Positions 1-50,972 of a stretch of 50,972 nt of DNA are shown one piece after another. Origin of the DNA: Cyanobacteria bacterium QS_4_48_99 (GTDB lineage: Bacteria > Cyanobacteriota > Cyanobacteriia > Cyanobacteriales > Rubidibacteraceae); the NCBI GenBank assembly GCA_003021505.1, contig PXPT01000021.1, positions 1-50,972 on the forward strand, read 5' to 3'. Position numbers and translations under genes: made by a program. Numbering within the stretch: the stretch's first letter is position 1; each line of letters opens with the position of its first letter. Under the pieces are notes generated by a model. The model had not been told where the DNA came from. It ran no database searches and was given only the letters and a program-made list of their open reading frames with translations.

Positions 1-237
1 TCGATCGAGATGCAGTATTTACCAAGATGGCTCAGGCACAGGGGAAATGTGGATTGGGCCTGGAGCAGGTTTGATCTCTTTTTAGAATGAAATAGCCCTA
101 ATTGAGTGGGGAGTGAGGGGTGAGGAGTAAAAAAATAATTCACTTACAAGTTGAACATTTTATTTCTATCTCTAAATCTGCTCACGCCCTCACTTTATAT
201 TGAATTGAAGCGAAGCGCTGACCTCTTATCTATAAAA
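1..237. other. Left edge; no assignable gene
   Basis: The first ~75 bases may be the 3' end of a plus-strand gene cut by the window edge. All three plus frames reach a stop by about base 90, so the frame cannot be chosen and no product is recognised. From about 97 to 200 the DNA is a GTGAGG/GAGTG-rich arm, an A/T-rich middle and a CTCACGCCCTC arm. That is the layout of a dispersed repeat family seen again near 24.6, 37.5, 42.5 and 50.1 kb. Confidence 0.4.
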
Positions 238-1437
238 ATGATTGCCTATCTCTATAGCAATCCGCTACTCGAATCTGCGCCCGAACCGGGGATTTGGGAT
301 TGGAGATAGATCGAGTTTATCAAGATTTGGGAGGAGATCAGCAGTTGCAGCAGTTGCTCTCAGACTGCCAGGCACAGCCCCCGGATTACTTGTTAGTTCG
401 TCGGCTGGAGGAACTGGGAGATTCGCTGGAGGCAGTCAGGGATATAGTTGCACAACTCGAGGCCCTTGGTATCAATCTGATTGCGACAGAACAACCCTAT
501 AGTTCTTCCCAACTCAGCAATGCTAACGAGAGTGAGATTCGGGCAAATCTATTTGAGGCTGCTCCAAGAGATTCAAGAAATCAGCGCAGCCGCCGCATTC
601 GCCAAGGACACGCTCGCAATCGGCTTAAAGCCCATCCCCCACCAGGAAAGGCTCCCTACGGCTATAGGCGAGAGAAAGAACGCTATATTATTGACCGCAC
701 TACCGCGCCAGTTGTCAAAGAGTTTTTCGAGCGCTTTTTGCTCTTTGGCTCTTTGCGGGGGGCAGTCCGCTATCTAGAGAAAAAATACGCTAAAAAAATT
801 TCTGTCTCTACCGGGCGTCGCTGGTTAACTAATCCAGTTTATCGGGGTGATCTCGAATATCAAAACAGTGAGGTGATTCGCAATACTCACATTCCCATTA
901 TTTCCCGCGAAGAAGCTGCCCAAACTGATCGCTTGCTGCGTCGCAATCGGCGTTTATCCCGCCGCACTGCCAGTGCGCCTCACTCTCTGGCAGGTTAGTG
1001 GTCTGGCAGGTTTAGTGGTTTGCCAGGAGTGTCAGTTTCGGATGACGGCGACTCGCGTGACAGCACGGGACAAAAACCGAGAGTATCTTTACTTGCGCTC
1101 TGTCCATTGCCCTCAACGTCCAAAATGTCGCGCAATTCCTTATCAGAAGCTGCTACAGCAAACAATTGAGCGGATTTGTCAGGATTTAACCCCGCGAGGT
1201 TGCAAAGATGAATGCTTCGAGTGGGGAGGGGGTGAAAGGTTCGCTTCAAACCGAAATTGCTAAAAAGCAAGAAATTCTTAACCAGCTACCGAGTTTAAAA
1301 GACGAGGGAATTCTCTATGCGGAAACGGCGGAGTTACGCAGCTACAAATTACGGACAGAAATATCGGGGCTAGAAGGGCAAATTGCTCAACTGCCACCAG
1401 AAAACTTAGAAGCGATCACCCAAGCAGTCTCTTTATA
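238..1437 (+). pseudogene. XisF-like serine recombinase, decayed
   Basis: Remnant of a large serine recombinase resembling the XisF-like proteins that excise cyanobacterial DNA elements. Translation starts at ATG 238 (MIAYLYSNPLLES), then shifts frame near 293, in a G run. Recognisable parts follow: resolvase-like N-terminal domain (LIRRLEELGDS-like), a basic stretch RSRRIRQGHARNRLK, the recombinase domain (TGRRWLTNPVYRGDL), a zinc-ribbon-like CQEC segment and a coiled-coil C-terminal region. A second, compensated pair of shifts lies at about 550-590, a 16/17-bp tandem duplication breaks the frame at 987-1019, and another shift is near 1200. The 3' end stops where an IS630-type element begins, and the expected C-terminal part is not seen beyond it. 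The family assignment is recognition from sequence; inactivity is inferred from the many lesions. Confidence 0.85.
987..1019. repeat. 16/17-bp tandem duplication in recombinase pseudogene
   Basis: CTGGCAGGTTAGTGGT (987-1002) is followed directly by CTGGCAGGTTTAGTGGT (1003-1019). The copies differ by one T. The duplication destroys the reading frame between the recombinase domain and the zinc-ribbon part, so it is one of the inactivating lesions. Confidence 0.85.
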
Positions 1438-2571
1438 CCAATTCTCTAAATGCCCGCTACACATAGAGCATCGACTAGCCAACCCCATTGAGTGAGCGAT
1501 GGCACTTGTCGAGGTGTTAGTCTTTTCACCCATTGACTAATCGCATCTTGCCACTCAGCAATGGAATCAAAATGCCGCCATTGCAGCCAACGCTTCAGTT
1601 GTTGCCAAAATTGCTCAATCGGATTGAGTTCTGGGCAGTAAGGTGGCTGGAACAGTAAGACTATATGGTCAGGCACCGTGAGCGTTTGGGCACTATGGGC
1701 TTTGGCATGATCAACTTGAATTAGGTGCAGCTGTTTAGGATACATCTGCGCGAACGCTTGTAGAAATTCTTCAAAGCACAAACTATCCAGGTGAGAGAAC
1801 TCGAGCAGGAAATGCTCACCACTGATGGGCTCGATCAGCCCGTAGAGCCAGCGGTAAAGAAACTGCCACTGTACCTCGCCTGCTGGTTTTACCCCGAAGC
1901 CAGTGAGCTTGCGGTGCTGTACCCTTAATAGTCCACCCGACTCTCATCGGCACAGAGCGTAACGAATCCGTTCTCCATACTGACGCTGTCGGGTTTCACT
2001 GAGATCAGAGTGCATTATGTCTCCAGCATTTTTTGAAAAGCCTCTACCGCTCTGGGAGTTTGCTTTTCTGGAGGACACGGGGCGCGAATTCAGTTCGTGC
2101 CCGTGAGATGTCGGTAGCGAGGACGCGGCTGCTTCAGTTTAGCTTGAAGGTAATAGCACACCGTTTATGCACTGCCAAAGTAAGCTACCTGCACCCCACC
2201 AACGGCGTATAACCAGCGCTGTAATTCTTGATAGCTGGCTTTTTCCTTCTCGGTGTTGGACTTCTGTGAGTAGTTGTTGCCGAACCTTCCCGTTGATAGC
2301 GGTGGGTCGTCCCGGCTTCGGACGCACTTCTAGCAAAAGGCATCGAGTCTCCCCCTGGCGATACTGCGAGAGCCAGGTGGAAATCGTTGTCCGGTGGTAG
2401 CCACTGAGCTCTGCGAGTTGATTAACTTGGGTTGCTTGCCCAGTTTTGAGGCACCACAAACTTGCACTTTGCTAGCCCGGTCGCGTCCCGAGTAGTGCTG
2501 AAGAAGCACACCAGCCATCTCTGCTGGGTCAGTTCCTTCTTCCCATTTGTACTTTGATCTTAGAGAATTGG
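1438..2571 (-). mobile_element. IS630-type insertion sequence, degenerate
   Basis: The element is bounded by inverted repeats: CCAATTCTCTAA at 1438-1449 and its complement TTAGAGAATTGG at 2560-2571. Both ends abut the dinucleotide TA (1436-1437 and 2572-2573), matching the TA target duplication of IS630/Tc1-mariner elements. Its length of about 1.13 kb is normal for the family. It carries one minus-strand transposase gene that is broken. Joining the flanks without the element gives a stop codon just past the junction, so the recombinase was probably already dead or has since lost its 3' end. Confidence 0.85.
1446..2571 (-). pseudogene. IS630 family transposase, frameshifted
   Basis: Pieces in different minus-strand frames together make a transposase. 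The N-terminal helix-turn-helix part lies at about 2139-2571 (LAELSGYHRTTISTWLSQY, then RPKPGRPTAI). A middle segment near 1900-1960 contains CADESRV, which carries the first catalytic aspartate. The C-terminal DDE part at 1446-1781 has VDHAKAH (second aspartate) and PELNPIEQFWQQLK (third acidic residue). At least two frame changes and an internal stop separate the pieces, so no functional protein is expected. Confidence 0.85.
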
Positions 2572-2681
2572 TATTAGGAGCCATTGGGAACTTTGTTCAT
2601 CACTACAATGCTTCTCTGGTAGTTTAGTGCTTCTATCACTACTTTTACAGGACTACCGAATTTTGAATTTTCAATTTTTAA

Positions 2682-3368
2682 TCAACTGCGGGTTGCCTCC
2701 AAAATTCGAGCGAAATAAAAACGAGTGCTAGTTTTTTCTTGGCGCTGCACCGAGAAACCGTTATCTTGCAAAATTTTAATAATGTCGGCTTCACGATGCT
2801 GATAGGCACGGGTGGCTTTACTAGAACCAGGGAAAAAATCACCCACTTTCTTGAGTAAACTGAGGGCAAATGTTTTGGGGGCAAAGCTCAGAATTAGGCG
2901 AGACTCGGCAATACTTGCCAAATGAGCAATCATTTGAGCTGCGTTTTCTTGGGAATAGTGAATTAAAACATCGAGGCAAATAACGGTATGGTAGCTGCCC
3001 TGTAAAGCTTCCAAATCCTGCACTGCAAGATTGAGATTATTGGCATCCCCAAGGGCATCTTTAGCTTTTTGTTGTGCCTCTGCTACCATCCTCTCGGAGA
3101 TATCACTTGCAGAGACTTTTGCCCCTGCTTGGGCAAGTGGAATACTCAGGCTGCCTACTCCACAACCCGAGTCGCAAATCGATAACTCAGCTAAGTTGCT
3201 ATCCTGCCTCAGCCACCCCAGAACTATATCTATGGTTTGCTGATGCCCCACGCGGATATCCCGCTGGACTTTATTTACTTCTTCATCACCGTAAATGCGC
3301 CTCCAGCGGTCAAATCCTGTCGCGTTGAAATAGTCTTTAACGACGGTTTTATCGTTTGAGGATTTCAT
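2682..3368 (-). CDS. chlM: Magnesium protoporphyrin IX methyltransferase
   Basis: ChlM transfers a methyl group from S-adenosylmethionine to Mg-protoporphyrin IX, giving the monomethyl ester, a committed step of chlorophyll synthesis at the thylakoid or envelope membrane. The 228-residue length is normal for the family. The SAM-binding motif I is CDSGCGVGSLS at about residues 65-75, followed by ASDIS as the acidic loop; the N-terminus KDYFNATGFDRWRRIYG and the late segment RFYFARILEATRS are family signatures. The start ATG (3366-3368) lies 25 bases from an identical TTAATG in the sodC stop region, because of a tandem duplication. The gene is co-oriented with sodC just upstream and probably co-transcribed with it. 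Confidence 0.95.
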   Translation of the reverse strand: MKSSNDKTVVKDYFNATGFDRWRRIYGDEEVNKVQRDIRVGHQQTIDIVLGWLRQDSNLAELSICDSGCGVGSLSIPLAQAGAKVSASDISERMVAEAQQKAKDALGDANNLNLAVQDLEALQGSYHTVICLDVLIHYSQENAAQMIAHLASIAESRLILSFAPKTFALSLLKKVGDFFPGSSKATRAYQHREADIIKILQDNGFSVQRQEKTSTRFYFARILEATRS

Positions 3369-3406
3369 TAATTGCTGCTTTTGAGGATTTCATTAATTGC
3401 TGCTTT
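3357..3406. repeat. 25-bp perfect tandem duplication at the sodC/chlM junction
   Basis: TGAGGATTTCATTAATTGCTGCTTT occurs twice in a row on the plus strand. Read on the minus strand, one copy holds the sodC stop codon and the other the chlM start codon. Each contains TTAATG. A single copy would make the sodC stop (TAA) overlap the chlM start (ATG). Confidence 0.9.
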
Positions 3407-3935
3407 TTGTAATGACACCACAGGCAATGCGATCGCCACCTTTACCGGCGGGATCAGTAATGTAATCATCTGTGCCAGCGTGGACAATCAAGGCGCTACC
3501 ATCTTCGTCAACAACGGAAGTCTCACCTTCGCCAAGCGTAATGCGTTCTGTCGTCCAGTTATAGTTCGCGTTGCCATCTTCGTCGATGCGAATCATCGGT
3601 AAATCGCCCACATGGGGACCATCGGCATTGAGAAAACCGTGCTGTGTATCCGTAGGGTTGAAGTGTCCACCCGATGCTTTAAAAGTAGGCGTACATTGCC
3701 CGGTTTGGTGAATGTGAAAAGCGTGTTCGCCTTGGGATGCTGAGGTGAAATTACTCAGTTCCACGTCAACTTCGACATTGCCCTCGTCAGTGGTGGTGAA
3801 TGTGGCATTGCCAACGGTATCTCCTTCGGAATTTTGAACTTCAGCAGTGGCGCTAGAATTCTGCGCTTGGGCGGGAAAAATGCTAGCAAAGACAACTACC
3901 GAAACGACTAGAATCAATGCAAGTATTTTTCTCAT
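3393..3935 (-). CDS. sodC: Copper-zinc superoxide dismutase, exported
   Basis: It dismutates superoxide to hydrogen peroxide and oxygen, most likely in the periplasm. Residues 1-24 form a signal peptide ending in PAQAQ. All metal ligands of the family are visible: FHIH (H74, H76), GGHFNP (H91), H99, PHVGDL (H108, D111) and VHAG (H152). C81 and C172 would form the structural disulfide, and R169 in DRIACG is the active-site arginine. The length of 180 residues is normal. A strong ribosome-binding site (CGGAGGAAAAG) precedes ATG 3935. The gene lies directly upstream of chlM in the same orientation. Placement next to a tetrapyrrole gene may be chance, although tetrapyrroles do generate reactive oxygen. 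Confidence 0.95.
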   Translation of the reverse strand: MRKILALILVVSVVVFASIFPAQAQNSSATAEVQNSEGDTVGNATFTTTDEGNVEVDVELSNFTSASQGEHAFHIHQTGQCTPTFKASGGHFNPTDTQHGFLNADGPHVGDLPMIRIDEDGNANYNWTTERITLGEGETSVVDEDGSALIVHAGTDDYITDPAGKGGDRIACGVITKSSN

Positions 3936-4021
3936 GGATTGCTTTTCCTCCGGTGCGAAGCTACGTTCTTAATGCGAGAAGCCCTATACATTATTTTTGC
4001 ATTCCTTGGTACGCGCTTGGG

Positions 4022-5221
4022 CTATAGACGTTGATAAGTAAGTTTGCCTGTCGCTTCCTCAAAGTTCCAGCGCAATAGTTGGGCGGGTTGTCCAGGGGAA
4101 ATCCCAGCTAAACCAATTGCTTGCCTGGGAACTTCTGTTGCTAAAAAAATGGCTTCTCCCACTCCACAAATCCCCCACTGTACTAAGTTCTCTACGCTAG
4201 ATAACAGGGGTAGGGTGGTTCCTGCTAGAGTGCCATCAGGAAGCCTTGCTGTGCCACCAACTACTTCAATCTCGCGGCTGTCCCACCGATAGATGCCGTC
4301 CGATAATCCCATGGGTGCGAGGGCATCGCTGACTAGAAAAATTCCTTCCTTGTTATCGCTGGCTCGCAGTAGCAGTTGTATAATTGTTGGAGTTATATGC
4401 TCTCCATCCGCAATTAAGCCACACTGAACCTTAGAATTAACTAAGGCAGCACCCAGCAAACCGGGTTCTCGATGGTGCAGTACCGGCATGGCATTAAAGG
4501 CATGAGTGACCATTGATGCCCCTGAAGCAAAGGCTTGTTGTGCCTGTGCAGCCGTTGCCAGAGAGTGACCAACACTGACAGTGATACCGAGAGAGCGCAG
4601 GTAGGGAATTACCTCACCGGTGGGATCTAATTCCGGTGCTAAGGTGATCAGTTTCACCACAGACGCATAATCTCCCAGTACCCGCTCAACATTCTCAATC
4701 GTCAGGGGTAACAGATACTCGGCCGGATGTGCGCCGCGCTTTTGGGGATTGAGAAAAGGTCCTTCCAGGTGGACACCGAGGATTTGGGCAAACTCGCCTT
4801 CAGTGGGTTGATTGGCGATAAAATCGGCAATAACGGATAGTGATCGCGCAATCTTTTCAGGGGAAGTAGTTACTATAGTGGGTAAAAAGGCAGCCACTCC
4901 CTGGTTCCACAAAAATTCGCAATTTTGTTGAAGGAGAGGAAGGTGTTGTCTCTCTAAGTCTGGAAAGGCTAACCCCAGCGCCCCATTGATTTGTAAATCC
5001 ACCCCGCCCATAGAAATCCAGTCTCCAGCCACATCTATCGTAGAGTGATTGGTGCGAAATTGGGCAGATTGCTGCATCGGTGCGATCGCTGCAATGATGC
5101 CCTGAGAATTAATTTGAATCTGCTGTAAATCTTGGTATCCCGGCAATCGAGCATTAATAATAGAAAGGTTGCTCAGTTGTGAACTAGCAGTTGTCGGTTG
5201 CCTGATTGCCTCGTTCATCAC
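4022..5221 (-). CDS. nagA: N-acetylglucosamine-6-phosphate deacetylase
   Basis: It removes the acetyl group from N-acetylglucosamine-6-phosphate, feeding cell-wall amino-sugar recycling in the cytoplasm. The amidohydrolase fold is shown by HLEGPFLNPQKRGAH (151-165, with metal ligand E153), SVGHS (H219), VTHAFNAM (H240) and the catalytic aspartate in LVSDA (D299). The N-terminal metal motif reads DLQING instead of HxH, as is common in NagA. The length of 399 residues fits the family. The start was taken at MMNEAIRQ; the second ATG is equally possible. It lies 86 bases upstream of sodC on the same strand. Confidence 0.93.
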   Translation of the reverse strand: MMNEAIRQPTTASSQLSNLSIINARLPGYQDLQQIQINSQGIIAAIAPMQQSAQFRTNHSTIDVAGDWISMGGVDLQINGALGLAFPDLERQHLPLLQQNCEFLWNQGVAAFLPTIVTTSPEKIARSLSVIADFIANQPTEGEFAQILGVHLEGPFLNPQKRGAHPAEYLLPLTIENVERVLGDYASVVKLITLAPELDPTGEVIPYLRSLGITVSVGHSLATAAQAQQAFASGASMVTHAFNAMPVLHHREPGLLGAALVNSKVQCGLIADGEHITPTIIQLLLRASDNKEGIFLVSDALAPMGLSDGIYRWDSREIEVVGGTARLPDGTLAGTTLPLLSSVENLVQWGICGVGEAIFLATEVPRQAIGLAGISPGQPAQLLRWNFEEATGKLTYQRL

Positions 5222-5526
5222 GTTTGCCTTTTATAGGAAGGCCTCAACTCTGTCTGTAGAGTTGGGTGAGTTTTCCCTAATATTAGATTCGCAGGATTAC
5301 CCATAAGCAAAATTTCCCCGTATCAAAAGAAGGCAAGAGGCAAAGGGCACGCATGAGTAACGTTTACCTCAGCCTTTCGCCTTCCGAGAAGCCCTTCGCA
5401 TGCTCACCTTCCGAGAATCTCCGCGTATGTCGTAACTATAGGGATTCACAGGGACTTGATAGAAGATCAAATCCCATCTATAAACCAAATCCCCCAGTAT
5501 TAATACTGAAGGGATTGGAGATTTTT
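5222..5526. other. Intergenic region between nagA and the 6S RNA candidate
   Basis: No convincing gene is present. A short inverted repeat CAACTCT/AGAGTTG (5245-5251 and 5258-5264) sits in the nagA leader, about 25-45 bases before its start. A larger hairpin lies at 5488-5516. The 69-codon plus-strand frame at 5353-5562 shows no protein-like features. Confidence 0.5.
5488..5516 (-). terminator. Palindromic hairpin downstream of the 6S RNA candidate
   Basis: AATCCC and GGGATT enclose the 14-base palindrome CAGTATTAATACTG (5495-5508). On the minus strand it begins about 11 bases beyond the predicted 3' end of the 6S-like RNA. It could stop the purK/6S transcript or mark a processing site. There is no good T run, so intrinsic termination is only a suggestion. 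Confidence 0.4.
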
Positions 5527-5709
5527 GGTTTCACCGCGACGCCGTCTTACCTCAGTTTTTGACCTCAAAATCCAGGTGGGCACCGACGTTCTCGCTTTAA
5601 GTTTCCGGGTACAAGCCCGGTTTACTGCCACGAGATCTGTTGGTTCCCTGATAAGGTCAAGTGTAGATCAAAAAACAATTTTGGCAGTCACCAACGTCGC
5701 AGCAAAACC
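5527..5709 (-). ncRNA. ssaA: 6S RNA candidate
   Basis: 6S RNA binds RNA polymerase holoenzyme and modulates promoter use. The minus-strand transcript would be 183 nt, the usual 6S size, and folds as one long rod. Its 5' end GGTTTTGCTGCGACG (5709-5695) pairs over 15 consecutive positions, three of them G-U, with CGTCGCGGTGAAACC (5541-5527). Inside lie GTTTTTTGATC against GGTCAAAAAC (one bulge), ACCAAC against GTCGGT, TCTCG against CGAGA, and an apical hairpin CCGGG/CCCGG (5605-5620). A TATATG box at 5722-5717 is seven bases from the predicted start. As I recall, cyanobacterial 6S RNA (ssaA) is often linked to purK, which ends 170 bases upstream here. The fold and size are seen; the identity is inferred. 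Confidence 0.82.
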
Positions 5710-5716
5710 TCTTGTC

Positions 5717-5722
5717 ATATAT
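5717..5722 (-). promoter_or_regulatory. Possible -10 box of the 6S RNA gene
   Basis: TATATG on the minus strand ends seven bases before the predicted RNA start at 5709. It is embedded in TTAATATATGAC. No clear -35 element at standard spacing is visible; TTGCGA at 5749-5744 is about 21 bases away, so the call is tentative. Confidence 0.4.
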
Positions 5723-5761
5723 TAATCTTTTTTACCGGGGTGCTCGCAAGGGGGTTAACCG

Positions 5762-5875
5762 ATTTTGGATTGACGATTGACGATTTTGGATTAAAGAAAT
5801 TGCTGTAATTGCGGGATTGGACATAATTCTAAATCCCTCTCAACTCCGTTTTCCAAAATCCAAAATCCAATTTTC
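5762..5875. repeat. GATTTTGGATT-type short repeats after purK
   Basis: Copies of ATTTTGGATTGACGATT and the inverted CCAAAATCCAAAATCC flank an unremarkable centre. Similar motifs recur at about 18811-18835 and 19019-19035. Simple repeats of this kind are common between cyanobacterial genes. No gene is seen. Confidence 0.5.
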
Positions 5876-5879
5876 TAGG

Positions 5880-7031
5880 TCAATCATACCAGAGGGAAGA
5901 AATTTGATCGGCGATCGCTTCTGCCCCAGAGTGCTGCCCTTCCCATAAAACTGTAACGTGTCCCAGCTTCCGTCCAGGGCGAGGCTCTGTTTTTCCGTAC
6001 CAGTGAAGGTGAGCTTTCGGGATTTGGGCTAATTTTTCTCGCTTGGCGGCGTAGTCGTGCTGCGCGTATTCGTATCCCAACAGATTCACCATGACTGCGC
6101 CATCACAGTGCAGGGTTGGGGAACCCAAGGGTAAACCTGTAACTGCCCGCAACTGCTGCTCAAACTGAGACGTTTCGCAGGCATCGAGCGTGTAATGCCC
6201 AGAGTTATGGGTGCGGGGGGCGATTTCATTAACCAACACCTCGCCTGCGGGAGTGAGAAATAGTTCAATACCAAAGACACCAACAGCTTGCAGTTGGCTA
6301 AGAAAGGTGTGGGCGATCGCTTCGATTTGAGAATTCACTGACTCCGAAATCGCCGCAGGCGCAATGACGCGATGACAAACTTGGTCTTCTTGCTGAGTTT
6401 CCACCACTGGATAAACAGCTATCTCTCCTGTCGCCCCACGAGCGGCAATGACTGCCAATTCTCGCTCAAAGGGCACAAACTCCTCCAGCAGCATGGCGGG
6501 GCATCCCAAATCCTCCCAAGTCTTACTTAGGGCTTGTTGGTCTTTAAAAATCAAAGTACCCTGACCGTCATATCCGTGACGCCTTGCTTTAACAACCACC
6601 GGAAAATCCCAAGAAGCTTCCTTGGCAAGAGACGAAAGTTTCTTCCCTTCTCCTCCAGCTTCGAGGGCAGTGAACCGAGGAACTGGCAACCCTAATTCCT
6701 GCAAATAGCACCGCTGACGATATTTATCTAACAAGGGAGCTAAATTTTCTAAACTGGGGCGAAAGCAAACTCCCTGCTTCGCCAGAGGCATCAACCCTTC
6801 CAGATTAATAAACTCATTCTCGAAGGTAATTACATCGCAACGCCTTGCGAGTTGGGCAGTTACTTCGGCATCGTCAACTGCTCCGATCACCACATCATCT
6901 GCCTTAGCCACGGCAGGTTTCTCGAAGCTAGGCGTTTGCACAACTAATGAACTCCCTAGCGCCTCAGCGGCACTCGCCATCATCGCAGCAAGTTGACCAC
7001 CACCAAGGACACCAACGCGCTTTAGTGACAT
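5880..7031 (-). CDS. purK: N5-carboxyaminoimidazole ribonucleotide synthase
   Basis: PurK uses ATP and bicarbonate to carboxylate aminoimidazole ribonucleotide in purine synthesis. The 383-residue length is normal for the family. The N-terminal pre-ATP-grasp domain begins VGVLGGGQLAAMM. The ATP-grasp domain includes FPVVVKARRHGYDGQG, LLEEFVPFERELAVI and the metal-binding VNEIAPRTHNSGHYT. The start ATG (7029-7031) overlaps the last 10 bases of the pentapeptide-repeat gene, so the two are probably translationally coupled. The probable 6S RNA gene follows on the same strand. Confidence 0.95.
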   Translation of the reverse strand: MSLKRVGVLGGGQLAAMMASAAEALGSSLVVQTPSFEKPAVAKADDVVIGAVDDAEVTAQLARRCDVITFENEFINLEGLMPLAKQGVCFRPSLENLAPLLDKYRQRCYLQELGLPVPRFTALEAGGEGKKLSSLAKEASWDFPVVVKARRHGYDGQGTLIFKDQQALSKTWEDLGCPAMLLEEFVPFERELAVIAARGATGEIAVYPVVETQQEDQVCHRVIAPAAISESVNSQIEAIAHTFLSQLQAVGVFGIELFLTPAGEVLVNEIAPRTHNSGHYTLDACETSQFEQQLRAVTGLPLGSPTLHCDGAVMVNLLGYEYAQHDYAAKREKLAQIPKAHLHWYGKTEPRPGRKLGHVTVLWEGQHSGAEAIADQISSLWYD

Positions 7032-7525
7032 CTCAAAGACTTGCGAGTTGCAACACCAGTTTGGGGGTTAACGCCAGTTGCCTTAGCGCACAGTTCTCTG
7101 ACTTGGGCACCATCTAAAATGGCATCAGTAAAGTCAGCCCCACTAATATCAGTACCATCAAATACGGACCGGAGCAAAATTGCTTCGGTCAAAACGGCAT
7201 CACTTAAATCAGCTCCCGTGAAGTTGACTTGATCCACCATTGCATAGCGTAAATCTGCCCCGTGCAGGTTCGCCTTAGTCATCACAGAAGCACTAAAAAT
7301 GGAGCCGCGCAAATCAGCATTGCTAAAGTCGGTGAGTTCCATGTTGGCATTGGAAAACTCCCCTGCTTGGATCTTTTGACCAGAGAAATCCCTTCCAGTC
7401 AATTCCGCATTACTAAAGGAGCGGGGCGGGTCATAAAGTTGGTAAGCTTGGGCATAGGCAGGTAAAGGCAGGCACAGAATAATTAGAGCAATAAGCGATG
7501 CGGCTAGTCGGATAAAATACTTCAT
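7022..7525 (-). CDS. Pentapeptide-repeat protein with signal peptide
   Basis: The 167-residue protein begins with a hydrophobic signal segment ending near AYAQA (residues 22-27). Its centre consists of pentapeptide repeats of the A(D/N)LxX type, such as ADLRG, ANLHG, ADLRY, ADLSD and ADFTD. Such repeats fold as a right-handed quadrilateral beta helix. Similar small exported pentapeptide proteins occur in thylakoid lumen or periplasm of cyanobacteria; the specific role is unknown. It ends KSLRCH with the stop overlapping the purK start, suggesting an operon. Confidence 0.85.
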   Translation of the reverse strand: MKYFIRLAASLIALIILCLPLPAYAQAYQLYDPPRSFSNAELTGRDFSGQKIQAGEFSNANMELTDFSNADLRGSIFSASVMTKANLHGADLRYAMVDQVNFTGADLSDAVLTEAILLRSVFDGTDISGADFTDAILDGAQVRELCAKATGVNPQTGVATRKSLRCH

Positions 7526-7630
7526 CCTCTCTCAAAGCAAGTCTCCTTACTGAACTTAACTGATTAGTTGGAGTTTATAGGGAATAACAAGGCGCCATAC
7601 TGAAACTTCGTGGAAACCTCATACCTTTTT

Positions 7631-7659
7631 CACTCCCAACCGCCTTAGAAAAGGGAGTG
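7631..7659. repeat. Inverted repeat between SDR gene and pentapeptide gene
   Basis: CACTCCC (7631-7637) and GGGAGTG (7653-7659) form a seven-pair stem with a 15-base loop. No T run follows on either strand, so I do not call it an intrinsic terminator. Confidence 0.4.
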
Positions 7660-7690
7660 TCAGGTCAAACTTCCAACATGAAAACTGATT

Positions 7691-8350
7691 TTACCAAGGT
7701 AGGATTTCGCCTTGGGCGTGCCAAAAAGTACCGGTGTTATCTAAGTTCAGTTGCTCGATTCGCTCCAGAAGCCCCTGCACCGCTTCCTCGGCAGAAATGC
7801 CACTGTAACCTGTCATCCTGGTGCTAACCATGCCTGGGTGGAGGATAGCCACAGCAATTTCTTGGGGTTTCAAATCGATCGCAAGGGACTTGCCTGCCAT
7901 CGAGAGCGCTGCTTTAGACATACGGTAGCCATAGGAATCCCCGGAGCTATTATCGCCAATCGAACCCATCCGGCTGGTGAGAAGTGCCACCTTGGATCCG
8001 GAATGCAAAAGGGGAAGCAAAGCTTTTGTAACCCGCAGTGGTCCTAAAGCATTTACCTCGAACTGTCGCCGCATACTATCGAAGTCCATATTATCGAGGG
8101 TATTTTTTTCGATAATTCCGGCATTGTCAATCAATACATCTAGGGCTGTGCCCTGCAAGCGCTTTGCCAAGGCGGCAACCGAATCATCCTGAGTGATGTC
8201 CACACCGGATTCAACGCGGACTCCCAAATCTTTGAGGGGGGCTGTCGGGTCGCGGCAAACCGCGATCACTGTTTCTCCTCTGTTTTGGAGTTGCTTGCAA
8301 AATTCTAAACCAATCCCACGGCTAGTTCCTGTTACTAAATAAGTAGTCAT
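7691..8350 (-). CDS. Short-chain dehydrogenase/reductase, C-factor-like
   Basis: The 219-residue protein is a classical small SDR oxidoreductase. It has the nucleotide-binding motif TGTSRGIGLEF (about 7-17), the NNAG-equivalent DNAGI near residue 75, and the active-site pair YGYRMSK (tyrosine and lysine) near 140-146. The segment ILHPGMVSTRMTG is typical of the C-factor-like subgroup. The substrate cannot be deduced. It stands alone on the minus strand, with 165 bases separating it from the pentapeptide-repeat gene. Confidence 0.88.
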   Translation of the reverse strand: MTTYLVTGTSRGIGLEFCKQLQNRGETVIAVCRDPTAPLKDLGVRVESGVDITQDDSVAALAKRLQGTALDVLIDNAGIIEKNTLDNMDFDSMRRQFEVNALGPLRVTKALLPLLHSGSKVALLTSRMGSIGDNSSGDSYGYRMSKAALSMAGKSLAIDLKPQEIAVAILHPGMVSTRMTGYSGISAEEAVQGLLERIEQLNLDNTGTFWHAQGEILPW

Positions 8351-8748
8351 CGGGGCAGTTAGTAGTCAATAGTCAATAATCCATAGTAACTAATAGATAC
8401 AAGGCTCCGTGATACGCACCAGGGGCTTGTGACTTTCTGTCCTTAAGCTTTAGTAAGGAGGATTTCGCGAAACCTGGCTAATGGACAATTAGCCATTAAC
8501 CATTAGCAATCCCTCATATGAAAGAAGGGGCCTCCACGTCGTATTTTTGGTAGGATCTTCACTAGCAAACGGTACAGTGGGGGCCAAGAGTTTTTTTGGT
8601 AGGGAATCTTGCCATACCAGTTCAGAGCAACAGTAAGACAGCCGTTGTACTAGCAGCTAGCATAATTAACTGTAAAAACCATAAGCTAGTTTCTTTGAAA
8701 AGATTCACGGTTAAATGAATGTGAGGAGCGAATCTTGGCAAGTGAAGG
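8351..8748. other. Intergenic region with simple repeats
   Basis: The part next to the SDR gene holds AGTAGTCAATAGTCAATAAT-like simple repeats (about 8360-8395) and ATTAGCCATTAACCATTAGC-like repeats (about 8489-8508). No RNA gene or protein gene is recognised. A 62-codon minus-strand frame at 8622-8810 is hydrophobic only at its end and is probably not real. Confidence 0.4.
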
Positions 8749-8943
8749 ATGGTGAGCGAGAAGCGGCAGAAGTGCATAAATTGCCCTAACTGGTATGAGG
8801 GGTTGAACAAAATTTTCCTACTCTGTAATGACTGCGCCTGCTACTTAGAGGTTCCAGCCGAAAACAGCCAACTTTTGCATCTAGCAAGGCTGAGTCAAGA
8901 TAATAGATTTTACTCTACAAAACTAAACGGCGAATGTGAATAA
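8749..8943 (+). CDS. Doubtful small cysteine-rich ORF
   Basis: This 64-codon frame encodes two cysteine pairs, KCINCPNWYEG and LLCNDCACYL, which could bind zinc. No family is recognised and no clear ribosome-binding site is seen before ATG 8749. It lies in an otherwise empty region of about 780 bases. It may be a chance frame or a relic. Confidence 0.25.
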   Translation: MVSEKRQKCINCPNWYEGLNKIFLLCNDCACYLEVPAENSQLLHLARLSQDNRFYSTKLNGECE

Positions 8944-9134
8944 TTCCGGAATTAAGCGATTTTTACCTCAGAGAGGCGATTAAGCCTCGCTTGTGGAACG
9001 GGTAAAATAAATGGTTGCCCGCCTGTAAAGTTTTTTCGTTCTGCCACGATAGACTCAAACAAGTAGCCTCAAATGTCTGTGCTTAACCCGTATGAGCTCA
9101 AGCTAAAGCTGACAAACTCATGTAATGTTTTTCT
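8944..9134. promoter_or_regulatory. Leader region of the RluD-like gene
   Basis: This 190-base stretch before the pseudouridine synthase presumably carries its promoter. I see no distinct operator or RNA structure. Confidence 0.3.
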
Positions 9135-10085
9135 ATGGAACTAGAAACGATTTCCCCATCAGAAGAAATCGATTTATATGTGGAAGAGGTTAGCGATCGC
9201 CTAGATCGTTGGTTAGCCCATCAATTGCCCCATCTTTCTCGCTCTCGCCTTCAAAAGCTAATTGAGGGGGGCAAGGTGCGGCTCAATGGCACAGTGTGTA
9301 CTGCAAAAAAGCGGACTTTGCAAGCAGGCGATCACCTTTGCGTTTCCATTCCCCCAGCCCAGCCGCTAGCAGCGCACCCGGAAGCCATCCCGCTTGATCT
9401 TCTCTATGAAGACGATGCCATTGTTATTGTCAATAAACCTGCTGGCTTAGTCGTACATCCCGCACCAGGACACGAAACAGGTACGCTGGTGAATGCTCTT
9501 TTAGCCCATTGCGATCGCTTGGCGGGCATTGGAGGTATACAACGCCCCGGCATTGTTCACCGCCTCGATAAGGATACGACTGGGGCGCTAGTTGTGGCGA
9601 AAACTGATCAAGCTCATCAACATCTGCAAGCCCAAATCCAAGCAAGAACGGCACAACGGAAATATCTAGGCATTGTTTGCGGTGCGCCAGCTACCGAGAG
9701 TGGCACAGTCAACTCACCCATTGGGCGTCATCCCGTGGAACGCAAAAAAATGGCAGTGGTGGAAAAAGGGGGACGAGAAGCAATTACTCGCTGGCAGGTG
9801 GAAGAAAGACTAGGCAACTATACCCTCATGCAATTTCATCTAGAAACGGGACGCACGCACCAAATTCGGGTTCACTGTGCCCACCAGGGATATCCCATTG
9901 TCGGAGATTCGGTTTATAGTTCTGCTCGTTCGGTAGGAGTTAATTTATCGGGTCAAGCGCTTCATGCTTGGCGACTTTGCCTGGAACATCCGGTATCTGG
10001 AGAACGAATTGAAGCGATCACTCCTCTACCTGCCAATTTCACCAAGCTTCTCGCAGTGCTGCGGCAAAGTTCAATGAATCTTTAA
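9135..10085 (+). CDS. RluD-family 23S rRNA pseudouridine synthase
   Basis: It isomerises uridines to pseudouridine in ribosomal RNA. Residues about 20-75 form an S4 RNA-binding domain (DRWLAHQLPHLSRSRLQKLI). The catalytic domain contains HRLDKDTTG (142-150) with the catalytic aspartate D145, and the family motif GRTHQIRVH with PIVGDSVY after it. The 316-residue length is typical of RluA/RluD proteins. The RluD-like order of S4 domain then catalytic domain suggests large-subunit helix 69 as target, but the sites cannot be proven from sequence. It is a single gene convergent with cpcG. Confidence 0.92.
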   Translation: MELETISPSEEIDLYVEEVSDRLDRWLAHQLPHLSRSRLQKLIEGGKVRLNGTVCTAKKRTLQAGDHLCVSIPPAQPLAAHPEAIPLDLLYEDDAIVIVNKPAGLVVHPAPGHETGTLVNALLAHCDRLAGIGGIQRPGIVHRLDKDTTGALVVAKTDQAHQHLQAQIQARTAQRKYLGIVCGAPATESGTVNSPIGRHPVERKKMAVVEKGGREAITRWQVEERLGNYTLMQFHLETGRTHQIRVHCAHQGYPIVGDSVYSSARSVGVNLSGQALHAWRLCLEHPVSGERIEAITPLPANFTKLLAVLRQSSMNL

Positions 10086-10104
10086 TTATTTAATATAGAA
10101 TCCG

Positions 10105-10124
10105 TTTGATTACCAGTAATCAAA
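10105..10124. repeat. Perfect palindrome TTTGATTAC-CA-GTAATCAAA
   Basis: Nine-base arms are separated by only two bases, 20 bases after the pseudouridine synthase stop. The minimal spacer fits a dimeric protein-binding site better than an RNA hairpin. It lies between two convergent genes, so an operator role is not obvious. Confidence 0.4.
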
Positions 10125-10289
10125 TATCCCCGTGTCCTGCTTCTCCCCATCTACGCGTCTGCCATAACTAGGGGTGTTTAACTGGAGTCGATCTAAGGGG
10201 CAGTTGCAGATTTACAAGATAATCGCCTACTCAATCAGCCTGCAAATCCACAACTTCCCCACTTCATGCGTCAGACATTTGCTAGTTAG

Positions 10290-11060
10290 TTAGCTAGCAG
10301 TGCTGCGATAGGGAACCTTATTCTCGTAGTTGATATTCATCGTCGCAACCCTTGGGACTTGGTCGCGTTTGGCACTGCTAAGTCCGCGTGCCATATTCAA
10401 GAACTGCCTTGGGTCTCCTTCTTGAGGCTTCTTCTCTTGCGGAGTAAAGGTACGCACCTCGTTCTGCCACACAATTTGTGGGAACCCCAGTTTTTGACGG
10501 TAATATGCACCATAACGAGGGGTCTGTAGGTTAAAGGGTGTCACGCCTTCTTCCCGCTGCGGTAGAATCCGCCGTTGTTGATAGGGAACTGTGTCCTCGC
10601 CGAATTTCTGCAAGTACTCTTCGCTATTGATCAAATCATCAACAAAGCCTCGAAGACCTTTCGTTGCCAGGACAATCGACCAAGCGATTTTTTCGCGATC
10701 ATTGTAGACGTCTCGACCCAGAACCCGCTGGATGCAAATTTCCACAAAGCGGTAATTGCTGTTGGGTTCGTAATTTAGGCGGCGGAACACATCAGAACCC
10801 ACCAGTCCTAGAATAAAGTCCCGCACGGTAATCTGACCATTCCGCAGGCGAGATTCCAAAAAGCGCTGGCGATTGCTCTTCAACGCCTGATGTTCGCTAA
10901 AGATCTGGCGATAGGCAGCCCAAATCGCTTCATCCATCTCTGTCCCGGAGCCAAGCATTTCGGCGGAATAATTGTAAGGTTGCTCCTCATTGGGGACTTC
11001 ATACCCTTCTACCCGCTGATTTTGACTCGAAGGCGAGTATTCTAGTAAAGGGATAGGCAC
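10290..11060 (-). CDS. cpcG: Phycobilisome rod-core linker polypeptide CpcG
   Basis: CpcG joins phycocyanin rods to the allophycocyanin core of the phycobilisome, on the cytoplasmic face of the thylakoid. The N-terminus [23 protein letters not shown] is conserved. Residues about 20-180 form the PBS linker (Pfam PF00427-type) domain, with [26 protein letters not shown] and [16 protein letters not shown]. The C-terminal part (residues about 185-256) is the core-binding tail. The 256-residue length suits the core-attached CpcG1-type form rather than membrane-anchored CpcL, since no C-terminal membrane helix is seen. It is last in a minus-strand cluster with two lyase genes, divergent from cpcBA. 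Confidence 0.95.
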
Positions 11061-11245
11061 GTTAGAACCTCCTTTTTTTAGGAAATTTTAAAAACTTTAA
11101 TCTTGATTATACCAATAATTTGGGGGTTCAAAGTGGGGTGATTTGATCGCTTTTCACTAATTATTTATGTTTTTACCAGCCCTTGGTTAAGCTCACCCCT
11201 ACTTATGTGACTCAGATCCAGAGTTCGTTGCAACAAAAGCCCAAT

Positions 11246-11854
11246 TTACCAGCCCCAAATGGAGGGTAACTCTGTTGCTAGCGAAACATCCTGCTTCGTT
11301 TCGGGAATAGCTTCGGAAGGATTGCCTGGTTCAGATTCAGTACGAATTTCCGCACAGAAGGTGGCAGTATTCAGTCCCCCAAAACGTTTCACTGTGCTAG
11401 TCCGTATGCGAAGGTTGGGGCTGGGAAACCAAAAACGCTCAATAATGCTCATGGTTTCGTAGTCGGTACTCAGGACAAGGGCATCGTCTTCATCAATCTC
11501 ATACCGACCTACCACAGGTGTAACTTCAGCATAGCCTCTTTCTCGCAGTAGCCGACCTCGCTTGGGGGTATCGTCATCAGGAACAAGCGAGAACACGCTC
11601 TTCCCTTGATGATTTTCATCTTCTTTGTCCCAAGCCATAGAACCATCCCAGCTCACCAGCGCTCCACCTACGCTTAGACTAGGATCGACTTGATGGAGCT
11701 GGCAGATTTCTATCACTCTCGAATCATCGGGAGCCAAGGTTTCTACTTGAATTTCTGAGCCGCCCGCTTCTGCCTGTCTAAAGGGGAGATGATGAGTCGT
11801 GCGCTGCGATCGCCAACTGCCAGCACTGCGCTGAAAAAATTCCATTGCATCCAT
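11246..11854 (-). CDS. cpcS: CpcS/CpeS-type phycobiliprotein lyase
   Basis: This lyase attaches phycocyanobilin to the conserved Cys-82/84 position of phycobiliproteins. The 202-residue protein has the lipocalin-like family pattern: an N-terminal MEFFQRSAGSWRSQRTTHHL, a central GGALVSWDGSMAWD, RLLRERGYAE and the C-terminal RFWFPSPNLRIRTSTVKRFGG. It resembles the broad-specificity Anabaena-type CpeS1. About 30 extra residues at the C-terminus (after RTESEP) have no recognised role. It lies between cpcG and an uncharacterised coiled-coil gene in a minus-strand cluster devoted to phycobilisome assembly. Confidence 0.9.
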   Translation of the reverse strand: MDAMEFFQRSAGSWRSQRTTHHLPFRQAEAGGSEIQVETLAPDDSRVIEICQLHQVDPSLSVGGALVSWDGSMAWDKEDENHQGKSVFSLVPDDDTPKRGRLLRERGYAEVTPVVGRYEIDEDDALVLSTDYETMSIIERFWFPSPNLRIRTSTVKRFGGLNTATFCAEIRTESEPGNPSEAIPETKQDVSLATELPSIWGW

Positions 11855-11998
11855 CTTAAATTAGCTCCTTTCTTCGCTTGTTCCAGCTTGAGCTATCGGT
11901 TTTCTCCCTTTCCTATTGTCACACTGTTTATTGAAAATTGCGCTGTTGCCCTCTTTGCCAATGCTAGAGCAAGCTGCAACTACTGCTTTGGTCAAAGC

Positions 11999-12667
11999 TT
12001 AGCTCGAAAATTGATAGTAACGCCACTTGTTTAACTGCGCCTCCCCAATTGTCGCTAAACGCTGTAAATCCGCTATCTGTTGTTGCAACGCCGAGATTTG
12101 ATTCGCCTGTTGCTCAGACTCGCGTTTTAAAGCCTGGTAACTGTCTGCGTTTTGAGCAGCCAGAGATTTCTGTTGGGCAAGCTGGTTTTCTAAATCACTG
12201 ACGAGGTCTGCTTTTTGTTCTAACTCCTGTTCTAGAGCTTGGTTGCTTTCGCCCTGTTGAGACTTCTGCTGTGCAAGCTGATTTTCTAAATCGCTGAGGA
12301 GGTTTGCTTTTTGCTCTAACTCCTGTTTTAGAGTTTCATAAGCTTGTTGAGTTACGGTGGAGCTATCTTGAGCACCAAGGCTTTGGTTTTGGGGTGGTTG
12401 CTTGCCACTTGCAACGTTAATTGTAGTCTGTTGCTGGCTAGCGGCCTCTGGGTCAGTCTCTAAAGTAACTGTCTTCTCTGCCGAGGGGCTAGTGATCGCA
12501 ATTTCGCCTCTGGCAATGTGATCCACTAGCTCTGATTTGGATAGTTCTGCCTTTTTAGCTATCTGATCTAGTAAGTCACTTCCTGTCGGCGTTAAGGAAA
12601 CCCCCAGCTTGGTTTTACTTTTGGGATGCTCGCTAAATCCTTTACTCTTTTTTTTTGGCATTGCCAT
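11999..12667 (-). CDS. Coiled-coil protein with possible DNA-binding N-terminus
   Basis: No characterised family is recognised. The 222-residue protein begins with a lysine-rich tail (MPKKKSKGFSEHPKSK) and a short helical part, about residues 22-55 (SLTPTGSDLLDQIAKKAELSKSELVDHI split over two helices). That part resembles ribbon-helix-helix or small DNA-binding modules of cyanobacterial hypothetical proteins. A Gln/Ser/Thr-rich linker follows, then a coiled coil from about 110 to the end. The coiled coil contains a repeated unit, LEQKA(N/D)L(L/V)SDLENQLAQQK, in two near-identical copies. It lies between two bilin lyase genes, so a link to phycobilisome regulation or assembly is an inference from position only. 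Confidence 0.75.
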   Translation of the reverse strand: MAMPKKKSKGFSEHPKSKTKLGVSLTPTGSDLLDQIAKKAELSKSELVDHIARGEIAITSPSAEKTVTLETDPEAASQQQTTINVASGKQPPQNQSLGAQDSSTVTQQAYETLKQELEQKANLLSDLENQLAQQKSQQGESNQALEQELEQKADLVSDLENQLAQQKSLAAQNADSYQALKRESEQQANQISALQQQIADLQRLATIGEAQLNKWRYYQFSS

Positions 12668-12748
12668 TCTCCTCCAGAGGGGTTATACAAAACATTATTG
12701 CAACTCATGCCTCCGGTTGCATGAACTAATCAAGTAGAAAAAACCGCC

Positions 12749-13315
12749 TCAGAGAACTTTTTGCTCTACCCCAAAGCCAGCAAGAACCAATTTCTCTAGT
12801 GGTTCTCCTTCCTGGGGACGATGATAGTTAAGAATTTGTCTAATTCTCAAGTTGGGGTTAATCAGCTTAATGGAATCTACTGATACTACACTAGTATAGT
12901 GGGTTGTCATCAGTAACTCTCGCTCGTTGGCAGAGAACTGGAAATGAGAAACGATTGGTCTAGCTTCTTCATAAGCTTTGTCTCGTAGGTAATCTCCTTG
13001 GAGAATCCCAGCATCGCCTCGTTTGGGCACAAACAGCGCATTCAGTTCTTGAGATACCTCGTCCCCTTTTTCCGAAATTGTATAAAATGCGAGCTGGAAC
13101 CCAGTAAGCCTCTCATCTTCTGAGTCCCAACAGTATTGGTTATCTTGTAAGACTTTAGTTTTGAGAGCTGGGGTGAGAGGTTTAACGTTAAATTTTGTGC
13201 TAGAGCGCTCTACCTCCTGTTGATTTAGATGTTGATTGAGATAGTGATAGGTGCGTTCGATTTCCCAATTGCCCAAGCAGCAATCAAAGAAATGTTGCAG
13301 CGAATCTGTCTCCAT
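12749..13315 (-). CDS. CpcS-family bilin lyase, CpcU-like
   Basis: This 188-residue protein is a diverged member of the CpcS/CpeS lyase family. It has the opening LQHFFDCCLGNWEIERTYHYL, the central CWDSEDERLTGFQLAFY, GDYLRDKAYEEARPI and the ending INPNLRIRQILNYHRP. In some cyanobacteria a CpcS protein works only as a heterodimer with the related CpcU, and the presence of a second, diverged member in the same cluster suggests such a partnership. It could instead be a CpcV-type paralogue; sequence reading alone cannot settle this. It lies 81 bases upstream of the coiled-coil gene. Confidence 0.82.
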   Translation of the reverse strand: METDSLQHFFDCCLGNWEIERTYHYLNQHLNQQEVERSSTKFNVKPLTPALKTKVLQDNQYCWDSEDERLTGFQLAFYTISEKGDEVSQELNALFVPKRGDAGILQGDYLRDKAYEEARPIVSHFQFSANERELLMTTHYTSVVSVDSIKLINPNLRIRQILNYHRPQEGEPLEKLVLAGFGVEQKVL

Positions 13316-13673
13316 TTGCCGTTTCTTGTCTTTCTAGTGAGTGAATGAGCAACTGCTGGTGAGGGGGCAAACCATACCTTTGCAAAGTTTAAAAGTAATC
13401 AAGTCAAAATTAAAAAAGCGATCATTTTGCCAACTAACTCCTTGGGTGGAGAATGATGCACATACCGGGATTAGCTGGATAGCGCCTTCTCGGCGAGTGG
13501 GTAAATTCGTGGGTACTTGGTTCTGAAGAAATATCTTGGGAAACCTCTCCCCACGAAGATCAGGAGGCAGAGGGAGGATTAAGTGTGAAAGCACAAGGTA
13601 GAAGGAGTGGTATACCACTTCTGCCTACTGCCTACTGCCCTCTGCCTTATTCGTTGACAGTGAGTCGGCGTTA
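13316..13673. other. Gap between the CpcU-like gene and the 78-residue gene
   Basis: Small frames exist on both strands (minus 13334-13618, plus 13341-13526) but neither looks protein-like. The part near 13620 is CTGCCTACTGCC-type simple repeat. No RNA gene or regulatory site is recognised. Confidence 0.4.
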
Positions 13674-13910
13674 CTAAGCTTTTGAGGGCGACTGCAACGA
13701 GGCTTGTTTGGCTTGCAGTTCCTCGATAGTGGCATCAATCCTTACAATCTCGGGGTTTTGTCCGATGTGCTCTAGGGCTACTTTCTTGGACCACTCCACT
13801 CGTTTAGCCATCTGGAACAGATCGTTAACGATTCTTTCCCGGGATTTTTCAAGCTCAGTAATCGCCGCCTCGATTTCTTCTGCCGATTGCAGGCTCTCCA
13901 CGTCTGACAT
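13674..13910 (-). CDS. Small conserved-looking helical protein
   Basis: The 78-residue product is almost entirely predicted helix, rich in Glu and Lys: SAEEIEAAITELEKSRERI, then a middle with VEWSKKVALEHIGQNPEIV, and a second heptad-like segment IDATIEELQAKQASL. It could form a two-helix coiled coil. No family is recognised. It is divergent from cpcBA, sharing their 560-base upstream region, and is the first gene of the minus-strand cluster of lyases and cpcG. Its regular codon use and clean ends suggest it is real. Confidence 0.65.
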   Translation of the reverse strand: MSDVESLQSAEEIEAAITELEKSRERIVNDLFQMAKRVEWSKKVALEHIGQNPEIVRIDATIEELQAKQASLQSPSKA

Positions 13911-14471
13911 ACTTAACTACTTCCTAATCTAGTTCAATCGCCATCGGGGTCTAGCTTTGATCTTCCCAAAAGCACTTCCTTGCCGCCATAGTTGTTAAGA
14001 AAAGTTAAACAATCTCCCCATCTCACTCTCCTAGGCAGCAAACCGGACAAAGCCTTCTCACTAGTAAAGATTAGTTTCCTAAGCTCCTAAAATATGTGTC
14101 TAGAAAACTTGCTAAGCTAGCCAAACTTCGCATACGGCTAAGACGAGGCTCCCAAAGCCGTGTTTTTAAAAACAAAATTTTACACTCAACTCCGCTTAAC
14201 TTAATATTTCTTCAACCATATAAGTCCAATAAAGGTGTATAAAGTATAGCAGGAGGGATTCGCAAACCAGGCTAGAGAAAACCAAAAGCTTTAGACTACA
14301 GAGTTTTTGGCATTTCTCATCTAATCGTGGAAGTCTCTCAGATTTCTCCCACATGAAATGAGAAAACTAGCCCATGTGTTTTTTAAACCCTCCCAATTGC
14401 ACTTGAGTCAAGATTGTCTAGAAAATCAATCTCAATCAAGTCAGCTATCACCACAAAGGAGATTCAGTCTA
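13911..14471. promoter_or_regulatory. Divergent upstream region of cpcBA
   Basis: This 561-base region must hold the strong cpc operon promoter and that of the divergent small gene. AT-rich DNA at 14195-14250 contains TATAAAGTATAG (about 14238-14249), a possible -10 area, but I cannot fix the start. In the leader, TTTCTCAT (14313-14320) can pair with ATGAGAAA (14358-14365), and GTGG (14327-14330) with CCAC (14349-14352). This would make a stem-loop about 110 bases before cpcB. An in-frame ATG at 14358 precedes cpcB but is not the start. Confidence 0.5.
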
Positions 14472-14990
14472 ATGTTTGACGCATTCACAAGGGTCGTTTC
14501 TCAGGCAGATACCAGAGGCGAGTTCCTCAGTAACGAGCAGCTCGATGCCCTGACTCAAATGGTTCAGGATGGCAACAAGCGCCTAGATACGGTTAACCGC
14601 ATCACGAGCAATTCCTCGCAAATTGTCACCGATGCTGCTCGTGCCCTGTTCGAAGAGCAACCTCAACTCGTTCAACCCGGTGGTAACGCCTACACCAACC
14701 GCCGCATGGCAGCTTGCCTGCGCGATATGGAAATTATCTTGCGCTATGTTACTTATGCCGCGATGGCCGGCGATGCTAGCGTCCTAGAGGATCGCTGCCT
14801 AAATGGACTCCGGGAAACCTACCAAGCGCTGGGCGTTCCTGGTGCCTCGACAGCGGCTGGCGTGCAAAAGATGAAGGATGAAGCGATCAAGATCGCCAAT
14901 GACTCCAATGGCATCACCCAGGGTGATTGCAGCCAGCTCATGTCAGAGGTGGCAAGCTACTTTGATCGAGCTTCAGCCGCAGTTGCATAA
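14472..14990 (+). CDS. cpcB: Phycocyanin beta subunit
   Basis: CpcB pairs with CpcA to form phycocyanin, the light-harvesting disc of phycobilisome rods. The start ATG 14472 follows AAAGGAG by about nine bases and gives the usual 172 residues; a longer in-frame start at 14358 would add a foreign extension. The two bilin-binding cysteines are present: C82 (AACLRDMEI) and C153 (GDCSQL). N72 in PGGN is the site that is normally methylated. The sequence [21 protein letters not shown] identifies phycocyanin beta and not phycoerythrocyanin beta. It is the first gene of the cpcBACCDE(F) operon. Confidence 0.97.
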
Positions 14991-15062
14991 ACGCCTGATG
15001 TCTGATTTTGATTAGGTAACAACCTGAATTTGCTGGACAAACGCTAGGAAGAAACAAAGAAA

Positions 15063-15551
15063 ATGAAAACTCCTATTACAGAAGCGATCGCAGCGGCTGA
15101 TACCCAAGGCCGCTTCTTAGGTAACACCGAGTTGCAAGCTATCAACGGTCGATTTGATCGTGCCCAAGCCAGCATGGAAGCTGCTCGTACTTTGACCCAA
15201 AAGTCTCAGCAGCTCATTGATGGTGCCGCTAACGCCGTGTACCAGAAGTTCCCTTATACAACTCAAACGCAGGGACCTCAGTATGCTTCTGATCAGCGGG
15301 GTAAAGCCAAGTGTTCCCGAGACATCGGACACTACTTGCGCATGGTGACCTACTGCTTGATTGCAGGCGGTTCCGGTCCCATGGACGAGTACCTAATTGC
15401 TGGTTTGGATGAAATCAATCGTACCTTCGATTTGTCTCCAAGCTGGTACGTCGAAGCTCTCAAGTATATGAGAGCCAACCACGGTTTGAGTGGTCAAGCG
15501 GCTAACGAAGCCAACACTTACTTCGACTACGCAATCAACGCTCTAAGCTAG
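15063..15551 (+). CDS. cpcA: Phycocyanin alpha subunit
   Basis: This is the alpha chain of phycocyanin, 162 residues as is standard. The single bilin cysteine is C84 ([13 protein letters not shown]), the site served by the CpcE/CpcF lyase encoded downstream. The opening [19 protein letters not shown] is highly conserved. A GGAAG ribosome-binding site precedes ATG 15063. It lies 72 bases after cpcB. A strong hairpin directly follows and may limit transcription into the linker genes. Confidence 0.97.
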
Positions 15552-15563
15552 TTAAATTAGGCG

Positions 15564-15627
15564 CATGCCCGGAAGAATGAGCGAATGTTGGCTGGTTGGC
15601 TAGCAATTGCGGATTTTTCCGGGCATG
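15564..15627 (+). terminator. Long-stem hairpin between cpcA and cpcC
   Basis: CATGCCCGGAA (15564-15574) pairs perfectly with TTCCGGGCATG (15617-15627) over 11 positions, with a 42-base loop, followed by GTTTTAAAT. It probably acts as a partial terminator or RNA-stabilising end for the abundant cpcBA message. The pairing is seen; the role is inferred from known cpc operons. Confidence 0.7.
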
Positions 15628-15674
15628 GTTTTAAATAATTCACCGATAAAAATGCAAAACGGAGAAAATAATTA

Positions 15675-16538
15675 ATGAGCGGTTTAGTAGCAGCGAATTT
15701 AGCAGCAGCAGGGCGGCTGGGAATTGAAGCGTTCGACGCGACTAAGGTAGAGCTGCGACAAAATTGGAATGAAAACGACCTACAAGAAGTAATCAGAACT
15801 GCTTACACTCAGGTGTTCGGCAATGATTACATCATGAAATCGGAGCGCCTTACTTCGGTGGAGTCTTTGCTGCGGCAAGGAAATCTCACCATCCGCGACT
15901 TTGTGCGCGCGATCGCCAAGTCGGATTTATACAAATCGAAGTTTTTCTACCCCAATTCCAATCAACGCTTTGTAGAACTGAATTTCAAACATTTCTTGGG
16001 TCGCCCTCCTTATGACGAGCAGGAGTGGGCATACCATACCCGCCTTTGTGAAGATGAAGGGTACGAGGCAGAGATTGATTCTTACTTTGAGAGTGCCGAG
16101 TACGAAAATAAATTTGGCGACGACGTTGTTCCTTACTACACCGGCTTTCTGGTCGAGCCTGGAGTGAGGACAGTAGGCTTTAGCCGGATGTTTCAACTGT
16201 ATCGGGGATATGCCACTAGCGATTACGGTCAATTTAAGAGCAGAACCCCTCACCTCACCCGCGAACTTGCCAAGAATCAAGCCTCTAGCATTGCCAAGCC
16301 TACTGGTGTTAGTCGCCAAGCAAAGACAGAAACTCCCAAAACCTCTTTTGGTGGAGTGAGCAACGAAACTGAGCGGGTTTATCGCATTGAGGTGAGCGGT
16401 TTAGTCGGTCGTAAAATTCGCAGTTCCAATGTTCGTCGAAGTAACGATGCTGTTTTAGTGCCCTACGACCAGCTTTCTGAGCGAATACAGCAAATCGTGC
16501 GCCGAGGTGGCAAAATTATTAGCGTCAGACCAGCTTGA
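15675..16538 (+). CDS. cpcC: Phycobilisome rod linker CpcC, copy 1
   Basis: CpcC sits inside the phycocyanin rod and joins hexamers. The 287-residue protein has an N-terminal PBS linker domain (about residues 25-165; [52 protein letters not shown]). It ends in a CpcD-like domain (about 230-287; [42 protein letters not shown]). A CGGAG ribosome-binding site precedes ATG 15675. The next gene is a close paralogue with the same length and architecture, so the operon encodes two rod linkers, perhaps for different rod positions. Confidence 0.95.
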
Positions 16539-16633
16539 AGTAAACCTGGTTTGAAGTGCAATTAGGGAGAGCCTTACTCCTCCAAGCACTGCGAGGACAG
16601 CAAAATATTAGTTTAGGTTTAGGAGAGGGATTA

Positions 16634-17497
16634 ATGAGCGGTTTAGTAGCAGCGAATTTAGCAGAAGCAAGGCAGTTGGGGATTGAGCCGTTTGATGCAA
16701 CTAAGGTAGAGCTGCGACCGGATTGGGGTGAAGATGACCTACAAGCAATAATCAGAGCAGCCTACACTCAGGTACTCGGCAATGATTACGTCATGCAATC
16801 GGAGCGTCTCACCTCGGCGGAGTCTCTGCTGCGGCAAGGAAACATCACCGTCCGAGACTTTATCCGTTCCATCGCCAAGTCGGATTTATACAAATCGAAG
16901 TTTTTCTATCCCACTTCCAATCAACGCTTTGTAGAACTGAATTTCAAGCATTTGTTAGGTCGCCCTCCTTATGATGAGCAGGAGTGGGCTTACCACACCC
17001 GCCTTTGTGAGGATAAGGGCTACGATGCTGAAATTGATTCTTACTTTGAAAGCAAGGAGTACGAAAATAAGTTTGGTGACAACATTGTTCCCTACTACTC
17101 CGGCTTTCTGGTGAATCAAGGATCAAGAACGGTAGGTTTTACCCGGATGTTCCAACTGTATCGGGGTTATGCCAACAATGATGGCGGTCAAATCGGAAGC
17201 AAAGGGGCACAACTTACCAGCGAACTTGCAAAAAATCAAGCCTCTAGCATTGTCAAGCCCACTGGTGTTAGCCGCAGAGCAAAGACGGAAACGCCCAAGA
17301 CCTCTTATGGTGGGGTGAGCAATGAAACGGAGCGAGTTTATCGCATCGAGGTGACTGGTTTAATTGGTCGTTCAGTTCGCACTTCTAATGTCCGTCAAAG
17401 TAACGATGCCGTCTTAGTGCCCTACGACCAGCTTTCTGAACGGATACAGCAAATTGTGCGCCGGGGTGGTAAAATCATCAGCGTCAGACCAGCTTAA
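16634..17497 (+). CDS. cpcC: Phycobilisome rod linker CpcC, copy 2
   Basis: This is a second rod linker, again 287 residues. It starts at ATG 16634 ([16 protein letters not shown]), matching copy 1; upstream in-frame codons to 16556 are intergenic DNA. Domain order is the same: PBS linker then CpcD-like C-terminus ([18 protein letters not shown]). Most differences from copy 1 are at the N-terminal start, in the region after [14 protein letters not shown], and in the linker [23 protein letters not shown] just before the start is a good ribosome-binding site. The high similarity implies tandem duplication, or gene conversion that keeps the pair alike. Confidence 0.95.
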
Positions 17498-17513
17498 GGA
17501 AACTTAATACTAA

Positions 17514-17555
17514 AAGTGATGGCAGGTATGGAGTGAGCAGCGCTTGCCATCGCTT
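17514..17555 (+). terminator. Hairpin between cpcC copy 2 and cpcD
   Basis: AAGTGATGGCAGG (17514-17526) pairs with CTTGCCATCGCTT (17543-17555) over 13 positions, two of them G-U, with a 16-base loop. The DNA after it is A-rich, not T-rich. An attenuation or message-stability role within the operon is therefore more likely than full termination. Confidence 0.55.
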
Positions 17556-17598
17556 CTAAAAAGAAAGTAAATCCCGATCAAGAGGAGCTACATCAACG

Positions 17599-17937
17599 AT
17601 GTTTGGTCAAACGGCACTCGGAAGCAAAACGCTTAGTGATTCCGCTAATCGCATGTTTCGCATTGAAGTCGAAGGGATGCGTCAAAATAGAGAAGCGGAT
17701 GAACTTAACTATCCCATTCGCAGTAGCGGCAGCATCTATATCACGGTGCCTTATAGTCGCATGAGCGAACAGATGCAGCGGATTAACCGCATGGGGGGCA
17801 AGATTGTTAGCATCGAGCCTTTGACCCTAGAAGGGGAAAGCCAACCCAAAATGGAAGCAACGGCAGCCCAGCAAGACCTAGAGGCAGAAGGCAAACCTAA
17901 AACTATAGGCAAACAGAAGCAAAAATCGGACATTTAG
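17599..17937 (+). CDS. cpcD: Rod-capping small linker CpcD with C-terminal extension
   Basis: CpcD caps the outer end of phycocyanin rods. Residues about 15-75 form the CpcD domain (NRMFRIEVEGM, YITVPYSRMSEQMQRINRMGGKIVSIEPL). The family is usually about 80 residues; this one is 112 because of a charged tail after LTLEGES that is rich in Lys, Gln, Glu and Ala (QPKMEATAAQ, GKQKQKSDI). The role of the tail is unknown. A GAGGAG ribosome-binding site precedes ATG 17599. The stop is three bases before the cpcE start codon. Confidence 0.93.
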   Translation: MFGQTALGSKTLSDSANRMFRIEVEGMRQNREADELNYPIRSSGSIYITVPYSRMSEQMQRINRMGGKIVSIEPLTLEGESQPKMEATAAQQDLEAEGKPKTIGKQKQKSDI

Positions 17938-17940
17938 GGA

Positions 17941-18747
17941 GTGATGGGAGAGTCCCACTCAGAGCAAGAGCCATTAACTGTAGAGCAGGTGATTGCTAAC
18001 CTGCAACAGCGCGAAGACTTAGGGTTGCGCTACTATGCAGCTTGGTGGCTCGGCAAATTCCGCGTCAATGAATCGGCTGCTATTGATGCGCTACTTGCTG
18101 CCTTAGAAGATGAGGCAGACCGCTCTCCTGACGGTGGCTATCCACTGCGACGTAATGCAGCACGGGCACTGGGGAAACTGGACGCACCTCGGGCAGTACC
18201 AGCTTTAATAGGCTGTTTAGACAACTCTGACTATTACGTGCGCGAAGCCGCAGCTCAGTCGCTAGAGGAGTTAGGCGATACGAGTTGCACTCCAGTACTG
18301 ATGAAACTCCTCGATGGGGGAGTGGCAGCAGCGCAACCTGTACCAGGCAAGCCCCATCTCGTCCAACCTTATGAAGCAGTGCTCGAGGCATTGGGAACTC
18401 TCCAGGCATCGGAGGCGGTGCCGCAAATTCAACCCTTTCTCGACCATCCCACCGAGAAGGTACAGTACGCGGCAGCACGAGCGATGTACCAGTTGAGTGA
18501 AAACCCAGTCTACGGGGAGCGTTTGGTTCAAGCATTGCAGGAAGATCGGTTGCCGTTGCGCCGCTCCGCGCTAATGGATTTGGGAGCAATTGGTTATCTC
18601 CCAGCAGCAGAAGCGATCGCTAAAACGCCCGCTGAAAATAGTCTGAAGCTGATTTCTCTCAAAGGACTGCTTGAACATCATTTGGAGAGCAACCTCCTCT
18701 CGGAAAAGAGTATTGAAATCATGAACCTCATGGATTCGCTCTTGTGA
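17941..18747 (+). CDS. cpcE: Phycocyanobilin lyase subunit CpcE
   Basis: CpcE with CpcF forms the lyase that attaches phycocyanobilin to Cys-84 of CpcA. The 268-residue protein is built of HEAT-like repeats, e.g. LGLRYYAAWWLGKFRVNES, LRRNAARALGKLDAPRAVPAL, YYVREAAAQSLEELGD, VQYAAARAMYQL. The start is GTG 17941 or ATG 17944, just after the cpcD stop; the ATG is likelier. The TAGGGAGTG context suggests translational coupling with cpcD. In most cyanobacteria cpcF follows directly; here about 430 bases of repeat-rich DNA intervene. Confidence 0.95.
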   Translation: MMGESHSEQEPLTVEQVIANLQQREDLGLRYYAAWWLGKFRVNESAAIDALLAALEDEADRSPDGGYPLRRNAARALGKLDAPRAVPALIGCLDNSDYYVREAAAQSLEELGDTSCTPVLMKLLDGGVAAAQPVPGKPHLVQPYEAVLEALGTLQASEAVPQIQPFLDHPTEKVQYAAARAMYQLSENPVYGERLVQALQEDRLPLRRSALMDLGAIGYLPAAEAIAKTPAENSLKLISLKGLLEHHLESNLLSEKSIEIMNLMDSLL

Positions 18748-19179
18748 CTAGTTACTGCTCACAAAACAATTAAAAATTTTAAATTAAAAATGCAAATGTA
18801 ATTAGTCATACGATTTTGGATTAACGATTTTAGAAAATGGACTTAACCCTTCCTTGAAAGGGAAGGTCCTTGAAAGGGAAGGGATTGAGGATTGACAACT
18901 GTAGATTAACTGATTGTGGGATTTCCTGGAAGGAAATGGGCATGATCCCCAAAAAAAATCTCAAATCCGAATCCAAGGGGATGTCGCCGGAATTACTTCC
19001 GGTGCTTGTAACCACCGTCGAAATCCAAAATCCCAAATTCTTTGTCATTAGAAAAACACGTTTATATAAACTTGTACGGGTAAGCCGGCGGCTTGCCCGT
19101 CCGTAACCACCGACTGTGGGCTGATGACTAACTAATTTTTAATTTTTAACTTTTAATTTTGAATTCGGAGCGTAGTGAC
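18748..19179. repeat. Repeat-rich insertion between cpcE and cpcF
   Basis: The stretch has no gene. It contains GATTTTGGATT-type motifs at about 18811-18835, two copies of CCTTGAAAGGGAAGG (about 18852-18881) able to form a small hairpin, AATTTTTAATTTT tracts, and at 19041-19148 a structured element with a second copy at 31979-32089. The DNA looks unlike the tight spacing of the rest of the operon and is probably an accumulation of small mobile or repeat elements. Confidence 0.7.
19041..19148 (+). repeat. Dispersed hairpin element, copy A
   Basis: About 108 bases match the reverse complement of 31979-32089 almost throughout. Shared parts include TTTGTCATTA, AGAAAAACACGTTTATATAAA, TTGTACGGGT, CCGACTGTGG and ACTAACTAATTTTTAATTTT. 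Its centre folds as ACGGGTAAGCC/GGCTTGCCCGT (19076-19100), 11 pairs with one G-T. In the other copy the stem bases change together, so structure is conserved. Confidence 0.8.
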
Positions 19180-19821
19180 GTGACTAGCGACCAAACTCAA
19201 CAACTCATCCGAGCCGTCGAGCAAGCGGATTCTCCAGAAAGTCTCTCACAAGCAGTCTGGGCACTGGCTGCTGCTCGGCAAAAAGCAGCAATTCCTACCT
19301 TCATTCGCGTTCTGGGTTACAACAACCCCGGTGCAGCAGTTGCAGCAGTGGAAGGGCTAGTCAAGTTGGGAGAAGCGGCAGTGCCATCCCTGCTGGAGCA
19401 GATTGACGGCTACGACTACGGAGCGAGAGCATGGTCAATCCGAGCATTGTCCCAGATTGGCGATCCTCGTGCCCTCGATATTTTGACCGGGGCTGCTGAG
19501 AGTGACTTTGCCCTGAGTGTCCGTCGTACCGCTGCTAAGGGGTTGGGCAGTATTAGTTGGTCGCAGTTGCCCGCCGAGGAAGTAAGCGCAGCTCAAGCTA
19601 AAGCCCTCGAAACACTGCTGCAAGTCTGCCAAGACTCAGAATGGATTGTTCGCTATGCAGCAGTAGTGGGATTACAAGCACTCGCAGCAACTCAGCTTGA
19701 TTACAAAAAACGAGTGCAAGTGCATTTCCAACAACTCGACAAGAGTGAACCAGATTTGACAGTACGTGCGCGCGCACAGATGGCTGCGGTGCAACTCCAG
19801 CAGATGCCAGTACTCAACTAA
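19180..19821 (+). CDS. cpcF: Phycocyanobilin lyase subunit CpcF
   Basis: CpcF is the partner of CpcE in bilin attachment to CpcA. The protein is made of HEAT-like repeats (AIPTFIRVLGYNNPGAAVAA, EGLVKLGEAAVPSLLEQI, AWSIRALSQIGDPRALDIL, VRYAAVVGLQALA). GTG 19180 was chosen as start because CGGAG lies about ten bases before it and the product then opens MTSDQTQQLIRAVEQA, like known CpcF; this gives 213 residues. An in-frame TTG at 19159 would add seven residues. It is convergent with the symporter gene, 17 bases apart. Confidence 0.93.
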   Translation: MTSDQTQQLIRAVEQADSPESLSQAVWALAAARQKAAIPTFIRVLGYNNPGAAVAAVEGLVKLGEAAVPSLLEQIDGYDYGARAWSIRALSQIGDPRALDILTGAAESDFALSVRRTAAKGLGSISWSQLPAEEVSAAQAKALETLLQVCQDSEWIVRYAAVVGLQALAATQLDYKKRVQVHFQQLDKSEPDLTVRARAQMAAVQLQQMPVLN

Positions 19822-19838
19822 GCCCAAACCCTTGCCTT

Positions 19839-21350
19839 TCAGTTACTAATAATCTTCCTTCTGTTATTTTGGAGTTGCCGCTGTTGCGATCGCTTGCCTG
19901 TTCCCGGTCGTCCGTGCGTTAGATGAGACATAACTATAAAAGTCGCTAGACCAACCAGAGGACTCAACAGTGTCGGAAATCCATCGAAGCTTTTCGTAAA
20001 AATGTCGTTGGGAATATAGAAAAGCGTGTTGTCTATTCCGAACATGACTGGCATTAAAGCGAACAGCACTAGCCGCGTAACCGAACCAACTACCATACAG
20101 GCGAGTGCGCCTTGCTTAGTTGCCTTCCACCAGTATAGACCACCAGCAAGGGGCACCAGCAGTGCAGCAAACATGATATCGAATGCCAGTAAGAGTAAGA
20201 CACCAGTTTCAGGAACGCGCAGTGCTAAGACTATTCCCAGCAGCGCGATGGGGACTGCCATCAGGCGAGTGATTAATAGGAGTTTGTCTCCTTGCCTTCT
20301 ATCCTCAGTCTGTCGCAGCCCAAGGATGTTCCGAGCAAACACAGAAGATGTTCCTAAGATTGCTCCGTCTCCAGTCGAGAGCGAAGCAGAAACAATTGCA
20401 CCTAGGACAAAGATACTTAGTGCTGGTGGGATAACGTTTTCTAGGAGTGCATAAAGAATGGGATCATCTGCCGTCACGCCTGCCTCCTCGAGAATCTGAT
20501 TCGCAGAGAGCGCCACAATTGAGAATGGGACACCAATAACAATTGTTCCGATACAACCCATGAAGCATGCTCTTCGGGCAGTTTGCGGGCTGTCAGCCGC
20601 AAATACTCGCTCCATAAAGTCAATGGCAACAATATCCCCCAACCCCAGCGCCAGCAGTGTTGCCCAGTTAATGGCTGCACCGGCTTCTGGGTCAGTGAGT
20701 TGCTCGAACTCAAGTGGTCCGCTGCCTTCGGGAATGGTAATCCCGAAAGTAGCCCAGACATACGCGAGGAGCGCGAGGGAACTGAACAGGGCAATGCATA
20801 CCTGAATCGTATCGGTGTAAGCAACTGCAAAGAGTCCACCAGTAACGGTATAGATGAACACAATTAAGGTAATAAAGATGACACCAGCGGTGTAGCTCGT
20901 TCCCAAAAAAGTTTCGAATAGAAACCCTCCAGCAACAAGGTTGCCAGCCAACAGAAACGAGAAGCTTAGAATCATGATGACGGATGCTACAGCCTCAGTT
21001 ACCCGACCATACTTGCGACGGTAGAAGTCTGGAAGCGTAATTAGACCCATGCGATGCAGTGGCTTGGCGAAGAAAAGCCCCGTGAGAAACAGACAAAGGG
21101 CAAGACCGAGTGGCAACGATGCTCCTGCCCAAAACCCGAAATCTGCGGCGAGGTCTGTGTTTCCTAGTGTTGCGTTTGCGTCTACCGACTGTGCCATTAG
21201 CGTTGCTGTAGCTAGCGGTAGCAGGAGACCTCGCCCGGCTATGATGTAATTAACGCTGTCGCCTTTAATCTTTTTGGAGGCGTAAACCCCAACCCCCAAC
21301 ATCAGAAAGAGGAATGCTGAAATCCCCCAGAAAAAAACATTATCTGCCAT
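19839..21350 (-). CDS. Sodium:solute symporter family transporter
   Basis: The 503-residue membrane protein belongs to the sodium:solute symporter (SSS) family, importing a small solute with sodium. About 13 hydrophobic segments are visible. The family features include the opening FFWGISAFLFLMLGVGVYASKK, GRGLLLPLATATLMAQSVDA, TLPDFYRRKYGR and VTGGLFAVAYTDTIQ. The C-terminal tail (about 20 residues) is basic and soluble. The substrate is not deducible; no neighbouring gene points to one. It stands alone between cpcF and an unassigned stretch. Confidence 0.9.
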   Translation of the reverse strand: MADNVFFWGISAFLFLMLGVGVYASKKIKGDSVNYIIAGRGLLLPLATATLMAQSVDANATLGNTDLAADFGFWAGASLPLGLALCLFLTGLFFAKPLHRMGLITLPDFYRRKYGRVTEAVASVIMILSFSFLLAGNLVAGGFLFETFLGTSYTAGVIFITLIVFIYTVTGGLFAVAYTDTIQVCIALFSSLALLAYVWATFGITIPEGSGPLEFEQLTDPEAGAAINWATLLALGLGDIVAIDFMERVFAADSPQTARRACFMGCIGTIVIGVPFSIVALSANQILEEAGVTADDPILYALLENVIPPALSIFVLGAIVSASLSTGDGAILGTSSVFARNILGLRQTEDRRQGDKLLLITRLMAVPIALLGIVLALRVPETGVLLLLAFDIMFAALLVPLAGGLYWWKATKQGALACMVVGSVTRLVLFALMPVMFGIDNTLFYIPNDIFTKSFDGFPTLLSPLVGLATFIVMSHLTHGRPGTGKRSQQRQLQNNRRKIISN

Positions 21351-21736
21351 TAACAGCCACTCAAAATCTAGCTAAAGTTCGATTAATCGATTGTAGAGAT
21401 AGCTAGATTAAGAAACTGTTAAATAGGGCACATTTGAGTGAGTTACCTACTTGGTTCAGGAAGAGAGACAAGGAGTACACCAGAAACTTACTGGCTTTGG
21501 TCAAACCAATTGGTGAGCTGCAGTGGCCGTTTCTCTACCGTGGGCTCTATGGGGTGGTCGAGCCTAAATGACAGAACAGGCAAATCAGGGGTTAGAGCTG
21601 ACGACACCGGGTGCTTGCCCGAGTTTCCACCCGTGAGATATCGGTCGAACCGCGTGCCCTCCTTGCTCTTCTCCCAACTAAAGCAAGACATAGGGAGGAG
21701 TAGCAGTAGGGTCTACCCATAACTCTGTAAACAACG
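21351..21736. other. Unassigned stretch between symporter and dehydrogenase genes
   Basis: About 390 bases without a recognised gene. Frames of 94 (plus 21438-21722) and 67 codons (minus 21488-21691) exist; neither matches a family I know. The composition is more even and G+C-richer than the surrounding intergenic DNA, which suggests a relic of a former gene or insertion. Confidence 0.35.
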
Positions 21737-22888
21737 CTACTCACTCTCACTCTGGAGAGAAGGAATTCCAAGCTGGCTGGGACTTCCTTCCACAGGTAGG
21801 GTTGTCGAAACCATGGCTGCCATCACCTGTTCTGGTGTTACTGCAAAGGGGAGCCGATGGATATCTGAGTGAGGATTGCAAGCGATTTCTGCTGCTTGAC
21901 GCAGTTCTGCCAGGGTAATGTTCCCTAATCCCAAATCTTCCAGAGTTTGCGGCAAACCAATCTCAGCGTAAAATTGGGATAATTGTTGCCTTGCCGACCC
22001 TGCTAGCTGATTTCCCTGCACCATTTCTTCTAGTCGCAGTTGCACGAGAATCCCGTAGGCAACTTTTTCCCCGTGCAGGCTCTCATGTGCCATCGGGAGA
22101 TGCGTCAAGCCATTGTGAACGGCATGGGCGGCAACAGTACGGCAGCGTGCCCCGCCTAAACCACCAATCACCCCGGCTAATAATACCGTGGCATCGACTA
22201 CTTCTTGCCAATCGTCTCCTCCTGGAGCTTTTAGGGCAGCGGCAGACTTTTGAAACAGGATGTCCCGCAGAATTCTTGCCTGTTGAACGGCGGCAATCGT
22301 CAGCGTAGCAGGGGAATCCCCACTACTGACAGAGGCTTCGTACCACTTGGCTAAAGCATCACCAATCCCGGCAATCAGTGTCCGTTGCGGTGCGGTTTGA
22401 ATCAACTCGTAATCGAGTACCAGCAAATCGGGACAGCGATTCAGGGGAACATCGTATTGAAAGGCTCCCTGATTAGAGTAAACGTTGGATAGTGCTGTCC
22501 AAGCAGCGCAGGTAGCAGCAGAGGTAGGAATGGTGACAATGGGAAGCTTGCATTGTTCGGCCAGAAGTTTAGCCGCGTCTAAAGCTTTCCCGCCACCAAC
22601 GCCAATAATAAAATCTGCCTGGTGCTGTTCTAGTGCCTGTATTAGGGATATTTTGGAAGAATCGGGGCGATAGGAAGCGCTAGCTGCATGGAGTTGGTAA
22701 TGGTGAAGAAGGAGTTGCAGTGAGGGTTCAACCACAGCCAAGCTGCGATCACCTCCCACCACCAAAGGACGCTGCCCTAAACGCGCGATCGCTTCTCCGG
22801 CTTTAGAGAGGGCTTGCGAGCCACGCAGCACTTGCGAGGGGGCTACTAAGAGGGAGGTTACAGCGGTGGAACTAGTTTGATGGTTCAT
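21737..22888 (-). CDS. Iron-containing alcohol dehydrogenase, glycerol dehydrogenase-like
   Basis: The 383-residue protein is an NAD(P)-dependent metal-containing alcohol dehydrogenase of the glycerol dehydrogenase type. The N-terminal nucleotide-binding half contains FIIGVGGGKALDAAKLLA (about 94-110) and IVTIPTSAAT. The metal-binding half has GIGDALAKWYEA (D177), AAHAVHNGL (H255/H258) and ESLHGEKVAYG (H272), the Asp-His-His set. The substrate may be glycerol or a related polyol; this is not certain. It is separated from Ycf51 by about 80 bases on the same strand. Confidence 0.88.
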   Translation of the reverse strand: MNHQTSSTAVTSLLVAPSQVLRGSQALSKAGEAIARLGQRPLVVGGDRSLAVVEPSLQLLLHHYQLHAASASYRPDSSKISLIQALEQHQADFIIGVGGGKALDAAKLLAEQCKLPIVTIPTSAATCAAWTALSNVYSNQGAFQYDVPLNRCPDLLVLDYELIQTAPQRTLIAGIGDALAKWYEASVSSGDSPATLTIAAVQQARILRDILFQKSAAALKAPGGDDWQEVVDATVLLAGVIGGLGGARCRTVAAHAVHNGLTHLPMAHESLHGEKVAYGILVQLRLEEMVQGNQLAGSARQQLSQFYAEIGLPQTLEDLGLGNITLAELRQAAEIACNPHSDIHRLPFAVTPEQVMAAMVSTTLPVEGSPSQLGIPSLQSESE

Positions 22889-22971
22889 AGGATGAATTCA
22901 TACAGCAGTTTTTACGCTTGCTGTAATACACACAAAACTTTTCTCCCCCTTGTCAAGGGGGATTAGGGGGG

Positions 22972-23496
22972 TCAATTCATATTTGAGGTTTCGGGCAGTT
23001 GGGCAAATCGCTCGGAAAACACTTCTATTTTCATGTTCTCATCTTCGCGGCTGGCGAGCGATCGCTTCACTTGACCTAGGTAAAGTGGCTTCGACACTCC
23101 CGATTCTGGGTGAGTTACTGCCCGTGCCCGAATAGTTAGTTTATCATCGCCTCGACCTAAACGTCCATAGGAATACAAATCCGCCGCCGCTTTGCGGAGA
23201 CTTGCCTCTACTTCTGATTCATTCACCTTAGGTGGCAAGGCAATCACTGCTTTATTCGCGCCATTATCGTACACCACAGAAAAGGGGGCTGCCCCTGGAA
23301 CCTGAGTGTAACTAAATAACCCCAAGGACAAGCCGAATAAACCAACGGTGACAACACCCATAAAGCCAGTAATTCCCACTAAGCGAAACCGAATACCCCA
23401 TTGGAAAATGAATCCCAATCCAGCAACGACTAAGCAAACTAAGGTTAAAATTCCTGCCCACTGGGCATAAATTGATAAATCGGTTGGTATTGACAT
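22972..23496 (-). CDS. ycf51: Ycf51-family protein
   Basis: Ycf51 proteins are conserved in cyanobacteria and some algal plastids; their function is unknown. The 174-residue product has two membrane helices near the N-terminus (about residues 12-31 and 38-62: AGILTLVCLVVAGLGFIF and GITGFMGVVTVGLFGLSLG). A soluble domain follows (VIALPPKVNESEVEASLRKAAADLY split over two elements, LTIRARAVTHPE, PLYLGQVKRSL). It is probably anchored in the thylakoid or plasma membrane with the soluble part on one side. Confidence 0.88.
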   Translation of the reverse strand: MSIPTDLSIYAQWAGILTLVCLVVAGLGFIFQWGIRFRLVGITGFMGVVTVGLFGLSLGLFSYTQVPGAAPFSVVYDNGANKAVIALPPKVNESEVEASLRKAAADLYSYGRLGRGDDKLTIRARAVTHPESGVSKPLYLGQVKRSLASREDENMKIEVFSERFAQLPETSNMN

Positions 23497-23549
23497 ATTA
23501 GTAACAATTCCTCAGCGCGATCGCGTTTTTCCTCATCTTTGTCCTTTCC

Positions 23550-23672
23550 GTAGAAACACGGCAGTGATATTACTGAAATACTCACTTGATAGTAACTTTT
23601 TACCAGCCCTTAAGTGGAAATACGGCAGCAATATTACTGAAATCATAACTTAATAGTTGCTTTTTCTTGACC
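23550..23672. repeat. 64-bp imperfect direct repeat upstream of the vWA gene
   Basis: GTAGAAACACGGCAGTGATA (from 23550) is repeated as GTGGAAATACGGCAGCAATA (from 23614). Both are followed by TTACTGAAAT and then CTTGATAGTAACTTTTT or CTTAATAGTTGCTTTTT. The two units lie upstream of the plus-strand PEP-CTERM gene and could hold duplicated regulatory sites. Confidence 0.75.
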
Positions 23673-23743
23673 CTGGCAATTCAGTTGAGGCAAATCGGGA
23701 AGTCAAATTTTGGCTGAACAAAATTCAATTTGTCGTTTAGCAA

Positions 23744-24555
23744 ATGAGAATGGAGATTGATAAGATTATGGGCAAAATTTCCACAACAGCTCTCCTCAAA
23801 GGGATTCTTGGTACCGCCTCAACTGCACTAACGCTGGGTTTGCTATCTTCCTCGCAGGGAATGGCAGCTACAATGACTGACGTGGAATTGAGCCTTCTGG
23901 TTGATGTCTCTGGCAGCGTTAATAACAGTGAGTTCAACCTCCAACGCAATGGATACGCTGATGCCTTCAGAAGTTCCTCTGTAATTGATGGAATTACGAA
24001 TGGGAATGAAGGTCAGATTGCAGCAAATCTGATCTATTGGTCTGATTCCAATCGTCAGGCAGAGGCAGTGGAGTGGAGTTCGATTGACGATGCAGCATCG
24101 GCCAATGACTTCGCAGATGCGATCGCCACAGCACCACGACCATTCGGCGGAGCAACTGCCCTGGTTCTGCTATCGATTTTTCCGTACCTGGCTTTGATGC
24201 CAACGAGTTTAACTCAACGCGAGAAGTGATCGATGTTTCTGGTGATGGTTTGGAAAATCAGGGCGTGGATGCCCCCACTGCAGGAGATAATGCGTTGGAG
24301 GCAGGCATTGACACGCTCAATGGACTGGTCATCAGTGATGACCCCGACGTTCTCAGCTATTACCAAGACGATGTCATGGGCGGCAGCGATGCTTTCGTCT
24401 CCCTGGTGGATAACTTCAATCAATTTGGCGATGCTATTGAAAATAAGTTAGCTGCAGAGATTACTGCTCAGCCTGTACCCGAACCGCTTACGGTGATGGG
24501 AACGCTGACAGCAGGTGGCTTCGGTGTTTTTCTAAAGCGCAGGCGGAAGCGATAA
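23744..24555 (+). pseudogene. vWA-like (DUF1194) PEP-CTERM protein with a frameshift
   Basis: An exported protein with a signal peptide (ALTLGLLSSSQGMAAT), a von Willebrand A-like domain (LSLLVDVSGSVNNSEF with the metal-site DxSxS pattern, later VIDVSGDG) and a C-terminal PEP-CTERM sorting signal: VPEPLTV, a hydrophobic helix and KRRRKR. Such signals are processed by exosortase. The frame breaks near 24162. In the second frame the protein resumes GSAIDFSVPGFDANEF upstream of VIDVSGDG, so one base is missing (or two gained) in GCCCTGG. The start may be ATG 23744 or 23768. A single lesion could be a real mutation or a sequencing error. Confidence 0.8.
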
Positions 24556-24854
24556 ACCTACCAACCTTGAGTGGGAATTGGCTGGTAGAGATTGCGGAGG
24601 TGCGCAGGTGCGGAGAGGGCAAGTGAGGAGTGAGGAGTCAAAGAGGTGAGGGAGTGAGGAGTGCGCAGCTGCGGAGGAAAGAAATTCAGAACCGACGCGC
24701 AGGACGGAGTCTGAGCATCGCATAATTCAGAATTCTGAATTCGTGTTGCCCCTGGAGCTTTTTCTTACTTCCCAGCCCCTGGAGCTTTTTCTCACGCTCT
24801 CACGCCCTCACTTCTTTCGCCTCTGCTCCCCAGCCCCTCTGCCCTAGAGCAACT
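24556..24854. repeat. GGAG/CTCC-rich repeat cluster
   Basis: The DNA after the vWA gene holds GTGCGGAGAGGGCAAGTGAGG and GAGGTGAGGGAGTGAGGAGTG runs. Inverted CTCACGCCCTCACTT and CTGCTCCCCAGCCCCTCTG runs follow nearer ftsW. CCCCTGGAGCTTTTTCT occurs twice (about 24749 and 24777). No gene is seen. It belongs to the same repeat type as 97-200, 37.5, 42.5 and 50.1 kb. Confidence 0.6.
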
Positions 24855-26030
24855 TTAACTTCGGGGAACTGAGCGACGACGCCCCCGCAAAGAAACAACT
24901 TCTGCCTCTTGACTTTCTCGGGCTACCCGAACCAACAGCCCCGCTAAAAGCAAACTGGCAATAATGGAGTTGCCACCATAACTAAACAGCGGCAACGGTA
25001 AACCCGTCGTCGGTAGTGCCCCGATCGCTACGCCCACATTAATCAGCGATTGCCCTACCAAAAAAATCATTGCTCCCATTGCCACTAGCTGACACTCTGC
25101 CCGACGAGACTGGATCGCTACTAGCAGTGCTAGTGTTGCATAAGTCATTAACAACAGCAGCAGCAGCAGGCTACCCACTAAGCCAAACTCTTCGGCAAAG
25201 ACTGCAAAAATAAAATCGGTGTGCTGAATGGGTAAATAAGCTAATTTCTGTTGTGACAGCCCAAACCCAGTTCCCCAAGTGCCACCAGAACCAACTGCCA
25301 ACAAACTTTGAACGAGCTGGTAGCTGTCTCCCTGGGGATCAGCCCAGGGATGGAGGAATAACGTTACCCGATTGAGCTGATAAGAGTTGCTGTTAATGCT
25401 AATTGCGGCTGCGAATAAACCCAGGCTCGCTGTCCCTGCTAAATATTTCAGAGGCAACCCGGCTGCCAAGGCGATTAACCAAAAACTCGTACCACACAAG
25501 GCAGTGTTGCTTAAGTTGGGCTGTAGCAGAATTCCCACTAGCACTGCGGAGAAAATCCCTAGCCAACCAGCACGAATGCCCCAACTCAGTCGCTTCCATT
25601 TTCCGAAAAGACAAGCGGCTTGCACGACTAGGAAGGGTTTAATTAACTCCGAGGGCTGCAAGGGAAAGGGTCCAACTGCAATCCAGCGGGTTGCTCCGTT
25701 AACCTCGATTCCCACGCCTGGAATCTGGGTTGCTAGGATCGCAATTAACAGCAATATCACCATCCAAGGAGCAATCTTGAGGGCGTAACGGAGAGGCGAT
25801 CGCACTACAACGTTAAATACCACTACCCCCAGCAGCGCCCAGAGGAGTTGCCGTTTGAAATAGTACAAGCCTTCGCCTAACTCTGCTTCTGCCACGGGAT
25901 AAGAGGCTGAGAAGAGAACCGCTAAACCGATAAACAGCCACAGAAAGGTTAACCACCGCAGCAATCGGGCTTCCAGTGCCCAATTGCCTACGTAGGGGTC
26001 AAAAAAGGGAATTAAATATTTCAGAACCAC
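24855..26030 (-). CDS. ftsW: FtsW/RodA-type peptidoglycan polymerase (SEDS)
   Basis: This 391-residue SEDS-family membrane protein polymerises lipid-linked peptidoglycan at the division site. About ten membrane segments are visible. Family motifs include GATRWIAVGPFPLQPSELIKP, the HTDFIFAVFAEEFGLVG block and TGLPLPLFSYGGNSIIASL near the C-terminus. These signatures fit FtsW somewhat better than RodA, though the assignment between the two is not absolute. It is a single gene on the minus strand, about 120 bases from the apcC end. Confidence 0.9.
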   Translation of the reverse strand: MVLKYLIPFFDPYVGNWALEARLLRWLTFLWLFIGLAVLFSASYPVAEAELGEGLYYFKRQLLWALLGVVVFNVVVRSPLRYALKIAPWMVILLLIAILATQIPGVGIEVNGATRWIAVGPFPLQPSELIKPFLVVQAACLFGKWKRLSWGIRAGWLGIFSAVLVGILLQPNLSNTALCGTSFWLIALAAGLPLKYLAGTASLGLFAAAISINSNSYQLNRVTLFLHPWADPQGDSYQLVQSLLAVGSGGTWGTGFGLSQQKLAYLPIQHTDFIFAVFAEEFGLVGSLLLLLLLMTYATLALLVAIQSRRAECQLVAMGAMIFLVGQSLINVGVAIGALPTTGLPLPLFSYGGNSIIASLLLAGLLVRVARESQEAEVVSLRGRRRSVPRS

Positions 26031-26102
26031 GCTTGGTAAGGCTAGTATTTTTCTATCGCTCGCATCATACCAAGCCTAGGCGTGATCGCGCCAATTCCCA
26101 TT

Positions 26103-26124
26103 AAAAAGAGGTTGTTGCCACCTC
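26103..26124 (-). terminator. Intrinsic terminator after apcC
   Basis: On the minus strand GAGGT (26124-26120) pairs with ACCTC (26112-26108) over a seven-base loop, directly followed by five T residues (26107-26103). It lies about 26 bases beyond the apcC stop and is a typical rho-independent terminator for the apc operon. Confidence 0.75.
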
Positions 26125-26149
26125 CTCAGCACTAGCCTTCTGGAAAATT

Positions 26150-26353
26150 CTACATCAGCCCAGTATTTGCTCCCTGCTTACCCGTCGCTAGCTCCACCTT
26201 GACAATTTTGCCCCCCATTTTCATAATACGCTGCTGCTCGCGGAACCAGTTCTCGTAAGGAACTAGCTTCGTAAAATAGGTATTTTGTAATTCCCGCTGC
26301 GTTCGGATACGGGTTTGGCTAGGAACGCAAGCAGTTACTCTAAACATTCGCAT
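26150..26353 (-). CDS. apcC: Allophycocyanin small core linker ApcC
   Basis: ApcC is the 7.8-kDa linker that caps or stabilises the allophycocyanin trimers of the phycobilisome core. The 67-residue product opens MRMFRVTACVPSQTRIRTQ and ends KMGGKIVKVELATGKQG, both almost invariant. It is a stand-alone CpcD-type domain. It lies 266 bases after apcB, with a hairpin between, so its lower expression is probably set by partial termination. Confidence 0.96.
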   Translation of the reverse strand: MRMFRVTACVPSQTRIRTQRELQNTYFTKLVPYENWFREQQRIMKMGGKIVKVELATGKQGANTGLM

Positions 26354-26579
26354 GGGTCTAATTCTCCTGAAAGAGTTTTAATTTTAATGGAATTTGGGGC
26401 GAGCCGACGGCTAAAAAGTTTCAAAATGAGAGTCTGCAAATTTTCTGGTCATTGCCTCCTCCCCGGCTTCCCCATGACAAAGCTCGGGAGTCGCAAAGTC
26501 AATGCTAGATTGTCAAAACCTGCCTCTTACTCAGACAAGCCTTTAACCCGCTAGCACTCACTCTCGACTACCCGAACTT

Positions 26580-26604
26580 AAGAAAACGAGGTCTCACCAC
26601 CTCT
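26580..26604 (-). terminator. Partial terminator between apcB and apcC
   Basis: On the minus strand GAGGT...ACCTCG forms a short stem (26603-26587) followed by TTTTCTT (26586-26580). It lies 16 bases after the apcB stop. It probably ends most apcAB transcripts, with some read-through to apcC. The stem is only five pairs, so the call is moderate. Confidence 0.55.
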
Positions 26605-26619
26605 TCAGCTTCCGCTCCC

Positions 26620-27105
26620 TTAGCTCAAGCCAGAGCAGATGTAGTCGAAATAAACTCCCATCTCTTTCCCGGCATCGGTACCCACTAAGCCAGCAGTAAC
26701 TTCCTTCATCGCTTGGATTGCCTGAACTGTGGCATTAATAGGAACACCCAAAGAGTTGTAAGTTTCCTTCAATCCATTGAGTACCCGCTCATCCAGAATA
26801 GAGGGATCGCCAGCTAGCATCGCATAGGTGGAATAGCGTAGATAGTAGTCCAAATCGCGGATGCAAGCCGCATACCGACGAGTTGTATACATGTTTCCAC
26901 CAGGACGAGTGATATCCGAGTAGAGCAAGGACTTCGCTACCGCTTCTTTAACAATGTTTGCGGCGTTGGCGCTGATAACACTAGCTGCCCGCACCCGAAG
27001 TTGCCCCGTCTGGAAATAGCCCTTGAGCTTTTCCATCGCCTGGTCATCTAGGTACTTACCCTGGACATCAGCGGAATTAATCACAGAGGTAATTGCGTCT
27101 TGCAT
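26620..27105 (-). CDS. apcB: Allophycocyanin beta subunit
   Basis: ApcB pairs with ApcA to form allophycocyanin trimers of the phycobilisome core. The length is the standard 161 residues. The bilin cysteine is C81 ([17 protein letters not shown]), and N71 (PGGN) is the conserved methylated asparagine. The C-terminus [12 protein letters not shown] is typical. It follows apcA by about 98 bases on the minus strand. Confidence 0.97.
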
Positions 27106-27203
27106 GGTCTTTTTCCTTGTTTAACCTGGTATTTGATTCCTTGATTCGTTCGCACGCGAACCGATCACTTGCGTTGCTACTGTTAGCACCAAGCGGTGCC
27201 TTC

Positions 27204-27689
27204 CTACTGCATCGCGCCGATGACATAGTCGAAGTAAGCTCCTGCTTCGGTAGCGTCTTCACCCGACATCATGGAAGTAGAAATATCCTTCATGGCGCGG
27301 ACGCTTTCGGCAACCGCATTAATTGGGGTTCCCAAGGAAGTATACATTTCGCGCACGCCCACTAGACCGATTTCTTCAATGGGAGTGACATCGCCCGCAA
27401 CCACGCCATAGGTGATTAGGCGCAGGTAGTAGTCCATGTCCCGCAGGCAAGTGGCGGTCATTTCTTCTCCGTAGGCATTACCACCAGGAGAAACGATATC
27501 AGGACGCTTTTGGAAAAGCTGATCGCCGGCTTGCTTAACGATACGCTCACGAGCGTCAGTTAGGGTTTGGGCTATGCGTAGGCGGCTTTCACCACTGGTG
27601 ACAAAGGTTTTAATCCGATCCAGTTCGCCAGGGCTAAGATAACGAGCCTCGGCATCGGCATTCACGATTGACTTCGTGACAATACTCAT
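27204..27689 (-). CDS. apcA: Allophycocyanin alpha subunit
   Basis: ApcA is the alpha chain of allophycocyanin, the core antenna that passes energy to the photosystems. It has 161 residues, with the bilin cysteine at C81 ([17 protein letters not shown]) and the conserved opening [29 protein letters not shown] before ATG 27689 is a good ribosome-binding site. It is first in apcABC. In many cyanobacteria apcE precedes it, but here the upstream DNA is an intergenic region followed by a plus-strand DUF1802 gene. Confidence 0.97.
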
Positions 27690-28110
27690 CGATGGATTCC
27701 TCCAACAATTAAAAATGAAACCAGATATGTTGAAATAGCTATCTCAAAACAGGTGGCTAACACCGACGGCTTAATTGCTGCCAGAATCAGCTCCCTAGTC
27801 TGATTAGGAACTTTTGATGTGTTGTTATGATTTGCATGTTTTAGCATAGCGCTCTGTGTATCCAGAAACGCATGGAATCAGCAAACACAACAACCTTATC
27901 AGTGAATATTGTCAGGCATTTGCTTGAGGTTCGCTGTGATTTCTTAATAGTTCTTTACAAATAAATTCAGGTTTTGGGCGTTTGCTGTGTTGATGCGGGT
28001 GTCAATGTTGCCTGCTTGGTCATCCCATTTTTTGATCCGGAGTGATCGCCATAAACACAACAATAGTGAACTTATAACCTATAAGAGGAAAGTGATCGTA
28101 GCTAGCGCCT
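27690..28110. promoter_or_regulatory. Divergent upstream region of apcA and the DUF1802 gene
   Basis: This 421-base stretch must carry the strong apc promoter on the minus strand and a promoter for the plus-strand gene. I see no clear operator or structured RNA and cannot place the start sites. The long leader is usual for apc operons. Confidence 0.5.
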
Positions 28111-28698
28111 ATGCCATCTACTACCACGCACGCCCTCAAAGAATGGGCAGTTGCAGTCCATGCCCTAGAACAAGGCGATACCATCATGCTGCTGCGTAAA
28201 GGCGGCATCCGCGAAGTGGGCAAACACTTTCAAGTCGCTCACCGACAGGTGTTGCTTTATCCTACCTACGAACATCAAAAACCCCACCTACTCAAAAGCA
28301 AGTACGCTGGGCAAGTCACTCCCGTCCAGTCAGGTTGGCATCCCGAAACAGTCCGCATGGGCAGTTGGGCAGAAATTACGGACATTTTTTCCGTGAGCAA
28401 CGAGTCTGCTGCTCAAGCATTGCTGCCCTACCACATCTGGAACGAGCAATTTGCCCAAGAGCGCTTCCACTGGAAACCGCGCCAGCCTCTCTATGTTCTA
28501 CTGCTGCGCGTCTATCAGCTACCGCAACCACAGATCATTCCCTACGCCCCCGAATATGGTGGCTGTCGCTCCTGGATTGATTTGGCAGAACCTATCTCAC
28601 TCGCAGGCATAACTCCTGTTCTCGATACGGCTGAATATCGCCAACAGGTAGATACAATTCGCAGTGTCATTGAGCAGTTTACCCACGCCCACGCTTAA
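28111..28698 (+). CDS. DUF1802 family protein
   Basis: The 195-residue protein matches the DUF1802 family, common in cyanobacteria and of unknown function. Recognisable parts are HALKEWAVAVHALEQGDTIML at the N-terminus, LRKGGIREVGKHFQVAH, and VLLYPTYEHQKPHLLK. The C-terminal segment includes CRSWIDLAEPISLAG. It has no signal peptide or membrane segment, so it is cytoplasmic. A 41-base gap separates it from the co-oriented DUF4385 gene, suggesting a two-gene unit. Confidence 0.85.
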   Translation: MPSTTTHALKEWAVAVHALEQGDTIMLLRKGGIREVGKHFQVAHRQVLLYPTYEHQKPHLLKSKYAGQVTPVQSGWHPETVRMGSWAEITDIFSVSNESAAQALLPYHIWNEQFAQERFHWKPRQPLYVLLLRVYQLPQPQIIPYAPEYGGCRSWIDLAEPISLAGITPVLDTAEYRQQVDTIRSVIEQFTHAHA

Positions 28699-28742
28699 CC
28701 GAGTTGCATTCATAACAATCACGAATTACGCATTAGACTGTG

Positions 28743-29195
28743 ATGTCCCATCCCTACAATGGCGTTGACTTTCATGCCCACCCAGAGTTGTACAAAATTG
28801 ATCGCAGTGAGCAAGGAATTTTCCACGTCGAACCCTATAAAAGTGAGTTGTTGCCGCTTTGGACAATTCGCACTCTCGAGACGGCGCAGGCGGCAGCTAA
28901 TGCCATTTATGAGCGCTACCTAGCATACAAAGCTCAAGACGATTTTGTGGGGATGGATATGGCACGGAAGTTTTTACAAATGGGCTATACCCGCGCTCGT
29001 CGCTACGCAAATTATAAGGGAGGGCGCAAAAAGGCTGCGGATGGCACGCCTATCCCGTTTGGTTCGGGTGATCCCGTGAAGGCAGAAATCGCAAAGATTT
29101 TCCAAGCGAAACGGCGGCAGGTAACGGAGGATTGGGAATATCAGCGTTTAAAGAAGCATCATCGGCAAATGATTGCTGATTCTAGCAGTAAATAG
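28743..29195 (+). CDS. DUF4385-like protein
   Basis: The protein of 150 residues resembles the DUF4385 family, of unknown function. Typical segments are LYKIDRSEQGIFHVEPYKSE, LLPLWTIRTLETAQAAANAI, a basic part MGYTRARRYANYKGGRK and a C-terminal lysine-rich helix. ATG 28743 is preferred over GTG 28740. No catalytic motif is apparent. The family name is from memory of its conserved core. Confidence 0.75.
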   Translation: MSHPYNGVDFHAHPELYKIDRSEQGIFHVEPYKSELLPLWTIRTLETAQAAANAIYERYLAYKAQDDFVGMDMARKFLQMGYTRARRYANYKGGRKKAADGTPIPFGSGDPVKAEIAKIFQAKRRQVTEDWEYQRLKKHHRQMIADSSSK

Positions 29196-29258
29196 CTAAA
29201 GAGCGATCACGCTACTTAAACTTTCATCTGAGCTAATTCCAAAGCACAAAAAATAATT

Positions 29259-29290
29259 GGGAAGGAGAGCATACTCCTTCCCTAAAAATA
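29259..29290 (-). terminator. Intrinsic terminator after the prohibitin gene
   Basis: GGGAAGGAG (29259-29267) and CTCCTTCCC (29274-29282) form a perfect nine-pair stem with a six-base loop. On the minus strand the stem is followed by AATTATTTTTTG, a good T run, so it serves the prohibitin gene that ends at 29341. For the plus-strand gene the downstream bases are A-rich. Confidence 0.75.
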
Positions 29291-29340
29291 AATTCACTCA
29301 GATATTGAGCTTGGTCTAAATGCTTCCCTAGTAATCCCAG

Positions 29341-30291
29341 TTAAAATGGCTGATTAAAAGGTGAGGCTTCCACATTTTCCTCATCTTCAAATGGGGAAGG
29401 CTCCTCAGTCGGGGCTATTTCCTCTGGGTCGGTTTTTTTATCCTGGTTAATCTCGGCCAAATCTCCCATGTTGAATAGGAAAGGAACGCTACTGTTAGAG
29501 TCTCCCCCCATGACGAGGACTCTAGGCATCTGAGAACCTCCCCTTTTCCAGGCTTCAATTGCTTCTTTCTGAAGCACTAGCTCACCACCTTGTGCCTTCA
29601 GAGTTTCGGCGAGGAGTCTTTGTGCTTCTGCTTTACCCTTGGCACGATTAATCTCTGCCTGAGCTTGCTGCTTCGCTTCTCGCGCAACATAGACGGCTTT
29701 TTGTGCCCGCTGTTCAGCGATCTGTTTGTCCTCAACTGCGCTGGCAAACTCCTTGGTAAAGTTGAGGTCAATGACGCTGGTATCGAGGATAATGATGCCG
29801 TACTTCTCTAAGCGAGAACCTAGGGCAATATCAAAGTCCTCTTTTAGTTCACTCCTTTTGGTGATCGATTCTTCCGCCGTTCTCCTGGCAGCAGCGACTT
29901 TGAAAGATTCTTGCGTTTGAGGCGCAATTACTTTCGCCACCACATTTTCTAGGGTTCCTTGTTTCCGCCGAATGTCAACCACTTGCACCGGGTCGAGGCG
30001 GAAGTTGATCGCAAAGCTGGCTTTGAGATTCTGAAGGTCATTTGTAGCACTCTGCGCCGGAATTTCGTACTTCTGCACCGTCACATCGTACACATCGACT
30101 TTGGAAACCAGGGGAGGCTTAAAGTGGATGCCCTCCAACAAGGCTCCCTCTCTAGCTTTACCAAAAATGCTAATCACGCCTGCCTGCCCGGGGTTAATGA
30201 TGACAAACGAATTGAAGGCGACGAGAACGACTAATGCTGCGATAATCCCACCGACTATGCCTAGCACGTTTTGGGAAGTCTGATTCTTCAA
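29341..30291 (-). CDS. Prohibitin-family (SPFH) membrane protein
   Basis: The 316-residue protein has an N-terminal membrane anchor (about residues 8-34, NVLGIVGGIIAALVVLVAF then FVIINPGQAGV). An SPFH/Band 7 domain (about 30-200) and a long coiled-coil region (KQIAEQRAQKAVYVAREAKQQ then QAEINRAKGKAEAQRLLAE) follow. Prohibitins assemble into large membrane rings and influence membrane proteases; in cyanobacteria several paralogues exist. The C-terminal 40 residues are acidic and low complexity. It is a single-gene unit with a clear terminator. Confidence 0.9.
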   Translation of the reverse strand: MKNQTSQNVLGIVGGIIAALVVLVAFNSFVIINPGQAGVISIFGKAREGALLEGIHFKPPLVSKVDVYDVTVQKYEIPAQSATNDLQNLKASFAINFRLDPVQVVDIRRKQGTLENVVAKVIAPQTQESFKVAAARRTAEESITKRSELKEDFDIALGSRLEKYGIIILDTSVIDLNFTKEFASAVEDKQIAEQRAQKAVYVAREAKQQAQAEINRAKGKAEAQRLLAETLKAQGGELVLQKEAIEAWKRGGSQMPRVLVMGGDSNSSVPFLFNMGDLAEINQDKKTDPEEIAPTEEPSPFEDEENVEASPFNQPF

Positions 30292-30482
30292 GTTTTGTTC
30301 TCCTTATCTAAAACTGCTTCTACACCTAGCAAAGCTACCTGCTTTGGAACAAGCTCATGGATTACAGCCTTGCCATTCCCATGTCTAGGCGTGTTTTTTC
30401 GCGCCGCGAGTATTTTAAAGGGATAGTAACTACTTCCAGGCTATCAACGCTTGAGGAAGTTTAACTAGTTGGTCACTAGCCA

Positions 30483-31727
30483 TTAGTAATTGATGTTTTG
30501 CTGAGCTTCAGGGTTAGCTTCTTGAGTTTCTCCAGCTTGAGTTGTTTCACCCTCAATGCAGTTGAGCATCCGCAGGGTTGCTGCTGCCGCGTAGTTTCGC
30601 TGGGCGGGAGTATCTGGCGCGAAAGCATTGCCCGTTTCGTTGAGAGGGGAAGCAACCTCGCAATAGGAGGACATCTCGCTAATAAGAGAGCTTGCCCAGT
30701 GGTCGGAAGTATCGGAAAATGTTTGGGCAGACTTGGTGGAAGCGAGTTCTAGAGACTGTCCGCGCTGGCGTTGAGCATATTCTGCCACCTTACGCTCAAT
30801 TGCTACTAACTCGGCTCTTGTTACCGGTTGAGTGGGTCGAAACGTTCCATCGGGGTAGCCGCTGATAATTTGGTTTTCCTGCGCCCATTGAATCTTGGAA
30901 GCACTCCACCGTGAAGCTTTAATATCAGGATAAGGAGAAGATGACACTTCTGGTGGAACCGCGACATCGACATTAGGAACTTCCTTTAAAGCTTCCACCA
31001 CCATCGAAACAACCTGCTCTCTAGTCAGTTCCGCTTCGGGACGGAAGGTATTGTCTTCTTTGAAACCAGAAACAAAGCCACGTGCTACTGCCTTCTCTAT
31101 CTCGGATTGATACGTATCGTTAGCAATATCGGGGAAAGTGGGAGAATCTGGAGATTCTTGCGAACCTCCCAGTGCGATTTGGTCGTTGGAGAAATAGACG
31201 TGACCCAGTGTTTCCCCCTCATAGGTGCGTTTAGTAAACTCCCAACCAGGCTTGAGAAAGATCTTGAGATAGCCTTCGCCCAATCCCCTGGTGCTGCCGA
31301 TAACAACCTCTTGCAAATCAGAACCTCGGGGTGTGCCCACAAGCTTTAATTCACCATCACGCTGCACAATTCTGAGGAGATAATCTAAGCCATAATCTTG
31401 ATCGCTAGCACGGATAGAGTAGCCATTGCTATCGGTAGTGCGTCCGCAAATTCCGGTAAAGTCAAAATTGAGTAGTAGTGGATCTACTTTGACTGGGCTA
31501 GAGCCACTCGTACTCCAGCAGTCTCTTTTGTTCGATTTTTGCTGGATGACCAACAGTCGATGTTTTTCGTTATTTTCGCCAAACGGTACTGCCACGGCAA
31601 TGAAGTCATCCTGGTCAACTTCTTTTTCGCCAAACTCTGCCGCCTTAGCAGGAGTAAAGGGAGTGGCAAATGCCGAAAAGGCAACTGTGGCTAGCGCCGC
31701 TAATCGCAGTGGTAGTGCAAGTTTCAT
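30483..31727 (-). CDS. Exported DUF3747 protein with SLH domains
   Basis: The start is taken at ATG 31727 (MKLALPLRLAALATVAFSAF), which gives a signal peptide ending near TPAKAAEF; upstream in-frame codons to 31802 add an unlikely leader. Residues about 30-185 match DUF3747 (FIAVAVPFGENNEKHRLLVIQ split by a short loop, CWSTSG, LLNFDFTGICGR, DLQEVVIGSTRGLG). Two clear S-layer homology units follow (FPDIANDTYQSEIEKAVARG; YPDIKASRWSASKIQWAQ), then a third, weak one. SLH domains bind the cell-wall or outer-membrane surface. The protein is probably periplasmic; its role is unknown. Confidence 0.88.
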   Translation of the reverse strand: MKLALPLRLAALATVAFSAFATPFTPAKAAEFGEKEVDQDDFIAVAVPFGENNEKHRLLVIQQKSNKRDCWSTSGSSPVKVDPLLLNFDFTGICGRTTDSNGYSIRASDQDYGLDYLLRIVQRDGELKLVGTPRGSDLQEVVIGSTRGLGEGYLKIFLKPGWEFTKRTYEGETLGHVYFSNDQIALGGSQESPDSPTFPDIANDTYQSEIEKAVARGFVSGFKEDNTFRPEAELTREQVVSMVVEALKEVPNVDVAVPPEVSSSPYPDIKASRWSASKIQWAQENQIISGYPDGTFRPTQPVTRAELVAIERKVAEYAQRQRGQSLELASTKSAQTFSDTSDHWASSLISEMSSYCEVASPLNETGNAFAPDTPAQRNYAAAATLRMLNCIEGETTQAGETQEANPEAQQNINY

Positions 31728-32133
31728 GATTCCTTGTATATGTCGATAGTTGAGGGCGTTGCTGGAAGCAGGGAATTGCTTTCCGAACGGGATTGTTAAC
31801 ATATTATGGCTAAGTCCGCAAGATTAGGCGAGAAAGTCGATTTACAGGATTATTTACGGGATTGACGTAGCCAGAGGATTAACTTTTGCCGTTGTAGACT
31901 GTTGCATTTCAAAAGAGTTCCCCTACTCCGAGTCAATTCGCGCATTAAAGGAGATGCGATCCGGCTGAACCCGCGTACAAAATTAAAAATTAGTTAGTAA
32001 TCTCCTCCACAGTCGGTAGTCACGGAGGGGCGAGCCGGCAGCTCACCCGTACAATTTATATAAACGTGTTTTTCTAACTTAATGACAAATGACATTGTGC
32101 ATTTTTAATTCAAAATTTTTAATTGTTTCGTCA
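31728..32133. other. Intergenic region with dispersed element copy B
   Basis: No gene is recognised. The part from 31979 to 32089 is the second copy of a structured repeat also found at 19041-19148. AATTTTTAATTTT tracts flank it. The part 31728-31978 shows no clear feature. Confidence 0.5.
31979..32089 (-). repeat. Dispersed hairpin element, copy B
   Basis: This is the reverse-complement partner of 19041-19148. On the minus strand the hairpin centre reads GGGTGAGC...GCTCGCCC. Against copy A, an A-T pair in the stem is replaced by G-C on both sides, so base pairing is kept. It lies about 45 bases from the acylphosphatase stop. Confidence 0.8.
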
Positions 32134-32427
32134 CTACCGAGTTTCAAATCCCTGTATTCCTTCCGGTTGTTGATACTCAACTGCTACATCTTGCACTACA
32201 GCGCCCGCAGGACCAGAGTGACACCAGTTCACCATTTCCTCTACTGCTGCCTGTTCGCCTTCAAAAACTGCTTCGACTCGTCCATCTCCAAGATTGCGTA
32301 CCCAGCCATTTAGCTCAAACCGTTTTGCTTGAGAGACTGTTGATAATCGATAGCCGACGCCTTGAACCTTGCCAGAAACAAGAACGCGGGCGCGGGTTGG
32401 CTCTGGTTGTGCTGCTGATTCTTGCAT
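32134..32427 (-). CDS. acyP: Acylphosphatase
   Basis: It hydrolyses acyl phosphates such as carbamoyl phosphate or acetyl phosphate. The 97-residue length is normal. The phosphate-binding loop is SGKVQGVGYR with catalytic R27, and N45 in GWVRNLGDGR is the catalytic asparagine. The rest (VEAVFEGEQAAVEEMVNWC, GPAGAVVQDVAVEY) follows the alpha/beta fold. Residues 1-12 are an unstructured extension. Confidence 0.93.
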   Translation of the reverse strand: MQESAAQPEPTRARVLVSGKVQGVGYRLSTVSQAKRFELNGWVRNLGDGRVEAVFEGEQAAVEEMVNWCHSGPAGAVVQDVAVEYQQPEGIQGFETR

Positions 32428-32556
32428 GGGTTCTAGGATTCACAAGCTTATAGGTTGCCAACCTGCATTTTAAGATGCGATCGCTCACTCCGATGCAAGC
32501 CCAACTGGAGAGAACGTTGATAGCATTGGGACATCAGGCTTAGCTGAGTTCATATC

Positions 32557-33021
32557 ATGACCATTACTCAACTATTCGAGGTTGCCAATCTTTTCGTTTT
32601 GCCTTTCTGGGTACTGATGATTTTTCTGCCTAGATGGGGCGTGACTCGAAAAGTTATGGCATCCTATCTTCCCTTCGTTCCCTTGGCAGGTTTGTATATC
32701 TATTTCATCGCTGGAACAATTGACGCAGATTCAGCTCAAGCATTATCCAATCCCAAACTTGCAGAGATTGCGGGCTTTTTTGCTGAGGAAAGAGCCACTG
32801 CCACAGGATGGGTTCACTTTCTAGCGATGGATTTATTTGTAGGTCGTTGGGTTTACTGGGAAGGGCAACGCACTGGCATTTGGACATTTCACTCTCTTGC
32901 CCTCTGTTTATTGGCAGGTCCAGTGGGATTGTTATCTCATATTTTGACGAGTTGGGGGGTCAAAATTTTTTCCCAGGATTCGGAAACCGAGGCGGAAACT
33001 TCCTCAACTCCCACACCTTAG
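32557..33021 (+). CDS. ABA4-like membrane protein
   Basis: The 154-residue protein resembles the cyanobacterial homologues of plant ABA4, which is required for neoxanthin synthesis. It has about four hydrophobic segments: LFVLPFWVLMIFLP, YLPFVPLAGLYIYFIAG, WVHFLAMDLFVGRWVYWEG and LALCLLAGPVGLLSHILTS. The motif AMDLFVGRWVYWEG is characteristic. Its function in cyanobacteria, which do not make neoxanthin by the plant route, is unsettled. The C-terminus is acidic and short. Confidence 0.85.
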   Translation: MTITQLFEVANLFVLPFWVLMIFLPRWGVTRKVMASYLPFVPLAGLYIYFIAGTIDADSAQALSNPKLAEIAGFFAEERATATGWVHFLAMDLFVGRWVYWEGQRTGIWTFHSLALCLLAGPVGLLSHILTSWGVKIFSQDSETEAETSSTPTP

Positions 33022-33185
33022 CCAAGTTGCGCTCATTGCTGTAATCTTTGGGTGGAATGGGGAAGCAGGGGAAGAGATTAGATTCAATCCGAAAGATTAC
33101 CCATAAAAAGTTCCGCGTATCCGGTGCGTCTGCTGCAATTGTAGGTATTCCGCCGGAGTAGATCTTACCAAGCGTATATAACTTT

Positions 33186-34115
33186 CTAACTTTCGGTCTC
33201 TCGACTGTCCTTCGCACCAATTACCGCCGTTGCTACGCCTGCCAATAAAACCACCGCCCCCAGCAGCACAAAAGGGCTGGGCACTTCCCCAAATATTAAA
33301 AATCCTAGAAAACTAGCTCCCACAGGTTCAAACAAAATCATGAGGGTGACAAGCGTGGGAGAAATCCAGCGTAATGCCCAGTTGAAGCTAGTGTGACCGA
33401 CTATTTGGGGGAACACTGCCATCAAAAGGATATAGAGATAAACAACACTGGGATAGCCGAAGTAACTGGAACCCGCTAGGAGGGAAAAGGGGATAAGCAC
33501 GACTGCTGCTGTTGTATAGGCAACGGCAATGTAGCTACTAATCCCTAAGCCCTGCCTCTGTGCCTGTCGACCTAAAAGCAAATATAAACTTGCCATAATT
33601 GCTCCCATTAATGCCAACGCATCCCCCAGGAAAGGGTTACTCCCAGCGTGAATTGCATTAGCATCCTCCAAGGCGATAAAAATGCTTCCTGCCACTGCGA
33701 TCACGATGCCTGCGACTGTTAGCCGCGTGGGTTTTTGGTGCAACCACAGCCAAGAGAGGATTGTCACCCAGATAGGATTAGTTGTAACGAGAGTGGTGGA
33801 GGCAGCTATCGAGGTGAAGGAGAGAGAGGTAATCCAGGTGGCAAAGTGCAGGGCTAAACATAATCCAGCAGCAGCGGCATAAGAAAAGCTTCCCCAAGAA
33901 ATGGGAGTTTGGTATAGTTTGTGCCAGCTTGGGAGTACAATTAGTGTAGCAATCGCCAGACGAGATGCGGCGAGAAAAACACTAAAACCAACGCCGCTTG
34001 CTTGGGCTGCCTCAATTGCTAGGCGGATGAAGATTGCCGAAGTTGAGACAGCAAGGATGCCTACTACTAAAATTAGTCCCACTTGCCACGGCAATGGTTT
34101 TTCAGGAACCTTCAT
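33186..34115 (-). CDS. EamA/DMT-family transporter
   Basis: The 309-residue integral membrane protein belongs to the drug/metabolite transporter superfamily, with two EamA repeats and about ten helices. The opening VGLILVVGILAVSTSAIFIR and the segments ASTTLVTTNPIWVTILSWL, ISPTLVTLMILFEPVGAS and FVLLGAVVLLAGVA are typical. The substrate is unknown; relatives export amino acids or other small metabolites. Its start faces the DUF1823 gene, with 17 bases between the two start codons. Confidence 0.9.
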   Translation of the reverse strand: MKVPEKPLPWQVGLILVVGILAVSTSAIFIRLAIEAAQASGVGFSVFLAASRLAIATLIVLPSWHKLYQTPISWGSFSYAAAAGLCLALHFATWITSLSFTSIAASTTLVTTNPIWVTILSWLWLHQKPTRLTVAGIVIAVAGSIFIALEDANAIHAGSNPFLGDALALMGAIMASLYLLLGRQAQRQGLGISSYIAVAYTTAAVVLIPFSLLAGSSYFGYPSVVYLYILLMAVFPQIVGHTSFNWALRWISPTLVTLMILFEPVGASFLGFLIFGEVPSPFVLLGAVVLLAGVATAVIGAKDSRETES

Positions 34116-34132
34116 CGCAATTCAGAATTTTT

Positions 34133-34507
34133 ATGTCTAATCTGCCACCACTGAATGCGGACACAATTTGGGCAATTCTTAATGAAGAAATTGATAATGC
34201 TACAGTTAACCAGCTAGTCTGGCACTGCCTGGGCTATCGCTACGATCAATCTAACCAACAATGGGATGCTAGCGGTGTTGCTGAGGACTGGCGAGAGCAA
34301 TTCCCCGAACCACCCGATTTTATCGACAGCCGCCGCGCTACTGTTAAGCTCACCCGTTCAATCCCTAAAGAAAACAAACAATTATTAAAAGAAAAGCTGG
34401 GTTTTAAAGGTTACGAAATTGGCGAGTTTGGTCCAAGAGAAACTCGTCGCGCTACGGCAGCTAATTGGCTGCTGAATTATTTGCAACAGACAGGGAAACT
34501 TGATTGA
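34133..34507 (+). CDS. DUF1823 family protein
   Basis: ATG 34133 (MSNLPPLNADTIWAIL) is chosen; frames extending upstream overlap the divergent transporter. The 124-residue product matches the cyanobacterial and plastid-related DUF1823 family: TVNQLVWHCLGYRYD, PEPPDFIDSRRATVKLTRS, SIPKENKQLLKEKLGFKGY. It is small and soluble, with no known function. It probably shares its promoter region with the transporter. Confidence 0.85.
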   Translation: MSNLPPLNADTIWAILNEEIDNATVNQLVWHCLGYRYDQSNQQWDASGVAEDWREQFPEPPDFIDSRRATVKLTRSIPKENKQLLKEKLGFKGYEIGEFGPRETRRATAANWLLNYLQQTGKLD

Positions 34508-34610
34508 GGTATAAGCTTTAGATGGAGGGGAAACTACTACAAACCTTCAGAGGATTTAAGGAACCGCAAAGTTACAAAGAGCGCAAAAAAATTACGCGGA
34601 GGTAGTCAAG

Positions 34611-35292
34611 ATGTTGAGCGCTCTGTTTGTGGGCATCCTTGCTTTTAGTGCCCTGGTTATTGGCGGAGTCACCGGAGCCTTTTGGAACCCGCCGCAAAAA
34701 CTGATCGCGTCTCTACTTGCCTTACTTGCCTTCGCGAGCGGTGCCTTGATCACTGCTCTAGCTTTCGAGCTATTCGAAGAGGCTTTCAAAATTGCAGGTC
34801 CCTGGCTTGCCGGGAGTGGTCTTTTGATGGGCGCACTGGTTTTTCTGGTGGCTACTGCCTTTTTGGATCGCTGCGCCAGCAGCACTTCCGGCTTTTATCT
34901 GCTAGCGAGCATCCTCCTGGATGGCGTGCCCGAGAACCTCGCTCTCGGTGTTGCCCTGATTGGAAAATCCTTGTTCGGGATCTTGACGCTCTTAATCGCC
35001 ATTTTCTTCTCTAACTTTCCTGAGTCCTTGGCGGGAGCAGCGGGAATGATTAAAGGTGGTCGCTCCAAGAAGTTCGCTTATGTTGCTAGCTGCTATGGTA
35101 GTATTCGGCAACACAGTATTCGCAGGTTTGGGCAAGGCTCCAATAGCGATGGTGAGGTCATTCGCTGCCGGTGCTGTATTGGCTTCGCTGGCTGAGGCGT
35201 TGATGCCCCAAGCCTATCAATAGGGCGGGAAAGCCGTCTCCTTTGCTACCACTGTGGGCTTCCTACTGACGTTTTTGATTACGCAGGGATAG
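34611..35292 (+). pseudogene. ZIP-family metal transporter, inactivated
   Basis: The first part encodes a ZIP-like membrane protein with helices FVGILAFSALVIGGVTGAF, IASLLALLAFASGALITAL and the family motif LLDGVPENLALGVALIG near residue 105, then NFPESLAGAAGM. Near 35070 the frame breaks, and the protein continues in another frame as LMLLAAMVVFGNTVFAG then SFAAGAVLASLAEALMPQAYQ. An in-frame TAG follows at 35221, and the tail KAVSFATTVGFLLTFLITQG ends at TAG 35290-35292. One frameshift plus one nonsense codon make loss of function likely. Zinc or another divalent metal was the probable substrate. Confidence 0.85.
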
Positions 35293-35540
35293 GGATGCTG
35301 CCGATAAAAAATTCCCCTCGCAAGGGAGGAGAATTGATTAGTAAATTGTGCGCTCTATCTAGGCGGCGTTGCACAGTTGCGGGATTATCCCTAAACTTGC
35401 AGCTTGAAAGTTGAAGCTTGAAGGTGATTCGAGTTAGGAGTCTCACCGCCTCCTGTGTGTCTCCCCTGCCCCTCCGCACCTATGCTCCTCTGCTGTTTTA
35501 ACCATCCCGTCTTAACCATCCCATTGTTGTGCAATGTCAC
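35293..35540. other. Gap with CTCC-rich repeat DNA
   Basis: Sequences such as CTCACCGCCTCCTGTGTG and TCCCCTGCCCCTCCGCACC (about 35440-35485) resemble one arm of the GGAG/CTCC repeat family. CATCCCGTCTTAACCATCCCATT near 35504-35526 contains a short direct repeat. No gene is seen. Confidence 0.4.
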
Positions 35541-36692
35541 CTAGGCAGGATTAACTTGCTGTTCGTTTGATTTGTTTTGTTCTTGTTCGAGTAGGCGCAT
35601 GATGGAAGTTTTCTCTAGTAGCCCCACAAGCTTGCCATTCTCGCCCACCACAGGCAGTTGTTTTTCGTCCTGTTTTTCTAGCTTCATGACTACCTCTAGC
35701 AAGGAGAGGTTGGATTTAACAGCATTCGAGGATTCGCCCTGCTTGGTCAAATCCCTGACATGAGCTTCTGTCCATTCGGAAGTGGGGATGGTTTTCATGT
35801 CATCCACCGTAAGGCTGCCCATGAGTCGCCCTTCCTCGTCCGTGACTAAGAACTTGCGCCAGTTACCTTTACCAATTACGTACTCATTGGCAAATTCACG
35901 CAGAGTCATATCAGCCGAAACAATCGGGCTATCGGGCGTGACTGCGTCTTTGGCAGTCAAGCCGTCGAGCTTTTCTTGTACTGTGGCAGACTGAGCAGAA
36001 CGACCTGCATTGAGTAGCAAGAACACACCAATTAGTAGTGTCCAGAAGCTACCAAATTTGCTGATTCCCAGAATGGAGAAAGCGCCCAAGGTAATGGCTA
36101 ACCAACCAATAAACTGACCTACGCGACTGGCAATAACAATGCCTCTGTAGGGGCTGCCAGTGATTTTCCAAACCAATGACTTGAGGACATTACCGCCATC
36201 GAGAGGCAAGCCAGGAATGAGGTTGAATACTGCCAGGATCAAATTAATTGTTGCTAGTAGCCCCATGATTGCTGCTAGTGGACCGGAAACCGGAAGAGTG
36301 ATCTCGACCGCTGTAAACAAACCAAACAGCGCTAGACTAACAATAGGACCAGCGATCGCTACCCAGAAAGCTCCTGCTGGTGTCTCTGATTCCTTTCCTA
36401 AGCTCGCTAAACCACCAAAGAGGAAAAGCGTGATCGATTTCACATCAATTCCTTGCCGGATAGCAACAAAGCTGTGCCCCAACTCATGCGCTAAGACCGA
36501 AGCGAATAATAACAGCGCGGCAACAAATCCTAGAGACCAGGGAATTACTGTACCGAATTGGGGAAATTCTGCAGCAAGTTCCTCCCCGTAGGTCAAAGTC
36601 ACTAATCCCAGCACCAAAAACCAGGAAGGATTGATATAGAAAGGGATTCCAAATAAATTGCCAACGCGAATGTTACCGTTCATTGCGTTCAT
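35541..36692 (-). CDS. Site-2 protease family metalloprotease with CBS domains
   Basis: The 383-residue membrane protease (M50) cleaves transmembrane substrates. The zinc-binding HELGH is at residues 69-73 in FASVLAHELGHSFVA. The second motif is FNLIPGLPLDGGNVLKSL (about 155-172). Six or so helices precede residue 235. Two CBS domains follow (AKDAVTPDSPIVSADMTLRE, LPVVGENGKLVGLLEKTSIM), which usually bind adenine nucleotides and regulate activity. It stands alone and divergent from the 2TM gene. The substrate is not known. Confidence 0.92.
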   Translation of the reverse strand: MNAMNGNIRVGNLFGIPFYINPSWFLVLGLVTLTYGEELAAEFPQFGTVIPWSLGFVAALLLFASVLAHELGHSFVAIRQGIDVKSITLFLFGGLASLGKESETPAGAFWVAIAGPIVSLALFGLFTAVEITLPVSGPLAAIMGLLATINLILAVFNLIPGLPLDGGNVLKSLVWKITGSPYRGIVIASRVGQFIGWLAITLGAFSILGISKFGSFWTLLIGVFLLLNAGRSAQSATVQEKLDGLTAKDAVTPDSPIVSADMTLREFANEYVIGKGNWRKFLVTDEEGRLMGSLTVDDMKTIPTSEWTEAHVRDLTKQGESSNAVKSNLSLLEVVMKLEKQDEKQLPVVGENGKLVGLLEKTSIMRLLEQEQNKSNEQQVNPA

Positions 36693-36958
36693 ATCGATTA
36701 CCTCTTATTCGAGATGCGAGATCGTTTTTTATTCTCACTATTAAAGCTATTGTAACGAAATGTAAAACCTCCGTTTCTCTATCGAGTGCCGTAAAATCTG
36801 CCGATGAGCGTTCGGCTATCACTACAACAGCAGTGTTGCAGCACACCACCGGGATGTTCGGCATAATGGAATTAGCACTGCGTTAGCCGTTGCCAAAGGC
36901 AATTTTTCCTTGACCAAGGTACAAGCGCTTCTGTTACCGAATCTAATCTCAGCAGTGA
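36693..36958. promoter_or_regulatory. Divergent intergenic region
   Basis: The 266 bases between the protease and 2TM genes presumably hold both promoters. Small frames here (minus 36673-36864, plus 36683-36886) have no protein-like features. No operator is recognised. Confidence 0.3.
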
Positions 36959-37459
36959 ATGATGACAGCCTCCGAACCCCAAACCACCCGCTCTTATCGC
37001 CAAGAAGAGATCCAGCAAATTCTCCAACTGGCGATCGCTCGTCAAACCTACCAAGGAGAATTTAGTCACAAGCAACTACTCGAAATTGCCAGGGAACTAG
37101 AAATTTCTCCCGAGAGCCTGCAAGCAGCAGAGCAAGATTGGCTCGAACAAAAAATCGAGCGACAAAAGCGACAAGCGTTTGACCACTACCGCTGGGGCAG
37201 AATCAGGCGAAAAACGGGAAAGTATGTGATCGCGAACACCTTCTTTGTTACTCTAGACCTGATTGGGAACGCTGCTTTTGACTGGTCACATTACATTGTC
37301 CTGCTTTGGGGGCTATTTCTAGTCCTACAGATTTGGCACACCTCCCAAACTAGGGGTGAAGAGTACGAACAAGCCTTTCAAAGGTGGCAGCGCAAACACG
37401 AGCTTAGACGTTCGGCGAAGCTATTTTGGGAGAAGCTACAACGCACTTTGCAGAGTTAG
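36959..37459 (+). CDS. 2TM domain protein
   Basis: The 166-residue product has an N-terminal soluble part (SYRQEEIQQILQLAIARQ, FSHKQLLEIARELEISPESL) resembling a short SHOCT-like or helical regulatory module. A 2TM domain follows: RQAFDHYRWGRIRRKTGKY then helices VIANTFFVTLDLIGNAAF and YIVLLWGLFLVLQIWH. The C-terminus is basic. Such proteins are anchored in the membrane and their role is unknown. The start may be the first or the second ATG. Confidence 0.8.
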   Translation: MMTASEPQTTRSYRQEEIQQILQLAIARQTYQGEFSHKQLLEIARELEISPESLQAAEQDWLEQKIERQKRQAFDHYRWGRIRRKTGKYVIANTFFVTLDLIGNAAFDWSHYIVLLWGLFLVLQIWHTSQTRGEEYEQAFQRWQRKHELRRSAKLFWEKLQRTLQS

Positions 37460-37469
37460 TTCTAGAGGT

Positions 37470-37615
37470 AGGGGAGTCAGAGGATAAGGGGAGCGTGAGG
37501 AGTGAGAGCGTAAGGGCGTGAGTGTGTTGGAAATAGAAATCAATTTTTAGATCAAACAAGCCCATTTACCTCCTCACTCGCTCACTCCTGGCTCCTCCCT
37601 CACTCCCTATTCCGC
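37470..37615. repeat. GGAG/CTCC-type imperfect inverted repeat
   Basis: The left arm is GGGGAGCGTGAGGAGTGAGAGCG-like and the right arm CTCCTCACTCGCTCACTCC-like, around an A/T-rich centre that contains GGAAATAGAAATCAATTTT. Read on the minus strand, the segment TTTCTATTTCCAACACACTC plus ACGCCC resembles 160-190 in the window. It lies between the 2TM gene and clpB. Confidence 0.6.
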
Positions 37616-37671
37616 ATTCGTTATACTGTCGTTTTGAAGAAACCGCTGTTTGACAAGCATTTATTAAAAAC

Positions 37672-40338
37672 ATGCAGCCTACCGACTCTAGCCAGTTTAC
37701 AGAACAAGCATGGGACGCGATCGTGGAATCCCAAGGAGTTGCCCGTAGCTTTAAAAATAATCAGCTAGAGGTCGAGCATGTTGTTTTGGCTCTTCTTGCA
37801 AAAGAAGGACTCGCGCAGCAGATTCTCGAAGCGCAAAACCTGGATACTTCCCGCTTAAAGCAGCAGCTCGAATCTTTCACTAGCCGACAACCGAAAGTTT
37901 CACAACTGGATCAACTCTACCTGGGTAGAGGGCTGGATCGTTTGTTGGATCGAGCAGAGGCATCGCGCGAAAGTTGGCAAAATCAAGCCATTTCGCCTGA
38001 GCATTTACTCCTGGGTTTTGCCGAAGATGGGCGGATTGGACGCAGGCTCCTCAAAGGTTTCAATGTAGATGCCCAACAACTAGAAGCAACCATTAAAGCC
38101 ACCCGCGAAGCGCAGAACACCCAACAACAAAGCTCAGAAGAAAAAAGCTCAGAGGAAGAGCCACACCGGGCATTAGAAAAATATGGACGTGACCTGAGCG
38201 AACAAGCCCAGGCTGGTAAACTTGACCCAGTTATCGGGCGGGATGAAGAAATTCGCCGCGTGGTGCAGGTACTCTCCCGCCGTTCCAAAAACAATCCCGT
38301 GCTGATTGGAGAGCCAGGGGTGGGAAAAACTGCGATCGCAGAAGCGCTCGCGCAGCGCATTGTTAACGGCGATGTTCCCGAATCTTTGAAAAACCGCCAG
38401 CTTATTTCCCTCAATATGGGAAGCCTAATTGCTGGGGCAAAATATCGCGGCGAGTTTGAAGACCGCCTCACAGCAGTGCTGCGGGAAGTGACTCAATCGG
38501 AAGGGCAAATTATTCTGTTTATCGACGAACTACAAACGGTTGTCGGTACAGGTTCCACCCAAGGAGCAATGGATGCGGGAAACTTGCTCAAGCCCATGTT
38601 GGCAAGGGGAGAATTGCGCTGTATTGGCGCAACTACCCTGGATGAGTATCGTAAGCACATCGAAAAAGACCCCGCCCTAGAGCGCCGCTTCCAACCTGTC
38701 TACGTCAACCAGCCAGAAGTTGAGGATACTGTCTCGATTCTGCGGGGACTCAAAGAACGCTACGAAGTCCACCACGGCGTCAAGATTACCGACTCTGCCT
38801 TGGTTGCGGCTGCCACCCTGTCCAATCGTTACATTAGCGATCGCTTTTTACCCGATAAGGCAATTGACCTGGTAGACGAGGCTGCCGCAAAGCTGAAAAC
38901 CGAAATTACCTCCAAACCAGCCGAGTTGGAAAACATTGACCGACGCTTAAAGCAGTTAGAGATGGAAAAGCTTTCCCTGGAAAAAGAAGAGGAAGGGGAG
39001 GACAGTGCTTATAACGCTTCCAAAGAGCGCACCGAGCGCATCGAACGAGAAATAGCCGAGCTGCAAGAGCGTCAGCAACCCCTCTCTTCTCAGTGGCAAA
39101 CGGAAAAGCAGATGCTCGAAGATATCCATGCCCTGCAAGAAGAAGAAGGGCAACTGCGAGTGCAAATCGAGCAGGCAGAACGGCAGTATGACCTCAATCA
39201 AGCCGCGCGGTTGAAGTACGGACGCTTAGAGGGGGTGCAGCAGAAACGAGAAGAACAAGAGGGCAAACTCCTGGAAATGCAATCGCAAGGGCGGGCACTG
39301 CTACGCAAACAGGTGACTGAAGCCGACGTTGCCGAAATCGTGGCTCGCTGGACGGGGATTCCCGTGAATAGCCTACTAGAGTCAGAGCGTCAGAAACTGC
39401 TGAAACTAGAAGGTCATCTCCATCAACAGGTAATTGGACAAAGAGAAGCAGTGACAGCAGTTTCGGCTGCCATTCGCCGCGCCCGTGCCGGGATGAAAGA
39501 TCCCGCTCGCCCGATTGGTTCTTTCCTATTTATGGGACCAACTGGGGTAGGAAAAACCGAACTTGCCCGCGCGATCGCTCAGCTTCTCTTTGACAGCGAT
39601 GAGGCGCTGGTGCGGATCGATATGTCTGAGTATATGGAAAAAAACTCTGTTTCGCGGCTGGTAGGAGCGCCGCCGGGATACGTAGGTTACGAACAAGGGG
39701 GGCAACTCTCCGAGCAGATTCGCCGCAGTCCTTACTCAGTGGTGCTACTCGATGAGGTGGAAAAGGCACACCCTGATGTTTTCAACATCTTACTACAAGT
39801 CCTAGACGACGGGCGCATAACTGATTCTCAGGGCAAAACAGTGGACTTCCGCAATACCATTATTGTCATGACCAGCAATATTGGTAGCGACTATATTCTC
39901 AACCTAGCTGAGGACGACGCGAACTATAATCAGATGCAGAAGCAGGTCATGGAAGCAATGCGTACGCACTTCCGTCCTGAATTCCTCAACCGCATTGATG
40001 ACTTGATTATTTTCCACACCCTCAGCCGGGAAGAACTGCGCGAGATTGTTATCATCCAACTCCAGCGAATTGAGCAATTGCTTGCCGAACAGAAAATCAC
40101 CCTGGAACTCTCTCGTGCCGCCCAAGACTACCTCGTCAAGGTCGGTTACGATCCCGTGTACGGGGCACGTCCCCTGAAACGAGCCATGCAGCGGGAACTC
40201 GAAAACCCCATTGCCACCAAAATCCTAGAAAACACCTTTGCTGCCGGAGATACCATTACGATTGATTGCGTCAATAACGAGTTGACCTTCCACAAAAAAG
40301 ATTCAGTCGAGTTGCCCGAACCCCAAATCGCCTCTTGA
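37672..40338 (+). CDS. clpB: ClpB protein disaggregase
   Basis: ClpB is an AAA+ chaperone that extracts proteins from aggregates together with DnaK. The 888-residue product has the Clp N domain (residues 1-145), nucleotide-binding domain 1 with GEPGVGKT (about 213), the coiled-coil middle domain (about 410-520) and domain 2 with GPTGVGKT (about 623). Walker B segments are [13 protein letters not shown] and [16 protein letters not shown]; the pore-loop region contains [15 protein letters not shown]. No P element (IGF/L loop) expected of ClpA or ClpX is seen. No CIRCE element precedes it. It is followed by htpG in the same direction. Confidence 0.95.
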
Positions 40339-40503
40339 TATCGCTCTCTCCGTACCCTTTGTGTCCTCTACGGTTCGTTAATCAATCTCGAACTCTGAGT
40401 AGAGAAATCCGAATCGTGCCTGTGGGGTAATCTCTGATTCGCAACCGAGAAGTGATCGCGCAAAATCAATACTGAAAAGACTCTTCTAGCTAGGTAAAAA
40501 GCC

Positions 40504-42486
40504 ATGACTGTACTAGAGCAGGGAAAAATTACCATTCACAGTGAAAATATTTTTCCTATTATCAAAAAGTCCCTCTACACCAACCATGAAATCTTTCTGC
40601 GAGAGCTGATTTCCAATTCCGTAGACGCGATCGGCAAACTGAAAAGTGCCTCCTTGTCTGGGGAACTCAGCGGTGAAGCGGGCGAACCCGAAATTAACAT
40701 CTCCATCGACAAAGACAACAAAAAGCTCTCTGTCTCGGATAACGGCGTGGGCATGACTGCCGAGGAGATCAAAAAATACATTAATCAAGTTGCCTTCTCC
40801 AGTGCCCAAGACTTCATCGAGAAATACCAAGACAACGCCGAGCAACTCATTGGTCACTTTGGACTGGGCTTCTACTCCTGCTTTATGGTGGCAGAGAATG
40901 TCGAGATTGATACCCTCTCCTACCAACAAGGGGCGCAGCCTGTTCACTGGAGTTGCGATGGTTCGCCCAACTTCAAATTAGAGGAGTCTTCCCGTACCCA
41001 GCGCGGCACAACTGTCACGCTTACTCTCCTCGATGAGGAAACAGAATACCTGGAACCGCAACGCATCAGCAACTTAGTCAAAACTTACTGTGACTTTATG
41101 CCCGTCCCCATCAAGTTGGAGGGCGAGGTCATTAATCGGCAACGGGCAATTTGGAAAGAGTCGCCGCAAAACCTCACGGATGAGGATTATCTGGAATTTT
41201 ATCGCTACCTCTATCCCTATCAAGAAGACCCACTGCTGTGGGTGCATCTCAACACGGATTATCCCTTTCTCCTCAACGGGATTCTCTACTTCCCGAAGCT
41301 GAAGCCCGACCTCGATTTTAGTCGCGGGCAGATTAAACTATTCTGCAATCAGGTGTTTGTCAGCGACCACTGCGAAGAAATCATTCCCGAATTTCTTATG
41401 CCGCTGCGGGGCGTGATTGATAGTAGCGATATTCCCCTCAACGTTTCTCGAAGCGCCCTGACCAGTAACCGCACTGTCCGCCGCATATCAGACTATATCA
41501 CCAAAAAAGTAGGCGATCGCCTCAAGTCCCTTTACCGCGAAAACTACTCAGAATACGTTCGCTGCTGGCAAGATATAGGCACTTTTGTCAAATTCGGCAC
41601 GCTTAAAGACGACAAGTTTAAGAAGCAAGTTGAAGACCTCATCATCTTTCGCACTACTGCTGACCTCAGTGCTGCCAGTGCTGATTCTCCCGCTGTTGAG
41701 GTGCAATCTGGCGAAGGTGACCCCTGGCAACAGGCAACCTCTGGGGAATCGTCCTCTGACCAAGAAGGCTCACAAGATTCCCATACTACCATCCCAGACT
41801 ACCTGGAGCGCAATAAGGAACACCACGAAAACCGCGTTTTCTATTGCACTGACCCCACCACCCAGGCAACCTACATCGAACTTTACAAGAAACAGGGATT
41901 GGAAGTCCTGTTTATGGACTCCTTCATCGACACCAACTACTTCATTCCCTTCTTGGAGCAGGAATACTCTAATGTCCAATTCTCTCGTGTCGATGCCGAC
42001 CTCGACTCCAGTATCCTTGACCAAGACAAGTCTGGGGAAATCGTTGACCCCAACACCAATAAAACCCGCAGTGACCAGGTGAAGGAGCTATTCGAGCAAG
42101 CCATCAATAACTCGAATGTGAATGTTCGTGCTGAAGCACTGAAGGCGGATGACCCTCAAGGCACGCCTCCAGCGATGGTGTTGTTGCCAGAAGCGATGAG
42201 GCGGCTTAAAGAAATGACTGCACTTATGCAACAGCAAAACGCCGAGTTTCCCGAAGAACACGTCCTGCTGGTTAACACAGCTCATCCGCTCATTCAAAAC
42301 CTCGTCAAAATGAGTCAGGGCAGCATTATTCAAGGTGGCGGGCAATCTCCGACTCAAGAATTAGTGAACCAGACTTGCCAACACATTTATGATTTGGCAC
42401 TCATGTCGCAAAAGGGCTTCGATGCCGAGGGCATGAAATCCTTCGTGCAACGTTCAAATCAGGTGCTAACTCGGCTGACGCAGTAA
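40504..42486 (+). CDS. htpG: Chaperone protein HtpG (Hsp90)
   Basis: HtpG is a bacterial Hsp90, an ATP-dependent folding chaperone of the cytoplasm. In cyanobacteria it has been reported to interact with phycobilisome linkers. The 660-residue length is normal. The GHKL ATP-binding domain has ELISNSVDAIGKLK, DNGVGM and GHFGLGFYSCFMVAE. The middle domain contains the conserved FCNQVFVSDHCEEIIPEFL and IPLNVSRSALTSNRTVRR. An acidic or serine-rich insertion (SSSDQEGSQDS) lies around residue 420. It lies 165 bases after clpB, and a shared heat-shock regulation is possible but no operator is visible. Confidence 0.95.
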   Translation: MTVLEQGKITIHSENIFPIIKKSLYTNHEIFLRELISNSVDAIGKLKSASLSGELSGEAGEPEINISIDKDNKKLSVSDNGVGMTAEEIKKYINQVAFSSAQDFIEKYQDNAEQLIGHFGLGFYSCFMVAENVEIDTLSYQQGAQPVHWSCDGSPNFKLEESSRTQRGTTVTLTLLDEETEYLEPQRISNLVKTYCDFMPVPIKLEGEVINRQRAIWKESPQNLTDEDYLEFYRYLYPYQEDPLLWVHLNTDYPFLLNGILYFPKLKPDLDFSRGQIKLFCNQVFVSDHCEEIIPEFLMPLRGVIDSSDIPLNVSRSALTSNRTVRRISDYITKKVGDRLKSLYRENYSEYVRCWQDIGTFVKFGTLKDDKFKKQVEDLIIFRTTADLSAASADSPAVEVQSGEGDPWQQATSGESSSDQEGSQDSHTTIPDYLERNKEHHENRVFYCTDPTTQATYIELYKKQGLEVLFMDSFIDTNYFIPFLEQEYSNVQFSRVDADLDSSILDQDKSGEIVDPNTNKTRSDQVKELFEQAINNSNVNVRAEALKADDPQGTPPAMVLLPEAMRRLKEMTALMQQQNAEFPEEHVLLVNTAHPLIQNLVKMSQGSIIQGGGQSPTQELVNQTCQHIYDLALMSQKGFDAEGMKSFVQRSNQVLTRLTQ

Positions 42487-42496
42487 TCAAGTTCAG

Positions 42497-42600
42497 CCAG
42501 GAGTGAGGGGGTTTATGTGCAGAGGTGCGGAGGCGCGGAGGTGAAAGATTGATCTGCTTTTTTCTCTCCTGCCCCTGGAGCCCCTCTGCTTTTTCTTGAT
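42497..42600. repeat. GGAG/CTCC repeat, close relative of 50.1-kb copy
   Basis: Between htpG and rpmB, GTGAGGGGGTTTATGTGCAG and GGTGCGGAGGCGCGGAGGTG form the left arm, and CTCTCCTGCCCCTGGAGCCC the right arm. The centre GAAAGATTGATCTGCTTTTTTC is nearly the same as GAAAGATTGATCTACTTTTTTC in the 50.1-kb copy. Confidence 0.65.
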
Positions 42601-42649
42601 TCCCCGTTGGTATCATGGATGACGGATCTATATAGGGAAGAATTAATCA

Positions 42650-42886
42650 ATGTCGCGTAAATGTCAGCTCACGGGTAAAAAGGCGAACAATGCCTTTCAG
42701 GTTTCCCACTCTCATCGACGCAGCCATAAACTACAGCACCCTAACTTGCAGACGAAGCGGATTTGGTGGTCCCAAGGGAATCGTTGGGTTAAGCTTACGC
42801 TTTCTACCAAGGCGATGAGAACCTTACAAAAGAAAGGTTTGCAAGCAATGGCTAAAGAGATGGGAATCGACCTTAATAAAGCATGA
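42650..42886 (+). CDS. rpmB: 50S ribosomal protein L28
   Basis: This 78-residue ribosomal protein opens [20 protein letters not shown] and has [19 protein letters not shown] and [18 protein letters not shown], all typical of bacterial L28. The stop TGA ends at 42886, and an IS605-type element starts directly afterwards. Any native terminator after rpmB has thus been displaced or replaced by the hairpin end of the element. Confidence 0.96.
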
Positions 42887-42893
42887 CGTACCC

Positions 42894-42927
42894 AGCGCCA
42901 CCCTTAAGGGATGGCGTGGGCTTCTAA
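42894..42927. repeat. Subterminal hairpin of IS605 element, rpmB-proximal end
   Basis: CGCCA and TGGCG pair, then CCCT with AGGG across a bulged A, starting about eight bases after the rpmB stop. TnpA-type transposases recognise such imperfect hairpins at both ends. On the opposite strand this is the region downstream of tnpB, where a guide RNA would end in active TnpB elements. Confidence 0.7.
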
Positions 42928-44295
42928 TGTCTTAGTCAAGACGGTTAGAACTTCCTTGGAGGTACTATTAGTAGTAGACGAAGTTACTACTGGATTCCCT
43001 CTACGGCGTTTGATCGTAGGGAACACCTCCAGCCCTACTCTTTTCAGGTTAAGCGCGGAATTAACATCGCGGTCAACTTGAATTTGAAACTCCTTATCCC
43101 AAAACGTGCGAATTGAGCTAGTCAGTGAAGACAAATTCGTCTCGATAACTGAGAATTTGGGAAGTATACGCAGGATTATTCTCGACTACTACCGCACCAG
43201 CTTTCTCAGCTATGTGAGTGAGAGTTGAAAAGAATTGTCCAAACGCTGCATCCAACCAAGACTGATTTAGTCCTGATTTAGCACTTTGTCCGTTAGGGAA
43301 GGGCTTTCCCAGTTCATCCCATTTTGCGTGATTGCGCTTGGTTAAGTTGTTGAAGTCAAGTTTTTCACCAAAGAAGACCTTTTTGCCACTGCGTACCAGG
43401 TGGTGGGCAAGTTGGTACTGGAAATCTTGACGACTCTTTGCTATCCGGGCATGGAGTCCTCTTTCACGTTGGGCAAGTTTGCGACGGGCACGAGACCCCT
43501 TCCGTTTGGCATTCTTCTTAGTTTGTACGGCTTTGAGGTCGGCAAGTTTCCTCCTTTTGGGCTTAAGGGGATTGATCTTCTCTCCCTCGCTGGTTGCCAG
43601 ATAAACATCTTTATCTAGAACTGCATCCAGTCCCATCGAGTTATCCAAGTAGGGATGACGGAATCAGGGGAATGTTCCCGAACACGCTCATCATTGAGCA
43701 CAAACGTGACATACCATCCGTATGCTTTGCGAATAACACTGACTTGCTTGAGAGTGAAACCAACAGGTAATGGGCGGTGGCTTCTTACCTTAACCAGTCC
43801 TAGTTTCGGAAGGTTGAGGTAGAGCCATCGCCCATTAATGGTGCAAAACTTCAGCCAGTTATTTTTTGCCCCATCAAACACCAAGGTTCGGTAGCGAGAC
43901 TGGGACTTAAATCTGGGTTTTCCAGACCTTGTTCCGTTTTTGTCTCCGCGAACAAAACGCTTGTAAGCATTCTCCACTCGCTTGCAAGCATTTTGCAACA
44001 TGGTGGACTAGACCCCGGCGAAGTCCCACCATTCCCCAGACTATTTCAGCTTCACCAAGTCTTCCTTTAGCTCAGGAAGCTGCAACTTTTGTGAGTAGAA
44101 GTTGGGCTTCTCTTTAAGATCTGGAAGTTGACACACTAGCGGACAAGCATTGACTGGACATCTTTAGTTCTCCCACCAATCTAAACGCTCTCCCAACATC
44201 CGGTTGTACCAGTATTGCCCAATCCGCAACCAGTGGTTGAGATCAAGTTTTTGTTGGGTGCCGGGATAGAACTGATATTGGTAGGATAGCTTCAT
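42904..44295 (-). pseudogene. tnpB: TnpB (RNA-guided nuclease family) pseudogene
   Basis: The gene begins at ATG 44295 (MKLSYQYQFYPGTQQKL) but has a TAA at 44166 after DWWEN. Two further stops follow in the continuing frame. A long piece runs at 43615-44001 (LQNACKRVENAYKRFVRGDK). It shifts frame near 43640 to the RuvC-like part (MGLDAVLDKDVYLATSEG, then FFGEKLDFNNL and YRDEFVFTD). Another shift near 43130 leads to the C-terminal QVDRDVNSALNLKRVG with the last catalytic aspartate. The usual CxxC zinc-finger pairs are missing, as in a known cyanobacterial subgroup with the YRDEFVFTD signature. The protein cannot be made in full. Confidence 0.88.
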
Positions 44296-44313
44296 AGTTG
44301 TCCGTATAGCGCC

Positions 44314-44739
44314 ATGACTAGCCAAAAGCGCTACCGTTCCGCGTCTCGTTCTGTTTCAGACTTAAAAGCACATTTAGTGCTGACAAACAAGTATGGAGTA
44401 AAGTGTATTAATCTCCCCATCCTCTCTCGGCTTGAGGAGGTAGCTCGAAACTTGGCAGAGAAATGGGGAGTGGAAGTAATTGAGTTGAACGGCGAGAGTG
44501 ACCATATTCATTTACTGTTTGCCTACTACCCGCAGCTGCAGCTCTCCAACTTCATCAACAATTTCAAGACTGTCATTAACAAGGAATTTCCAGACCACTT
44601 GGGTCAGTTTTGGTGGAAAAAAGATCCTGATTCCAAAGGACAATTATGGAATAATTCTTACGCGATTCACTCGGTAGGTGGTGCCAACCTTGAAGTTTTG
44701 GAGAGATATGTTCGAGGGCAGGACTCCCCAGAATGTTAA
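44314..44739 (+). CDS. tnpA: IS200/IS605-type TnpA transposase
   Basis: TnpA is a Y1-HUH single-strand DNA transposase that cuts and joins the hairpin ends. The 141-residue product has the HUH motif SDHIHLLF (HIH at 64-66) and the catalytic tyrosine in LERYVRGQ (Y132). The opening RSVSDLKAHLVLTNKYG is typical. No internal stop is present, so it may be active and could move this element in trans or in cis. It diverges from the dead tnpB. Confidence 0.92.
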   Translation: MTSQKRYRSASRSVSDLKAHLVLTNKYGVKCINLPILSRLEEVARNLAEKWGVEVIELNGESDHIHLLFAYYPQLQLSNFINNFKTVINKEFPDHLGQFWWKKDPDSKGQLWNNSYAIHSVGGANLEVLERYVRGQDSPEC

Positions 44740-44781
44740 GAGAGGAAGTATCGAACTCCCTCTCTTAACGCACCTGTCCAT

Positions 44782-44814
44782 CCCAGCGCCACCCTTTGGG
44801 ATGGCGTGGGGCTT
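44782..44814. repeat. Subterminal hairpin of IS605 element, rnc-proximal end
   Basis: CGCCACCCTTTGGGATGGCG closely matches the hairpin at the other end of the element in the same orientation. It lies about 43 bases after the tnpA stop and 40 bases from the rnc stop. Confidence 0.7.
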
Positions 44815-44854
44815 ACGGTGATTTTGCTAACTGACAGTTGGAACTAGCTAATCC

Positions 44855-45547
44855 TCAACCACCACGACTGACAAATTTCAGCGCTGCTTCGGCAGCCCTT
44901 TTTTCAGCAGTTTTTTTACTCTTCCCCTTGCCAACACCGTACTGCCTCTCACCGAGGCGCACTTCCGCAGTAAACACTTTGGCATGGTCTTGCCCAGATT
45001 CATCGATAATAGAATATTGAGGATTTTTACCCGTGTTTGCCAACGCCCATTCCTGAAATTGCCCCTTGAAGTTGATGTTTGACAAAGACTGAGACGCAAA
45101 TTTATCCGCCACGGTAGTAAACAGAGGCTCTACAAATTCGCGGACAGCTTCAATCCCAGAATCGAGAAAATAAGCACCAATAATCGCTTCAAAGGTATCA
45201 CTAAGCAAATCCGGGTTCTGACTACTTCCCTCTTGTTCCGCCCCTCTGCCGAGTCGCACTGCCCTGTCTATGCCTAACTGGAGGGCAAATTCTGCTAACT
45301 GACGTTCGTTGTTCACTAACGCTGAACGCAAACTACTCAGTTGTCCTTCCTGCATCTGGGGATAGCGTTCGTAAAGTAGGTTGCCAACCAAAAATCCCAG
45401 AACAGCATCACCCAAAAACTCTAAACGCTCATTATCTTCTCCAACTTCTGGATGTTCGTTGAAATAGGAACGGTGAGTGAGTGCCTTTTGCCAAAGCTCA
45501 GAGTTACGAAATTGCGGAAGCTTGATTTCTCTAGTGTCTGTATACAT
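44855..45547 (-). CDS. rnc: Ribonuclease III
   Basis: It cleaves double-stranded RNA in rRNA maturation and mRNA processing. The 230-residue length is normal. The nuclease domain has ERLEFLGDAVLGFLVGNLLY (from about residue 40) with catalytic acidic residues, and later LLSDTFEAIIGAYFLDSG. The C-terminal dsRNA-binding domain begins NFKGQFQEWALANTGKNP and ends GKSKKTAEKRAAEAALKF. It is downstream of the RlmL-like gene, 22 bases apart, so the two probably form a unit. Confidence 0.95.
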   Translation of the reverse strand: MYTDTREIKLPQFRNSELWQKALTHRSYFNEHPEVGEDNERLEFLGDAVLGFLVGNLLYERYPQMQEGQLSSLRSALVNNERQLAEFALQLGIDRAVRLGRGAEQEGSSQNPDLLSDTFEAIIGAYFLDSGIEAVREFVEPLFTTVADKFASQSLSNINFKGQFQEWALANTGKNPQYSIIDESGQDHAKVFTAEVRLGERQYGVGKGKSKKTAEKRAAEAALKFVSRGG

Positions 45548-45569
45548 TCCGGGTGAAAATAATTATTCA

Positions 45570-46694
45570 TTAATACAATTCGTATTTAAGTAAGGTGCAG
45601 GCTAAGGAACCGTTATAAACAGGGATGCGACGCGAGGCTTTTAGTCCCACTTGTTTGGCTAGGTCTTTATTTCCTGTCAAAATATAGGCAGTCCAACCTT
45701 TGAAGCGTTGTTTGAAAACATCGCCGAGGTGTTTATAAAGCGCACCCAGTTTTTTTTCTTCCCCAATTCGCTTGCCGTAGGGAGGGTTACAAATAATTAC
45801 TCCTCCATCGGCGGGGGCTTCAATTTGTGACAATTGAGTTTGGGCGAAGGTGATTTGGTCGGCAATCCCGCAGCTTTTGGCGTTAGTGTGGGCTTGGGTA
45901 AGAACATCCGAGTTGCGATCACTCCCCACAATAGGCTCTGTCAACCCTGACAATTGACTCTGTTTTGCTTCTTCCCAAATCTGCTGCCAAAGGGAGGAAT
46001 CAAAATCGTACCAACGCTGGAAACCAAACTGCTTGCGAAACAATCCCGGCGCAATATTCAACCCTTTTAAGCCTGCTTCTATCGGCAGTGTTCCGGAACC
46101 ACATAGAGGATCGAGAAAGGGCATACTGGGATTCCACTCGGCTAAGTCCAGCAGGGCAGCAGCAAGCGTTTCTTTAAGGGGAGCAGTTCCCACAGCGGGT
46201 CGATATCCTCGTCGATGCAAGCTCGCGCCAGAGCTGTCTAAACTTAGAATACAACGATTTTGACAGATGTGGGCATTAATCAGCAAATCGGGGTCTTGAC
46301 GGTCAATACTGGAACGCTGCCCGGTTTGGTGTCGCTGTTGATCGACGATCGCATTCTTGACCTGAAGCGCTGTAAAGTGGGTATGATTGAGATTGCGATT
46401 ACCACCGGTGCAGTGTACGGCGAGGGTATCCTCAGGTTGGAGATACTCATCCCAGGCAATTTTTTGCACTTGCTGGTAGAGTTGCTCGGCATCCTGGCAA
46501 GGAAATTCTCGGATGGGCAATAGCACCCGAAAAATGGTTCTTGCCCAGAGATTGACTCGATAAAGCAAGGCGCGATCCCCCCTAAAATGCACGCCTGTAA
46601 AGTCGGGATGGACATCTTGTGCCCCCAGACGCTCTAATTCCTGGGCGGCAATTGGCTCTAGACTACGAGCGACAGTGGCAAAGTAGGGATTCAT
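45570..46694 (-). CDS. THUMP-domain RNA methyltransferase, RlmL-like
   Basis: The 374-residue protein has an N-terminal ferredoxin-like and THUMP RNA-binding part (residues about 1-155), then a SAM-dependent methyltransferase domain. Motif I is MPFLDPLCGSGTLPIEAGL (about 195-213), and the catalytic motif is NPPYGKRIG. It matches the family of RlmL/YcbY, which methylates guanosine 2445 in 23S rRNA in E. coli; the cyanobacterial target is inferred. It is transcribed ahead of rnc. Confidence 0.9.
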   Translation of the reverse strand: MNPYFATVARSLEPIAAQELERLGAQDVHPDFTGVHFRGDRALLYRVNLWARTIFRVLLPIREFPCQDAEQLYQQVQKIAWDEYLQPEDTLAVHCTGGNRNLNHTHFTALQVKNAIVDQQRHQTGQRSSIDRQDPDLLINAHICQNRCILSLDSSGASLHRRGYRPAVGTAPLKETLAAALLDLAEWNPSMPFLDPLCGSGTLPIEAGLKGLNIAPGLFRKQFGFQRWYDFDSSLWQQIWEEAKQSQLSGLTEPIVGSDRNSDVLTQAHTNAKSCGIADQITFAQTQLSQIEAPADGGVIICNPPYGKRIGEEKKLGALYKHLGDVFKQRFKGWTAYILTGNKDLAKQVGLKASRRIPVYNGSLACTLLKYELY

Positions 46695-46747
46695 CTGAGT
46701 ATTTTACTTTATTTCCCCGCCTGTTACTGATATATAGATTCCTTCCC

Positions 46748-46967
46748 ATGAAAATCCGAGTAAAAGTTAAACCCAACACCAAACAACAAATTATAAAGGA
46801 ATTGCCCAATAGAAGCCTAGCGATACGTTTAAAATCGCCCATTAGAGGGGAAAGCCAATGAAGAATTAATCAAACTTCTCGCTAAAAATGGAGGTAAAAA
46901 ATCTCAAGTCCGTATCAAATCTGGTACTTATTCAAAGACCAAGCTCATTGAAATTGAAGCGCCCTAA
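46748..46967 (+). pseudogene. DUF167 (YggU) family gene with a frameshift
   Basis: The product opens MKIRVKVKPNTKQQIIKELP, typical of the small DUF167 family. The frame runs into a stop after SPIRGESQ, while the next frame continues [19 protein letters not shown] and ends [10 protein letters not shown] at stop 46965-46967. The shift lies in AGAGGGGAAAGCC near 46850; removing one G restores a continuous protein of about 72 residues. A sequencing error in the G run is possible. Confidence 0.8.
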
Positions 46968-46977
46968 CAGTAGCAAT

Positions 46978-47322
46978 TTATTGAGAATAATTTGAGGCAA
47001 TAAAGAGTTTATAAACAAAGTAGAGCGCGACACCAACAATAGCCAGAGTAAACAAAGAACTCACTAGCTGTAAGACAGTTCTTAGCAGAGAAAAACCCAC
47101 GACAACCCCAATGGCGACGACAGCCAATTTCCCAACTTTAGGAATACCGTTGAACCAGTCCCGAACTTGGTTGAACGTACTTTTTATAGATTGAGAAGTA
47201 TTGTTGTGGCGCTGAAGCGGTTGCCCCGGTTCAGTATTATTTACTGGCGAAGAAGCTTGGTTAATTTCCTTCTCCAGTTCTTGGAGTCTACGAGACCAAT
47301 CTTGATTGTTTTCCGGTGCCAT
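46978..47322 (-). CDS. Small membrane protein, no family recognised
   Basis: The 114-residue product has a polar N-terminus (APENNQDWSRRLQELEKEIN) with a Pro/Asn/Gln-rich linker. Two adjacent hydrophobic segments are near residues 70-105: KLAVVAIGVVVGFSLLRTVL and LVSSLFTLAIVGVALYFVYK. It is probably a membrane-anchored protein with a soluble N-terminal part. It may be a cyanobacterial conserved hypothetical. The plus-strand DUF167 gene ends 10 bases away, so the two converge. Confidence 0.75.
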   Translation of the reverse strand: MAPENNQDWSRRLQELEKEINQASSPVNNTEPGQPLQRHNNTSQSIKSTFNQVRDWFNGIPKVGKLAVVAIGVVVGFSLLRTVLQLVSSLFTLAIVGVALYFVYKLFIASNYSQ

Positions 47323-47534
47323 TTGCTTTTACCCTCCTGAAATCGTGAATTAGTATCTGGTGAGATTGTAACGAAGATAGAGTTTCGGAAATTCCCACCA
47401 CTTTGGTCAAAACATCCTCACCCTCAACTATCCCTACTAACAGGGACACTTAAGAAAGAGGAACAGTCCTTTCCCCCCAGTGTTTCTGAATGCGCAACAC
47501 TGATCTTATATGGGTTACTCAACCAGGGGATAAC

Positions 47535-47984
47535 ATGAGCAGTAGACAAATTCCAAAAGTGTTTTTTCCTACCGCCTTAGCCACAATTTTGCTCGGTGCT
47601 AGTGTGGCTTCTAGTCATGCTGAAACCATTAAGGTGAAACCAAATTCTAGTCCGGGTTCGGTTACAGTGAAGGGGCAATCCGGTGGCTCAGTTGATAGCC
47701 TGGACTGTGGCTTTGTTGCCGAAGCACCCAACCAAGTTCTCCAAGTGAGTGAGCGCATCAATTATATGCGAGTGAACGTGCAAGTGGCTGGCGGTAAACC
47801 TACCCTCTTAGTGGATGGTCCCGATGGTCGCTTTTGCGTATTTGCAAATGACATTACTGACGGCAATCCTGAAATTTCTGGCGTTTGGCTTCCGGGAAAA
47901 TATAAGATTTATGTCGGCGATCGCACGGATGCTCAACATCAATACACCCTATCCATTTCCCAACAGAAGAATCCGCCCCAATGA
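47535..47984 (+). CDS. Exported hypothetical protein
   Basis: ATG 47535 gives a signal peptide (FFPTALATILLGASVASSHAE), so it is chosen over the in-frame ATG 47490. The mature part of about 125 residues is beta-rich: VKPNSSPGSVTVKGQSGG, CGFVAEAPNQVLQVSE, PTLLVDGPDGRFCVFAND and GKYKIYVGDRTDAQHQYTLS. The last element resembles the C-terminal pre-peptidase or IPT-like beta folds seen in exported proteins, but no exact family is recognised. Two cysteines may form a disulfide. Confidence 0.75.
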   Translation: MSSRQIPKVFFPTALATILLGASVASSHAETIKVKPNSSPGSVTVKGQSGGSVDSLDCGFVAEAPNQVLQVSERINYMRVNVQVAGGKPTLLVDGPDGRFCVFANDITDGNPEISGVWLPGKYKIYVGDRTDAQHQYTLSISQQKNPPQ

Positions 47985-47994
47985 GAGAAAATAC

Positions 47995-48375
47995 TTAATC
48001 TTCTTGCTGCTGTGCTGAGACATCCACTGCATCAACATCAATCGTTCCCTCAGGAGTCAGGCGATGGAAATGCCCCTTTTCTACCTGGAGCGGTTCTCCG
48101 CAGTTGGGGCAGCGGAATTTTACATTGTTAAACCCGGTAAATTCGTAGCTACAGACTGGACACTGGTCTTCTACTAGGTTCCGTTTCAGCCACCAACGGA
48201 ACCCCAACCAGGCAACTGCTGGGAGCAACACCAGCAAGCCTAGTATAATTAAAAACCCATTAACCAGCCAACCTAGACCAACTGACCCCAGTAACAAAAA
48301 TATTGCTAATAGGGTCAGCCAACAGCCAAGCCCCGAGAAATTGTACTGAGACGGCTTGGGAAAATTTTGATTCAC
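47995..48375 (-). CDS. Membrane protein with zinc-ribbon domain
   Basis: The 126-residue protein has two hydrophobic segments (GCWLTLLAIFLLLGSVGLGW; LVNGFLIILGLLVLLPAVAW), then a zinc ribbon with CPVC and CPNC (VEDQCPVCSYEF, FRCPNCGEPL). The C-terminus is acidic. The architecture suggests a membrane-attached zinc-ribbon protein of unknown role. It ends 10 bases from the exported protein gene, so the two converge. Confidence 0.8.
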   Translation of the reverse strand: MNQNFPKPSQYNFSGLGCWLTLLAIFLLLGSVGLGWLVNGFLIILGLLVLLPAVAWLGFRWWLKRNLVEDQCPVCSYEFTGFNNVKFRCPNCGEPLQVEKGHFHRLTPEGTIDVDAVDVSAQQQED

Positions 48376-48478
48376 AGCAGCCTCCTGGGTTATTAACGGT
48401 TATACCTATCCTAGTCCAGATTTCTCTTTTCCCGGGATCGGTAACCCCTCCACTAAGCATAAATAGCGCAAAAATATA

Positions 48479-48530
48479 ACGCCTGCGAATGCTCGCAGAC
48501 AGTACCCACTGCCGCGAAATTCGCAGGCGT
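48479..48530 (-). terminator. Terminator of the petB-petD operon
   Basis: ACGCCTGCGAAT (48479-48490) and ATTCGCAGGCGT (48519-48530) pair over 12 positions with a 28-base loop. On the minus strand the stem is followed by TATATTTTTGCGC, a T-rich tail. It lies about 25 bases after the petD stop. Confidence 0.75.
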
Positions 48531-48554
48531 CTACCCTAACAAATTCTGATTCTT

Positions 48555-49037
48555 TTAGAACAGACCGAGGGTTAAGGATTCATCTAGGGGGAAGGTAGCA
48601 CCAATGCCTAACCAGAGTGTGACAATCGTGCCAAACATAAAAACCGCCGTCGCTACTGGGCGCCGGAAGGGGTTCTGGAACTTGTTGACGTTTTCGATAA
48701 AAGGAACCAGAATCAGACCTAGCGGAATTGCCCCCATAGCAGCAATTCCCAAGAGCTTATCGGGCACAATGCGTAGGATTTGGAAGACAGGATATAAATA
48801 CCATTCCGGGAGAATCTCTAGCGGAGTGGCAAAGGGATTTGCAGGTTCGCCGCCCATCGCTGGGTCTAGCACAGCCAGACTGACGCACATTCCAAGTGTC
48901 CCCAGCATCACAACTGGGAAGACATAAAGAAGGTCATTGGGCCAAGCAGGTTCGCCATAGTAGCTATGACCCATGCCTTTAGCTAGCTTGGCGCGCAACT
49001 TCGGGTCGCTTAGATCGGGCTTTTTGAGAGTTGACAT
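48555..49037 (-). CDS. petD: Cytochrome b6f complex subunit IV
   Basis: PetD forms, with cytochrome b6, the quinol-oxidising core of the thylakoid b6f complex. ATG 49037 ([20 protein letters not shown]) gives the normal 160 residues; upstream in-frame codons to 49199 are rejected. Three membrane helices are visible. The Qo-site motif PEWY is in [17 protein letters not shown]. The C-terminal helix includes [18 protein letters not shown]. It follows petB by about 160 bases. Confidence 0.97.
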
Positions 49038-49200
49038 TTTTGGAATGTTTCTCCTAACTAGGAAATCGAATCGGCAGGTAGAACAATTACAATACGCGCA
49101 CAGTGGGGATTTGTAACTGTTTTGGCAGTTACTTTCTAGCTCCGAGGGCTTAGCGATACTGAGAAACTTACTCTCAATTACTAAGCCCAGCGCAGCCAAT

Positions 49201-49869
49201 TTAGAGTGGACCAGAGATGCCCTGCTTGCGAATCATGAGGAAGTGCAACAACATGAATACAGCAATTAGCCAGGGCAAGACAAAGGTATGTAGGCTATAG
49301 TAGCGAGTTAGCGTTCCTTGTCCGACACTGGCTCCTCCTCGGATTAGCTCCACAATTGCAGGACCAACCACAGGAATTGCTTCGGGAACCCCAGAAACAA
49401 TTTTCACTGCCCAGTAGCCAATCTGATCCCAGGGCAGAGAATAACCAGTGACACCGAAAGAGACAGTAATGACTGCCAAAATCACGCCTGTCACCCAGGT
49501 CAACTCGCGGGGCTTTTTGAAGCCACCCGTAAGGTAAACGCGGAAGGTGTGCAGGATCATCATCAACACCATCATGCTGGCAGACCAGCGGTGGATAGAG
49601 CGGATCAACCAGCCGAAGTTAACCTCAGTCATGAGGTATTGCACTGAGGAAAATGCTTCTGCGACTGTGGGCTCATAATAAAACGTCATGGCGAATCCAG
49701 TCGCAAACTGGATTAAAAAGCAAGTCAGGGTAATTCCACCCAGACAGTAAAAAATATTGACGTGGGGGGGGACGTACTTACTGGCAACGTCATCAGAGAT
49801 TGCCTGGATCTCTAGACGTTCCTGAAACCACTGGTACGCACTTGAATCGGTTACTTGTTTAGTAAACAT
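49201..49869 (-). CDS. petB: Cytochrome b6
   Basis: The 222-residue protein carries the heme-binding part of the b6f complex. Four membrane helices are present. Heme ligands include the histidines in [10 protein letters not shown] and [12 protein letters not shown] of helix B, and [21 protein letters not shown] of helix D. C35 in NIFYCLGG covalently binds the extra heme in this family. The segment [15 protein letters not shown] is highly conserved. It is the first gene of the petB-petD operon, divergent from ctpA. Confidence 0.97.
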
Positions 49870-50439
49870 GAAGCCAGAGTTCCTAACCTAGGTATAGATT
49901 AGCGTTTCAGTGCATGAAGAATTCCTACGAGCTTTGCGTCTGTCTAGGCAGAATAGAGACGAAAGCGCAGGCTTTAAGCTAGCAACGGGACTGACATTCA
50001 TCTGCGTCTCGCGCAGATTGGTTTGTTGTCCTCTTTACAAAAATGTAACATAGCCAGCCGAGAGCATGTTGAAGCTTGCAGGTTGCAGGTTAAAGGTTAT
50101 CCAAGTGAGGAGTGCGGAGGTGCAGAGGTGAGGGGGTGTGGAGGTGCGGAGGAGAAAGATTGATCTACTTTTTTCGCCTCTGCTCCCATGCCTCCCCTGC
50201 TTCCTTCTTAAGTATTGGAGACAGTTTCACTGAAAGGGCTAACCTAGAACAAGCCTAGACTGTTATTTTTGCTTCTAAGCAAGGGACGCGCTTGAGGTAA
50301 TGTTAGCCTGCGAACAATGGGAAAGGGGAATGAAATTATCCTAGAAGTAGCAACTGGGCATGAAGGGAATAAGTAATCCCGCTCTAATTTTGTAACAAAA
50401 CTTTACGATGATCGTTAGTTAGGATTTAAGGTTTACTTT
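49870..50439. promoter_or_regulatory. Divergent region between petB and ctpA
   Basis: This 570-base region must hold the petBD and ctpA promoters. From about 50100 to 50210 it contains a copy of the GGAG/CTCC repeat family. No gene or operator is recognised in the remainder; the petB leader is about 100 bases of unremarkable sequence. Confidence 0.45.
50100..50210. repeat. GGAG/CTCC repeat copy between petB and ctpA
   Basis: The left arm is GTGAGGAGTGCGGAGGTGCA followed by GGTGCGGAGGAGAAAG, the right arm CGCCTCTGCTCCCATGCCTC, and the centre GATTGATCTACTTTTTT. Over the centre it matches the copy at 42497-42600 almost exactly. Confidence 0.65.
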
Positions 50440-50972
50440 ATGCCGAAACGAGCTTTCTGGGTCGGACTACTGTTCGTTGTTTCCATTACGCTCTCGTGTA
50501 TCGGTTGGACACCGAGTGCTGCCGCTTTTAGTGAACAACAGAAGTTATTTCTCCAAGCGTGGCGAATTGTCAACCAAGCTTATTTGGATGAAACCTTCAA
50601 CGATCAAAACTGGTGGTTTGTCCGTCAAGACTTTCTCAAAAAGCAGTTTTTCAACCGCGAGCAGACTTACGAAGCAATCGAGGGAATGCTAGCAAGCCTG
50701 GACGACCCCTTCACGCGGCTTCTAAAACCGGAACAGTATCGCAGCCTGCAAGTAAGTACCTCTGGGGAGCTATCGGGCGTGGGTTTGCAGATTAACATCA
50801 ACCCAGAAACAGGGAATTTGGAAGTTGTGACACCGCTACCAGGTTCCCCGGCAGAGGAAGCGGGAATTGAACCGCGCGATCGCATTCTGGCAATTGATCA
50901 TACCGAAACCCAAGACCTTACCCTGGATGAGGCAGCAACCCGGATGCGCGGTTCCATTGGCTCTCAAGTGAC
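50440..50972 (+). CDS. ctpA: Carboxyl-terminal processing protease CtpA, 5' part
   Basis: CtpA is a serine protease that trims the C-terminus of the photosystem II D1 precursor in the thylakoid lumen. ATG 50440 opens a signal peptide (MPKRAFWVGLLFVVSITLSC, ending near PSAAAF). The mature part begins SEQQKLFLQAWRIVNQAYLD. The family motif DDPFTRLLKPEQY follows, then the start of the PDZ domain (SGELSGVGLQININPETG; TPLPGSPAEEAGIEPRDRIL). The window ends inside the PDZ domain, before the Ser/Lys catalytic part. As in other cyanobacteria it lies divergent to petBD. Confidence 0.92.
   Translation, partial: MPKRAFWVGLLFVVSITLSCIGWTPSAAAFSEQQKLFLQAWRIVNQAYLDETFNDQNWWFVRQDFLKKQFFNREQTYEAIEGMLASLDDPFTRLLKPEQYRSLQVSTSGELSGVGLQININPETGNLEVVTPLPGSPAEEAGIEPRDRILAIDHTETQDLTLDEAATRMRGSIGSQV

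Follow-up and report, generated by a model that had tools for sequence, protein, structure and literature searches.

The minus strand at positions 5527 to 5708 of a 50,972-nucleotide stretch of DNA from Cyanobacteria bacterium QS_4_48_99 (contig PXPT01000021.1; the whole stretch is here called the window) is almost certainly the organism's single 6S RNA gene, probably with a −10 promoter of its own and with the hairpin at about 5485-5518 as its terminator. The gene is an ordinary member of an already known RNA family. Most sampled cyanobacterial 6S RNAs have a CCUGG/CCAGG hairpin on the 3' side of the central bubble, whereas the window's family has lost it and has gained complementarity between the 5' bubble and the 3' strand of P2, the helix that borders the bubble; this lineage feature may be new.

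The segment matched the Rfam 6S/SsrS family (RF00013) at 116.6 bits (cmscan, Rfam 15; E = 5.6e-23; cut-off, 46.4 bits), with model positions 1-187 all covered by the minus-strand match at 5708-5527, and this was the sole gathering-level match across the entire window. A preliminary description, made from the raw sequence, had named the segment a probable 6S RNA gene and had put forward this covariance-model search as the check on it; with a full-length, gathering-level match 70 bits over the curated cut-off, it had correctly recognised a genuine 6S gene. The 6S controls from Escherichia coli, Bacillus subtilis and Synechococcus elongatus responded under the identical search. One 6S match was found in the 3.62-Mb genome (99.9% complete), and its score was the highest of all genomes searched. 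Overlaps with CRISPR-DR21 (22.8 bits; cut-off, 48) and with mir-5429 and lncRNA families of Rfam were under their cut-offs and were treated as chance. A phage collection was searched and yielded no DNA similar to the segment.

The RNA shares the closing and apical stems and the modelled central bubble of RF00013 and E. coli ssrS, and it is like the cyanobacterial 6S RNAs (6Sa of Synechococcus PCC 6301, ssaA of Synechocystis PCC 6803, and Yfr7 of Prochlorococcus) in length, fold, and same-strand site downstream of purK. Of 60 related genomes, 58 gave a match with E ≤ 0.001 and 56 exceeded the cut-off; across the class, 188 of 195 sampled genomes matched, 186 of them above the cut-off. Among the variant copies, L068 and L069 (genomes G045 and G017) matched at only 35 bits, their ends and template stretch being conserved, their apical half strongly diverged, and their 3' bubble carrying an insertion; in L053 (G035), the apical hairpin is lengthened by about 30 inserted nt; and G031 has three matches (L050, L065, and L066), two of them nearly identical and in other neighborhoods.

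Two structural elements reported in the preliminary description, pairing of the ends of a 183-nt segment over 15 positions and a CCGGG/CCCGG apical hairpin, are both present, the first at 5709-5695/5527-5541 with three G-U pairs. The 183-nt strand has a folding energy of −69.2 kcal/mol (dinucleotide shuffles, −49.9 ± 4.3; z = −4.5; 0/200) and the downstream hairpin one of −15.9 (shuffles, −8.3; z = −3.5), which together place the structure well beyond chance. Covariation was assessed in a 57-sequence alignment, where 82.5% of the cells of the Rfam structure were paired, against 75.5% in shuffles and 35 to 49% with slid partners; sliding destroyed the covariation signal. Both-sided changes were seen in 31 of 51 model pairs, and doubly changed pair cells numbered 251 (106 in shuffles; 0/500 shuffles as high). 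The signal was carried largely by the closing stem (helix 1; both-sided changes in 10 of 17 pairs) and the apical hairpin (4 of 5 pairs; 99.3% of cells paired). RNAalifold, run on this alignment, yielded the same helices as the Rfam structure. The central bubble of the model is present, and folding of the free RNA predicts it to be partly to largely paired; this prediction, together with the weak T run and the promoter scan described below, speaks against the 6S reading.

This covariation and the covariance-model score argue against a fortuitous palindrome or protein-coding sequence, a reading suggested by a 66-amino-acid open reading frame (ORF) on the plus strand opposite the 6S RNA (5525-5725) and one to which we give next to no credence; the ORF has no Pfam match, and similar unexpressed ORFs lie opposite Yfr7 (Axmann et al., PMC1242208). 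A second plus-strand ORF (5353-5562) was likewise without a Pfam match. Both ORFs lie opposite 6S and the flank on its 3' side and are likely to be mis-annotated as genes.

The TATATG box that had been placed seven bases upstream is there (5721-5716, overlapped by TAATAT), lying six bases upstream of 5709 and seven upstream of 5708, where the model match starts. A TANNNT motif was found 4 to 14 nt upstream in 56 of 60 6S loci; control windows of comparable width gave 9 to 19 of 60. The palindromic hairpin noted downstream is also present; its stem begins about 8 bases past the 3' end, not the 11 first given, and its T run is weak (ATTTGGTTTA). Hairpins of at least 6 pairs within 75 nt downstream occurred at 35 of the 60 loci, compared with 9 in shuffles. 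The −10 box and this hairpin fit a stable, abundant RNA of about 180 nt. The palindrome was considered as a dispersed repeat and rejected, with one copy in the genome. Parts of the gap between purK and the 6S gene (5759-5871) recur at six other genome sites (72 to 97% identity) as a small intergenic repeat family, and the ATCCAAAATC stretch upstream belongs to a small family of repeats.

The segment begins 171 nt past purK on the same strand, and a promoter scan found no promoter-like (consensus) site at the expected place upstream; both observations would suit a structure in the purK 3' untranslated region or a degenerate 6S pseudogene without a transcript of its own. We consider such an origin very improbable against the intact fold, the −10 box, the top score and sole copy in a nearly complete genome, and the persistence of 6S RNA in genomes that have purK elsewhere than beside it. 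NCBIfam identifies the upstream gene as purK, as first described. The linkage, which the preliminary description gave as cyanobacterial, is published (Yfr7/6Sa downstream of purK, about 175 to 185 nt by Northern blotting; PMC1242208), and purK lies within about 1.5 kb of 28 of 61 6S loci (window included); it does not hold for most of the window's own family. Of 80 named cyanobacterial purK loci, 61 had a 6S motif, used as a proxy for the full covariance model, after the gene and in the same orientation. Unlike in these other cyanobacteria, linkage is gone in most sister genera of the window's family, where it is common only to the window and G003. The purK link is thus supportive and widespread, not universal. 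In the g2 genomes of the family (L018, L008, L014, L006, L024, and L057), the 6S gene lies away from purK, with an AbrB-like gene upstream in 6/6 and an M16-peptidase-like gene downstream in four (L006, L018, L024, and L057), both families being named from one example of each gene; a peptidase-like gene is also downstream of 6S in G002 and G003.

Table 1. Coordinates of the 6S RNA gene, its elements and its neighbors in the window
Feature	Positions	Strand	Evidence or remark
nagA, downstream gene	4022-5221	−	TIGR00221, 263.3 bits, over cut-off
Downstream hairpin, probable terminator	5485-5518	−	z = −3.5; weak T tract
6S RNA gene (ssaA/6Sa/Yfr7 homologue)	5527-5708	−	Full-length RF00013 match, 116.6 bits; covariation
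Closing stem, 3' strand	5527-5541	−	15 consecutive pairs with 5695-5709
P2 3' strand, AGGUCAAAAA	5556-5565	−	Common to P2, 3'-bubble hairpin and candidate collapse helix
Apical hairpin, CCGGG-CUUGUA-CCCGG	5605-5620 (give or take a base or two)	−	Covariation
Candidate central-bubble-collapse strand, UUGACCU (distal 5' central bubble)	5654-5660	−	Complements AGGUCAA
P2 5' strand, putative pRNA template, UUUUUUGAUCU	5665-5675	−	Near-invariant
Closing stem, 5' strand	5695-5709	−	15 consecutive pairs with 5527-5541
−10-like box, TAATATATG (TAATAT/TATATG)	5716-5724	−	TANNNT conserved upstream
purK, upstream gene	5880-7031	−	NF004679, 472.6 bits; TIGR01161, 431 bits; both over cut-off

6S RNA mimics an open promoter and holds the housekeeping polymerase, which is freed by pRNA synthesis (PMC8876501, PMC5721685); deletion of the Synechocystis homologue led to later recovery from nitrogen starvation and altered SigA recruitment (PMC5721685). 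By homology, the window 6S RNA would imitate a promoter, keep SigA-RNA polymerase bound and let go of it upon pRNA synthesis, and we infer its transcription, polymerase binding, pRNA synthesis, and physiological role on this footing. It would be transcribed from its own −10 promoter directly after purK and ended by the hairpin, giving a rod of about 182 nt whose central bubble would imitate a melted promoter and hold SigA-RNA polymerase, with less transcription of housekeeping genes under nutrient shortage. Once nucleotides are back, the polymerase would use the 5' side of the bubble as the template for a short pRNA that would open the adjacent helix and free the polymerase. The likely pRNA template is UUUUUUGAUCU, which is near-invariant in the 57 sequences and pairs with AGGUCA; the AGGUC of AGGUCAAAAA is invariant in them.

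Two modes of release have been described: in E. coli, an extended 3'-bubble hairpin (9 bp) that uses the P2 3' strand, and in B. subtilis and Aquifex, a central bubble collapse helix formed by the distal 5' bubble and the P2 3' strand (PMC8876501). Their existence lends some plausibility to a reading that we hold as a hypothesis and think less likely than not, namely, that the window RNA is a real 6S RNA with a lineage-specific release in which a UUGACCU/AGGUCAA collapse helix, and not the 3'-bubble hairpin, frees the polymerase. The window RNA appears scarcely able to form an equivalent of the E. coli hairpin: the CCAGG half is absent, the 3'-bubble hairpin is predicted at −3.7 kcal/mol (median in others, −9.1), and no stable E. 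coli-like 3'-bubble/P2 hairpin was found. In favor of the same reading, the CCUGG/CCAGG hairpin was found by motif in 0/9 of the window's family, compared with 44 of 51 outside it, and the median energy of the isolated 3'-bubble hairpin was −4.5 and −9.1, respectively.

The predicted pairing of the distal 5' bubble with the P2 3' strand, as in B. subtilis 6S-1, is present in the window sequence (UUGACCU/AGGUCAA, −9.0 kcal/mol; 0.4% of shuffles as good). The candidate helix uses the same regions as that of 6S-1 (PMC8876501), which also has a small 3'-bubble hairpin, the window being compared through sequence and predicted folding. For the free RNA, the predicted pair probability of the candidate helix is 0.7 to 0.9, and the predicted collapse-helix fold is favored over the P2 fold by 1.8 kcal/mol and persists with 14 template bases blocked in imitation of pRNA; that these energies are predictions for free RNA tells against reading them as a release step. 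The bubble-to-P2 duplex had a median energy of −7.6 in the window's family and −2.1 outside, and 8 of the 9 members reached −7.4 or better; in G003, the two strands carry matching changes (CCUGA[U]CC and GGUCAGG). Both observations support the collapse helix. Against it, the 5'-bubble complement to the P2 3' strand is absent from another member of the family (G008), and all nine members belong to one clade, which makes them one observation and not independent cases.

Recurrence was examined by a joint-state count and a rank correlation over 186 sequences from 55 families; f34 was parsed via an added alignment, most of its members being unparsed by the first method. A weak hairpin together with a strong complement was found in three families (f1, f34, and f46); the expected number was 0.22, and none of 200 bubble shuffles gave more than 2. 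The hairpin and complement thresholds were chosen after seeing the data, and the association fades at a −8 cut-off. The sharing of this state by f46 and f34 favors a collapse helix, and the post hoc thresholds weaken the case. In f46 (L270, L272, and L273), the 3'-bubble hairpin is weakened and the 5' bubble complements the P2 3' strand at −10.8 kcal/mol; this family may have reached the collapse-helix state independently. The weak-hairpin families f6, f10, and f49 lack a strong 5'-bubble complement, which also counts against the proposal. A trade-off between hairpin and collapse-helix strength gave a rho of −0.30 over the 55 families, with 44 of 200 shuffled bubbles as good; since this rank correlation, a further point against, is no better than shuffles, only the joint-state count was kept, as an exploratory result. 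The broader proposal that cyanobacterial 6S RNAs fall into two release types, the window's family and apparently f46 and f34 having swapped the hairpin for the collapse helix, we regard as rather unlikely, if worth stating. Our literature search, which covered non-subscription papers, found no description of a cyanobacterial collapse-helix variant.

Recognition of the window 6S gene fills the place of a known global regulator in the annotation. Should the bubble difference hold, natural cyanobacterial 6S variants would provide matched pairs for testing the refolding step that frees the polymerase, a question studied so far mainly in E. coli and B. subtilis. The central loop of the window 6S RNA suggests that release of the polymerase may, in a few cyanobacterial lineages, involve a refolding step unlike that of most; were the two release types true, a single phylum would have altered the exit step of a conserved RNA on more than one occasion.
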